DNA from: Alphaproteobacteria bacterium
Lineage (GTDB): Bacteria; Pseudomonadota; Alphaproteobacteria; DSM-16000; Inquilinaceae
DNA: 46,348 nucleotides
Assembly: GCA_009909005.1 (NCBI GenBank)
Contig: JAAAOG010000062.1
Span: 1 to 46,348, forward strand
Reading direction: 5' to 3'
Shown piece by piece: positions 1 through 46,348 of this stretch. The position numbers and the translations under genes are program-made. A model generated the notes under the pieces. That model saw only the letters and a program-made list of their open reading frames with translations. It searched no databases and was not told where the DNA came from. Numbering within the stretch: the first letter of the stretch is position 1; every line of letters begins with the position of its first letter.

Positions 1-1
1 G

Positions 2-79
2 CCGGGCGCGGCCGCGCGGCTGCGGGAGGCGGCAGGCCGCGCGCGTGCCGCCCGGCGGACGCTGTCGGACGCGGCTTGA
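2..79 (+). CDS. 3' end of an unidentified gene (cut by left edge)
   Basis: The first 25 codons of this frame are open from the window edge to a TGA at 77-79. They encode an Ala/Arg-rich, probably helical C-terminus ending in RRTLSDAA. The composition suits the end of a high-GC gene, and the stop lies 86 nt before the next start at 166. The product cannot be recognised from so little sequence, and a chance open frame in GC-rich DNA is possible. Confidence 0.35.
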   Translation, partial: PGAAARLREAAGRARAARRTLSDAA

Positions 80-165
80 ATAGTCGTTCCGGGAATTAAC
101 CGAATCTCGGCATTTGCGTGATAGCGCTGAACCCGCAGGTCTATGACCGCGAAAGGGGATAGCGC

Positions 166-1128
166 ATGAAAACGGCCGCGATTCTGGTTGCGGGACTGAT
201 CATCGGGGTCATGGTCGCCTTTTGGGGCGATCTGACCCGTTCGGGCGACCGCCTGAGCGGCGTTCCCTTCAGCGAAATCAGCGCGGCGGCTGACAGGCAT
301 TGCCGGTCCGATGGTGCGTTTCTCCCCGAACAATGCCGGTGCATGGTCGAAGGCGTGGCGGAGAGGCTGTCGCGCGCCGAGGCCCGCGAGGTTCTCCTGA
401 CCGCTGCGTTCATTGCGCCGGAACCAGGGACGTCGGTCTTCCCGGCTGCGGACAGCCGCGCCGATCCGGATGGCGAGGCAGAGACGGTTGCCGGGTCTTC
501 GGACGATGCGGGTGGGGGCGACTTCGACCTGGCCATGCTCTGGCAGGACTGTGCGCCTCTTGCACAGCCTGACGAGGCGCCCTCTGCCTATGCCCCCCCG
601 GAAGGCGGCTTGCGGCTGACGCTGGACAATGGCCGGGTTTACACCATCGACAGCAATGACCCTGATCTCGTCCAATATTATTTCCGCAACGCCAATTGGC
701 GGCGGCAGAGCTCGCAATACTACCGCTCCCTCGTTCTCCTCGGCGGTGCGGAGGGCCTCAGCAACCGCATCGAAAATGCCGAGCCGCTGGAACGACTCTG
801 GCCGCTGGCGGTCGGTAATCGGGCCGAATACAAGGTCATCACGCGGCGCTATGGCCGGTTCCTCGCGCGCCGGTCGGAGCTCGCCGAAGTGCTCCGGACC
901 GAGACCCTGACGGCCGGTGGCGATCACTATGAAACCTTCGTTGTCCAGGGGCGGTGGCAGGTGACCCACTGGCTCGATTCCCGGCAACAAATCTACGATG
1001 CCGGGGATTGGACTGCCTGGTATTGCCCGGAAACCGGAACCTGGCTGCGTTGGGAAGACAACCTGTACCGCCAGGGCCGGACCATCGGCAGCTCCCGCAT
1101 GCAGGTCGTCCGCATCGCCCCGATGTGA
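166..1128 (+). CDS. Membrane-anchored or exported protein of unknown function
   Basis: This 320-residue protein starts with an uncleaved-looking hydrophobic segment (about residues 3-22: AAILVAGLIIGVMVAFW), so it is probably anchored in the inner membrane with the bulk in the periplasm. A Cys-containing stretch follows (HCRSDG...CRCM, about residues 45-65). It is predicted helical and resembles small periplasmic Cys motifs, but no family was recognised. A low-complexity acidic linker at about 85-115 leads to a C-terminal domain rich in Tyr, Trp and Arg (about 145-318). The start is supported by an AAAGGGGA ribosome site 7 nt upstream. Nothing nearby on the plus strand suggests an operon. Coding is well supported by length and codon bias; function is unknown. 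Confidence 0.75.
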   Translation: MKTAAILVAGLIIGVMVAFWGDLTRSGDRLSGVPFSEISAAADRHCRSDGAFLPEQCRCMVEGVAERLSRAEAREVLLTAAFIAPEPGTSVFPAADSRADPDGEAETVAGSSDDAGGGDFDLAMLWQDCAPLAQPDEAPSAYAPPEGGLRLTLDNGRVYTIDSNDPDLVQYYFRNANWRRQSSQYYRSLVLLGGAEGLSNRIENAEPLERLWPLAVGNRAEYKVITRRYGRFLARRSELAEVLRTETLTAGGDHYETFVVQGRWQVTHWLDSRQQIYDAGDWTAWYCPETGTWLRWEDNLYRQGRTIGSSRMQVVRIAPM

Positions 1129-1329
1129 CGTGATGGGGTGCCGCACCCTGAAGGGTGGCGGGTCTGTGCAGAATTACGCTCATAAGGCGCCGCGACCGTA
1201 ATATTATTTTCGTTTCGTCTGAAAATGAATAATAAATTCCTTGCTCTTAAATAACGAGATTTCGTTCTCGGCGGAATTGGATGCTGAATCTTTCGAATCC
1301 GAGTTCCGCGGGTGGAAATATCCCTAGCC

Positions 1330-1343
1330 TTGATATGGATCAA
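1330..1343. promoter_or_regulatory. FNR/Anr/FixK-type box
   Basis: The sequence TTGAT-ATGG-ATCAA is a perfect match to the FNR/Anr/FixK consensus TTGAT-N4-ATCAA. Its centre lies about 90 nt upstream of the ATG of the 27-codon ORF at 1427. If the site acts in class II position (centre near -41.5), transcription would start near 1378 and leave a leader of about 50 nt. No strong -10 hexamer is obvious at the implied place, as expected for an activator-dependent promoter. Low-oxygen control is inferred from the consensus only. Confidence 0.6.
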
Positions 1344-1426
1344 TGGGCCGGCGGCGAAAAATTCGTTACGGTCCGCCCGCCTGTTTGGCAATGAAATTGT
1401 TCTTTACGTCTGGGAGACCAAAGAAA

Positions 1427-1510
1427 ATGTCTGTCATCAAGAAAAACACCTGGATCCTTCTGGTGGCTGGCTTTGCCGTCCTCATCGCCGTCGGGGTGAT
1501 CACCTCGTAA
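1427..1510 (+). CDS. 27-residue single-span membrane microprotein
   Basis: This short ORF (27 residues plus TAA) encodes MSVIKKNTW followed by one hydrophobic span (about residues 9-25: WILLVAGFAVLIAVGVI) and a short TS tail. The two lysines before the span predict an N-in topology. A GGGAG ribosome site lies at 1412-1416, 10 nt before the ATG. The design resembles small subunits or modulators of membrane complexes (as CydX or CcoQ are for oxidases), but no homology is claimed. A perfect FNR-type box about 90 nt upstream makes an oxygen-regulated role attractive. It is too short for coding statistics; support rests on ribosome site, composition and upstream box. Confidence 0.55.
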   Translation: MSVIKKNTWILLVAGFAVLIAVGVITS

Positions 1511-1838
1511 GGCAGGGGCGCGCGACGCCGCTGATCGGCATCAGACGCATCGTGCAGAAGATATCGGGCAGAAGATCGGAACGGCACTGCCCGACTGGCC
1601 GGCCGGAAGGAACAGACAAAGACGGGCCAGCAAGGTCCGGAAAACTCGAGGAAACCCAAGTATCGCTACGACAGAGGGCTGGACGGCACGGAGTGTGGGG
1701 AAGCGAAATCCGAAGAAAAAGAAACCACACTCCGGTCCGGTCCTGTCGTCACATGCCGCGGGACGGGTGGTCCGTGTCGGGCATTCCCCGCATTTCCCGC
1801 ATCTCCCGCGTTCACAGGTCAGTGCTCAACCCCCGGCT
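1511..1838. other. Intergenic stretch without a recognised gene
   Basis: About 330 nt separate the microprotein from the end of the transglycosylase gene. Open frames here have composition typical of non-coding GC-rich DNA. The only structure seen is a short imperfect tandem of CCCGCATTT-like 9-mers at about 1783-1811. No terminator with a T-run was found. Confidence 0.5.
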
Positions 1839-3134
1839 TCAGCGAGCGGAATAACCATTTTGCGCGGTGCGCAGCCGGCCGAGGATGTCGAGGGTGGGGA
1901 AGCCGTCCGCGGGCACGCCGATTTCCGTCTGGAAAGACCTGAGCGCCCGGCGAGTCCGAGGCCCGGTCAGGCCATCAGCCTCCCCCGGATCATAGCCGAG
2001 CGCAGCAAGCAGCGTCTGCAGTTCCGTCACTTCCTGAAACCGCAGCGACCGTCCGATCGCCGGACGGGGCCCCTGAAGCGGCCCGCCGCCGGCCAGCCTG
2101 TCTGCCAGATGGCCGACGGCCAGGGCATAATAGCTGGAGTTGTTCCACGTCATGATTGCGCGGAAATTGTCGTACACCAGGAATGCCGGTCCCTGATGGC
2201 CCATCGGGAGGATCAGCGAGGCGGTCAGATCGGCCTGCGGCAATTCCCGGCCATCGGTGCGGCGGACACCGTGCCGCTGCCATTCGGCGAGCGGCAGTTC
2301 CAGCGAGAGATCGGCCAGGACCCAGGGAAAATCCTCCGGCAGCCGCACCTCCCGGCCCCAGGTCTCGTCCCCCCGCCAGCCGATTTCGGACAGGTAGTGG
2401 GCCCCCGACGCCAAGGCATCCGGGACGCTCGACCATAAATCGCGTCGGCCGTCATCGTCGAAATCCACCGCAAAACGGCGATAGGTCGAGGGCATGAACT
2501 GCACCTGTCCCATGGCGCCGGCCCAGGAGCCGCGCATGCGTCCGGGGCTGATGTCCCCCGCCTCGATCAGGCTCAGGGCATCGATGAGTTGGGACCGGAA
2601 CATGTCCGCCCGCCGGCTGCCATAGGCCAGGGTCGCCAGAGCCTGGGGAACCGGGAAGTCCCCGAGGAAACTGCCATAGCCGGTTTCCAGACCCCACAAC
2701 GCCACAAGGAAGCGCGGCTGCACGCCATAGCGGGCGCGGATGGCGGCCAGCAGATCGGCGTTCGCGGCGAGCTGCCGCCGTCCTTCCGCGATTCGCTCCG
2801 GCGAGATGGCATTGTCGAGATATTCCCAGAATGTCCGGGTAAATTCCGGCTGGTGCCGGTCCAATTCCAGCACGCGGCGATTCGGCGACATCCCGGCCAG
2901 GGCCCGATCGATCGTGGCATCCGAAAGCCCCGCGGCCCGGGCCTCCGCCCGGAAATCGGCCAGCCAGGTGGCGAAATCCGTGTCAGCCCGCGCCAGGTCG
3001 TTGCCGCCTGCCAGGCCAATGAGCAAGAGCACGAGAAGCGTGGCCGCAACGAAACGCCCGGCGGACTGAGGCCGGCGCCCAAATCTGCCCGATGAGAACA
3101 CAGCGGCACCTATGTCTTGTGTGTCTGGCCGCAC
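1839..3134 (-). CDS. Lytic murein transglycosylase, MltB family (SLT_2 plus PG-binding domain)
   Basis: This is an exported lytic transglycosylase that cleaves the MurNAc-GlcNAc bond of peptidoglycan. Residues about 27-50 form a signal sequence (FVAATLLVLLLIGLAGG, then ARADT). The SLT_2 catalytic domain spans about 52-350. It carries the WGLETGYGSFLG motif, with Glu150 as the likely catalytic acid, and the GAMGQVQFMPSTYRRFA segment typical of MltB proteins. A peptidoglycan_binding_1 domain occupies about 365-425 (LQTLLAALGYDPGEADGLTG). The length, 431 residues, fits the MltB_2 subfamily. The start used is GTG; a downstream start just before the hydrophobic core is possible. The gene is monocistronic on the minus strand. 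The lack of a lipobox suggests a soluble periplasmic form. Confidence 0.9.
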   Translation of the reverse strand: MRPDTQDIGAAVFSSGRFGRRPQSAGRFVAATLLVLLLIGLAGGNDLARADTDFATWLADFRAEARAAGLSDATIDRALAGMSPNRRVLELDRHQPEFTRTFWEYLDNAISPERIAEGRRQLAANADLLAAIRARYGVQPRFLVALWGLETGYGSFLGDFPVPQALATLAYGSRRADMFRSQLIDALSLIEAGDISPGRMRGSWAGAMGQVQFMPSTYRRFAVDFDDDGRRDLWSSVPDALASGAHYLSEIGWRGDETWGREVRLPEDFPWVLADLSLELPLAEWQRHGVRRTDGRELPQADLTASLILPMGHQGPAFLVYDNFRAIMTWNNSSYYALAVGHLADRLAGGGPLQGPRPAIGRSLRFQEVTELQTLLAALGYDPGEADGLTGPRTRRALRSFQTEIGVPADGFPTLDILGRLRTAQNGYSAR

Positions 3135-3339
3135 TCATCTTAAGCCATGCGCCGCCGCTGGCAAGAGCCGCGGGAGTTCGCGCCACCCGGCGAGCGCGAG
3201 TTTCCCCCGCGCACGGCCGTGTGCGGCCGGCAAGGCACCGGGCAAAAAAGACGGTGGCCGATGCCCTCAAGGCACCCGGCTCTTGTCGACAAATCTGGGA
3301 GAAGGTCCCGTGCGGCAAAAAAAGTCGGAAAACTGCGGA

Positions 3340-3531
3340 ATTTCACTTTGCCTGACGCCGGACACAGGATAAAGAGGGGCCGTGCACCGCACGGCCCAAG
3401 TTCAGGGAGGATTCGCCCATAAGGGCACAGCAAACCGAGCGGCCTGCTAAAAAGATGCGTAACGATATTCCGGGATTGGCGCAAGCTTCCTTACCTGGAC
3501 GGCCCTCGTTTAGCGAGGGCCGTGTTTTTTT
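3340..3531 (+). ncRNA. Possible small RNA ending at an orphan terminator
   Basis: Both neighbouring genes are on the minus strand, yet this 468-nt gap ends in a strong plus-strand terminator. Upstream of it lies a second compact hairpin (GGCCGTGC-ACC-GCACGGCC, 3378-3396) and a GGGAGGATTCGCCCATAAGGGC segment. No convincing ORF ends before the terminator. A plus-strand non-coding transcript is therefore the simplest explanation. It does not match 6S, 4.5S, tmRNA or RNase P by eye, and its 5' end is only a guess. Confidence 0.3.
3499..3531 (+). terminator. Rho-independent terminator
   Basis: A perfect 10-bp stem (ACGGCCCTCG, loop TTTAG, CGAGGGCCGT at 3499-3523) is followed by G and a run of seven T (3525-3531). 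The T-run gives the plus strand as the direction of termination. No plus-strand gene precedes it. Confidence 0.85.
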
Positions 3532-3602
3532 GGCCACAGTGATGCTGCCGGGCAATAGTCCCGCCGGGACAAACACTTAGCCGGCATCGTGCCCGGCGTG
3601 GT

Positions 3603-4595
3603 TCACCGGCGGGGCGTGAGACCTGCATCCGCGTGGGCGAGGATGTCCTTCAGCTCGCCGACCGCGCTGTCGCCGGCGGCCCGGCCCAGTGCGATCAGCT
3701 CCTCAGCCCGATCGAATTCCGCCAGGCCGATATGCCCGACGCGCGGCGTGATATGCACGTCGGGCGGGTCGCTGGCGAGGCGAGCCCGGGTGGCGCGGTC
3801 GAGGACCAGGCTCAGTGAGGAGACCATGACGCCGAAGACGCTCGGCCCCTGGCGATCGCGGCGCAGCAGCACCCGCACCAGGCCGGGCAGGGCGGCAAGC
3901 CGGCCCAGGCCGCGGCCCGTGCCGGTGCTTTTCTCGGCCTGGCGGACGACATCGTCGACATCGAACGTGGCCTCGCTCTGCAGCGGCCCGATGCCGGCCG
4001 CGATGCGCCGGCTGATATCGGCATTGACATTGACGCCGATGACGATGCGCGCCCCCATTGCCACGCAGACGGAAACCGGCAGCGGGTTGACCAGGGCGCC
4101 GTCGACCAGCCATCGGCCGTCCAGCGCCATCGGCGGAAAGACGCCGGGCAGCGAATAGGAGGCCCGGACCGCCTCGACGACGGATCCGCGCGTCAGCCAG
4201 ACCTCGCGGCCGCTGGTCAGGTCGGAGGCGATGCAGACAAAGGGCTTCGGCAGGTGCTCGATGGTCATGTCGCCGAAATGGGCGCGCATCTCCTTGCTCA
4301 GCCGCTCGCCGCTGATCAGCCCTGCCCGGCTCATGGTGAAGTCGAGATAGCTGACGGCTTTGAACCGGTTCACGGAGCGCGCCCAGTCCTCCACCGAATC
4401 AAGCTTGCCGGCCAGATAGCAGGCGCCGACGAGCGCCCCGATCGAGGTCCCGGCCACCATGTCGGGCTCGATGCCGGCATCCAGCAGCGCGCGCAGCACG
4501 CCGATATGCGCCCAGCCGCGGGCGACGCCGCCGCCCAGTGCCAGCCCGATCCGGGGCTGGCCGGGACGGGAGAACATCCATTCGGCGCTGCTCAT
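3603..4595 (-). CDS. Patatin-like phospholipase family protein (RssA-like)
   Basis: This 330-residue protein is a patatin-fold serine acyl hydrolase that should act on phospholipids or other acyl esters. The oxyanion-hole loop (ALGGGVARGWAHIGVL, residues 19-34) precedes the nucleophile elbow GTSIG with Ser51. The dyad aspartate is Asp165 in VDGALVNPLPV. The remaining C-terminal part (about 190-330) is the helical extension seen in RssA/YchK-type proteins. There is no signal peptide, so it is probably cytoplasmic or membrane-peripheral. A GGAGGGG ribosome site stands before the ATG at 4595. A 46-codon membrane microprotein lies about 165 nt upstream on the same strand and may share its transcript. 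Confidence 0.92.
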   Translation of the reverse strand: MSSAEWMFSRPGQPRIGLALGGGVARGWAHIGVLRALLDAGIEPDMVAGTSIGALVGACYLAGKLDSVEDWARSVNRFKAVSYLDFTMSRAGLISGERLSKEMRAHFGDMTIEHLPKPFVCIASDLTSGREVWLTRGSVVEAVRASYSLPGVFPPMALDGRWLVDGALVNPLPVSVCVAMGARIVIGVNVNADISRRIAAGIGPLQSEATFDVDDVVRQAEKSTGTGRGLGRLAALPGLVRVLLRRDRQGPSVFGVMVSSLSLVLDRATRARLASDPPDVHITPRVGHIGLAEFDRAEELIALGRAAGDSAVGELKDILAHADAGLTPRR

Positions 4596-4760
4596 GCCGG
4601 TACCCCTCCGCCCATGGCGCGCCCGGGCCAGCGCCGGAACATGCCGGGCGTGAGGACGCGCACCGCCATGAACAGTGTGAGGGCCTCAGCCGACCGGCGT
4701 CGCCGGCGCATCGGCAAAGCCGTCCGGCGCAAAGGCCATGAAAGCCACGACGCCGCCACT
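4596..4760. other. Spacer between the microprotein and patatin genes
   Basis: This 165-nt minus-strand spacer holds two short open frames: 17 codons from an ATG near 4739, and about 25 codons whose TGA overlaps the patatin start. Neither is convincing as a protein gene. They might act as leader peptides, but this is speculative. No terminator was seen, so read-through from the microprotein gene into the patatin gene is possible. Confidence 0.35.
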
Positions 4761-4901
4761 CTACGGTCGCAGCATCTTATGTATGATAACAACGACAAGA
4801 TATACAATAATGGCGACGCAAAGGGTTGCGAGCCAGGGATCCCAGAAGGGCACATCGAGGAGATGGGTCCACCAGCGCCAGGTTCGTTCGACGGGGTCCA
4901 T
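4761..4901 (-). CDS. 46-residue tryptophan-rich membrane microprotein
   Basis: The minus strand encodes a 46-residue peptide with an amphipathic Trp-rich N-terminus (MDPVERTWRWWTHLLD, then PFWDPW). A single strongly hydrophobic span follows (about 24-40: LATLCVAIIVYLVVVII), ending in the basic tail HKMLRP. A GGAGG ribosome site lies about 6 nt before the ATG. Its base composition is AT-richer than its neighbours. The design, with one span and a positive C-terminal tail, is that of a genuine small membrane protein. The gene precedes the patatin-like lipase gene on the same strand, so a link with membrane lipid metabolism is possible but unproven. Confidence 0.6.
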   Translation of the reverse strand: MDPVERTWRWWTHLLDVPFWDPWLATLCVAIIVYLVVVIIHKMLRP

Positions 4902-5097
4902 GCCTGCCTCCGCCAGCCTCGGATTGATAATACCCCCGCGATCGATGAGCCCGTCAATGGTTCAGTTCTTCGCAGACGAAGTGTTCCTCACCCGGAACCG
5001 GATGCCGCTGTCACGGATTCCGGCTTGACGGGCCGCGGCGGCTCTGACCGATGATGGGATCGCCTTGTCCCGCACGCTACAGGCCGGAGGATCGGCG

Positions 5098-6597
5098 ATG
5101 CGCGTCGTGATCGCCATGGTCAAGCATGAGACCAACCGCTTTTCGCCGGTGCCGACCCCGCTGGCGCGCTTCGGCGTCGATGGGCCGCTTTACGGTGCCG
5201 ATGCGCTGGCCGGCTATCGCGGCACGGCGACGCCGATTGGGGCCTTCATCGACCTGGCCGAATCGGCAGGGGCGGAGATCGTGACGCCGATAGCGGCCGA
5301 GGCCTGGCCGAGCGGCCCGGTCGCCGAGGACGCCTATCGGCACCTCTGCGACACAGTGGCCGAGGCGGTGTCGCAGGGCTGCGATGCGATCCTGCTGGAT
5401 CTCCACGGCGCCATGGTCACCGAAAGCATCGATGACGGCGAAGGGGCGCTGCTCGACATGCTGCGCGGCCTGGCCCCCGATACGCCGATCGCCGTGGCGC
5501 TCGACTTCCACGCCAATCTCACCGGCCGCATGGTGGCGCATGCCGACGTCATCGTCGGCTACAAGACCTATCCGCATATCGACATGTACGAGACCGGGCG
5601 GCAGGCCGGGCGCATCGGGCTGGCGGCGGCCAAAGGCGCCGTCCGCCCGACCATGGCCTGGGGCAACCGGCCCATGCTGCCGCATGTCATCCGCCAGGGC
5701 AGCGACGACCAGCCCATGGCCGACCTTTTGCAGATGGCCCGCGACCAGGAGGCGGCCGGGGTGCTGGCGGCCTCGATCTTTCCCGGCTTCCCCTATTCCG
5801 ACATCGCCGATGCGGGCCTCAGCGCCGTGGTCGTCACCGACAAGGACACGGCCCTGGCCGAGGCCCGCTGCGGCGCCCTGCTGAACGCCGCCTGGGTGCG
5901 ACGGGAGGAGTTCGTCTATCACGGCGAGCCGGCGGCCGAAGCCGTCGCCCGCGCCGCACGGATGGACGAGGGCCCGATCATGCTGCTCGACCATTGCGAC
6001 AATTGCGGCTCGGGCGGCACCCAGGACGTCATGACGGTGATCCGGGAGGTGCTCGACCAGGGCCTGGAAAACACCGTCATCTTCGCCGTGCACGACCCGG
6101 AGGCCGTCGAGTCGCTGGTCGCGGCCGGGGTCGGGGCCGAGGTCACGATCAATCTCGGTGGCAAATATGCCATGCCGGCCCTGGGGCTGGAGGGCGAGCC
6201 GCTTGAGGTCTCCGGCACCGTCACCGGCGTGTCGAACGGCGACTTCACCGTGCAGGGACCGATGTACACCGGCGTGCAGGTGGCGATGGGCCGCACCGCG
6301 GTGCTGGATACCGGCAAGGCGGAAATCGTCGTCATCGAGCGCCATCACGAGCCCTGGGACACCGGCTGCCTGACCAGTCTGGGCATCGATCCGGCAGCGA
6401 AACGATTCATTCTGCTGAAATCGCGGGTCCACTGGCGGGCCGGCTTCCGGCCCCTGATCAAGGCTGAGGTGGAATGCGCCGGGGTTGGCGTGACCACCTC
6501 CGATTACGCGCTGCTGCCGTTCAAACATGTCCGCCGGCCGATCTTCCCGCTCGACCCCGAAACCGGCGCCGAACACGAGAATCTTCCGGATTCCTGA
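5098..6597 (+). CDS. M81 family metallopeptidase (MlrC / microcystinase C-like)
   Basis: This 499-residue protein belongs to the M81 (MlrC) family of zinc-dependent hydrolases. The N-terminal domain has the family's histidines and acids in KHETNRFSPV, ILLDLHGAMVTE and YKTYPHIDMYETGR. The C-terminal MlrC domain begins around residue 300 (LLDHCDNCGSGGTQD). The length is normal. The ATG at 5098 is chosen because GGAGG lies just upstream; an in-frame TTG at 5065 would add 11 residues. Despite the name, most family members are not microcystin-degrading, and the natural substrate here is unknown, perhaps a small peptide or amide. No transporter or dipeptide-uptake operon flanks it. Confidence 0.9.
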   Translation: MRVVIAMVKHETNRFSPVPTPLARFGVDGPLYGADALAGYRGTATPIGAFIDLAESAGAEIVTPIAAEAWPSGPVAEDAYRHLCDTVAEAVSQGCDAILLDLHGAMVTESIDDGEGALLDMLRGLAPDTPIAVALDFHANLTGRMVAHADVIVGYKTYPHIDMYETGRQAGRIGLAAAKGAVRPTMAWGNRPMLPHVIRQGSDDQPMADLLQMARDQEAAGVLAASIFPGFPYSDIADAGLSAVVVTDKDTALAEARCGALLNAAWVRREEFVYHGEPAAEAVARAARMDEGPIMLLDHCDNCGSGGTQDVMTVIREVLDQGLENTVIFAVHDPEAVESLVAAGVGAEVTINLGGKYAMPALGLEGEPLEVSGTVTGVSNGDFTVQGPMYTGVQVAMGRTAVLDTGKAEIVVIERHHEPWDTGCLTSLGIDPAAKRFILLKSRVHWRAGFRPLIKAEVECAGVGVTTSDYALLPFKHVRRPIFPLDPETGAEHENLPDS

Positions 6598-6607
6598 GGA
6601 GACGAGA

Positions 6608-7132
6608 CTAGGTCGCCGGATCGCAGAGCTGCGCGAGCGTCTCCCTCAACCGGCGTTCGTGGCCGCCGGGCCAGTAGAGTTTTTCGCAGGTCGGACAGAA
6701 GGTGACCGGCAGGCCGCGGGCCTGAATGCCGGGCGGCGTCGCGGCGCGCTGTTCGGGGCTTGCCGGCTGCAGGACGGCGTTGCAGATCAGGCAGCGGGTC
6801 ATGGGGGCCCGCATCCAATCGATCGGGACCTGCCGGGCGAGGTTGCGGGCGTGCTCCAGCGTGCCGCTGCCGTCGATCAGCACGACCGTGCCGGGCGCGT
6901 CGCGGTGCGCCAGCAAAGCCCGATCGCAGGTCAGCAGCAGCCGGCCGGCGGCGCGGGACCCGGCGAGCAGGTCGCGATCGGGCGCGCCGGGGCGGGCTTC
7001 CGTGGTATCGTAGCCGGCGGCGCGCAGCCAGCGGGCGAGTCGGCGCAGCATCTCGTCGCAAAGAAACCGCGGGGGCTGTGGGCATCGGGCAATGAGGCGA
7101 CGGGCAGGCAGCATGGCAGGGTGGATACTCAT
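6608..7132 (-). CDS. Mut7-C RNase-fold domain protein
   Basis: The 174-residue product matches the Mut7-C family (a PIN-like RNase fold with a C-terminal zinc ribbon). The PIN-like part begins at FLCDEMLRRLARWLRAAGYDT, and conserved acids recur in DRDLL and LTCDRALLA. The zinc ribbon is CLIC (about 116-119) and CPTC (about 149-152). Family members are usually cytoplasmic proteins of uncertain RNA target. The start at 7132 overlaps the divergent hydrolase start by about 40 nt; an in-frame ATG at 7114 is an alternative, and either keeps the FLCDE core. It converges on the M81 gene, with 10 nt between the stops. Confidence 0.85.
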   Translation of the reverse strand: MSIHPAMLPARRLIARCPQPPRFLCDEMLRRLARWLRAAGYDTTEARPGAPDRDLLAGSRAAGRLLLTCDRALLAHRDAPGTVVLIDGSGTLEHARNLARQVPIDWMRAPMTRCLICNAVLQPASPEQRAATPPGIQARGLPVTFCPTCEKLYWPGGHERRLRETLAQLCDPAT

Positions 7133-7922
7133 CGCGCTTCTGGGCTATGGCGCCGTCGTCGGAGTCATGTATGTCGCCCAGCGCAGCTTCATCTATTTCC
7201 CGTCATCGACGCAGCCCGTGCCGCGCGATTATGACGCTGCGGATTTCGAGGTCGTCGACTACCGCAGCGAGGACGGCATCACGCTGTCCGGCTGGTACAA
7301 GCCGTCCCTCTTCAGCCGCCCGACCATCGCCTATTTCCACGGCAATGCCGGCCATATCGGGCAGCGCGTCGACAAGGTGCGCGCCTATACCGAGCAGGGC
7401 TACGGCGTTTTCCTTGCCGGCTATCGCGGCTATGGCGGCAATCCCGGCCGGCCGACCGAGGCCGGCCTGTTCGCCGATGCCCGCGCCGCGCTGGACTGGC
7501 TGGACGCGCAGGGCATCAGCGGACAGCACTTGTTTCTATACGGCGAATCGCTGGGCAGCGGCGTGGCCGTGCAGATGGCGGTCGAGCGGCGGATCGGCGG
7601 CCTGATCCTGGAGGCGCCCTTTTCCTCGGTCGCCGACATCGCCCAGAGCCGCTACCGCATCCTGCCGGCGCGCTGGCTGCTGCACGACCATTTCGACAGT
7701 GCCGCCAAGATCGCCGAGATCGACGCCCCGCTGCTGCTGGTGCATGGCGACCGCGATTTCACCGTGCCGATCCGCTTCGGCCGGCGTCTGTTCGACGCGG
7801 CGGTGGAGCCGAAGCGGGCCGTCTACATCCCCGGCGCCGGCCACAACGATCTCTATGATCACGGCATGGCCGAGCGCGTCCTGGCCTTTCTGGGAAATCC
7901 CACGGCTCAGACGGTCCCCTGA
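7092..7922 (+). CDS. Alpha/beta hydrolase, BEM46/ABHD17-like, membrane anchored
   Basis: This 276-residue serine hydrolase has an N-terminal transmembrane anchor (about 10-28: GWILIALLGYGAVVGVMYV). The catalytic domain carries YFHGNAG (oxyanion loop), the nucleophile elbow GESLG with Ser153, the acid Asp222 in HGDRDFTVP, and His251 in GAGHND. This is the typical BEM46/YfhR/ABHD13-17 layout. The substrate is unknown; relatives act as thioesterases or lipases. An in-frame ATG at 7113 would remove seven residues and lessen the overlap with the divergent Mut7-C gene. Its 3' end overlaps the convergent SufU-like gene by 16 nt. Confidence 0.9.
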   Translation: MRRRAGSMAGWILIALLGYGAVVGVMYVAQRSFIYFPSSTQPVPRDYDAADFEVVDYRSEDGITLSGWYKPSLFSRPTIAYFHGNAGHIGQRVDKVRAYTEQGYGVFLAGYRGYGGNPGRPTEAGLFADARAALDWLDAQGISGQHLFLYGESLGSGVAVQMAVERRIGGLILEAPFSSVADIAQSRYRILPARWLLHDHFDSAAKIAEIDAPLLLVHGDRDFTVPIRFGRRLFDAAVEPKRAVYIPGAGHNDLYDHGMAERVLAFLGNPTAQTVP

Positions 7923-8359
7923 CGGGCTTGCTGGGTGATGAGCCCGGCATCGCTGAGGGCCGTCTCGACCGCGGTGAATGGCAGGAGAACGCATTCGTGC
8001 CGCCCGGGCACCGCCTTGACCGGCGTAAAGGCCGCCAGGTCCGGCCAGCGTTCCGGCACCGGCCCGTCCGCGCGGATCATGCGGACGAAGGCGGCTGTCG
8101 TTTCGGTCAGCTCGGCAACCGGCCGGCCGGCGATTTCGCGTGCGACCAGGGCTGCGGCGGCCTCGCACAGCATGCAGCCGCGCAGGCCGTGGCCATGCGC
8201 GGCGATGCGACCGTCGACCACCTTCAGGTCGACGGTGATGCGGTCGCCGCAGAGCGGGTTTTCGGCCGTGGCGGTGATTGCCGGCCTTTCGAGACGCCTC
8301 GTTTCGCCGGCGGCGCGGGCGAGCTCAAGGATCGCCTGCTGATAGATGTCGTCGATCAT
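7907..8359 (-). CDS. SufU/IscU-like iron-sulfur scaffold protein
   Basis: This 150-residue protein fits the NifU_N/SufU family. The cluster or zinc ligands are visible as NPLCGD (Cys37, Asp39), GCMLCEA (Cys62, Cys65) and RHECVLLPF (Cys123). The spacing matches SufU, including the insertion between the second and third ligand regions. Its gene is the last of a minus-strand run and overlaps the MobA/MocA-like gene by four bases (ATGA), so translation is probably coupled. The setting, next to XdhC and a nucleotidyltransferase rather than a suf or isc operon, suggests sulfur or cluster delivery to a molybdenum hydroxylase. That role is inferred from context only. Confidence 0.87.
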   Translation of the reverse strand: MIDDIYQQAILELARAAGETRRLERPAITATAENPLCGDRITVDLKVVDGRIAAHGHGLRGCMLCEAAAALVAREIAGRPVAELTETTAAFVRMIRADGPVPERWPDLAAFTPVKAVPGRHECVLLPFTAVETALSDAGLITQQARQGTV

Positions 8360-8973
8360 CGATCCGGTCGGGAAAGCCGGCTGCGTAAGCGGGCAAGATC
8401 ATTGTGCCTATCGACATCGTCGAGAACGGCGTCGTCGTCCACTGCAACCGTTTCCAGACACGCGGAATTGATCTGCAGCAGGTCGCGCGCGCCGCGATCG
8501 CCGGACAGATTCTTCATCTCCGGAAAGAACCGCCGGCCCCAGAGCACCGGGTGACCGCGCCGGCCCCGGAAGGTCGGCGCCACGATGGTCCGGCCTGCCG
8601 CCGGGTCGAAGGCGGCGATCAGCCGCTCGATCAGGCCGGCGGTGATGCGTGGCATGTCGCCGAGGAGAATGATCGCGCCCTCGGCTTCCGGCGGCACCGC
8701 CTCCAGCCCGGCCCGCAGCGAGGCGCTGAGCCCCGCGGCGAAGTCCGGCGCTTCGGCCAGCCGGATCGGCCGCGCTTCAAGGGCGGCGGCGATGGCGGCA
8801 GCCTGATGGCCGGTCACCACAATGACCGGATCGGCACGGCAGGCGAGCGCGGCATCGACGGCCCAGGCCACCAGCGGCTTGCCGCCGAGGTCGGCCAGCA
8901 GCTTGTTCGGCTCGCCCATGCGGCGGCTGCGGCCGGCCGCCAGCACCAGGGCGGCGAGGGTTGGGCGGTTCAC
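8356..8973 (-). CDS. MobA/MocA-like molybdopterin nucleotidyltransferase
   Basis: The 205-residue protein has the NTP_transf_3 signature at its N-terminus (LVLAAGRSRRMGEPNKLLAD). It also has the later acidic motif ILLGDMPRI, which places the metal-binding aspartate. This is the fold of MobA, MocA and IspD. Placement directly after an xdhC gene (5-nt gap) favours a MocA-type CTP:molybdopterin cytidylyltransferase, which prepares the cofactor for xanthine-dehydrogenase-family enzymes. The choice between CTP and GTP cannot be made by eye with confidence. It is translationally coupled to the SufU-like gene. Confidence 0.88.
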   Translation of the reverse strand: MNRPTLAALVLAAGRSRRMGEPNKLLADLGGKPLVAWAVDAALACRADPVIVVTGHQAAAIAAALEARPIRLAEAPDFAAGLSASLRAGLEAVPPEAEGAIILLGDMPRITAGLIERLIAAFDPAAGRTIVAPTFRGRRGHPVLWGRRFFPEMKNLSGDRGARDLLQINSACLETVAVDDDAVLDDVDRHNDLARLRSRLSRPDR

Positions 8974-8978
8974 GGCGT

Positions 8979-10013
8979 TCAGGACCGGGTGCGCAGCACG
9001 GCCGTCATCTGCGCCAGGATCGACAGGGCGATTTCGGCCGGCGTGACCGAGCCGATCGGCAGGCCGGCGGGTCCGTGCACCCGGGCGATGGCGTCCGGGG
9101 CATGGCCGCGCTCGGCCAGCCGCGCCCGCCGCTTCGCCGACGTGCCCGTGCTGCCCAGCGCCGCGATGTAGAAGGCGTCGGAGGCCAGAGCCTGCTCCAG
9201 TGCCGGGTCGTCGAGCTTCGCGTCATGCGTCAGGGTGACGATGGCCGTCCGGGCATCGGGCTGCAGGGCCTCCAGCGCCGTGTCCGGCCAGTCGTCCGCC
9301 GCCAGCCGTACCGCCGGGAAGCGCTCATCGGTTGCGAAGGCGCGCCGCGGGTCGACGATGGTGACATCATAGCCGGCCAGTCCGGCCATCGGCGCCAGTA
9401 TCTGGGCGATGTGCACCGCGCCGACGATAATCAGCCGCAGCGGCGGATTGAAGGGCTGGACGAGGACCCTGCCGCTTTCGCTGTCGACGGTCCGGCAGAC
9501 ATCGTTGCGCCGGGCCGGGCCGGCGGCTGCCAGCGCCTCGGCCGGCGGGTCCCAGGATCCGGCGCGCCGGCTGCCATCCGGGGCGACCAGGACCCGGGCA
9601 CCGCCGTCCAGCGCCGTCAGCAGCACCACCGGCTGTCTTGCCGTTCTGGCCTCAAGCACGGCCGCCAGGATCGGGTCGTCGGCGGCAAGGGCCTCCAGCC
9701 GGACCTGCACCCGGCCGCCGCAGGGCAGCCCGACCTCCCAGGCCCGCGCGCTGGAGACGCCATAGGTGAGGAGGCGCGCGGCGCCCTCGACCATCACGTC
9801 CCGGGCCTGCCGGACGACATCGCCTTCGATGCAGCCGCCGGACACCGAGCCGGCCATGCGGCCTTCTTCATCGACGGCCATCAGGCTGCCGGCCGGCCGC
9901 GGCGACGAGCCCCAGGTCTCGACCACCGTCGCCAGCGCGACATGGCGCCCGGCGGCGCGCCAGGCGGCCGCACGATCCAGCGGGTCGGCGTCGCGGTGAA
10001 CGGGTTCGGTCAT
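8979..10013 (-). CDS. xdhC: XdhC family molybdenum cofactor insertion protein
   Basis: This 344-residue protein is of the XdhC/CoxI family, which binds and sulfurates molybdenum cofactor and hands it to xanthine-dehydrogenase-type apoenzymes. The N-terminal XdhC_CoxI domain includes VETWGSSPRPAGSLMAV and GSVSGGCIEGDVV with its conserved Cys. The C-terminal Rossmann-like domain includes LIIVGAVHIAQIL and ends with AALGSTGTSAKRRARL. The ATG at 10013 is chosen because it overlaps the stop of the upstream DUF29 gene as ATGA; an earlier in-frame start at 10040 would intrude on that gene. No molybdenum hydroxylase subunit genes are present in the window, which is unusual for this gene. Confidence 0.9.
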   Translation of the reverse strand: MTEPVHRDADPLDRAAAWRAAGRHVALATVVETWGSSPRPAGSLMAVDEEGRMAGSVSGGCIEGDVVRQARDVMVEGAARLLTYGVSSARAWEVGLPCGGRVQVRLEALAADDPILAAVLEARTARQPVVLLTALDGGARVLVAPDGSRRAGSWDPPAEALAAAGPARRNDVCRTVDSESGRVLVQPFNPPLRLIIVGAVHIAQILAPMAGLAGYDVTIVDPRRAFATDERFPAVRLAADDWPDTALEALQPDARTAIVTLTHDAKLDDPALEQALASDAFYIAALGSTGTSAKRRARLAERGHAPDAIARVHGPAGLPIGSVTPAEIALSILAQMTAVLRTRS

Positions 10014-10495
10014 TCCAAATCGTGGCGGTTGGCCGGCCACCAGGCGTGATCAAGGATCTCGACCAGGCTGTAGGGGAGCTCAGCCGGCAGCATGGACGGA
10101 TCGATCCGGTCCGGCTGCAGCCCGATGGCGGCCAGCTCGCGCCCTTTCCGGAAGCTCTTGGTCGGGAGGGTCGGGAGCTCCGGTTTCAGGCTCGGGCTTT
10201 GGGTGAGCGATTCCTGCACCGCCTCGCGATGGTTGGTGACCGAGTCCCGCCAGCCGCGTCGGGGCTCAGGGGCCGGCGAGTATTCGAGTTTGAGCAAATG
10301 TTCGATGACCCGGGCGAGCGCGCTTGCCAGAACGTGACGGTCGCGGGCGCCCAAATCCTCGATCTGCTCGGCGAGATGCTCCGGGTCGAGCCCGGCCGGA
10401 AGCGCATCGCCGCGCCCGGCCAGCGCCCGCAGGGCGCGGGCCTGCTGGGCCGACCAGGCGGCGAAATCGGCCTCGTACAGGGTCTCGCTGTCCAT
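10010..10495 (-). CDS. DUF29 family protein (copy 1)
   Basis: This roughly 161-residue protein has the DUF29 pattern: LYEADFAAWSAQQARALR near the start, then LAEQIEDLGARDRHVLASAL, and IEHLLKLEYSP in the middle. The function of DUF29 is unknown; it is a mostly helical cytoplasmic protein, often in several copies per genome in alphaproteobacteria and cyanobacteria. The ATG at 10495 is chosen because GAGG stands just before it within the stop region of the upstream copy, leaving an 8-nt gap. It is coupled to xdhC by an ATGA overlap. It is clearly a diverged tandem duplicate of its neighbour. Confidence 0.85.
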   Translation of the reverse strand: MDSETLYEADFAAWSAQQARALRALAGRGDALPAGLDPEHLAEQIEDLGARDRHVLASALARVIEHLLKLEYSPAPEPRRGWRDSVTNHREAVQESLTQSPSLKPELPTLPTKSFRKGRELAAIGLQPDRIDPSMLPAELPYSLVEILDHAWWPANRHDLE

Positions 10496-10503
10496 CGCGC
10501 GCC

Positions 10504-10983
10504 TCATTTCAGTCCGAAGCGGTTCGTCGGCCACCAGTCATCGAGAACTTGCCCGGCGGTGTAGCCGGCCTCCGCCGGCAGTTCTGCCTGCGGCTCTCTG
10601 GCGGCAAGGCTGTCCGCCGCGTAATCATGGCCGCGCTGCAATGCCTTGGGCAGCAGGCCCGGCACTTCGGCCCTCAGGCTGGGACTCTGGTCAAGCACGT
10701 CGCGGAGACGGTCCCGCTGTTTCTTGACGGAATGCTTCCAGCCGGCGCGGGGGCGGTCGGCCCGCGCATATTCGAGTTTCAGGAGATGTTCGACAATCCG
10801 CGCCAGAGCACTGATGACGGCACGCCGGTCGCGCTGGCCCAAGCTCTCGATCTCCTCGGCGAGGTTTTCCAGGTCGAGCCCGGCCGTCAGATTGGCTCGA
10901 AGCTCCGCCAGCCGGCGCAATTCCGCGGCCTGCTTCCGGGTCCAGTCGACGAAATCCTGATCATAAAGGCCGTGGTCGGGCAT
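10504..10983 (-). CDS. DUF29 family protein (copy 2)
   Basis: This 159-residue DUF29 protein shows the family pattern in LYDQDFVDWTRKQAAELR, NLAEEIESLGQRDRRAVISA and VEHLLKLEYARAD. The end is DDWWPTNRFGLK, parallel to DHAWWPANRHDLE in the downstream copy. The ATG at 10983 follows an AAGAGGA ribosome site. Longer open frame upstream has no protein-like character and overlaps the amidotransferase gene. The 70-nt gap to that gene leaves room for either read-through or a separate promoter. Nothing visible indicates a catalytic site. Confidence 0.87.
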   Translation of the reverse strand: MPDHGLYDQDFVDWTRKQAAELRRLAELRANLTAGLDLENLAEEIESLGQRDRRAVISALARIVEHLLKLEYARADRPRAGWKHSVKKQRDRLRDVLDQSPSLRAEVPGLLPKALQRGHDYAADSLAAREPQAELPAEAGYTAGQVLDDWWPTNRFGLK

Positions 10984-11053
10984 CGGCGGCGTCCTCTTGC
11001 GCCGATATGCTATACCAAAGCAATCGCGCTTCCGAGCCTCGCCCGCACTCCGC

Positions 11054-11839
11054 TCAGGTCCCGGAGCGGCCGGCCGGCTCGGGGACGCCGGGGCGTGCCG
11101 TCTCGGGGTGCGCCTCGCCGCCCTTGGCCTGCAGGAGCCGCCGCCGACGGCGCGCGGCGCGGACGAGCCCGCGATAAAGGCCGGTCTGCCGGCCGCGGTA
11201 GAACAGCAGCTCCGGGTGCCATTGCACGCCGACCATGAACCGGCGTCCGGGCACCTCGATCGCCTGGACGATATCGTGCTGGTCGCGCGCCGCGACAACA
11301 ACCCCGTCGCCCAGCCGTTGCACAGCCTGGTGGTGCAGGCTGTTCACCCGCGTCGTCTCGCATCCCAGCATGACCCGCAGCCGCGTGCGCGGCGTGATGC
11401 GGACCTGCTTGCGCGGCAGGATGGTCTTCAGCCGCGGTGCCTCGGTGAAGGTGGTGTAGATGTCCTGGTGCAGCGTGCCGCCGCGCGACAGGTTGAGCAT
11501 CTGGCAGCCGCGGCAGACGCCCAGCACCGGCAGGCCGCGCCGTTCGGCCCGCCCCAGCAGCGTCAGCTCGAAGGCGTCGCGGTCGGGATCGATCTTGATG
11601 TCGAGCCGGACGTCACCGCCGTAGATTTCGGCGCCGATGTCGTCGCCGCCGCCGACCACGAACCCGTCAAGGCCTTCGGTCAGCCGCTCGTCCTCGCCCG
11701 GGACCAATCGCCGCGGCCAGGCACCGGACAGGATGAGAGACAGAGCGTGCAGGCGCCAGAGCCGGCGCCCCTTGCCGCGCGAGCCGGTGACGCCGATGCG
11801 CGGCCAGCGTTCCGTCAGAACGCGCCACAGCCGTTTCAT
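11054..11839 (-). CDS. Class-I glutamine amidotransferase-like / peptidase C26 hydrolase
   Basis: This 261-residue protein is related to PuuD and gamma-glutamyl hydrolases (C26). The nucleophile is Cys109 in VLGVCRGCQMLN; His208 and Glu210 in VGVQWHPELL complete the triad. DGFVVGGGDDI is the usual substrate-side loop. The enzyme should hydrolyse a gamma-glutamyl amide or supply ammonia from glutamine. Its ATG overlaps the ATP-grasp gene's TGA (ATGA), so the two proteins are probably made together. This suggests that the pair forms one ligase/amidotransferase system. The C-terminal 30 residues are Arg-rich and unlike the core family. Confidence 0.9.
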   Translation of the reverse strand: MKRLWRVLTERWPRIGVTGSRGKGRRLWRLHALSLILSGAWPRRLVPGEDERLTEGLDGFVVGGGDDIGAEIYGGDVRLDIKIDPDRDAFELTLLGRAERRGLPVLGVCRGCQMLNLSRGGTLHQDIYTTFTEAPRLKTILPRKQVRITPRTRLRVMLGCETTRVNSLHHQAVQRLGDGVVVAARDQHDIVQAIEVPGRRFMVGVQWHPELLFYRGRQTGLYRGLVRAARRRRRLLQAKGGEAHPETARPGVPEPAGRSGT

Positions 11840-13167
11840 CGCCGCATCTCCTCGGGCAAACGCCCGTTCCGAATGAGGTAGCCGATGGTGTAGAGCAGGC
11901 CGAGCCCGGCATAGGGGTCCTCGGCGGTGAAGAGTTCCGCCCGGGCCTCCGCCGCCCGCTGCCATTTCTCGTCGAAGCGCTGCCGCGTCCGGCTGGGCAG
12001 GATCGATTCCCACAGTGCCTGGGTCAGCTGGCCCAGCCCCTGCCACCAGCTGCCGCCGCGCAGATGCTGGCCCGCCTCTCTCCAGGCGGCTTCCAGCTGC
12101 TCGAAGCGGCCGGTGTCCTCGGCCAGGTCCTCGATGGCGCCGAGCAGCCAGAGCAGCGGCACCTTGGTGCGCTGGCCGATGCGCGGGGAGGGGCTCTCCG
12201 GCACCGCGCCATGGACAAACAGGCAGTAGAGCAGCCAGGGATATTGCACGCCGGATTCCAGCGACTGGAACAGCCCGCCCCAGAAGCGCGGATTGATTTC
12301 CAGCAGCTTCGGGGTGGTGTCGGGATCGCCGTCCCAGCGGAAGTCCATCTCGATGACGCCGGTCCACCCCAGCGGCTCCAGCAACCGCTCGGCGATTGCC
12401 GGCATCGGCCCGGGCTCGACCGTCTCGCGCAGCACGCCGAAGCCGCCTTCGCCGGGGAAGGTCTCGAGATTGCGATAGGCCATCTGGGCGCGGACATGGC
12501 CGTCCTGGCAGAGGGCCGTCAGGCAGTAATCCTCCCCCGGTGCCATGCCCTGGGCAAGGATGGCGCCCTCCTTGGCGGAGGCCGCCGCCACCTCCCACGC
12601 TTCGTCGAGCCCCTCCGGCGTGTCGACCTTGGTGATGCCGCGTCCGCCGGTCGCCGTCGCCGGCTTGACGAACAGCGGCAGGCCGATCGCCTCGGCCGCC
12701 TCGCGAAGGTCGGCGGCGCTGTCGACCAGACGGGTCGGCGGGATCGGCACATCCAGCCGCTCGGCTGTCGGCACCAGCCGGTCCTTGGGGAAGACCTGGC
12801 CGATCGCCTCGATCGACGGCGTCGTCACTTTGATATAGGGCTCGAAGCGGTGGCGGTGCCGGGCGATCATCGGCGTGTCCTCATGGATCGGCATGAGGAC
12901 ATAGGGCCGGTCATCCTCCGGCGCGTGGGCCTGCACCGCCGCGACCAGCGACGCGATGAACGCCTCTTCCCCGTCGATTTTCGCGGCATGCAGAAAGGTG
13001 CGGGTGACATAGCGCGAGAAGGACAGCGCCATCATCGGGCTGTCGTCGCAGCCGATCACCTCGACCCCGTGTTCGCCGAGCGAGCGGGCCGCCGCCAGCG
13101 CCATCAGGCTGCGGCCATGGGTGAGGATCACCCGGCCCGCCGGGACCATTCCGGTGGTTTCCGCCAT
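11836..13167 (-). CDS. ATP-grasp domain ligase (CarB-like carboxylate-amine ligase)
   Basis: This 443-residue protein has an N-terminal Rossmann-like pre-ATP-grasp domain (RVILTHGRSLMALAAARSL, about 12-30). The ATP-grasp fold follows, with LPLFVKPATATGGRGITKV as the ATP-binding glycine loop and LLEINPRFWGGL as the metal-binding motif. A helical C-terminal extension of about 140 residues follows. It should join a carboxylate to an amine through an acyl phosphate; neither substrate is known. The ATG at 13167 was chosen over a longer frame whose extra residues lack protein character. Translational coupling to the C26 gene suggests a partnership in which that protein provides nitrogen or edits the product. 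Confidence 0.88.
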   Translation of the reverse strand: MAETTGMVPAGRVILTHGRSLMALAAARSLGEHGVEVIGCDDSPMMALSFSRYVTRTFLHAAKIDGEEAFIASLVAAVQAHAPEDDRPYVLMPIHEDTPMIARHRHRFEPYIKVTTPSIEAIGQVFPKDRLVPTAERLDVPIPPTRLVDSAADLREAAEAIGLPLFVKPATATGGRGITKVDTPEGLDEAWEVAAASAKEGAILAQGMAPGEDYCLTALCQDGHVRAQMAYRNLETFPGEGGFGVLRETVEPGPMPAIAERLLEPLGWTGVIEMDFRWDGDPDTTPKLLEINPRFWGGLFQSLESGVQYPWLLYCLFVHGAVPESPSPRIGQRTKVPLLWLLGAIEDLAEDTGRFEQLEAAWREAGQHLRGGSWWQGLGQLTQALWESILPSRTRQRFDEKWQRAAEARAELFTAEDPYAGLGLLYTIGYLIRNGRLPEEMRR

Positions 13168-13397
13168 GCTGTTTCCGTATCCGTTGCCCCGGACCGGCGA
13201 AATGCCGGCCGTGTGTTTACGATGCACAACGTTTGGTGCGCGAGACGGTTCCGTTGCAGGTGTTGCGTTTCGTCGCGGCGGACGCCCCCTCTCCATGCGT
13301 ATAGGTGGCGGAACCCCGCCATCGTCCCAGTGTTGGACGGCGAAACCGACCCCCGAAGAGGGGCGCTTTCAACACAGATGCCGAAAGGAGGCTGGAG
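13168..13397. promoter_or_regulatory. Divergent promoter region between ATP-grasp and dps genes
   Basis: The 230-nt gap must hold promoters for both divergent genes. A short hairpin with stem CCCC/GGGG around GAAGA lies near 13351-13364, in the probable dps leader. No clear OxyR, Fur or IHF consensus was identified by eye. Confidence 0.35.
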
Positions 13398-13910
13398 ATG
13401 GCGACAGCCGATGTTCTCAAGCCGCACGCCACGGTCGACGAGGTCGAGACCGGCCTTGGCAAGGATGCCCGGGAGAACCTGGCCGTGGGCCTCTCGGCCC
13501 TGGTCGCAGACAGCTACATGCTGCTGGTCAAGACCCAGGGCTTTCACTGGAACGTGGTGGGACCGCTCTTCCGGACCCTGCACAAGATGACGGAGGACCA
13601 GTACCGCGAGCTGTTCGAGGGCGCCGACGAAATCGCCGAGCGCATCCGCATGCTGGGCTATCCGGCGCCGGGCAGCTTTGCGCAGATGTCGTCGATGTCG
13701 GCGATCAAGGAGCGCACCGACAACACGCCGAGCGCCGAGGAGATGGTCAGCGAGCTGATCGCCGATCACGAGACGCTGGTGCGCCGCATGCGCGAGGTGG
13801 CGGTGGCCGCCGACGAGCTGTCCGACACGGTCACCAACGACCTGCTGACCGAGCGGATGGCGGCGCACGAAAAGACCATCTGGATGATGAAGGCGACCAT
13901 CGCCCAGTAA
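13398..13910 (+). CDS. dps: Dps family DNA-binding ferritin-like protein
   Basis: The 170-residue protein is a Dps/MrgA-type mini-ferritin, which stores iron, detoxifies peroxide and protects DNA as a dodecamer. The inter-subunit ferroxidase signature is visible in QGFHWNVVGPLFRTLHKM and YRELFEGADEIAERIRMLG (two His plus the Asp/Glu ligands). Length and four-helix pattern are normal. An AAAGGAGG ribosome site precedes the ATG at 13398; the frame extends further upstream but without support. A good terminator follows, so it is a single-gene transcript. Expression in stationary phase or under oxidative stress is expected from the family. Confidence 0.95.
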   Translation: MATADVLKPHATVDEVETGLGKDARENLAVGLSALVADSYMLLVKTQGFHWNVVGPLFRTLHKMTEDQYRELFEGADEIAERIRMLGYPAPGSFAQMSSMSAIKERTDNTPSAEEMVSELIADHETLVRRMREVAVAADELSDTVTNDLLTERMAAHEKTIWMMKATIAQ

Positions 13911-13977
13911 TTGACGCATTCGGGACCTATCGAGCACGGAGCCGGTTCGCCGGCGTGGAGTGCGCTCCCTGTTCTCA

Positions 13978-14010
13978 CCCGGCCGGACCCAGGTCCGCGC
14001 CGGGTTTTTT
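13978..14010 (+). terminator. Terminator of dps
   Basis: A long GC-rich stem with one bulge (CCCGGCCGGACC against GGTCCGCGCCGGG, 13978-14004) is followed by six T (14005-14010). It lies 68 nt after the dps stop on the same strand. Confidence 0.82.
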
Positions 14011-14096
14011 CATTTTATTGTTGTCGTGGTCCTTTGGATGCACGGCGAGGTTGTCGGTAGGCCAATCGAAGCTCAACGCATTAATGCGCGTTTTTT

Positions 14097-14303
14097 CTAT
14101 CGATCGAGCGGCCGGCAGCGTATGCGGTAGGGTTCGATGACGACAAAATGGTTAAGACAGCCTCGCCCCAACCCTGTCAAAGCACGGACCGCGCGCAAAG
14201 CCATCTCGGCCCGACAGAGAGAAGCGAGGGTCAGGAGGATGACCCAGACCGCCGGCCGGCGAAGGCGGATCGTCAATTCGCCGAAATCCCTATCCTCCGT
14301 CAG
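14097..14303 (-). pseudogene. 5'-truncated DUF5615 PIN-like toxin gene
   Basis: The minus strand encodes about 67 residues matching the C-terminal half of DUF5615 proteins, the PIN-like predicted nucleases of toxin-antitoxin pairs. The visible core is LLTEDRDFGELTIRLRRP, then VWVILLTL, and the ending FVVIEPYRIRCRPL, before a TAG at 14097-14099. The N-terminal half of the domain (the LLDEN region) is missing. Upstream of LLTED the sequence runs straight into the repeat island, whose unit begins at 14302. No complementary 5' half was found beyond the repeats. The gene therefore seems to have been decapitated by repeat insertion or a deletion joined to it, and no antitoxin remains. Confidence 0.62.
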
Positions 14304-14419
14304 TAACGGGTAGGTTGAGGTGAGCAAAGCGAACCCCAACATTTCAATTTGTGCCAAGAGTTGGGGTTCGCGCTGCTCACCCCAACTACCGGGACTTGCT
14401 GGGAGCCCGCGCTCCGGAG
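14302..14419. repeat. Long hairpin repeat, copy 1
   Basis: This copy contains a long inverted repeat: GTGAGCAAAGCGAACCCCAAC (first 20 nt shown from 14321) pairs with GTTGGGGTTCGCGCTGCTCAC around a loop of about 20 nt. Flanking CTACCGGGACTTGCTGGGAG links it to the next module. Elements of this GTTGGGGTTCGC/GCGAACCCCAAC type are familiar from scattered repeats in other bacterial genomes, as recalled and not searched. Confidence 0.78.
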
Positions 14420-14421
14420 TG

Positions 14422-14477
14422 CGGTCTTGGAGGGTCGGCTTTCAGCCGACTGCGGCGGCAGGGATGCCGCCGCTCCG
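14422..14477. repeat. Double-palindrome module 1
   Basis: This module has the core TTGGAGGGTCGGCTTTCAGC at 14427, followed by the GCGGCGGCAGGGATGCCGCC palindrome and CTCCG. It is isolated from the regular array by the second long hairpin. Confidence 0.75.
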
Positions 14478-14510
14478 TCATGCGGGCGGGGATGCGCGCG
14501 CTCCGAAGCA

Positions 14511-14616
14511 AGTAACGGGTAGCAAAGCGAACCCCAACATTTCAATGCGCGCAAAAGTTGGGGTTCGCGTTGCTCACCCCAACCTACCGGGACTTGCTGG
14601 GAGCCCGCGCTCCGGA
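14511..14616. repeat. Long hairpin repeat, copy 2
   Basis: This second copy shares AGTAACGGGTAG, the AGCGAACCCCAAC arm, the GTTGGGGTTCGCG arm and the CTACCGGGACTTGCTGGGAG tail with copy 1. It lacks the GTTGAGGTG segment after GGGTAG, and its loop differs (GCGCGCAAAA instead of TTGTGCCAAGA). The differences show that the copies have diverged since duplication. Confidence 0.78.
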
Positions 14617-15021
14617 GTGCGGTCTTGGAGGGTCGGCTTCCAGCCGACCGCGGCGGCAGGGATGCCGCCGCTCCGACATGCGCTGGACGCGTGCGCTCCG
14701 GAGTGTGGTTTTGGAGGGTCGGCTTTCAGCCGACCACGGCGGCAGGATGCCGCCGCTCCGACGCGCGCTGCACGCACGGGCTCCCGAGGTGCGGTCTTGG
14801 AGGGTCGGCTTCCAGCCGACCACGGCGGCAGGATGCCGCCGCTCCGACACGCGCTGCACGTACGGGCTCCCGAGGTGGGGTCTTGGAGGGTCGGCTTCCA
14901 GCCGACCGCGGCGGCAGGATGCCGCCGCTCCGTTGTGCGGGCGGGGACGCCCGCGCTCCGAAGTGCGGTTTTGGAGGGTCGGCTTTCAGCCGACTGCGGC
15001 GGCAGGGATGCCGCCGCTCCG
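14617..15021. repeat. Tandem array of five double-palindrome modules, 86-bp period
   Basis: Modules 2-6 begin at 14625, 14711, 14797, 14883 and 14971. The sequence between modules is also related (CTCCGGAGTG or CTCCCGAGGTG), so the whole 86-bp unit is duplicated, not just its palindromes. Changes in one palindrome arm are often matched in the other, for example CCGACC against GGTCGG and CCGACT with mismatch, which hints at constraint on folding. Confidence 0.8.
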
Positions 15022-15058
15022 TGCGGAGGGTGCCCGCGATTCGGGGTCGGCCCGGCCC

Positions 15059-16255
15059 TTATGACGCCGGGTCGACCTTCACGGGGGTGCCGTCGGAGAG
15101 GCGTTGGAGGTTGTCGGTGGCGATGCGGTCGCCGGGGGAGAGGCCGTCGGTGACCAGGGTCAGGCCGTCATAGACGCGGCCGGTCTCCACGGCGGTGCGG
15201 CGGGCCGTGCCCGTCTCGTCGATGCGGTAGACGAAGCGGCGGCCCTGTTCGGTGGCCAGGGCGGCGGCGGGCACCAGTACGGCGTTCTCGCGCTCTTCCA
15301 AAATCAGGCGGGCGCGGACGAACTGGCCGGGGCGCAGGCGGGTGCCGGGATTGGGCACCGTGGCGCGCGCCCGGATGGTGCCGGTCGCCTCGTCGAAGGC
15401 GTTGTCGAGCTGGGTGAGGGTGCCGGGCTCGGGCAGTGCGCGGCCGTCGTCGAAGCGGACGATGACCTGAAGCGGCCGCGGCCCGGCGCCGTCCGGGGCC
15501 TGCAGGCGGGTGAGTTCGGTATCGACCGGCTCGAACTCGACGAAGATCGGGTCGGTCTGCACGACGCTGACCAGCGGGTCCTGTCCGGGGACCACCAGAT
15601 CGCCGAGATCGACGGCGGCGAAGCCGGCCAGCCCGTCAAAGGGCGCCGCCACGGTGGCGAAGTCGCGATCGAGCCGCAAGGCGCGGATCTCGCCGTCCAG
15701 CGCCGCGATCTCGGCCCGCGCCCGCTCCAGCGAGCGGGTGATGCGGTCGATCCGCTCCTCGGTGGCGAAGTCCTCGCGCTCCAGGGCGGAGAAGCGGGCC
15801 AGCTGCCGCTCCTGAAAGGTCCGCTCGGCGACCAGGGCGGCGCGCTCGCCGCGCAGCTGCTCCAGCTCGGCCTCGATGGGGCGGGTGTCGAGCCGCACCA
15901 GCACGTCGCCCTCGGCGACCAGGCTGCCCTCATCGAAGGGCAGGGCGACGACATGGCCTTCCACCCGGGCGCGCAGCTCGGCCGACTGGATGGCGCGGAC
16001 GGTGCCGACATAGTCGCGGAAGATCGGCACGGTGCGGGTGGTCACCGGCTGCACGGTCACCGGCACCGGCCCTTGCGGCCCGCGGCCGGGGATCGGCGGC
16101 CCCCCACCGCCATCGCCGCCTCCGTTGCCGCCGGCCTGGCGCGCGGCCATGCCGCCGCCGGAGGCGAAGGGCCCCCAGCCCTGCCAGAGTGCGACGCCGC
16201 CGGCCGCGAGCAGCAGAACAGCCAGCCCGATAAACAGAAGACGTGGTGCGCGCAT
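15059..16255 (-). CDS. RND efflux periplasmic adaptor subunit (MexE/AcrA-like)
   Basis: This 398-residue membrane fusion protein links an inner-membrane RND pump to an outer-membrane channel. It has an N-terminal signal/anchor segment (LLFIGLAVLLLAAGGVALW, 5-23), a Gly-rich linker (about 33-62), a biotinyl-lipoyl half-domain starting at RVEGHVVALPFDEGSLVAEG, and an alpha-helical hairpin rich in Glu/Arg/Leu (about 130-195). The second lipoyl half, beta-barrel and membrane-proximal domains follow, with GTIRARATVPNPGTRLRPGQ as the usual adaptor motif. The cognate pump is encoded divergently 158 nt away, although adaptor and pump are usually in one operon. No regulator gene is adjacent. Confidence 0.93.
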   Translation of the reverse strand: MRAPRLLFIGLAVLLLAAGGVALWQGWGPFASGGGMAARQAGGNGGGDGGGGPPIPGRGPQGPVPVTVQPVTTRTVPIFRDYVGTVRAIQSAELRARVEGHVVALPFDEGSLVAEGDVLVRLDTRPIEAELEQLRGERAALVAERTFQERQLARFSALEREDFATEERIDRITRSLERARAEIAALDGEIRALRLDRDFATVAAPFDGLAGFAAVDLGDLVVPGQDPLVSVVQTDPIFVEFEPVDTELTRLQAPDGAGPRPLQVIVRFDDGRALPEPGTLTQLDNAFDEATGTIRARATVPNPGTRLRPGQFVRARLILEERENAVLVPAAALATEQGRRFVYRIDETGTARRTAVETGRVYDGLTLVTDGLSPGDRIATDNLQRLSDGTPVKVDPAS

Positions 16256-16413
16256 CGGTCCTGTTTCTCTTGCGGCTCGCCTGGTTCCGGCTCGGGCCCG
16301 CCTGCCGGGATGAACCGTTGAGCAGGGGAACGGTTTCCGCCGTCCGGCGTTAGCCGCCTGTCGGCGCCATGCGGATCCGGCAGAAAGACTAGATCCCTGA
16401 GGCGAGGCGTCGC
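16256..16413. promoter_or_regulatory. Divergent promoter region of the RND pair, with inverted repeat
   Basis: The 158-nt gap must drive both efflux genes. It contains the inverted repeat AACCGTT-N9-AACGGTT at 16313-16335, which could be an operator for an unlinked repressor. No firm -35/-10 pair was identified. The operator role is inferred only from symmetry and place. Confidence 0.4.
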
Positions 16414-19400
16414 GTGCCGATCATCACTTTTCTCATCGACCGGCCGGTTTTCTCCTCGGTGGTGTCGATCCTCATCCTTTTGATGGGCGCGGTCGCCATG
16501 CAGCTGCTGCCCATTGCGCGCTTTCCGCCGATCGCCCCGCCGCAGGTCGAGGTACAGGCGAATTTCGTCGGCGCCGGCGCCCAGGCGGTTGAGGACGCCG
16601 TGACCGAGCCGTTGGAGGAGGCGATCAACGGCGTCGACGGCATGATCTATCTGTCCTCCTCCAGCACCAGCGACGGCGTCTCGACGGTGCGGGTGACCTT
16701 CGAGGTCGGCTATGACGTCGATATCGCCGCCGTCGACGTGCTCAACCGCGTCAACCAGGCCGAGCCGCTGCTGCCGCAGACGGTGCAGGACCTCGGCGTC
16801 ACGGTGCGCAAGACCTCGCCGCAGCTGACGGCGGTTGTCAGCCTGTATTCTCCCAACGGCACCTATGACCAGGTCTTCCTCAGCAATTACGCCGACATCC
16901 ATATCCTCGACCCGCTGAACCGCATTCCCGGCGTCGGCAGCCTGGTCAATTTCGGCCAGCGCAACTATGCCATCCGCATCTGGCTCGATCCGCAGCGCCT
17001 GGCGTTCCTGAACCTGACGCCCGAGGACGTCGTCGCCGCGGTGCGGGCGGAGAATGTCGAGGTGGCGGCCGGCCAGATCGGCCAGCCGCCGCTGGCCGAC
17101 CCGCGCGCCTTCCAGTTCCAGGTCTCGGCCGCCGGACGGCTGGAGACGGCCGAGCAGTTCGCCGACATCATCGTGCGCAGCGAGGCGGATGGCGGCTTGG
17201 TGCGCCTCCGCGATCTCGGCCGGGTCGAGCTGGGGGCGAGCAGCTATGCCAGCTCCGCCTACCTGGCCGGCCAGCCCAGCGCCCAGCTGGGTGTTTTTCA
17301 GGCCTCCGACGCCAATGCCCTGGCGCTGATCGCCGAGATCCGCGCCACCATGGAGCGGCTGTCCGGCGCCTTTCCGGACGACCTTGCCTACCGGGTCACC
17401 TTCGACACCGCCGGCTTCGTCCAGGAATCGGTGAATGAGGTGGTGATCACCCTGTTCCTGGCCGCCGCCCTGGTCGGGCTGGTGATGTTCGTCTTCCTGC
17501 AGTCGTGGCGGACGACGCTGATCCCGCTGATCGCCATTCCGGTGTCGCTGGTCGGCGCCTTCGCCTTCCTCTTCGCCTTCGGTTTTTCCATCAACACCCT
17601 GACGCTGCTGGGCATGGTGCTGGCGGTGGGGCTGGTCGTCGACGACGCCATCGTCGTGGTCGAGAATGTCGAGCGGAACCTGCAGAAGGTCGGCGATGCG
17701 CGGCAGGCGGCCAAGCAGGCGATGGCGGAGGTGACCGGGCCGATCATCGCCACGACGCTGGTGCTGTTCGCCCTGTTCCTGCCCATCGCCTTCCTGCCCG
17801 GCATCACCGGCCAGCTCTACCGGCAGTTCAGCCTGACCATAGCCATGGCGGTCGGCCTGTCCTCGATCGTCTCGCTGTCGCTGACGCCGTCGCTCTGCGG
17901 CGTGCTGCTGAAGGCCGGGGCGCGCCAGCCCGGCTGGGCCTTCCGGCAGTTCAACAGCGGCTTCCGCTGGCTGGCGGAGCGGCTGCGGGGCGCCGTGCAG
18001 GCGCTGGCGCGGGCCTGGCCGCTGGCGCTGCTGCTTTTTGCCGGCGTGGTGGCGGCCGCCGTCTTTCTGCTGCTCACCCGGCCCGGCGGTTTCGTGCCGC
18101 AGGAGGACCAGGGCTATCTCTTCGTCAATGTCGAGCTGCCGGCCGCATCCTCGCTCGATCGCACCGAAGCGGTGGTGCTGGAGATGCAGGACATCCTGCT
18201 CGACTTGGAGGGCGTGGCCGACGTGGTCGGCGTTGCCGGCTTCAGCCTGGTCAGCCAGACCAACGCTCCCTATGTCGGGCTCGGCGTCGCCATTCTGGAG
18301 CCGTGGAGCGAGAGGCAGCGCCCGGATCTGAGCGCCCGGGCCCTGATCGGCCAGGCGCAGCAGCGTCTGGGCGCCATTCGTGCGGCGGATATCCAGGTCA
18401 TCAACCCGCCCTCGATTCCCGGCATCGGCTCGGTCGGCGGGCTGCAGCTGGAGGTCGAGGACCGAGGCGGCGCCGGCATCGCAGCGCTGGCCGAGGCGGC
18501 ACAGGGGCTGATCGGGGCCGGGCTGCAGCGCCCGGAATTCGCGCTGCTGTTCACCACCTTCAACGCCGATATTCCGCAGATCGGGCTGGACGTCGACCGT
18601 GACCGGGTGCGCCGCGCCACGGTGCCCTTCTCGCGGCTCTACACGGCGCTGCAGGCCTATCTGGGATCGGTGTTCGTCAACGAGTTCAACCGCTTCGGCC
18701 AGACCTACCGGGTGTTCGTCCAGGCCGAGGCGGAGGCTCGCGACGACATCGCCGACATCTCCCGCCTGCATGTGGTCAATGCCGAGGGCCGGCGAGTGCC
18801 GCTGGACCGCCTGGTCTCGACCCGGCTGGAGGCGGGGACGGACAATATTCCGCATTACAATCTGTACCCGTCCGCCGCGGTGCGGGCTGTGCCGGCGCCG
18901 GGCGTCAGCGGCGGCGAGGCGGTGGCGGCGATGGAAGAGCTGGCGGCCGAGACCCTGCCGCCGGGCTTCGCCTTCGAATGGACGGGTTCGGTGTTCCAGG
19001 AGCAGCAGGCCGGCAATCTGGCGCCGATCGTCTTCGGCCTGGCGCTGCTCTTCGTCTTTCTGGTGCTGGCGGCGCAGTATGAGAGCCTGGCCATCCCCTT
19101 CGTCATCATCCTCTCGGTGCCCTTCGCCATGCTCGGGGCGCTGGGATTCCTCACCCTGCGCGGTCTCGACCTCGACGTCTTCGCGCAGATCGGCCTGGTC
19201 ATGCTGATCGGCCTGGCGGCGAAGAACGCCATTCTCATCGCCGCCTTCGCCAAGGACCGGCGGCAGTCGGGAGCCGGGATCGTCGAAGCGGCGACCGACG
19301 CCGCCGCCATCCGCATGCGGCCGGTGATGATGACCGCGCTGTCCTTCATCTTCGGGACCCTGCCGCTGGTCCTGGCCGGCGGGGCGGGGGCGAATGCCCG

Positions 19401-19587
19401 CATCTCGGTCGGCACCACGGTGGTCGGCGGCATGACCGCGGCAATGGTGCTGACGCTGCTGATGGTGCCGGTGTTCTATATCCTGGTCGAGACGGCACGG
19501 GAGCGTCTGTCCCGCCGCCGTCGCCAGGAGTCGGAGTCCGGGCCGGGCCGCCTCGCTGACCGATCGGGCTCCGAAGGCCGGGCGTGA
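16414..19587 (+). CDS. RND multidrug efflux permease (AcrB/MexF-like, HAE1)
   Basis: This 1057-residue inner-membrane proton-driven exporter has the full HAE1 RND layout: transmembrane helix 1 (ITFLIDRPVFSSVVSILILL), a large periplasmic loop, helices 2-6, helix 7, a second loop and helices 8-12. The proton relay is present as Asp410-Asp411 in GLVVDDAIVVVENVERN and Lys937 in GLAAKNAILIAAFAKD. The start is a GTG at 16414 with a weak GAGGCG ribosome site. Length is normal for the family. It should work with the divergently encoded adaptor and an outer-membrane channel encoded elsewhere. Substrates cannot be inferred. Confidence 0.96.
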   Translation: MPIITFLIDRPVFSSVVSILILLMGAVAMQLLPIARFPPIAPPQVEVQANFVGAGAQAVEDAVTEPLEEAINGVDGMIYLSSSSTSDGVSTVRVTFEVGYDVDIAAVDVLNRVNQAEPLLPQTVQDLGVTVRKTSPQLTAVVSLYSPNGTYDQVFLSNYADIHILDPLNRIPGVGSLVNFGQRNYAIRIWLDPQRLAFLNLTPEDVVAAVRAENVEVAAGQIGQPPLADPRAFQFQVSAAGRLETAEQFADIIVRSEADGGLVRLRDLGRVELGASSYASSAYLAGQPSAQLGVFQASDANALALIAEIRATMERLSGAFPDDLAYRVTFDTAGFVQESVNEVVITLFLAAALVGLVMFVFLQSWRTTLIPLIAIPVSLVGAFAFLFAFGFSINTLTLLGMVLAVGLVVDDAIVVVENVERNLQKVGDARQAAKQAMAEVTGPIIATTLVLFALFLPIAFLPGITGQLYRQFSLTIAMAVGLSSIVSLSLTPSLCGVLLKAGARQPGWAFRQFNSGFRWLAERLRGAVQALARAWPLALLLFAGVVAAAVFLLLTRPGGFVPQEDQGYLFVNVELPAASSLDRTEAVVLEMQDILLDLEGVADVVGVAGFSLVSQTNAPYVGLGVAILEPWSERQRPDLSARALIGQAQQRLGAIRAADIQVINPPSIPGIGSVGGLQLEVEDRGGAGIAALAEAAQGLIGAGLQRPEFALLFTTFNADIPQIGLDVDRDRVRRATVPFSRLYTALQAYLGSVFVNEFNRFGQTYRVFVQAEAEARDDIADISRLHVVNAEGRRVPLDRLVSTRLEAGTDNIPHYNLYPSAAVRAVPAPGVSGGEAVAAMEELAAETLPPGFAFEWTGSVFQEQQAGNLAPIVFGLALLFVFLVLAAQYESLAIPFVIILSVPFAMLGALGFLTLRGLDLDVFAQIGLVMLIGLAAKNAILIAAFAKDRRQSGAGIVEAATDAAAIRMRPVMMTALSFIFGTLPLVLAGGAGANARISVGTTVVGGMTAAMVLTLLMVPVFYILVETARERLSRRRRQESESGPGRLADRSGSEGRA

Positions 19588-19657
19588 TGGGGGCTTGCTG
19601 GCGGCGGGGCGGCGGTGCATCTCATGCTCAAAGCGTTATTGCACTGCAAGGTCCCCG

Positions 19658-20170
19658 ATGGCTTCGGCACCGCGCCCCGCTCCCCATGACCGCTTCGACA
19701 GCCGCGCCTTCCGGCAGATCATGGGCCGGTTTCCGACCGGCGTCACCGTGGTGGCGACGCGGGACCCGCACGGGGCGCCGGTGGGGGTTACGGTGAACTC
19801 CTTCACCTCGGTGTCGCTCGACCCGCCGCTGGTGCTGTTCTGCCTGGCCCGGCACGCCCGCTCTTATCCGATGTTCGCGGCGTCGCCGCATTTCACCGTG
19901 AACATTCTGGGGGACGAGCGGCGCGATCTCAGCGACCGCTTCGCCGGCTCGCCCTTCGACTGGACGGACGTCCGGACCGAGGGATGGGAGACTGGCGCCC
20001 CCGTCCTCAGCGAAGCGGCGGCGGCGCTCGATTGCCGGGTGACGGCCCGCTATGAGGGCGGCGATCACGACATCATCGTGGGCGAGGTCGTGGCCCTCGG
20101 CTCGCTCAGGCCCGGCAAGCCGCTGGTGTATTACCGGGGAACTTTTGTTGATCTGCCGGACCTCACCTAG
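19658..20170 (+). CDS. Flavin reductase family protein
   Basis: This 170-residue protein belongs to the flavin reductase (FMN-binding split-barrel) family. The signature is FRQIMGRFPTGVTVVATRD followed by GVTVNSFTSVSLDPPLVLFC, the FMN-binding part. HDIIVGEVVAL and a terminal YYRGTF complete the fold. It should reduce FMN or FAD with NAD(P)H for a two-component monooxygenase, but no oxygenase gene lies beside it. The ATG at 19658 is preferred; the 21 extra codons upstream lack protein character. It converges on the penicillin acylase gene. Confidence 0.9.
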   Translation: MASAPRPAPHDRFDSRAFRQIMGRFPTGVTVVATRDPHGAPVGVTVNSFTSVSLDPPLVLFCLARHARSYPMFAASPHFTVNILGDERRDLSDRFAGSPFDWTDVRTEGWETGAPVLSEAAAALDCRVTARYEGGDHDIIVGEVVALGSLRPGKPLVYYRGTFVDLPDLT

Positions 20171-20205
20171 GGCATTCATGTCTTGCATGCGTTCCGTCTT
20201 GGTGC

Positions 20206-20230
20206 GGCATGCACGCTGAGCGTGCATGCC
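20206..20230. repeat. Perfect inverted repeat between convergent genes
   Basis: GGCATGCACGCT-G-AGCGTGCATGCC is a perfect 12-bp inverted repeat with a one-base centre. It ends immediately before the stop codon of the acylase gene (20231-20233, minus strand) and 36 nt after the flavin reductase stop. It lacks a T-run on either strand, so it may pause or stabilise both convergent transcripts but is not a classic intrinsic terminator. Confidence 0.65.
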
Positions 20231-22684
20231 CTACTGCGGCTCCAACAAAAACTCGGCGTAGCCGCGGTCCCGCAGCTCTTGTTCCGACCCCGAGATGGTC
20301 AGCATGGCGCCGTCGCGCCAGGGCCCGACGAGATTGCCGTAATGTGGCGATACCGGGTTGCCCGACTGGCCGGTGACGATCATGAAGCGCGAGGCGGCCA
20401 GGTCCGACAGGTCGTAGACCGCCCGCAGGCTGGCGCCATGGATATGGCGGAAAGGCTCCGGACCGTTGCCGCCGATCGTGCCGCCGCGATTGACCGTGTT
20501 GTCGCCGCCGGGGGTGGCGATGCCGAGATCGGTCAGGTCCGAAAGCACCGGCACCCGGCTGAGCACCTGGTTGGTCAGCGGCGCGACATGCGCCTGCCCC
20601 CAGCGCCAGGCCGTCATCTCGGATCCGTATCGTTCCGAAAGCGACTCGAGGGTCTCGGCCAGGGCGGCGGCGGCGACGGCCGGGCAGTCCTCGGTCGTCC
20701 CGGCCGTTGCGGCATCGTCGCACCAGTGCCGGGCCGCGGTCAGCATATGGTGGACGGTGCGCGGCCGGGCGCCCCAATAGGCCTCGAACAGGCTCTCCTG
20801 CGGCTCGGGTGCGTCGACGCGGACCGCCGGTGGGAAATCAAGCCCGGCCTCGCCGGCATCGATCTCGTCCCGATACAGGGCCCGGTTCAGCGCGCGCAGC
20901 CAGGCGGCGTAGAGCAGTGGCTCCGGCCGGTCGCGGTCCATGGCGTAGTCCCAGCCGCGCAGCATGGTGATGGCCGGCATCAGGCGGCCGGTCTCGTCCA
21001 TTGCCATGCCGGCCTCGGCGGCGTCGAGCATCAGCGGCAGCAACTGCCGGGCGGCGGTCGAGACGGTGTCGAGCAATATGGCTTCGGAGGAGGCGATGTC
21101 CTGCCGGCCGTCCGCCTCCAGCAGCTCGGCGATGCGCCGGGAGCGATAGGGTCCTTCATAGGCGTGCGCCGCCAGCAGATGCGGATAGTCCGGGCCGACC
21201 ACCGGGTTGTTGGCATTGATGACCCGGCCGTTCGCCGGGTTGCGGACCTGCGGCAGGTCTTCGAACGGCACGAAGCCGGTCCAGTCATGGCTGCCGGTCC
21301 AGCCCGGCACCGGCAGCAGGCCGTTGCCGGCGGCGCGGATCGGGATCCGGCCCGGCGTGATCAGGCCGATGGTGCCGGACCGGTCGGCGTAGAAGACGTT
21401 CTGCACCGGCGCCTGCCAGTGCCGCATGGCGTCGCGGAAGCTGTCCCAGTCCCGCGCCCGGTTCAGCCGGTAAAAGGCCTCGGCGATGATGTCGTCCGGC
21501 GTTATGGTGGTCGAGGCCAGGGCGACGACGATGTCCTCCTCGCTCAACAGGGCGGCGAAGCGCGCTTCGTCGACATCGCTGACAACCGGCCCGTGCCGGG
21601 TCTCGCGGATGGTCAGGGTGACGGGATCGCCGCCGCGCACGGCGACGGTCTCCTCCCGCACCGAAAAGGGCTGCGGGCCGTCCGGGGCGAGATAGCGGTC
21701 CGGGTCGTCGGGGTCGATCCGCTCCAGGAACAAATCCTGAGTGTCGGCGCCGGTGGTGGTCAGCCCCCAGGCGATTTCGCCATTGTGCCCGAGCACGTGG
21801 AACGGCGTGCCGGGCAGGGTGGCGCCGGCCAGCGACAGCTCCGGCGTTTCGATGCGGGCGAGGTACCAGATGACCGGCGCACCGAGCCGCAGATGCGGGT
21901 CGTTGGCGAGCAGCGGCGCGCCGCCGGCGGTGTGGTGGCCGGCGACGGCCCAGGCATTCGAGGCGCCCTGCGGCACGCCGATCTCGGGGACCGACGCGGC
22001 CAGCCGGGTCAGCGCCGGGGTCAGTGCCGCCAGGTCGATGCTGTAGTCCGGATCGGCGGCGTCGGGGTAGAGATCGGCCACGGCATCCGGGCCCAGCGCG
22101 GCGGCCAGCCGGGTGCGCAGCATCTCCTCGATCCAGTTGAAGGACAGGCGCAGGCCCATCAGCCGGGCGAAGACGAGGCTGTCGGCCGGCCGCCAGGGCT
22201 CGGGTTCGTGGCGGAGCAGGGTGTATTCGATCGGCAGGGCGCCGTCATGGCTGTCCAGCCAGGCGTTGACGCCGGCGGTGTAAGCGTCCACCGCCGCGCG
22301 CACCGGCGCCGGCAGGCTCTCATAGCTGGCGGCCGCGTCGCGGTAGACGCCGAGCGTCCGCATGAAGCGGTCGACCCGCAGCACGCTGTCGCCGATCACC
22401 TCGGCGCTGCGCCCGGCACCGAGCATGCGCTGGGCGTCCATCTGGAACAGCCGGTCCTGGGCGTGAACATAGCCGAGCGCGGTGTAGGCATCCGCCTCGG
22501 TGTCGGCGAAGATGTGGGGAATGCCCTGGTCGTCGCGGATGATGCGCACCGGTGCCGACAGCCCGGCGATCGCGGCGGAGCCCGCGCGCGGCGGCAGGCC
22601 GGTTTGCAGCCAGACGAGGAAGACGCCGCTGCCGACCACCGACAGCACGATCAGCAGCAGCAGGCCGCGCCAGATCCATTTCAT
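20231..22684 (-). CDS. Penicillin acylase family protein (S45 Ntn-hydrolase)
   Basis: This 817-residue protein is an S45 N-terminal-nucleophile amidase made as a precursor and cut into alpha and beta chains. A hydrophobic segment (7-28: GLLLLIVLSVVGSGVFLVWLQ) exports or anchors it. The alpha-chain region contains PVRIIRDDQGIPHIFADTEADA and GYVHAQDRLFQMD. The autoproteolysis site is QGASNAW, giving Ser242 as the new N-terminal nucleophile. LLANDPHLRLGAPVIWYLAR follows in the beta chain. Substrates of relatives include beta-lactams and acyl-homoserine lactones, and neither can be chosen here. The gene follows the ATP12 gene by 33 nt and is probably the last of an operon. Confidence 0.95.
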   Translation of the reverse strand: MKWIWRGLLLLIVLSVVGSGVFLVWLQTGLPPRAGSAAIAGLSAPVRIIRDDQGIPHIFADTEADAYTALGYVHAQDRLFQMDAQRMLGAGRSAEVIGDSVLRVDRFMRTLGVYRDAAASYESLPAPVRAAVDAYTAGVNAWLDSHDGALPIEYTLLRHEPEPWRPADSLVFARLMGLRLSFNWIEEMLRTRLAAALGPDAVADLYPDAADPDYSIDLAALTPALTRLAASVPEIGVPQGASNAWAVAGHHTAGGAPLLANDPHLRLGAPVIWYLARIETPELSLAGATLPGTPFHVLGHNGEIAWGLTTTGADTQDLFLERIDPDDPDRYLAPDGPQPFSVREETVAVRGGDPVTLTIRETRHGPVVSDVDEARFAALLSEEDIVVALASTTITPDDIIAEAFYRLNRARDWDSFRDAMRHWQAPVQNVFYADRSGTIGLITPGRIPIRAAGNGLLPVPGWTGSHDWTGFVPFEDLPQVRNPANGRVINANNPVVGPDYPHLLAAHAYEGPYRSRRIAELLEADGRQDIASSEAILLDTVSTAARQLLPLMLDAAEAGMAMDETGRLMPAITMLRGWDYAMDRDRPEPLLYAAWLRALNRALYRDEIDAGEAGLDFPPAVRVDAPEPQESLFEAYWGARPRTVHHMLTAARHWCDDAATAGTTEDCPAVAAAALAETLESLSERYGSEMTAWRWGQAHVAPLTNQVLSRVPVLSDLTDLGIATPGGDNTVNRGGTIGGNGPEPFRHIHGASLRAVYDLSDLAASRFMIVTGQSGNPVSPHYGNLVGPWRDGAMLTISGSEQELRDRGYAEFLLEPQ

Positions 22685-22717
22685 GGAAGGACTTCCCGGA
22701 AGCAGTGGGGCCGGCTC

Positions 22718-23428
22718 CTAGGCGGGTCGGCCCTCGGGCTCGAGCAGCCTGGCGAAGCGCGCGGCCGCATGCAATTCGATGCGCATATGGGCGCGCCGGG
22801 CGGCGGCCTCGGCGTCCTCGCCCCAGCGCTCCATCTGATAGGTCTCTTCCAGCGCCGCGGCGTCGAAGGCGGCATCGGGGGTGAGCTTGCCGTCGATCAG
22901 CGCGAGGCCCAGCACGAGCGAGCCGGTCAGACCCGTCGCTTCGGCCAGCACCGTCAGCCGCAGCGTGTCGAGCCGCGTGACCGCTGCCCGCAGCGCCTCG
23001 ATCGAGTCGCCGGGCTGGCCGGCCGGGAAGATCGCCGTGGTCACCGTGAGCGGCGCGTCATAGGCCCGGGCCAGCCAGTCGAGCAATGGCTGCCAGACCA
23101 GCCGCTGCTTTTCCGCCAGCTCCAGCGGCGAGTCGACCCGATGGCAGAGCAGGTCGGTCCGCGCATACGCGACGATGGTGGCGATGGTGTCGTCGCGCAG
23201 GGCCGAGACCCGGTCGATCGCCGTATTGGCAAGGCGGGTCAGGTAGAGTTCGGGCACCCGCACCGTCTCCTCCTGCGCCTGCCATTCCGCGGCGATCGCC
23301 GCCGCCAGGGCGTGCGTCGGCACCACCAGCTGCGCCTTGTTGGGTGTGCGCATGGGCTTGCCGTCGAGCGTCACGCTGTAGCCCGTTTCCGCCTCGACGA
23401 CGCCGACCGTCTTGTAGAACCGCTTCAT
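22718..23428 (-). CDS. ATP12 family F1-ATPase assembly chaperone
   Basis: The 236-residue protein matches the ATP12 family: MKRFYKTVGVVEAETGYSVTLDG at the start, LDGKPMRTPNKAQLVVP, then the AEWQAQEETV helix and the family ending around LGLALIDGKLTPDAAFDAA. In mitochondria and alphaproteobacteria it assists incorporation of the F1 alpha subunit. Its presence is one of the better taxonomic hints to Alphaproteobacteria in this window. The gene sits 82 nt after the HAD phosphatase gene and 33 nt before the acylase gene, on the same strand. The order RluA, HAD, ATP12 is a known alphaproteobacterial arrangement. Confidence 0.93.
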   Translation of the reverse strand: MKRFYKTVGVVEAETGYSVTLDGKPMRTPNKAQLVVPTHALAAAIAAEWQAQEETVRVPELYLTRLANTAIDRVSALRDDTIATIVAYARTDLLCHRVDSPLELAEKQRLVWQPLLDWLARAYDAPLTVTTAIFPAGQPGDSIEALRAAVTRLDTLRLTVLAEATGLTGSLVLGLALIDGKLTPDAAFDAAALEETYQMERWGEDAEAAARRAHMRIELHAAARFARLLEPEGRPA

Positions 23429-23510
23429 GACGGAAAATCTGTCGCTGCAAGACCCGATGCCAAGCGTACACCAGGGCGCATGACAGCGAAAAGCGGCCGT
23501 GCGGACCGGC

Positions 23511-24212
23511 TCATGGCCGCGATGCCCGATCGGGCAGGCCGTCGGTGCCGAGCATGTCGCCGATCGCCGGCGGCAGGGCGGCGGCCTCGTCGACTACCAG
23601 AGCCGCCCCGGACGCCCGCAGCGCCTCCGGCGCATGATAGCCCCAGGACACGCCGATCGCCCCGGTGCCGGCGGCCTTCGCCATCTCCATGTCGAAGACC
23701 GTGTCGCCGATGACGACGGCCTGCCGGGGCGTGGCGCCCACGGTCTCCAGCGCCATTTCGGCCATGCCGGGATGCGGCTTGCCCGGCGCATCGTCGGCGG
23801 TCACCAGGGTGACGAAGCGGCCGGAGAGATTGTGGCTCTCCAGGGTCGCGATCAGCCCCTTGCGCGATTTGCCGGTGACGATGCCGAGCAGCACGCCGGC
23901 GGCCTCCAGCGCGTCCAGCACCTCCAGCATGCCGGGAAAGAGCGGGTCGAGCGGCCCGTCCGGCCGGCGGAGCGCCGCATAGGCGGCCTGATAGGCCTTG
24001 CCGAGGCGCGAGACCTCCGGCGCATCGGCCTCGGGCGCCAGCCGCAGAATGGCCTGCGGCAGCGACAGCCCGACCACCGACCGCACCAGCCCGGGTTCGG
24101 GTGCCGGCAGCCCGCAGGCGGCGAAGGCCGAGCCCATGGCGGCGACGATCGACGCCTGGCTGTCGACCAGCGTGCCGTCGCAGTCGAACAGAGCGAGCCT
24201 GAGGCCGGTCAT
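23511..24212 (-). CDS. HAD-IA family phosphatase (phosphoglycolate-phosphatase-like)
   Basis: This 233-residue HAD-superfamily hydrolase has motif I LFDCDGTLVDSQ (nucleophile Asp10, acid/base Asp12). A helical cap (about 17-85) follows, then motif II TGKSRKG, and motifs III/IV with the lysine in DDAPGKPHPGM and VIGDTVFDMEMAK. The layout fits Gph-like small-molecule phosphatases; the substrate is uncertain. It follows the pseudouridine synthase gene by 15 nt, so the two are clearly co-transcribed. Confidence 0.92.
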   Translation of the reverse strand: MTGLRLALFDCDGTLVDSQASIVAAMGSAFAACGLPAPEPGLVRSVVGLSLPQAILRLAPEADAPEVSRLGKAYQAAYAALRRPDGPLDPLFPGMLEVLDALEAAGVLLGIVTGKSRKGLIATLESHNLSGRFVTLVTADDAPGKPHPGMAEMALETVGATPRQAVVIGDTVFDMEMAKAAGTGAIGVSWGYHAPEALRASGAALVVDEAAALPPAIGDMLGTDGLPDRASRP

Positions 24213-24227
24213 GTCATGGCTCCAGAT

Positions 24228-25241
24228 TTAAAGGATGTCATTGGCCGTCGCCGCCGACGGATCGAACCCCAGAAAGGACCAGCTGTCGACCATATGCGGC
24301 GGCAGCGGCGCCGTCACGTCGATCGTCGCGCCGTGCCCGTCGCCCGGATGCGGCAGCACCAGGCGCCTGGCGTGCAGGTGCACCTGTGCGGGGATGCCGG
24401 CGCCCGGCAGAAAGGCCGCCCGTCCCCCGTATTTGCCGTCGCCGAGGATCGGCGTGCCGAGCGCGGCGCAATGGGCGCGCAGCTGGTGCGTCCGCCCGGT
24501 CAACGGCGACAAAGCCAGCCAGGCGGCGCGTTTGCCGGCGATTTCGACCGTACGGTAGAGCGTGACGGCCGGCAGCCCGTCCTCCGGATCGGGGCGGACC
24601 AGCTCGCCGCCCGCCTTCGCCGCCGCGCCGGGGCGCTTGGCCAGGGGCAGGGCGATGCGGCCGGCCGCCGGCTTCGGCACGCCCGCGACCGCCGCCCAGT
24701 AGAGCTTGCGCACATCCTTGCCGCGAAAGGCTCCGGTCAGGGCGCGGGCGGCGGCGGCGGTGCGGGCCAGCAGCAGCACGCCGCTGGTGTCGCGGTCGAG
24801 CCGGTGGACGAGGCGCGGCCGCTCCGGCGCCTCGAAGCGCAGCGCCTCCAGCAGCGAATCGAGATGGCGGCCGGCGCCGGGGCCGCCCTGCACCGCCAGC
24901 CCGGCCGGCTTGTCGATGGCCAGGACGACCTCATCGCGATACAGCACCCGCGCCTGCAGCGCCGCGGCCTCCGCGGCCCGGACCGGCGGGGGGGCGGCCG
25001 GGGCCGGGCGGGACCCGGCGTCCGCTGCGGCGTCCGGCAGCGGCGGGATGCGCACCATCTGGCCCGGCGCCACCCGGGCGCCCGACTTCGCCCGCCGCCC
25101 GTCCAGCCGCACCTGGCCGGTGCGCAGCAGCTTTTCGATCCGGCCATGGCTGAGCTGCGGCAGCTGCCGGGCCAGCCAGCGGTCGAGCCGCATGCCGTCA
25201 TCGTCGGCCTGCACGGAAATCTGCTGGACGTCGCGCATCAC
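24228..25241 (-). CDS. RluA family pseudouridine synthase
   Basis: This 337-residue enzyme isomerises uridine in structural RNA. An S4 RNA-binding domain lies at the N-terminus (MRLDRWLARQLPQLSHGRIEK, first 20 shown, about 16-80). A linker of Ala and Pro leads to the catalytic domain with the RluA motif VHRLDRDTSGVLLLA, whose first Asp after Arg-Leu is the nucleophile. GRTHQLRAHCAALGTPILGD is the second family motif. The combination with an S4 domain fits RluC or RluD types, acting on 23S rRNA; the exact site cannot be assigned. It is the first gene of the run with HAD, ATP12 and penicillin acylase. Confidence 0.94.
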   Translation of the reverse strand: MMRDVQQISVQADDDGMRLDRWLARQLPQLSHGRIEKLLRTGQVRLDGRRAKSGARVAPGQMVRIPPLPDAAADAGSRPAPAAPPPVRAAEAAALQARVLYRDEVVLAIDKPAGLAVQGGPGAGRHLDSLLEALRFEAPERPRLVHRLDRDTSGVLLLARTAAAARALTGAFRGKDVRKLYWAAVAGVPKPAAGRIALPLAKRPGAAAKAGGELVRPDPEDGLPAVTLYRTVEIAGKRAAWLALSPLTGRTHQLRAHCAALGTPILGDGKYGGRAAFLPGAGIPAQVHLHARRLVLPHPGDGHGATIDVTAPLPPHMVDSWSFLGFDPSAATANDIL

Positions 25242-25433
25242 AAGGGGCGGGCCGGGATCGGTGGCGGAAGAGGGCTGGACCGCTTATAGAGGGCGGCCGC
25301 CGCCGCTTTCAAGCCGGGGGCCGGCCCCCTTGCGTCCCGCTGCGGGCATGCGACCTCTGCCCGCGTGCCCCTGGTTCCGGCCACGCCGGCGTCCTATGCT
25401 CGCGACCCTCAGGCGCGATGCGGGAGACAGGCC

Positions 25434-27248
25434 ATGGCCCCCTATACGGCCCCGATCAGAGAGATGCGGTTCGTGCTGGAGCGGCTGGCCGGGCTGAGCG
25501 AGCTGGCCGCCCTGCCGGGCTATGAGGAGGCGACGCCCGACCTCGTCGAGGCGGTGCTGGAGGAGGCCGGCAAGCTGGCCGCCGAGATGCTGGCGCCGCT
25601 CAACCAGTCCGGCGACCGGGAGGGGGCGCGGCTGGAGGGCGGCGCCGTCCGCACCCCGGCCGGCTTCAAGGAAGCCTATGACTATTACCGCGACAATGGC
25701 TGGAACGCCCTGCCCTTCGATCCCGCCTATGGCGGCCAGGGCCTGCCCTGGGCGCTCGCCTTCGCCATTCAGGAGATGTGGCACGCCGCCAACATGTCCT
25801 TCGGCGTCTGCCCGCTGCTGAACCAGAGCGCCGTCGAACTGCTGCAGGCCCACGGCAATGAGGAGCAGAAGCGGCTCTATCTGCCGAAGATGATCGCCGG
25901 CGAATGGACCGGCACCATGAACCTGACCGAGCCGCAGGCCGGCTCCGACTTGAGCCTGGTGCGCAGCCGGGCCGAGCCGGACGGCGACGGCTTCCGCCTG
26001 TTCGGGCAGAAGGTCTACATCACCTATGGCGACCACGACCTCGCCGAGAACATCGTGCACATGGTGCTGGCCCGGCTGCCCGACGCGCCGGCCGGCACCC
26101 GCGGCATCAGCCTGTTCGCGGTGCCGAAATTCCTGGTCAATCCGGACGGCAGCCTCGGCCCCCGCAACGATGTCCGCTGCCTGTCGCTGGAGCACAAGCT
26201 GGGCATGCACGGCAGCCCGACGGCGCTGATGGGCTTCGGCGAGGACGGGGAGGGGGCCTGGGGAACCCTGGTCGGCGAACCGCATCGCGGCCTCGTCCAC
26301 ATGTTCACCATGATGAACAATGCCCGGCTGACCGTCGGCCTGCAGGGCGTGGCCCTGGCGGAACGCGCCCGGCAGCAGGCCAGCGCCTATGCCAAGGACC
26401 GGGTGCAAGGCAAGCCGCTGGTGCCGGGCCGCGACGAGGGCGCGGGGGGCGACCGGTCGGTGCCTATCGTCCGCCATCCCGGCATCCGGCGGCTGTTGAT
26501 GACCATGCGGGCCGAGACCGAGGCGGCGCGGGCGCTCGCCTATTACACCGTCTCGCGATCCGATGTCGCCCGCCGCCACCCCGATGCGGGTGAGCGCGCC
26601 CGCGCCCGGGCGCGGGTCGACCTTCTGACCCCGGTCGTCAAGGCCTGGTGCACCGAGACCGGTTGCAGCGTCTCCTCGCTGGGCGTCCAGGTGCATGGCG
26701 GCATGGGCTATATCGAGGAGACGGGCGCCGCCCAGCATTACCGCGACGCCCGCGTCACGCCGATCTACGAGGGCAGCAACGAGATCCAGGCGCTCGACCT
26801 CGCCTTCCGCAAGGTCGGCCGCGACAAGGGCGAGGCGGCCCGCACGCTGATCGCCGAGATGCGCACGCTGGACGACGATCTCGCGGCGCTGCCGGGCGAC
26901 GACCTCGCCGCCATCCGCCGCCGGCTGGCGGCCGGGGCGACGGCGCTGGAGCAGGCGACCGGCTGGATGGTCGAGGCCGCGAATGGCGACCCGCTGGCCG
27001 CCGGCGGCGCGGCCGCCCCCTATCTGCAACTCTTCGCCCTGGTCACCGGCGGCTTCCTGATGGCCAAGGCCGCCATCGCGGCGATGGAAGACCTGCGCGA
27101 CCCGGCCGCCGACCATCCCTTCGCCGAGGCCAAGCTGCTCACCGCCCGCTTCTTCGCCGAAAACGCCATGGCCCGCGCCGACGGCCTGCTGATCCCCATC
27201 ACCGACGGCCACCGCACCGTCATGGCCCTGCCCGAAGACCAGCTGTAG
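25434..27248 (+). CDS. Acyl-CoA dehydrogenase, DmdC-like long form
   Basis: This 604-residue flavoenzyme oxidises an acyl-CoA to the enoyl-CoA with FAD. It has the N-terminal DmdC-type extension, the middle-domain motif MNLTEPQAGSDLSLVRS, and the C-terminal domain with the catalytic base Glu446 in TPIYEGSNEIQALD. A further C-terminal segment of about 120 residues after the core is typical of 3-methylmercaptopropionyl-CoA dehydrogenase (DmdC) and related long acyl-CoA dehydrogenases. Many DmdC-like enzymes are not dedicated to dimethylsulfoniopropionate use, so the substrate stays open. The ATG at 25434 has GGGAGA upstream; the frame extends 69 nt further without support. It stands alone. Confidence 0.93.
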   Translation: MAPYTAPIREMRFVLERLAGLSELAALPGYEEATPDLVEAVLEEAGKLAAEMLAPLNQSGDREGARLEGGAVRTPAGFKEAYDYYRDNGWNALPFDPAYGGQGLPWALAFAIQEMWHAANMSFGVCPLLNQSAVELLQAHGNEEQKRLYLPKMIAGEWTGTMNLTEPQAGSDLSLVRSRAEPDGDGFRLFGQKVYITYGDHDLAENIVHMVLARLPDAPAGTRGISLFAVPKFLVNPDGSLGPRNDVRCLSLEHKLGMHGSPTALMGFGEDGEGAWGTLVGEPHRGLVHMFTMMNNARLTVGLQGVALAERARQQASAYAKDRVQGKPLVPGRDEGAGGDRSVPIVRHPGIRRLLMTMRAETEAARALAYYTVSRSDVARRHPDAGERARARARVDLLTPVVKAWCTETGCSVSSLGVQVHGGMGYIEETGAAQHYRDARVTPIYEGSNEIQALDLAFRKVGRDKGEAARTLIAEMRTLDDDLAALPGDDLAAIRRRLAAGATALEQATGWMVEAANGDPLAAGGAAAPYLQLFALVTGGFLMAKAAIAAMEDLRDPAADHPFAEAKLLTARFFAENAMARADGLLIPITDGHRTVMALPEDQL

Positions 27249-27620
27249 GGTCGCTTCACAGGTACGGGAGCGGCCGCAGGCCATTCGAGGGCGCTGCAGA
27301 GGCTGCCCGGCGCGCTGATCCGGAGCAGCCGGCCGGCGATCATCCGTATATGCAGATATATTCTCACCACTCTACTAATTAGGGTGGCGCCTTTTCTGCG
27401 TCGCTTCTAATCCCGTTTAAAATTAATGGTTGCGGCGATTTCTTTTGAGGCGCCGCAGACAAATGACATTCTTACGTCGTATATTATATATAGTCTTCTC
27501 AATATGATTGGTGTTCGGTACTCTCTCTCTACGTGACACGGCCGCAAATAACGCCGTCTGCAACATGCGGAGGCATGCGCGCGTGGCACGCTGAAAATTG
27601 AAAGAAACGGGGATAGAGAG
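27249..27620. other. AT-richer intergenic region upstream of the tyrosinase gene
   Basis: This 372-nt gap changes from GC-rich near the dehydrogenase stop to AT-rich between about 27360 and 27530. No ORF in it looks coding. A candidate promoter (ATGACA, 16-nt spacer, TATATA at 27463-27490) lies 130 nt before the tyrosinase start. A run of CT dinucleotides (CTCTCTCTCT region near 27521-27530) is also present. Confidence 0.45.
27463..27490 (+). promoter_or_regulatory. Candidate sigma-70-type promoter of the tyrosinase gene
   Basis: ATGACA at 27463-27468 and TATATA at 27485-27490 are separated by 16 nt, within an unusually AT-rich patch. The match to TTGACA/TATAAT is moderate. A leader of about 120 nt would follow. 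Confidence 0.35.
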
Positions 27621-29105
27621 ATGATCAGTCGTCGTACCGTTCTTCAGACATCCGCCGCCTTTGGCGTGGCAGCCACGGCTGCAGCCGTCCTTCCCGGGCT
27701 CCGGGCGGTCGCCCAGGCGAGCGTGCCGTTGCGCCGCAGCCTCCACGAGATGGACCTTGATGATCCGGTTCTCGCCGCGTTTCGGACCTTCGTGGCGACC
27801 ATGAAGGACCCGGACCGCGATGGAACCCCGGTGAGCTGGGTGGGTTTCGCCAATGTTCACGGTAGTCTGAGTGGCTTTAATCTCTGCCCTCACGGGAACT
27901 GGTACTTCCTGCCATGGCACCGGGGCTATGTCCGCATGTACGAGATGGCTGTCCGGAGCATCACGGGGTATGAGGAATTCGCCATGCCCTATTGGGACTG
28001 GACGGCGCACCCCGATTTCCCGGCGGCGTTCGGAGATCAGACCTTCAATGGCCAGCCCAATCCCCTCTACGTCGAGGGCCGGTTGACGGCGACCGGTGAC
28101 CGGATCCCGACATCGGTCTCCGGCCCGGACGTCATGGACCAGATCTATGCCAAGACGAATTACGAGGAGTTCGGCAGTTCCCGTCCGCGGGGCCAGGACG
28201 ATCTGGACCCGCGTTGGATCACGGCGGGCGGGACCCAGGGCGAACTGGAGTTCAACCCGCACAACAACATTCACTGTCTCATTCGCGGACCCTTTATGTG
28301 CAACGGCGCCTCGCCGCAGGATCCGATCTTCCAGATGCATCACGGCAATATCGACCGGATATGGGCCGAATGGATCGCGCAGGGGCGTAACAACAGCGAC
28401 AATTCCCTGTGGCTCGACATGCCGTTCACCGACAATTACATCGACCCGGACGGCAACCTCTACACACAGGCGGTTCGCGATATGCTTGAGGTCGAACCGC
28501 TCGGATATACTTATGGAATCGGAGCGCCTCAGGCCCCGGCGCCGATCCCGGATCCGGCGCGCAATCTTTATCTGGCAGCGCTCTACGGGGCGCCGACGGC
28601 CCTCGAAGCCGTCGGCCCGCAGCGGGTTCTGGCCGTCAACGAGCAGGTGGCGACGCCCGAGAATCCGCTCAGTATTCGCCTGGATCCGAACACCCGTTTG
28701 CTTCAGAGCGCTGTCGCGCTCGACACGGCCGAGACGGTCCGGACCGCCGGGCTGACGGAACGGCGCGTTTACGCCTTTATCCGACAGCTGGAGCCGGCGG
28801 ATCAGGTCAACACCCAGCTGCGCGTTTTCGCCAACCTTCCCGAGGTGTCCGGCGACACGGACATCTCGGTGCCAAATTATGTCACGACCATCGGATTCTT
28901 CGGTCCCACCGGCCGGCATGGCGATCACGACATGCGGCCGACGGTGGCCGTCGATCTGACGCCCACCCTGCGTCGTCTCGAGCGCGAGTCGGGGCTGGAG
29001 ACGGATGAACTCTCGGTGCAACTCGTGCCCGTGCCGCAGGTCGGGGACGACCCGGGCGCGGCCGGCAACGTCGCCGTCAGCGAAGTCGAACTGGCGATCG
29101 TGTAG
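27621..29105 (+). CDS. Tat-exported tyrosinase / polyphenol oxidase
   Basis: This 494-residue type-3 copper oxidase should oxidise phenols to quinones with oxygen. The N-terminus is a Tat signal (SRRTVLQTSAAFGVAATAAA), which fits export of a folded copper protein. CuA ligands are His80, His91 (in NLCPHGNWYF) and His100 (in LPWHRGYVRMYE). CuB ligands are His214 and His218 (NPHNNIHC) and His241 in DPIFQMHHGNIDRIW. PYWDWTAHPDFP recalls the DWL region of plant-type polyphenol oxidases, and the C-terminal domain (about 320-494) is of the matching length. A candidate Cys-His thioether partner is Cys89. An ATAGAGAG ribosome site precedes the ATG. The adjacent small exported protein is probably co-transcribed. 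Confidence 0.93.
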   Translation: MISRRTVLQTSAAFGVAATAAAVLPGLRAVAQASVPLRRSLHEMDLDDPVLAAFRTFVATMKDPDRDGTPVSWVGFANVHGSLSGFNLCPHGNWYFLPWHRGYVRMYEMAVRSITGYEEFAMPYWDWTAHPDFPAAFGDQTFNGQPNPLYVEGRLTATGDRIPTSVSGPDVMDQIYAKTNYEEFGSSRPRGQDDLDPRWITAGGTQGELEFNPHNNIHCLIRGPFMCNGASPQDPIFQMHHGNIDRIWAEWIAQGRNNSDNSLWLDMPFTDNYIDPDGNLYTQAVRDMLEVEPLGYTYGIGAPQAPAPIPDPARNLYLAALYGAPTALEAVGPQRVLAVNEQVATPENPLSIRLDPNTRLLQSAVALDTAETVRTAGLTERRVYAFIRQLEPADQVNTQLRVFANLPEVSGDTDISVPNYVTTIGFFGPTGRHGDHDMRPTVAVDLTPTLRRLERESGLETDELSVQLVPVPQVGDDPGAAGNVAVSEVELAIV

Positions 29106-29149
29106 AGCCGGGCCGCCAAGGCGGGACCTCTGATTGGGGGAACCATGAC

Positions 29150-29629
29150 ATGATCACCAAATGCACCAGGGCCTTCGGGCTGCTGGCCGTCGCCGGCCTT
29201 GTCCTCTGGTCGGGCGCCGCCGCCCTGGCGCTTGGCGGAGCGGCCACGGACCCGGACAGCCGGGTCGTGACTCATGGTTCCCCCGTCACCCTGTGTCTTG
29301 AGCCCGGGCCCGCCTTGCGCGAGGATCTCGTCCAGGGAACACGGCGGCCGGTGCTGGCGGTTATCGCGTACCGGCCGGGGGACGGGTCCCCGCCGACCCT
29401 GGAGGTCACCGCGCAGGACACCGGCGAGACCACGCGAATCGGCCTGTTTCCGGGCGTGGCTTTCGAGGCCGAGACGCCGCAGGAAGCCCGCCGTTTCTTC
29501 CTGCCCGCGGCCAATGGCGCAGGGACCGGGGAAGCCTGTTTCGTCGTCCGCCTGGAAAGCGACGAACCGCGCACCGCCGGAACGGTGACAGTGAGGCTCG
29601 AGGTCTCGCAATCTCTGGAAGAAAGATAG
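29150..29629 (+). CDS. Small exported protein downstream of tyrosinase
   Basis: This 159-residue protein has a Sec-type signal (FGLLAVAGLVLWSGAAALAL, about 9-28). The mature part is predicted beta-rich, with two cysteines, in VTLCLEPG and EACFVVRLES, that could form a disulfide. It begins 44 nt after the tyrosinase stop, so it is probably in the same operon. It lacks the His-rich pattern of the Streptomyces tyrosinase caddie MelC1. A role as a copper-oxidase partner or as a beta-sandwich inhibitor/chaperone would be speculation. No family was recognised. Confidence 0.75.
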   Translation: MITKCTRAFGLLAVAGLVLWSGAAALALGGAATDPDSRVVTHGSPVTLCLEPGPALREDLVQGTRRPVLAVIAYRPGDGSPPTLEVTAQDTGETTRIGLFPGVAFEAETPQEARRFFLPAANGAGTGEACFVVRLESDEPRTAGTVTVRLEVSQSLEER

Positions 29630-29951
29630 ATATATTTATGTTGTTTTAGTATTGTTCCCGGCGCCGTCGGAATTGCCCGGAAGGGCCGGCGCGGGTTCCA
29701 GGCCGCCGATATGGCCGTCGCCGTCATTCAAGGCCGCATGCGGCTGTCTGGTCATTTTGAAAACGCGAGACAGGACTTTGAAAGTCGCAACAGCGCGTCC
29801 TTGCGCGGCCGCTGCACGCGAAGCGGCAGACGCAGATGTGCGACCTGCCTGAATTATTGTGAGAATAGTCGGGCGGAACAACGACCTCTCCACCGTGGTT
29901 GATGGGAATAGCCCTTTGGCAAACACGGGAAAAGAAGAGGGAGCGCCCAAG
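29630..29951. other. Intergenic region before the haloperoxidase gene
   Basis: About 320 nt separate the small exported protein from the haloperoxidase start. Short open frames exist on both strands but none has a ribosome site and protein-like composition together. An AT-rich ATATATTTATGTTG patch lies directly after the preceding stop. No T-run terminator was seen. Confidence 0.45.
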
Positions 29952-32318
29952 ATGACGGCAAGCATCAATGTAAGGGATCCAGAGTTTGTTTTGTCCTCTC
30001 AAGGAACAAATCATACACAATTTTCAACCGGCGCGGAGGGACAGTTCAACCCTTCTCCCTCGAGCGGTTTTGCGAGTGTTTGGCCTCTCCTTCTTCACAG
30101 CTTCCATTTCCTCGAACCTGGACCGCTGGAGATCAGTAGTGACATCAGCACCGAAGGTGCGACGCGTGTGGTCACCGGTGGCAGCGATGACCGGCTGATC
30201 CTCGATGCAGGCGCTGACGAGGTGCATCTCGGGAGCGGTGATGATCAGTTCAGGGCTGGAGGGCCGGTCCGACTGGTCGTTGCGGGAAGCGCCGACGACA
30301 GCGTCATACTCGAAGCAGGCGCCGAAGAGGTGGTCCTGGGAAGCGGCGATGATCTCCTGGAGGCCGCAGGGGCGGTCGAGAGAGTGCGCTCGGGCTCCGG
30401 CGACGATATCGTCCGGCTCTCGACAGCGAACGGGCAGGTCGATGGCGGCTCGGGAGAGGACAGTCTCTTCCTCGCCCAGCCGCTCAATGCGTTCGACGTT
30501 CTTGTTGAGGAGGACACCGTCTCACTCGCCGACCGGATGACAGGAGACGTCGCGCAATTCACACAGTTCGAGGCTTTCACATTCGAAAATGGAAGTTACA
30601 GTTTCGAGCGGCTCGTCGAGAACTTTGGTCCCAATGCGTTTCCCAAAATCAGCGTCGCCCGCGGCACCCAATTTACGACCGTCAACGATTTCGATCCGTC
30701 GGTGAACGTCGTCTGGGATCGGGCGGCTCAGCAGGCCGTCATCGAGACTGAGATCTCGACCGGGCCGACCGTCGCCTCGCGCGCCTACGGCATGGTTCAC
30801 ACGGCGATCTACGATGCTTGGGCGAGCTACGATCCCACGGCCGTGCGCGTCTCGTTCGATGCCGCCGGGAACAATGAGGACCTCGAGGCAGGACTTGTTG
30901 CCACCGACGCCAACAAAAACAAGGCGATGTCCTACGCGGCCTATCAGGTGCTGCTCGATCTCTTTCCCGATCAGAAACCGCTTTTCGACACGATCATGAC
31001 CGAGCGGTACGGCCTTGACCCGGCGGGTGACGGCAGTCCCGAGGCCGGGGTCGGCGCGGATGCTGCCGCAGATCTGCTGGCCCTGCGCCGCATGGATGGC
31101 TCGAACCAGCTGAACGGCTATGTCGACACGACCGGATACGAGCCTGTCAACAAGGGGCCGGATCAGGTCGTCGATATTACCCGGTGGACGCCCGAGAACG
31201 TGCCGATCGACTCGGCCGACGACTCGACGCGGCAAGAGTTCCTGTCGCCACACTGGCCCGGGGTCGAGAGCTTCGGCCTTCCCGAAACCGCAGGCAGCGA
31301 GCAGACCGATTTCGAGAGCCTTGGCGTGCCGGCGCCGCAGCCCTTCTTCCTGGATGCATTCGCCGAGTCGGAGCTTAACCTGGACGCAAAGACGGTCGAG
31401 CTTTCGGCGCCGGTCACCATCGACGGGGTCGATTACGCAGCCGGTGACACTCTGCAGGTATCGAAGGCACTGATCGGTGAGGTCATTGCTCCGCGCTTCA
31501 TCAGCCAGGCCGAGGAGATCGTCGAGTTCAACGCGAACCTGACCGACCGCCAGAAGCTGATTGCGGAGTTCTGGGAGGATGCGGGCGGCACAGCATTTCC
31601 GCCGGGAACCTTCATGACGTTCGCTCAGGTTGTCTCGGCGCGAGACGGAAACAGCGTCGACGAGGATGCGAAAATGTTTTTCGCCATGGGGAACGCTGTG
31701 ATGGACGCCGGCATATCGGCCTGGTGGACAAAGGTGGAGTTTGACTATGCTCGCCCCGTTCGGGCCATTCGTGAACTTGGCAAGCTTGAGCTGATCGGTG
31801 AGCCGGGGGTCGATGAACTGACAGGAGAAGAGGGCTACGTGATCGAGGCCTTCGCCGGTTATGACCCTGAAACCAGCATCGGCCTTGGCACAAAGACGAT
31901 TCTGGCGGAGAATTTCGTTACCTATCAGCGGCCCTTCTCGAACCCCTCGCCGCCCTTCGCCGAATATGTCTCCGGGCACAGCACCTTCAGCGCTGCCGGC
32001 GCAGAAGTGCTGCGCCAGTTCACGGGATCGGAAGAGTTCGGCGCGTCAGTGACGTTTCAGCCCGGCGCCTCGCAGTTCGATCCGAGCGTTCCTGCGGAGC
32101 CGATCACGCTGTCCTGGGATACCTTCGAGGCCGCATCCGACGAGGCCGGGATCTCCCGCCGCTACGGCAATATCCACTTCGAGGATGCCGATCTGGTCGG
32201 GCGCCGGCTCGGCGAGGATGTGGGTGCAGGAGTGTACGAGCTTGCGGAGCAGTTTATTGACGGAACGGTTCCGGACGTGAGCCGGCCGTTCTTTGAGGAA
32301 TGGGACATGATCGGCTGA
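29952..32318 (+). CDS. Vanadium-dependent haloperoxidase with N-terminal RTX-like repeats
   Basis: This 788-residue protein joins a repeat block to a vanadium chloroperoxidase-type PAP2 domain. All vanadate-binding residues can be matched: Lys594 and Arg601 in TKVEFDYARPVR, the Ser-Gly-His of YVSGHSTFSAAG (His676, the acid/base), and Arg736 and His742 in SRRYGNIHF, His742 being the axial vanadate ligand. The spacings (K to R seven, R to H six) equal those of fungal chloroperoxidase. Residues about 75-175 hold six imperfect GGxGxDxxx-like units (LGSGDDQFR, LGSGDDLLE, SGSGDDIVR, GGSGEDSLF). No Sec or Tat signal is visible, so type I secretion is possible. ATG 29952 has GGGAG upstream; a GTG at 29859 is the alternative start. 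Confidence 0.92.
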   Translation: MTASINVRDPEFVLSSQGTNHTQFSTGAEGQFNPSPSSGFASVWPLLLHSFHFLEPGPLEISSDISTEGATRVVTGGSDDRLILDAGADEVHLGSGDDQFRAGGPVRLVVAGSADDSVILEAGAEEVVLGSGDDLLEAAGAVERVRSGSGDDIVRLSTANGQVDGGSGEDSLFLAQPLNAFDVLVEEDTVSLADRMTGDVAQFTQFEAFTFENGSYSFERLVENFGPNAFPKISVARGTQFTTVNDFDPSVNVVWDRAAQQAVIETEISTGPTVASRAYGMVHTAIYDAWASYDPTAVRVSFDAAGNNEDLEAGLVATDANKNKAMSYAAYQVLLDLFPDQKPLFDTIMTERYGLDPAGDGSPEAGVGADAAADLLALRRMDGSNQLNGYVDTTGYEPVNKGPDQVVDITRWTPENVPIDSADDSTRQEFLSPHWPGVESFGLPETAGSEQTDFESLGVPAPQPFFLDAFAESELNLDAKTVELSAPVTIDGVDYAAGDTLQVSKALIGEVIAPRFISQAEEIVEFNANLTDRQKLIAEFWEDAGGTAFPPGTFMTFAQVVSARDGNSVDEDAKMFFAMGNAVMDAGISAWWTKVEFDYARPVRAIRELGKLELIGEPGVDELTGEEGYVIEAFAGYDPETSIGLGTKTILAENFVTYQRPFSNPSPPFAEYVSGHSTFSAAGAEVLRQFTGSEEFGASVTFQPGASQFDPSVPAEPITLSWDTFEAASDEAGISRRYGNIHFEDADLVGRRLGEDVGAGVYELAEQFIDGTVPDVSRPFFEEWDMIG

Positions 32319-32372
32319 CACATGACGTCGGTGACGGCCTTCATGGACCTGCGTAGCGCTTCGCGACCGGCA

Positions 32373-32822
32373 TCATTCCACGGTCTCCGCGCGCTCGACC
32401 CGGAGGCGGGCGCTGTCGGCGCCGATGACTTTGACTTTCGTGCCCGCCTTCATGTCCGGGCCTTCGACGGTCCAATAGCCGTCGCCGGCCTGGACCTTGC
32501 CGACGCCGTTCACGATCGGCTCGCTCAGCGTATAGACATGGCCGATATAGCGCTGCGCCCGCCGGTTGAGCGCCGGATCGGCCGAAACCCCGCCGCGGTC
32601 ACGCAGCAGCCGCCGCCCGGCATAGACCGAGACGATGGCGAGCAGCGCGAAGGCCAGCAGCTGCAGCTCCCAGCCCAGCGCCGGGATCAGCAGCACGACC
32701 AGGCCGACCACCGCCGCGGCGATGCCGAGCCACAGAAAGACGACGCCGGGGGCGAACACCTCGATCGCCACCAGCACCGCCGCGGCCACCCACCAGTGCC
32801 AGAAATCGATGTCCGGGCTCAT
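32373..32822 (-). CDS. NfeD family membrane protein (short form)
   Basis: This 149-residue protein has two or three N-terminal membrane spans (HWWVAAAVLVAIEVFAPGVV, then LGIAAAVVGLVVLLIPALGW, then LLAFALLAIVSVYAG). A C-terminal OB-fold of the NfeD type follows (about 85-145: VGKVQAGDGYWTVEG). NfeD proteins partner SPFH/stomatin proteins in membrane microdomain maintenance. The gene overlaps the upstream SPFH gene by four bases (ATGA), the classic coupled pair. It lies downstream of that gene on the same strand. Confidence 0.93.
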   Translation of the reverse strand: MSPDIDFWHWWVAAAVLVAIEVFAPGVVFLWLGIAAAVVGLVVLLIPALGWELQLLAFALLAIVSVYAGRRLLRDRGGVSADPALNRRAQRYIGHVYTLSEPIVNGVGKVQAGDGYWTVEGPDMKAGTKVKVIGADSARLRVERAETVE

Positions 32823-33919
32823 GCGCCGCCGCCCCAGGGCCCGCCGTCGCGCGACGGCGGGGCCGGCGGCACCGCGGAACCGGAGGTGTCGGGCGACGAC
32901 GCCGCCGAAGACGGCATGGCGCTGCCGGACGACCGGTCCGCCGGGGCGGCGGACGGCGAGGTCCCGGGCCGGCGCGGCAGCCCCTGCTCGTCGGCCACCG
33001 GCAGCTGACCGCTGAAGGCCTCCCGGGCGATCTCGGCCAGGCCGCCGACCGCGCCGATGACGCTGGAGGAGTCGACCGGCAGCATCAGCACCTTCTGGTT
33101 GGGGGCCGAGGCCAAAGCCTGCAGCGCGTCGACATAGCGCTGGGCGACGAAATAGTTGATCGCCTGGACGCTGCCGGCGGCAACGGCTTCGGAGACCATC
33201 CGGGTCGCCTGGGCCTCCGCCTCGGCCTCGCGTTCGCGCGCCTCGGCATCGCGGAAGGCGGCCTCCTTGCGGCCCTCGGCCTCCAGGATCGCCGACTGCT
33301 TGGCGCCCTCGGCCCGCAGGATCTGCGATTGCCGGTCGCCCTCGGCGACCAGGATGGCGGCGCGGCGGTCGCGCTCGGCCTTCATCTGCCGGGCCATGGC
33401 ATCGACGATGTCGCGTGGCGGCGAGATGTCGCGAATCTCGATGCGGGTGACCTTGATGCCCCAGGGGTCGGTCGCTTCGTCCACCACCCGCATCAGCTTG
33501 GCATTGATATGGTCGCGATTGGACAGCAGCTCGTCGAGGTCCATGCCGCCCATCACCGTGCGGACATTGGTCATGGTCAGGTTGACGATGGCCATTTCAA
33601 GATTGTGGACTTCATAGGCGGCCTTGGCGGCGTTGAGGACCTGGTAGAAGACCACGCCGTCAACCGTGGTCAGGGCGTTGTCCTTGGTGATGACCTCCTG
33701 AGAGGGCACGTCGAGCACCGTCTCCATCATGCTCATCTTGGCGCCGACCTTGTCGACGAACGGGATGATCAGATTGAGGCCGGGCGACAGCGTCTTGGTG
33801 TAGCGGCCGAACCGCTCGACCGTCCATTCCGCGCCCTGCGGCACGGATTTGACACCCATGACGACAAGAATGACGGCCAGCACCAGGGCGGCAATGACGA
33901 ATATGGCGAAGGGCTCCAT
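32819..33919 (-). CDS. SPFH/Band 7 domain protein (stomatin-like, QmcA type)
   Basis: This 366-residue stomatin-like protein has one N-terminal membrane segment (FAIFVIAALVLAVILVVMG, 4-22) and an SPFH domain (about 24-200: VERFGRYTKTLSPGLNLIIPFVD in part). A long charged coiled coil (about 180-240) is rich in Ala, Glu and Arg (RRAAILVAEGDRQSQILRAE). The C-terminal 60 residues are Pro/Ser/Gly-rich and disordered. Such proteins form ring-like oligomers at the inner membrane and influence membrane proteases. It is the first gene of a two-gene operon with nfeD. Confidence 0.94.
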   Translation of the reverse strand: MEPFAIFVIAALVLAVILVVMGVKSVPQGAEWTVERFGRYTKTLSPGLNLIIPFVDKVGAKMSMMETVLDVPSQEVITKDNALTTVDGVVFYQVLNAAKAAYEVHNLEMAIVNLTMTNVRTVMGGMDLDELLSNRDHINAKLMRVVDEATDPWGIKVTRIEIRDISPPRDIVDAMARQMKAERDRRAAILVAEGDRQSQILRAEGAKQSAILEAEGRKEAAFRDAEAREREAEAEAQATRMVSEAVAAGSVQAINYFVAQRYVDALQALASAPNQKVLMLPVDSSSVIGAVGGLAEIAREAFSGQLPVADEQGLPRRPGTSPSAAPADRSSGSAMPSSAASSPDTSGSAVPPAPPSRDGGPWGGGA

Positions 33920-34205
33920 GACCGAGAGTCTCCGTGGCCGGGGTTTGACGACGCGACCCGCCGCGCGCGTCCGAGGATAGCACGATCGGCGTTCTTATGA
34001 TCCGTTGCCGGTTAATTTCCTAATACCGGCCGGCATCGGGTCCGGATCGGCGCTGCAGACAGCACGGCCTCAGCCGCCTTCGTGCTTGTCCAGACTCGTT
34101 GCAGTAGATTTTCCTAACATTCTATGATAAATCAATCCAATTCGAGAGGCCTGAAGTGCCGTTCGATATCCAAGAAATCGCACCGGGGAGCGTAAGGGGT
34201 TTGTC
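33920..34205. promoter_or_regulatory. Divergent promoter region between SPFH and the orphan gene
   Basis: The region becomes AT-rich towards the orphan gene at 34206. A plausible plus-strand promoter is TTGCAG (34099-34104), an 18-nt spacer and TATGAT (34123-34128). An AAGGGG ribosome site follows just before the ATG at 34206. The minus-strand promoter for the SPFH gene was not located. Confidence 0.45.
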
Positions 34206-35090
34206 ATGCCGAACGGTAAATCTGATCATGGTCGCAAAGCGAGAAAAGTCCTTCAGAAAATGAAGTCGACTGCGAAAACCATCTTTTCCAAAAAAACCGG
34301 CGGGAGTGGTGCGAACGATAGAAAGCCATTGCTGAGCAGATCCGACTCAAAGATCGACCGTGAGCATGCCACGAGGTCGCAGGTGGCCAAGCATATGGCC
34401 AAGAAAAAAGCGACAAAAGGCTATTACAATGAGAAAGAAAAAGCCGAAAGCTATCTCACAATTTCCGAGGATCGGCTGGTTCAGGAAAGGAAAGACTGGG
34501 ATGATATTATAGAATCCGTTTCGGATCATACTGAGGCCTGGAGCTACGATAAGTGCGGACCGATTCTGTACAAACATCCGGAACACGGCAGCGAGCATCT
34601 CTTTCTTCGGTTCAATCGCCTGAAACCGGGAACCAAAGGTTCGGAAGACGGCGCCGTCATGCGGCCCCATCACTATGAGAACCTCGTCGTGGAAGTCCAA
34701 CTCCCGTTGGAGGATGGATCAAGACAGGAAACTGGGAGCATGGCCATCGAAAATAGTCTCAGGGATAGGTACAAGGAGGGACCAAGTGTCGTGTATGTTC
34801 GGTTGCCATTCGAGTATCTGACGAAGAATTTGCCACCGGAGGCCATGCGGAACATCGACATCCTGTCCTCGAAGGGAGGCATTAATCCGTCTCTCGATCA
34901 GGCGAAGAACGAGATCGCCGTGATGTGTAAAGCCTTCGGCGGCGGCCCAAGGTACAAGGATGACGACAACGACACTGCAAATGATAAAGGCGCGACGCCC
35001 TCTTCATCTTCGTCCTCCACATCCTCGTCCTCCACCTCTTCGTCTTCAACCGGCTCTTCCAAGGCAGCAGGTGCATCGACGGCCGAGTGA
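34206..35090 (+). CDS. Orphan lysine-rich protein with a Ser/Thr tail
   Basis: This 294-residue protein has three visible parts. The first 75 residues are strongly basic (GKSDHGRKARKVLQKMKS, then AKKKATKGYY). The middle (about 85-235) is a globular, mixed-charge region with AWSYDKCGPILYKHPEHG and VVYVRLPFEYLTKNLPPE. The tail (about 255-294) is a low-complexity Ser/Thr run. There is no signal peptide or membrane span. Its codons use A and T far more than neighbouring genes, which suggests recent acquisition. No family was recognised. A basic N-terminus and Ser-rich tail occur in some nucleic-acid-binding proteins and translocated effectors; neither is claimed. The AAGGGG ribosome site and promoter-like sequence upstream support expression. 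Confidence 0.75.
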   Translation: MPNGKSDHGRKARKVLQKMKSTAKTIFSKKTGGSGANDRKPLLSRSDSKIDREHATRSQVAKHMAKKKATKGYYNEKEKAESYLTISEDRLVQERKDWDDIIESVSDHTEAWSYDKCGPILYKHPEHGSEHLFLRFNRLKPGTKGSEDGAVMRPHHYENLVVEVQLPLEDGSRQETGSMAIENSLRDRYKEGPSVVYVRLPFEYLTKNLPPEAMRNIDILSSKGGINPSLDQAKNEIAVMCKAFGGGPRYKDDDNDTANDKGATPSSSSSSTSSSSTSSSSTGSSKAAGASTAE

Positions 35091-35213
35091 GGGACGGCTG
35101 CAACGCGCGGCTGATGATGGTCCCTTGCGCCGGGCGGTCATCGGAAATTAAGGTTCCCGTCCGATATTCCGGCGCCGAGGCGCCGATCCATCGTCGGGAT
35201 TTCGGAAGGGCCG

Positions 35214-35879
35214 ATGGCGAGAAAGGCTGCGGGCGTGGCGATATTGCAGGTCGGGGACCGGGCTGCTGCCCGACCGGCCAAGGGCCTGATCGTGCTGGCC
35301 GCGGCGCTGTTGGCGACCTTGTGGCTCGCGGCCGAGGGCCGGGCGGCCAGCTGGTCCCTGCGGGCGCCCGGCGGGCCGGGCGGCGGCGGGCCGTCGATCG
35401 CGGCCGAGGCCTATTCCCGCAGCGGCGAGGCGCGGCTGGCGGTGGGCTGCACCGAGAACGGCCTGCTGTTCAGCAGCCTGGACTATGTCGGCTATGAGAC
35501 GGTGGCGGAGAGGCTGCGGGTCGCCTACCGCGTCGACGGCCGCAACGTGATTGCCGCCCCCTGGCCGGTCGAGCCCCGGGAAGGCACGCTGCTCCTCTAT
35601 CAAAGCAATGACGTCTATCTGCAGGAATTCGCGCGGCGGCTGATGCGCGGCAACTGGTTGAGGCTGGAGGTCGAACTGCTGCCGCCGCTGACCTTCGCCC
35701 TCGATGGCTCGCGCGACGCCATCGCTGCGGTGCTGGACCGTTGCGGCCGGCCCGGAGACGCGGATGGCGGTGAGGGGCACGGCGAGCCGCCGCCCGATAA
35801 CGGCGATGGCAGGGGCGATGGCGGGGGCAATGGCGAAGGCCGTCCCGGGCCCGGAGACCCGACGCCGCTGACCCGCTGA
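35214..35879 (+). CDS. Exported protein of unknown function with Gly-rich tail
   Basis: The 221-residue protein has a signal-like hydrophobic stretch (KGLIVLAAALLATLWLAAEG, about 23-42) ending in GRAAS, a possible cleavage site. The mature domain (about 45-185) is predicted beta-rich. It has SLRAPGGPGGGGPSIAAEAY and a Cys in LAVGCTENGLLF paired by a later Cys in LDRCGRPG. The last 40 residues are Gly/Asp/Glu/Pro-rich and probably disordered. No family was recognised, although the FSSLDYVGYETVAERLRVAYRVD pattern (first part) recalls invasion-associated or TssQ-like beta proteins loosely. A 7-bp tandem repeat spans the stop codon. Confidence 0.72.
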   Translation: MARKAAGVAILQVGDRAAARPAKGLIVLAAALLATLWLAAEGRAASWSLRAPGGPGGGGPSIAAEAYSRSGEARLAVGCTENGLLFSSLDYVGYETVAERLRVAYRVDGRNVIAAPWPVEPREGTLLLYQSNDVYLQEFARRLMRGNWLRLEVELLPPLTFALDGSRDAIAAVLDRCGRPGDADGGEGHGEPPPDNGDGRGDGGGNGEGRPGPGDPTPLTR

Positions 35880-35896
35880 CCGCTGACCGCTGACCG
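35874..35896. repeat. 7-bp tandem repeat CGCTGAC across a stop codon
   Basis: CGCTGAC is repeated three times with a partial fourth unit. The TGA stop of the preceding gene (35877-35879) lies in the first unit. Slippage would shift only bases after the stop and so is unlikely to change the protein. Confidence 0.6.
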
Positions 35897-35918
35897 CCGG
35901 TCCGCGCCCTCCGGACGC

Positions 35919-36338
35919 TCAGTCCAGAATGAAGTAGCCGCGCCCGGCCAGGCAGTTGCGCACGACCCGCTCCTGGCGCTCGGTGGCATCGCCGGCGCCG
36001 CCCAGGGCACCGCCCAGTCCGCCGACCGAGGCGCCCAGTGCCGCGCCGCTGCCGGCATTGCCGGCGAAAGCGCCGCCGATGGCACCGAAGGCGGCACCCG
36101 CCGCCGCCCCGAGAACGCCGCCGGAGACCGCCTGCTCGCCGGCATCGATCTGCCGGGCATAGGCGCGGCACTGCGCCAGGTCGTGCTCATAGGCGACGGG
36201 ATTGAAATCCGCCCGGCCGCGGTCGACGATCGGCTCATAGGGCCCGCAGCCGCCAAGCAGCAGAGCCACCGCCAGGCCGGCCGGTAGCCCCCGCCGGATC
36301 CATGGCGTTCCGTTTTGCATGTCGTGTCCGTGGTTCAT
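35919..36338 (-). CDS. Glycine-zipper outer-membrane lipoprotein
   Basis: This 139-residue lipoprotein has the signal GLAVALLLGGC, with Cys31 (counted from the first Met) as the lipidated residue. After a short charged region with ECF-like YEHDLAQCRAYARQID, a glycine-zipper stretch follows (about 72-112). It is made of GGVLGAAAGAAFGAIGGAFA and a second similar run. Such zippers form membrane-associating hairpins in SlyB/OmpA-like proteins. A CxxCLAGRGYFILD-like end (NCLAGRGYFILD) resembles other short Rhodospirillales lipoproteins. The ATG at 36338 or the in-frame ATG at 36320 could start it. Role is probably envelope integrity. Confidence 0.85.
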   Translation of the reverse strand: MNHGHDMQNGTPWIRRGLPAGLAVALLLGGCGPYEPIVDRGRADFNPVAYEHDLAQCRAYARQIDAGEQAVSGGVLGAAAGAAFGAIGGAFAGNAGSGAALGASVGGLGGALGGAGDATERQERVVRNCLAGRGYFILD

Positions 36339-36449
36339 GGTGTCCCCACTTCCGGCCGCAGCCGGACATGAGATCAGTTGTTACGTGGCCATCGACCATG
36401 GTGAAACCATGTCGGTTGGCGTGGAAATCGGGCGAAATCGCGGCATCCG

Positions 36450-36465
36450 TTGACCAGCTGTTAAC
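36450..36465 (+). promoter_or_regulatory. Possible CtrA-type site
   Basis: TTGA-CCAGCTG-TTAAC resembles the CtrA consensus TTAA-N7-TTAAC, with one mismatch in the first half-site. It lies 25 nt before the ATG of the flagellar-rod-like miniprotein gene. CtrA controls many flagellar genes in alphaproteobacteria, which fits. A single site by eye is weak evidence. Confidence 0.38.
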
Positions 36466-36489
36466 GGCTTCCATGCGACGCTCCCCGTC

Positions 36490-36717
36490 ATGATCAGTGC
36501 TCCTTTCTCCCCCGGCCAGGCCCTGACGACCGCACTCGGCGGCCTGCAGTCCGGCGTCGCCCAGCTGAACCGGGCGGCCGAAACCGTTGCGACCGGTAAG
36601 GTCGGCGTCGAGCCGATGATCGACGCCATGGTCGCCGAGCAGACCGTCGCGCAGAACGCCGCGGTCATCCGCACCGCCGACGAGATGCAGGGCACGCTGC
36701 TCGACATCCTCGTCTGA
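36490..36717 (+). CDS. 75-residue flagellar rod/hook-like miniprotein
   Basis: This small protein has the two ends of a flagellar axial protein without the middle. The N-terminal half (ALTTALGGLQSGVAQLNRAA) has the heptad-like pattern of flagellar rod N-termini, where ANNIAN normally follows; here it is ETVATG. The C-terminal half (MIDAMVAEQTVAQNAAVIRT, then ADEMQGTLLDILV) matches the FlgC/FlgG C-terminal helix (family pattern xMVxMxxAQxAxExNxxVIxTADEMxxTLLxL). It is probably cytoplasmic or exported by the flagellar route. A CtrA-like site lies upstream. No other flagellar genes are in the window. It may be a decayed paralog or a real small axial-like protein; the intact frame favours the latter. 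Confidence 0.72.
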   Translation: MISAPFSPGQALTTALGGLQSGVAQLNRAAETVATGKVGVEPMIDAMVAEQTVAQNAAVIRTADEMQGTLLDILV

Positions 36718-36845
36718 GCGTCAAAGGTCCGGTGCCGCAGACGCTGTCTGTTGCGGTTGCGAACGGCACCATCGCTCTGCCATCATCCGCGCCGACAGAC
36801 AGGCCCGTGCATCGCACGCGGCTTTTTGCGATGGAGACCGGTGCC

Positions 36846-37514
36846 ATGGATCGCGGCAACCCGTTCACGGCCGTCCGGCGGCTGGCCGATACCCTGATCG
36901 TCACCGTCATGGTGGCGCTGTTTTCGATGGCGGCAACCGGTGCGGATCTGCCGTCGCCGAATGCCGCCTATTCCGCCGACAGCCTGATCCGGGTCGGCGG
37001 CGTCGAACTGGAGGGCCGGGTCTATCACGACCGCGGGCTGGAGCGGCGGGAGATCACCATCCAGGGCATGGAGCAGGTGATCATCCGCCGGGCCGACCTC
37101 AACCATGTCTATGTCGCCATGCCGGCCATGGGTATGGGCATGGAGATGGATCTGGATTCGACGCCGTATCCGACTCCGGAGGAGTATCTCGAAGGGCTCG
37201 ATGCCACGCCCATGGGGCAGGAGCGGGTGGCCGGACTGGAGGCCACGAAGTACCGGCTGACCGGTACGGATCCCAGCGGCGGCGCGTTCGACGGCTTCGT
37301 CTGGATCACCGACGACGGCATCACCCTGCGGCTGGAGGGCACCGTCACCGCCGGCGGCCGGGCCGAGGAGGTGCTGATGGAACTCGACAATGTCGAGCCC
37401 GGGCCGCAGGACCCCGCTCTGTTCGACCGGCCCGACAATGTCACCTTCATGCCGATGAACCCGGCCTTGGGCGGCAATCTTCCACTGCCAGGGTTTGGCG
37501 CCGCGGCGGAGTAG
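36846..37514 (+). CDS. Exported protein resembling DUF4412 / LolA-fold proteins
   Basis: Counting from the ATG at 36846, this 222-residue protein starts with a clear Sec signal (DTLIVTVMVALFSMAATGAD, about 14-33). The mature part is predicted as antiparallel beta strands. It includes YSADSLIRVGGVELEGRVYHD, a Met-rich strand AMPAMGMGMEMDLDSTPY, and GLEATKYRLTGTDPSGGAFD, the arrangement of DUF4412-type LolA-fold proteins. The start at 36846 is preferred because GGAGA lies 9 nt upstream; GTG at 36732 and ATG at 36831 are also in frame. The Met cluster could bind a soft metal such as copper, which is speculation. No operon partner is evident. Confidence 0.8.
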   Translation: MDRGNPFTAVRRLADTLIVTVMVALFSMAATGADLPSPNAAYSADSLIRVGGVELEGRVYHDRGLERREITIQGMEQVIIRRADLNHVYVAMPAMGMGMEMDLDSTPYPTPEEYLEGLDATPMGQERVAGLEATKYRLTGTDPSGGAFDGFVWITDDGITLRLEGTVTAGGRAEEVLMELDNVEPGPQDPALFDRPDNVTFMPMNPALGGNLPLPGFGAAAE

Positions 37515-37677
37515 CCGGCCGGCGGCCTTGTGCGAGGGCCCGTCGAGCGGGAACATGACACCGTCTTCAGGTTTCTCTGGATATTGTCGGCGTCGGCGAG
37601 CGTGCCACGCTTTGCAGCGGATTGCATTCCATCGTATTCTCACATGCGAGGAAGCTGTCCGCACGCACTGAGCCTGC

Positions 37678-38934
37678 ATGCCCCCGTCCATTCTCTTCGT
37701 CAACCGTGTCTATCCGCCCGATCCCGGGGCCACCGGACAGGTGCTCGCCGATCTCGCCGCCTGGCTGTCGGCGGCGGGCTGGGCGGTGACGGTGATCGCC
37801 GGGTCCCGCACCGGTCGGGCCGATACCGGCATGACGCCGGACGGTGTTCGGCTGGTACGTACGCCCATGCCGGGCGGACGCAGCATGCGGGCCGGCCTGG
37901 CCCAGCTGGCCGGGCTGAGCCGCGCGGCCCTCGCGGTGCCGGTGCCGGACATCGCGGTGACCATGACCGACCCGCCGATGCTGGCGCTGCTCGGACCCTG
38001 GCTGCGCCACCGTGGCGCGGCGACGCTGCACTGGTGCCAGGATCTCTACCCGGCTCTGCTGCCTGTTCTGGCCGTGCGCCGTCCGCCGCCGGCCCTGCTG
38101 ACCGGCCTCTCATGGCTGGCGATACGGGCCCTGAATGACCATGACCGGGTGCTGGCGACCGGCCGCTGCATGGCTGCCCGGATGGCCGGCCTCGGCGTGT
38201 CGCGGGAGCGCCTGGCGACCCGGCCCAACTGGCCGGACCCGCTGATCCGGGCCGATGACCCGGGGGCTGCGGCCGTCCGGTCCGACCTCGGCTTGGAGGG
38301 GCGGTTCCTCGCCCTCTACTCCGGCAATTTCGGGCGCGGCCACGTCTTCGACGGGATGCTGGAGGCAGCGGCGATCCTGCAGGCGGCCGGCAGTCCGGTG
38401 GTCTTCGGGCTGGCCGGCGATGGCAGCCGGCGGGCCGCGGTCGAGGCGGACGTGGCGCGGCGCCGGCTCGGCAATGTCCGGCTTCTGCCGCGCCGCGACC
38501 GTTCCGGGCTGTCGGCCGCCCTTGGCGCCGCCGACGTCCATCTGGCCAGCCTGACCGAGGCGGCGGCCGGGCTGATGATCCCCAGCAAGGTCTATGGGGC
38601 GCTGGCCTCCGGCCGGCCCTGCCTGTTCCTGGGTCCGGAGGAGAGCGAGGCGGCCCGGCTGATCGTCGAGGGTGGTTGCGGCGCCGTCCTGCCCGCCGAC
38701 GACGGGGCCGGACTTGCCGCCCGGCTGGCGGCGCTTGCGGCCGACCCGGCGCATTGCCGGACTCTCGGCTCCCGGGCGGTGGCCGCGGTGGCGCCCTGGC
38801 GGCTGGAGCGCGGGGCCGCGGCCTTTTCGGCGCTGGCCCTGGAGGCGGTGGAGGCAAGGTCCCGGCGCAGCCCGGCCCGGCCGGCCCTGCCGGCCGACCC
38901 GGCGCAGGCGCTCCATCGGGGCGACGGCGCGTGA
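37678..38934 (+). CDS. Glycosyltransferase family 4 protein
   Basis: This 418-residue GT-B fold enzyme transfers a sugar from a nucleotide sugar. The N-terminal Rossmann domain starts with ILFVNRVYPPDPGATGQVLAD. The C-terminal domain carries FLALYSGNFGRGHVFDGMLE, which is typical of WbuB/WcaI-like transferases, and the donor-site acid region EAAAGLMIPSKVYGALASGRP. A basic/Ala-rich tail ends the protein. The gene overlaps the Wzz-like gene by four bases (GTGA), so the two are translationally coupled. Together with the GT2 gene this suggests synthesis of a surface polysaccharide. The acceptor is unknown. Confidence 0.92.
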   Translation: MPPSILFVNRVYPPDPGATGQVLADLAAWLSAAGWAVTVIAGSRTGRADTGMTPDGVRLVRTPMPGGRSMRAGLAQLAGLSRAALAVPVPDIAVTMTDPPMLALLGPWLRHRGAATLHWCQDLYPALLPVLAVRRPPPALLTGLSWLAIRALNDHDRVLATGRCMAARMAGLGVSRERLATRPNWPDPLIRADDPGAAAVRSDLGLEGRFLALYSGNFGRGHVFDGMLEAAAILQAAGSPVVFGLAGDGSRRAAVEADVARRRLGNVRLLPRRDRSGLSAALGAADVHLASLTEAAAGLMIPSKVYGALASGRPCLFLGPEESEAARLIVEGGCGAVLPADDGAGLAARLAALAADPAHCRTLGSRAVAAVAPWRLERGAAAFSALALEAVEARSRRSPARPALPADPAQALHRGDGA

Positions 38935-39896
38935 CGGCCGCGGACGATCCGTCCGGTCCGCGCCGGCCGGCATCCCCGGTGTCTCCCGACCTGCCGGCCC
39001 TGATCGCGGCGCTGCGGGGACGCTGGTGGCTGGTGCTGGCCGGCGCCCTGGCCGGCCTGCTCGCCGCTTCCGCCTGGGTCCGCCTGACACCGCCCGATTA
39101 TGAGGCGGTCATGGTGGTCGGCCCCGGCAGCGATCCGATGGAAGCGCCGGACGCGCCGAGCGGACTCGGCCGGCTCGCGGCCCTGCAGGGGCTGACGCTG
39201 GGCGAGGCCGAGCAGGTCTCCGATTTCGATCAGTTCCTGCATCTCCTGACCTCCGTTCCCCTGGCACGCCGGCTGACGGCGTCGGACCGCGGCGAAGCGG
39301 TGCTGCCGGCCATGTTTCCGGAATCCTGGGACGCGGTGGACGAGACATGGCGGCCGCCACCCGGCCCGGCCGCCTGGCTGGCGCGGCAGGCGCGGACCTT
39401 GCTGGGCCGTCCGGCCTGGCAGCCGCCGGGGGCCGAAGAGCTGGCCGAGGAATTCGGCCGCCGGCTGACCGTCGACCGGGTCGGCAGCACCGCCATGCGG
39501 CGGCTCGGCTTCTTCCACCGCGATCGCGCGCAGGCCGCCGCGATCCTGGCGGCCTTGCAGCGCGGCGCCGACGCGATGATCCGGGACACGGCGCTCCGGC
39601 GCGCCGATGCCCAGATCGCCTATCTGGCCGATCAGCGCGATGCGGTTGCCCTGGCGATGCATGATGAGGCCCTGACCTGGCTGCTGCGCCGGGAAGAGCG
39701 GCGGCGGATGATGCTGTCGGTCGATCTGCCCTTCGCTGCCACGGTCATCGAGCCGGTGACGGTCGGCCGGGACCCCGCCCGGCCCGATCCCGTGCTGGTC
39801 ATCCCGCTGGCTACCGCCGCCGGGCTGGCGGCGGGCGTGCTCCTGGCACTCCTGCTGGCCCGGGCCGCCGGCGGTCCCGCTCAGCGGCCGCGATAG
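38931..39896 (+). CDS. Wzz-like polysaccharide chain-length determinant (PCP family)
   Basis: Using the GTG at 38931, this 321-residue protein has two membrane segments that frame a periplasmic domain. They are at about 31-50 (RWWLVLAGALAGLLAASAWV) and about 286-310 (VLVIPLATAAGLAAGVLLAL). The proline-rich EPVTVGRDPARPDP before the second span is typical of PCP proteins. The periplasmic domain (51-280) is helix-rich. There is no tyrosine-kinase domain, so it is a PCP-1/2-like determinant without autokinase. GTG is inferred from the overlap with the GT4 stop; an open frame extends far upstream inside the GT4 gene and is a shadow. It overlaps the convergent GT2 gene by 16 nt. Confidence 0.82.
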   Translation: MTAADDPSGPRRPASPVSPDLPALIAALRGRWWLVLAGALAGLLAASAWVRLTPPDYEAVMVVGPGSDPMEAPDAPSGLGRLAALQGLTLGEAEQVSDFDQFLHLLTSVPLARRLTASDRGEAVLPAMFPESWDAVDETWRPPPGPAAWLARQARTLLGRPAWQPPGAEELAEEFGRRLTVDRVGSTAMRRLGFFHRDRAQAAAILAALQRGADAMIRDTALRRADAQIAYLADQRDAVALAMHDEALTWLLRREERRRMMLSVDLPFAATVIEPVTVGRDPARPDPVLVIPLATAAGLAAGVLLALLLARAAGGPAQRPR

Positions 39897-40663
39897 CGCA
39901 GCCGGGCATAGAGTCCCGGCAAATACCGGCGCAGAGCCAGGCTGGCAGCCTGGCCGCTCGTGATCAGCGCATCGACCGGCATCGGAATGCCGAGCTTCTC
40001 CCGCCGTACAAGCGCCTGTTCGCGGCGCCCAAGCCGCGCCAGGCGCTGCGACAGGCCGCCGGCGGCGAAGCGGCAGACCGGCCACTCGACCCGCCGGATG
40101 AGCGCCGCCCGGGCCAGCGCATCCAGGGTGAAGGCGTAGTCGGCGGCGATGCGGTACTCGGTGGGATAGCGGAGATCGGCGACCAGGGCACGGCGGTAGA
40201 CGATCGCCTGGTGATGGGTGAAGAGCCCGGCCCAGGCGCGGCGATGCGAGCGGGCGCGCTTCAGCGCCCAGCCGGCCGGGGTCTCCTCCCAGGCATCGCC
40301 ATAGAGCAGGTCGGGTTCCGGCGCTTCGGCCAAAGCTGCCGCCAGCCGGGCGAAGGTTCCGGCATCGGCCGGCGTGTCGCCCGCATTGAGGAACAGCACG
40401 AACCGGCCGGCCGCCCGGGCCAGCAGCCGGTTCATGCCGTCAAAGGGCCCGCCATCGGCGATGCTTTGCCAGTCGGGCGCCGGATCGCGCAAGGCTTCCA
40501 GCAGGTCCGGCGTGCCGTCCGTGGAACCGCCGTCCTGCACCAGCCAGGCGAAGTCCCTCCGGCTCTGCGCCGCCAGGCCCTCATGGGTGCGGGCGAGCCC
40601 GGCGCGGTCCTGGCGGCAGACGGTCAGCACCGCCAGCCAAGGCTGGGCGTCGTCAAGGGACAT
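39881..40663 (-). CDS. Glycosyltransferase family 2 protein
   Basis: The 260-residue protein is a GT-A fold family 2 transferase. LAVLTVCRQDRAGLARTHEG is the first strand and helix. QDGGSTDGTPDLL is the nucleotide-binding motif, and RFVLFLNAGDTPAD supplies the metal-binding acid in the DXD position. THHQAIVYRRALVADLRYP and YRIAADYAF are typical of WcaE-like members. The ATG at 40663 is preferred; upstream frame sequence overlaps the deacylase gene and lacks protein character. It converges on the Wzz-like gene and follows the AspA/AstE-type gene with an 11-nt overlap. It probably belongs to the same polysaccharide set. Confidence 0.9.
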   Translation of the reverse strand: MSLDDAQPWLAVLTVCRQDRAGLARTHEGLAAQSRRDFAWLVQDGGSTDGTPDLLEALRDPAPDWQSIADGGPFDGMNRLLARAAGRFVLFLNAGDTPADAGTFARLAAALAEAPEPDLLYGDAWEETPAGWALKRARSHRRAWAGLFTHHQAIVYRRALVADLRYPTEYRIAADYAFTLDALARAALIRRVEWPVCRFAAGGLSQRLARLGRREQALVRREKLGIPMPVDALITSGQAASLALRRYLPGLYARLRYRGR

Positions 40664-41642
40664 CGCGGGCGAGGCGGACGGCCGTCTGGCCCCTGACCAG
40701 CCGGCGCGACGGCATGACCAGCACGCAATCGTCATAGGGTGTGGCGACCGGGTCGTCGCCGTCATAGGCGATGATCGTACCGGCCTCCGGGATCGACTCC
40801 AGCCCGTCGAAGTCCCGGACGAAGCGGAAGCTGTCGCTGCGAATGGTCAGAACCCGGGTCACCTCCAGCACCCGCTGCGGCGGACGGGGCGGCTGCGCAG
40901 CCGGCACCAGGCCCAGCGCATCGAGAAAGGCACGGCAGGTCGCCAGCGCCACGTCGACCGAGCCGGCGGACCAGTGCTGTCCCGCCTCCAGCAGGGCCGC
41001 CGCTTTCGGCGAGGCCGGGTCGCCGAACCCGCCATAATCGCGCAGCCGGATGCCTTCCTCATGGCCGGCGTCGAGCACCACCAGCGCCGGCGTGCCGATG
41101 GCCTCGGCCAGCACCCGGCCCTTGGCCAGCGGCCCGGCCAGGATCAGCGGGGCGTCGGGCATCTGCATCGAGTGGAGGTCGAGCAGCATATCGACCGTGT
41201 CGATCAGCGGGCGCATTTCGCGGGCCCGGTCGAGCTCGGTCGAGCGGGTTGCCGTTTCCAGCATCGCCGGTGCCCAGACCCGGTTGAAATCCTGGTGGAC
41301 GAAGCGCGAGCGCCGCGGTGCCTGCGGATTGAAGCGCCGGAAAGCGGCGATATTGGCGAAGCCCAGGCTCAGCCGGCCCTTCGCCGGACGCACGCCCTCG
41401 CGCAGCAGCCGGTCGACGGCGATGGCGCCGCTCAGCTCGTTGCCGTGCGTGAGGGCATTGATCATGGCATGCGGGCCCGGCCGGCCGCTGTCGAAACTGT
41501 AGCAATAGGGAATGCCCGTATTGCCCGCCCGCCAGGGTTCGAGGTCGGGCGGCGCAATCTCGACACGGTCTTCATGGTCGGGCGCGCCGTGTGAGGCGGC
41601 GCCGGAACCGGCGCCTGGCGGGCGCGAGGGCTTTGCGCGCAT
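40653..41642 (-). CDS. Succinylglutamate desuccinylase/aspartoacylase (AstE/AspA) family protein
   Basis: This 329-residue zinc-dependent deacylase is of the M14-like AstE/AspA family. The zinc ligands are His66 and Glu69 in INALTHGNELSG and His157 in LLDLHSMQM, an H-x2-E...H pattern. VHQDFNRVW contains the family's substrate-binding Arg region (Asn-Arg). The C-terminal domain (about 215-329) is the beta-rich extension seen in aspartoacylase-like proteins. It should remove an acyl group from an N-acyl amino acid or a sugar amine. The ATG at 41642 is chosen; upstream codons look non-coding. An 11-nt overlap with the GT2 gene suggests that it modifies sugars, but this is only context. Confidence 0.9.
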   Translation of the reverse strand: MRAKPSRPPGAGSGAASHGAPDHEDRVEIAPPDLEPWRAGNTGIPYCYSFDSGRPGPHAMINALTHGNELSGAIAVDRLLREGVRPAKGRLSLGFANIAAFRRFNPQAPRRSRFVHQDFNRVWAPAMLETATRSTELDRAREMRPLIDTVDMLLDLHSMQMPDAPLILAGPLAKGRVLAEAIGTPALVVLDAGHEEGIRLRDYGGFGDPASPKAAALLEAGQHWSAGSVDVALATCRAFLDALGLVPAAQPPRPPQRVLEVTRVLTIRSDSFRFVRDFDGLESIPEAGTIIAYDGDDPVATPYDDCVLVMPSRRLVRGQTAVRLARDVP

Positions 41643-42133
41643 GCGCCGAGCATAGGGGTAAAGCGGTTCCAGGACGAGAGGCCTTTGCGGCGATGTCGGG
41701 CGATCCGGCCAGAGAAAGCAGGCACCGCGCCCGGCGCTCCGAGCGGCCGCACTGCCGCCGAAATGCCCGCAGCTGGAGGTCAATCATGCGGCCGGCAGAT
41801 TCACTCGGGAGACGAGAAATGATCGACCTGAAAAAATAATTTCGCCAAGCCATTCCAAATGACAGAATCACACTTACGTCTCATTAGATTCTCATTTGCG
41901 CCGCAAATGGCGTTCATTTTTGCGGATGACGAATGAGGCGGAGACATTTCGTCAGGAGCTGCTTGACGGCACCCGGAAATAATGTCCCGTGTCGCCTCGT
42001 CTTTCGGCCTGTTCCTGCCGTCAATCGATCTTGAAGTGGCATGCTACTGAGGCCGCGCTGTCCGTGCTTCCCGATCCATCGCCCCGCGAAGCACTTCAAC
42101 CAAGAACGACAAGACAACACTGGAGGCAAGACA
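41643..42133. other. AT-richer intergenic region with a palindrome
   Basis: This 491-nt gap has no convincing gene. At 41894-41908 it contains ATTTGCG-C-CGCAAAT, a perfect 7-bp inverted repeat, with a related TTTTTGCGGATGACGAATGA segment downstream. These could be operator half-sites for the ELWxxDGT gene at 42134, which has its own GGAGG ribosome site. No -35/-10 pair was identified confidently. Confidence 0.45.
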
Positions 42134-44305
42134 ATGGCGAACGGACTTCCCGACCTTATCTACCGTGCAACCGATGGCAATTCGGGATTTGAATTGTATC
42201 GCGTACGCGACAACGGGCAGGTCGAACTAATCCGGGATATCAATCAAGGAGTAAACAGTTCGTTCCCTGAACAATTCACGGAGTTCAACGGCGTCCTCTA
42301 TTTTCAGGCCATCACGCCGGCCTTTGGCGATGAGCTGTGGAGCCTGACACAGGACGGCGAAACGAGCCTGGTGGCCGATATCTTTTCGCAGGGCGGTTCG
42401 TCAACGCCTTCCGGATTTACCGAGTTTGACGGCTCGCTGTACTTTGCTGCAACCGATTCCAGCAATGGACGCGAGCTCTACCGTGTGCTCGGCAACGGCA
42501 GTGTCGAAATAGTCGACGATCTTCGCGACGGTGGTGCCAACTCCGATCCAAGCGACTTTTTTACCTTCGGAGATGCACTGTATTTTGTCGCCAGCATCGA
42601 AGACGATATTGGCCGCGAACTGTATCAGATCAATGCCGACGGGTCCGTCTCGCTTGTCGAGGATGTCAATCCCGGCAGCGGCGCCTCGTTTCCGTTCGAG
42701 TTCACCGAGTTTGCCGGATCGGTCTACTTCTCGGCGCAAGACGGCAGCAGCGGTAACGAGCCGTACCGCCTGACCTCCGGCGGCGATATTCAGCGTGTCG
42801 CCGACCTCTTCCCGGGGGCGGGGAGCTCCAACCCGTTCAACTTCACCGAGTTCGACGGCAATCTTTATTTCAGCGCCGCGTCGAATGCGACCGGCAACGA
42901 ACTCTACCGGATCACGCCGAGCAATAACGTCGAACTGGTGGACGATATCTTCGAAGGTCAGGGCAACTCCAACCCGTTCGGGTTTACGGAGTTCGGCGGC
43001 GATTTGTACTTCCGTGCCGATGACGGCGTTGCCGGCAACGAACTGCACCGTTTGGAGAGCGACGGCACTGTCAGCCGTGTCGCCGACATTCGCACCGGTG
43101 GCGACGGGTCATTCCCCAGCAATTTGACGGAATTCGAAGAGGAGCTGTATTTTACCGCGTCCACCAGCGCCGCGGGCAGCGAACTGCACCGCCTGACTGC
43201 GGAAGGCAATGTCGAACTGGTTGCCGACATCCGAGACGGCACGGATTCGAGCGTTCCGCAGGACTTCAATGTGTTCGACGGCTCGCTCTATTTCGTGGCG
43301 AATAACGGCACTGACGGGCGCGAACTTTACCGTCTCGACGGCGGCGACGAGGAGCCGGTCCAGGTCGTCGACCTCAACAACGGCCCTGGCGACGCGAGTC
43401 CTATCGGCTTTACCATCTTCCCCGCCGATACCGGCCCCGCGCCGAGCTTGGCGCTGTCCGTGGCCGATCCCAGCGTCGCTGAGGGCGATGACGACGACGT
43501 CTCGACCTTCATTTTCACCGTGACGCGCTCGGACAACACCGACGGCACCACAACGGTCGATTTCGAAGTGACGGGCAGTGGCGCCAATCCGGCGGGCGGG
43601 TCGGACTTTGTCGGCGGCCAGTTCCCGGCCGGGACCGTCGCTTTTTCCGACGGACAAACCGCGCAAACCGTGGTCATTCAGGTTGCCGGCGACGGCACCG
43701 AAGAGCCGGACGAGGGCTTCACGCTCACCCTGAGCAATCCGTCGGGCGACGCTACGATCTCAACCAATAACGTCTCGGCGGTCATCGAGGACGACGATAC
43801 CGTCATCGATCCGACTCCGCCGCCCCCGCCACCGGGCGGCGATGACGACGCCGTTGATGCGTTCCGGTTCTTCAACACCGTGGCCCAGGGGCACTTCTTC
43901 ACCACCGACCCGAATGAGCGGGATTTCGTTCAGCAGACCCTGCCGCAGTTTACGTTCGAGGGCGTCGGGTTCGAGGCGCTGCCGGCCGATACCGATGTCG
44001 AGGGGGCGACGGACGTCTTCCGCTTCTTCAACACCGTCGCCCAGGGACATTTCTTTACGACCGATCCCAATGAGCGCGACTTCGTGCTGAACAACCTGTC
44101 GCAGTTCAGCTTCGAAGGGAACCGGTTCGATGCCTTCGATGAGCAGATAGAGGGCAGCGTTCCGGTCTTCCGGTTTTTCAACACTGTCGCCCAGGGGCAC
44201 TTCTTCACCACGGATCCTGAAGAGCGGGACTTCGTGCAGGAGAGCCTTCCGCAGTTCACCTTCGAAGGGATCGGCTTTTTTGCATTCCCCGACGCCATCG
44301 GCTGA
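42134..44305 (+). CDS. Multidomain extracellular protein: ELWxxDGT repeats, Calx-beta, three DUF5648
   Basis: This 723-residue acidic protein is modular. Residues about 17-435 are nine ELWxxDGT-type repeats of about 47 residues, each like GNELYRI...DDIFEGQGNSNPFGF then TEFGGDLYF; they should form a beta-propeller. Residues about 440-560 are a Calx-beta domain (LSVADPSVAEGDDDD, then DEGFTLTLSNPSGDA). A proline-rich linker (PTPPPPPPGG) leads to three DUF5648-like repeats from about 575, each with FRFFNTVAQGHFFTTDP and ERDF. The ATG at 42134 has GGAGG upstream. There is no Sec or Tat signal, so type I secretion is likely, but no transporter is beside it. Function is unknown, perhaps adhesion or polymer binding. 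Confidence 0.9.
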   Translation: MANGLPDLIYRATDGNSGFELYRVRDNGQVELIRDINQGVNSSFPEQFTEFNGVLYFQAITPAFGDELWSLTQDGETSLVADIFSQGGSSTPSGFTEFDGSLYFAATDSSNGRELYRVLGNGSVEIVDDLRDGGANSDPSDFFTFGDALYFVASIEDDIGRELYQINADGSVSLVEDVNPGSGASFPFEFTEFAGSVYFSAQDGSSGNEPYRLTSGGDIQRVADLFPGAGSSNPFNFTEFDGNLYFSAASNATGNELYRITPSNNVELVDDIFEGQGNSNPFGFTEFGGDLYFRADDGVAGNELHRLESDGTVSRVADIRTGGDGSFPSNLTEFEEELYFTASTSAAGSELHRLTAEGNVELVADIRDGTDSSVPQDFNVFDGSLYFVANNGTDGRELYRLDGGDEEPVQVVDLNNGPGDASPIGFTIFPADTGPAPSLALSVADPSVAEGDDDDVSTFIFTVTRSDNTDGTTTVDFEVTGSGANPAGGSDFVGGQFPAGTVAFSDGQTAQTVVIQVAGDGTEEPDEGFTLTLSNPSGDATISTNNVSAVIEDDDTVIDPTPPPPPPGGDDDAVDAFRFFNTVAQGHFFTTDPNERDFVQQTLPQFTFEGVGFEALPADTDVEGATDVFRFFNTVAQGHFFTTDPNERDFVLNNLSQFSFEGNRFDAFDEQIEGSVPVFRFFNTVAQGHFFTTDPEERDFVQESLPQFTFEGIGFFAFPDAIG
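43858..44302 (+). repeat. Three tandem DUF5648-coding repeats
   Basis: Three units of about 145 bp begin near 43858, 44010 and 44158 inside the multidomain gene. The 17-residue core FRFFNTVAQGHFFTTDP is identical in all three, while the DNA differs at many third positions. This shows selection on the protein rather than recent duplication. Confidence 0.8.
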
Positions 44306-44595
44306 TCGGCCTGGAGTCCGCTGCCTCCTCCCTCGGGCGGGGGGCGGCGTGCTCTTCGGGCAGAGGCGAGCCGGCGTCGGGAGAAGAGCCCCCGTGTCGC
44401 GAAAACGGCAGACCGCTGGAATGGCGCGGCGATAGCCATGCCGGAGGCAAGGGCTCGGACAGCCTCCCGGGGTCCGATGCTTGGTTTCGCGGCTGCGCAG
44501 CGATATGATTCTCCCAAGATGGGCCGGGCTCGTGCGGTGCCGCGATGCCCGCGGCGCCCCCGCCCGGCCTGGTCCGGGAGGCCGCATCGCCAACG
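44306..44595. other. Intergenic region before the amidohydrolase gene
   Basis: About 290 nt hold GC-rich runs (CTCCTCCCTCGGGCGGGGGGCGG at about 44325-44347 in part), which could form a hairpin after the multidomain gene. No T-run follows, and no gene is apparent. Confidence 0.4.
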
Positions 44596-45447
44596 ATGAG
44601 CACCAGTCTCGACCATGTCCTGATCAGCCGGTCGCCGCTCGTCGATCCGGCCCCGGTCGTGGTCGATTCGCCCCACAGCGGCACCGACTATCCGCCCGAC
44701 TTCTCCTATATCTGCGATCTTCAGAGCCTGCGCCAGGCCGAGGACACCCATGTCGACCGGCTGGTGGCCGACGCTCCGTCCTGTGGTGCCTGGTGGCTCG
44801 CCGCCCTGTTCCCGCGCAGCTACATCGATCCCAACCGCTCGGTCAGCGACATGGACCCCGGGCTGCTCGACGGGCTCTGGCCGGAGGCCGAAGTGTTTCG
44901 CGAACGGGCGCAGCTCGGACAGGGGCTGATCCGCAGCATCGGCCGGCCGGGCGAGCCGGTCTATGGCCGCAAGCTGAAGCTCAACGAGGTGCGCCATCGG
45001 GTGGCGCATTACTACCAGCCCTATCACGAGGCGCTGACGGCCCTGGTCGACGAGGTCCGCGCCCGCTTCGGCGTCGTCTATCTGCTCGACTGCCACTCCA
45101 TGCCGTCGCTCGGCCAGCCGGCCGATCCGGAGGGCGAGGGGCCCGGGGCCGATTTCGTGCTCGGCGACCGTGACGGCACCACCTGCGCCGGCGACTTCAC
45201 GGCGCTGGTGGAGGAGACGCTGACGGCGCGCGGCTATAGCGTGGCGCGCAACGACCCGTACAAGGGGGTGGAGATCGTCCGGCGCTACGGCAAGCCGCAT
45301 CGCAACCGCCACGCCCTGCAGCTGGAGATCAACCGCGCCCTCTACATGAACGAGCGCACCTTCGAGAAGACCCCCGGCTTCGAGAGCCTGCAGGCCGACC
45401 TCACCCACCTCATCGCCACCCTCTGCACCTTCGCCCGCTCCGGCTGA
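44596..45447 (+). CDS. N-formylglutamate amidohydrolase family protein
   Basis: From the ATG at 44596 this is a 283-residue member of the HutG-like N-formylglutamate amidohydrolase family. VVVDSPHSGTDYPPDF carries the first zinc ligand region, EDTHVDRLV the second, YIDPNRSVSDMD the substrate-binding Asn-Arg, and LLDCHSMPS the third. HALQLEINRALYM is the C-terminal family motif. The usual reaction is hydrolysis of N-formyl-L-glutamate to glutamate and formate in histidine degradation; no hut genes adjoin it, so the substrate is uncertain. A start at 44545 would add 17 residues with little protein character. Confidence 0.92.
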   Translation: MSTSLDHVLISRSPLVDPAPVVVDSPHSGTDYPPDFSYICDLQSLRQAEDTHVDRLVADAPSCGAWWLAALFPRSYIDPNRSVSDMDPGLLDGLWPEAEVFRERAQLGQGLIRSIGRPGEPVYGRKLKLNEVRHRVAHYYQPYHEALTALVDEVRARFGVVYLLDCHSMPSLGQPADPEGEGPGADFVLGDRDGTTCAGDFTALVEETLTARGYSVARNDPYKGVEIVRRYGKPHRNRHALQLEINRALYMNERTFEKTPGFESLQADLTHLIATLCTFARSG

Positions 45448-45505
45448 CGGAAAACATCGCGACGTGGCGAGGCGTCACGGGCAAACGCGGAACGTGCTAC
45501 AAGTG

Positions 45506-46348
45506 TTAGGCGACGCTGGGAACGGCCGGTTCGGCTTCCGCCATGGCGATATCGTCGACCAGCCGCCGCAGGGCTTCGCGGACGACGATGATTTCGTCCT
45601 CGTCTGTATCCAGATTGGGATAGACCGCGTTCAGCCGGCCGCCCCAAAAGCCGCCCCCTGAGTCATCGGCAGGTTTTCGTATCTTGCTCAATAGCTCATT
45701 GCGTTGGTCCTTGTGAACGAAGGGAAGGCGGAGCCAGTCGTTCCAGTCCTTGTGTTCCGGGAACCGCCGGTCGAGGTCAGACAGCTTGTCACGGTCGAGC
45801 ACGGCGCCATTGCCGGTGTGCGCGGCGTCCAGCAGGCCGACGCTGTAGGAAGATGGCCGCATTTTCGCCCAGGCGTCGATCAGGGCGCGCCCCTCCGGGC
45901 CCTCCAGCAGCCCGGCACGGTCGGCCGCGACCAGCGCGAGTTCAGAGGTCCCCCCAGAGACGGCATTCTTGACTTGTTCGGGCAGGTCGGCGTTCCCGTC
46001 GGCAGAGCCGGAGAAAAAGCTCTGCATCAGCGGCGCCTGTTCGAAAAGCTGTCGAAGAAAATCGTCCAATTCGATCGTATCAACGAACAAAACGGCATCG
46101 TCATCACTGCCTGTTTCGCTGGTCAGACTTTCGAAGAGGCTCTGCACCCCGAGAATATCATCAGTCTGCCTGGACAGGCTGACGGTTTGACCATGTTCTT
46201 CGAGATCCTGGCCAAGCGCCCGGCCGAGCGCTTTGACGTACCCATCCTCCGGCGAAATCACTTTGGCCTCTTCGTAGACCTCCAAGGCGCTATCGGGATC
46301 TTTCTTTTGCAGCAGGAGGAACCCGAGCGCCACCCGGCAGGGGACATC
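45506..46348 (-). CDS. TPR-like protein of unknown function, 5' end beyond window
   Basis: The minus-strand frame stays open to the right edge, so the gene is partial. The visible part is 280 residues, starting with a TPR-like helix pair (VALGFLLLQKKDPDSALEVY and EEAKVISPEDGYVKALGRAL). An acidic region follows (DTIELDDFLRQLFEQAPLMQ), and then a C-terminal part with no recognised domain (FGGGFWGGRLNAVYP-like segment and REALRRLVDDIAM). The number of TPR units cannot be judged. A start inside the window (GTG near 46333) is possible but would split the TPR. A low-GC patch near its middle is unlike the neighbouring amidohydrolase gene. Confidence 0.75.
   Translation of the reverse strand, partial: DVPCRVALGFLLLQKKDPDSALEVYEEAKVISPEDGYVKALGRALGQDLEEHGQTVSLSRQTDDILGVQSLFESLTSETGSDDDAVLFVDTIELDDFLRQLFEQAPLMQSFFSGSADGNADLPEQVKNAVSGGTSELALVAADRAGLLEGPEGRALIDAWAKMRPSSYSVGLLDAAHTGNGAVLDRDKLSDLDRRFPEHKDWNDWLRLPFVHKDQRNELLSKIRKPADDSGGGFWGGRLNAVYPNLDTDEDEIIVVREALRRLVDDIAMAEAEPAVPSVA

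Follow-up and report, generated by a model that had tools for sequence, protein, structure and literature searches.

Small membrane proteins and the FnrL site

In Escherichia coli, CydH/CydY (YnhF), a 29-residue subunit of the bd-I oxidase, is made at low oxygen and is encoded away from the cyd operon (PMC6853902, PMC8951039). YohP, also from E. coli, is a 27-residue protein with a single span; its level goes up when oxygen is scarce, and it reduces membrane potential (PMC12719787). Other small single-span proteins of low-oxygen oxidases, namely CydX, DUF2474 and FixQ (CcoQ), are encoded within the oxidase operons. The published recognition site of FNR and FnrL is TTGAT-N4-ATCAA (PMC5398030, PMC4634722), and in Rhodobacter the genes controlled by FnrL include ccoN and fnrL (PMC4634722). 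The available parts of these two reports, dealing with Rhodobacter and Dinoroseobacter, include no microprotein like the one described below among the targets of FnrL.

The gene considered here lies near the start of a window (the whole stretch of DNA that was analysed, 46,348 nt) and encodes a 27-residue peptide. Sequence comparisons point to a real orphan microprotein gene, probably activated by FnrL. It resembles CydH/CydY in being tiny, in having one span and in standing alone outside any oxidase operon, with low-oxygen production being known for CydH and predicted for the microprotein. However, CydH accompanies bd oxidases of the L subfamily. In the three genomes that carry the microprotein (G000, G004 and G012), the CydA matches have a shorter span, about 427 aa vs about 495 aa, so that, judged by length alone, their CydA would be of the S type. 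Homology with CydH, suggested by eye, was rejected because shuffled sequences reach the same score 23-44% of the time, reflecting membrane composition. A search of the 300 nt that precede cydH in E. coli turned up no FNR box. YohP is likened to the microprotein by description (27 residues, one span), and differs in being linked in E. coli to nutrient limitation and stationary phase. CydX, DUF2474 and FixQ share the small single-span design, but their genes sit in oxidase operons, whereas the microprotein gene and the cyd and cco loci are on different contigs; no Pfam or NCBIfam model of these families matches the microprotein. The cco operon of the genome has its own FixQ (4.3e-14), and its cyd operon contains a weak DUF2474-like ORF (0.0009, below the cut-off).

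Organization of the locus

The features of the locus are as follows.

166..1128, + strand: upstream neighbour, a 320-aa protein without Pfam match, ending 201 nt before the box
1330..1343, + strand: FNR/FnrL box TTGATATGGATCAA, a perfect TTGAT-N4-ATCAA by motif match
1367..1372, + strand: weak candidate -10 element TACGGT (3/6 matches, centre offset 30.5; spacing fits class II)
1412..1416, + strand: Shine-Dalgarno GGGAG, about 10 nt before ATG 1427
1427..1510, + strand: 27-codon ORF encoding the single-span membrane microprotein MSVIKKNTWILLVAGFAVLIAVGVITS (ATG 1427, TAA 1510)
1839..3134, - strand: convergent lytic transglycosylase (SLT_2 and peptidoglycan-binding domain), which bounds the microprotein transcription unit

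A sequence-only reading had drawn attention to a perfect box, rare by chance, about 90 nt before an ORF with a ribosome site and one membrane span, and each of these particulars was borne out. The box is the sole match in the window, where no second one appears even with one mismatch allowed. Models based on base composition predict 0.008-0.010 perfect boxes per window, and none occurred in 100 dinucleotide shuffles of the window. Across the 4.2-Mb genome, seven perfect boxes were observed vs 0.7-0.9 expected. The distance to ATG 1427 is 83 nt from the end of the box and 97 nt from its start, and the region between 1195 and 1426 has 44% G+C vs 68% in the window. With the upstream gene stopping 201 nt short of the box and the next large gene being convergent, a forward promoter here has no evident target but the short ORF; no other gene candidate was found on the + strand between the box and the transglycosylase. 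The 320-aa neighbour carries an N-terminal membrane anchor, and its best NCBIfam match has an E value of just 0.086.

The peptide consists of a charged start and one strongly hydrophobic stretch, with a mean hydropathy of 2.46 over residues 8-26. The window has 315 frames of 20-50 codons that begin with ATG, and an 18-residue stretch averaging at least 2.2 occurs only in the 27-codon ORF (listed with two nested starts) and in one minus-strand frame at 4901. The frame is open upstream of ATG 1427, with alternative ATGs at 1343 and 1391. The longer forms of 55 or 39 codons were rejected, their N-terminal extension lacking conservation in a relative (see below), and a Shine-Dalgarno sequence and conservation are seen together in the 27-codon form alone. 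The gene is single-copy. Its peptide matches no family in Pfam or NCBIfam, the Pfam model DUF3094 (E 0.21) falling below the cut-off, and a search of PDB chains returned nothing meaningful and no oxidase subunit. An Rfam snoRNA candidate at the locus (E 0.8) was likewise below threshold.

Conservation in a second genus

The same reading had made its case depend on the peptide frame being kept in related genomes, and the frame was indeed found in a second genus. The peptide is present (E about 1e-6) in G004 and G012, two closely similar MAGs of another genus in the same family, in records JANQIX010000114 (isolate PL24a_bin.80) and JANQQD010000367 (isolate IP29b_bin.19). The isolate names agree with those expected from work on the skeletons of the corals Porites lutea and Isopora palifera (PMC9868349), from which these relatives may originate, although neither accession was located in its text. 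The two are near-identical in this stretch and therefore provide one independent comparison. Record L051 (JANQQD010000367.1) is titled Anaerolineae bacterium, yet G012 is placed in the same genus as G004, an alphaproteobacterium, and around the microprotein the two are near-identical; the title is likely a naming error in the public record.

The peptide of the relative, MELIKKNSWIVLVSGFVVLIAIGIAMS, aligns without gaps to MSVIKKNTWILLVAGFAVLIAVGVITS with 17 of 27 residues identical. The BLOSUM62 score of the pair is 94, compared with a maximum of 61 in 5000 shuffles that preserved the composition of the N-terminus and of the span, so the likeness exceeds that of two membrane spans. The residues kept in both genera comprise the IKKN[ST]W stretch, G15, A21 and G23. 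Within the ORF, the 34 nucleotide differences are distributed as 9, 6 and 19 over codon positions 1, 2 and 3, and the proportion of changed sites is 0.87 for synonymous and 0.26 for nonsynonymous sites, an excess of synonymous change that is the signature of selection acting on the protein.

In the relative, a Shine-Dalgarno GGAGG precedes the ATG, and 68 nt upstream of that ATG stands a one-mismatch box, TTGATTCATATCAT; in simulated sequence of matching composition, a one-mismatch site arises by chance in 150 nt about 3% of the time. The flanking DNA of the window and of the relative shows no similarity above that of shuffles, and the neighbours in the relative are different (hypD, hypE, a 229-aa gene and a thioredoxin-like gene). 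Since flanks and neighbours have changed and the box and ORF have been retained, the pair has stayed together, which supports a link between them that had at first been drawn from distance.

In both relatives, the gene adjoining the microprotein is the 229-aa one, which is low in G+C (L121:5484-6173, - strand; L120:535-1224, - strand). Its match to the Fenna-Matthews-Olson bacteriochlorophyll protein (PF02327, E 0.00095, 18.6 bits against a cut-off of 25) is below threshold, and a PDB search gave this match no support. About 120 nt before this gene lies another box, perfect in G004 and with one mismatch in G012.

An FnrL-type regulator and its boxes

The genome encodes a Crp/Fnr protein of 255 aa (L062, contig C179) with CGACPVRALTVC near its N-terminus and ETVSR in the recognition helix, that is, an FNR-type regulator with N-terminal cysteines. 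Its best NCBIfam model is FnrL (1.6e-54), with a score of 184.7, under the Rhodobacter-specific FnrL cut-off of 300. Upstream of the fnrL gene is a 14-mer identical to TTGATATGGATCAA of the window, and the FnrL of the relative, 80% identical, has TTGATGTGCATCAA upstream of its gene. A further identical 14-mer precedes a gene for a CC0125-type lipoprotein. Another box stands before narG, where it adjoins and follows nnrS, and TTGACACAAGTCAA lies between ccoN and a DUF2189 gene. The set shares its site with the FnrL regulon of Rhodobacter and Dinoroseobacter, and Rhodobacter likewise has ccoN and fnrL among the targets (PMC4634722, PMC5398030). Of the seven perfect boxes of the genome, two fall within a coding sequence or at its end, so a perfect match is by itself insufficient to prove a promoter. 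Proteins of the FixK/Dnr type are alternative possible readers of the same site, which counts against assigning it to FnrL. At L057:1501-1514, a perfect box is found about 440 nt before a PAS_5 domain gene, and an 80-codon minus-strand frame begins directly after it.

Distribution

The microprotein is present in 3 of the 17 genomes of the family, which make up the whole order in this collection, and was not found in the other 14. A class-wide profile search of 386 sampled genomes gave no convincing match, almost all matches being chance membrane segments in long frames; weak matches in short frames at L037 and L042 were set aside after inspection showed no comparable short gene. When the GTDB species collection was scanned with a degenerate DNA pattern, 12 stretches matched, of which two are the known relatives and ten belong to unrelated groups and are taken as chance; the pattern was strict, so diverged forms would be missed. 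Plasmids gave no match, and phages gave matches at E about 7-9 only. On present evidence, the gene is restricted to this lineage.

Among candidate partners, nitrate reductase was considered and rejected as a strict one, because the pattern of narG does not match that of the microprotein: narG occurs in 5 of the 17 family genomes, was not found in the microprotein-bearing G012 and is present in three family genomes that lack the microprotein. A tie to bd oxidase was not retained either, cydA being present in 14 of the 17 and hence not discriminating.

Proposed mechanism and rival explanations

In class II activation, the box is usually centred at -41.5. At low oxygen, the FnrL-type Fe-S regulator would bind TTGATATGGATCAA, as the site and the regulator suggest, and from a position near -41.5 would recruit RNA polymerase. 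Transcription would then begin near 1378, with a leader of about 49 nt here and of 34 nt in the relative under the same placement. A consensus scan found no promoter-like site at the locus, and the two promoters, when compared, do not clearly share a -10 element. Translation would start at ATG 1427, on the basis of conservation, and one helix is predicted to cross the inner membrane with IKKN[ST]W on the cytoplasmic side, following the positive-inside rule and hydropathy. Taken jointly, these steps describe a stand-alone, FnrL-activated low-oxygen gene for a single-span membrane protein, and this description is considered likely. An oxygen-regulated microprotein gene, as originally proposed for this stretch, is well supported by the conserved frame, the retained near-perfect box and the FnrL-type regulator with the same box. 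Proteins this short are seldom annotated; here reading the sequence alone pointed to the place, and the comparison with a second genus lends support to the protein as well as to its oxygen switch.

Explanations that would do away with this gene fare worse. The box and the ORF could be unrelated, the box arising by chance and the ORF having another promoter, or both arising by chance; the perfect boxes within or at the end of coding sequence indicate that some are not promoters, and the one-mismatch box of the relative has that roughly 3% probability of being fortuitous. However, a perfect box is expected 0.01 times per window, this one is identical to that of fnrL, and a box is kept in a second genus in different surroundings, which makes a chance pairing improbable. 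FNR drives the small RNA FnrS in E. coli, and an isolated intergenic transcription unit with an FNR box might similarly produce a regulatory RNA, with the short ORF being incidental. It is very unlikely that this is the case here: conservation between genera is limited to the ORF, in frame and with changes concentrated at third positions, the rest of the intergenic DNA lacks conservation, no Rfam family is above threshold, and the scan of the locus found no forward terminator-like site. The peptide might instead be the small hydrophobic toxin of a type I toxin-antitoxin system, being short and single-span with a positively charged end. Yet the gene is single-copy, no antisense promoter-like site was found in the locus scan, no Pfam or NCBIfam family is matched, and the gene has been retained amid different neighbours together with an oxygen-sensor box, all of which makes a toxin hard to credit.

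By analogy with CydH, the microprotein may be an unlinked accessory subunit or modulator that packs on one of the membrane complexes of low-oxygen respiration, a role that is put forward tentatively. The oxidase-tuning function mentioned in the sequence-only reading is plausible on circumstantial grounds, namely the company of the gene in the regulon and the precedents of CydH, CydX and YohP. The rival to this last step is a general low-oxygen membrane-stress protein acting on the bilayer or on membrane potential. YohP, of equal size and with a single span flanked by positive charge, rises under oxygen limitation and lowers membrane potential (PMC12719787), and the microprotein gene is likewise tied to no operon; however, the retention of IKKN[ST]W, G15, A21 and G23 suggests a specific contact surface, and a YohP-like role is regarded as somewhat unlikely. 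It is a doubtful but conceivable extension of the subunit reading that the microprotein is the first of a new family of unlinked, FnrL-controlled subunits, confined to one alphaproteobacterial order, that bind the cbb3 oxidase, the short-loop bd oxidase or nitrate reductase at low oxygen only and evolved independently of CydH. Should the product bind an oxidase, CydH would have an independent counterpart as an unlinked micro-subunit, the second of its kind, and this would be a reason to seek such subunits via FNR boxes, not operons.

Other features of the window

Two further features of the window were recorded. A short membrane ORF of 46 aa, MDPVERTWRWWTHLLDVPFWDPWLATLCVAIIVYLVVVIIHKMLRP, with a Shine-Dalgarno sequence, is found at 4761-4901 on the - strand, upstream of a patatin-like gene (3603-4595, - strand). 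At 29859-32318 on the + strand, an 819-aa protein combines RTX repeats with a helical domain resembling that of vanadium chloroperoxidase.
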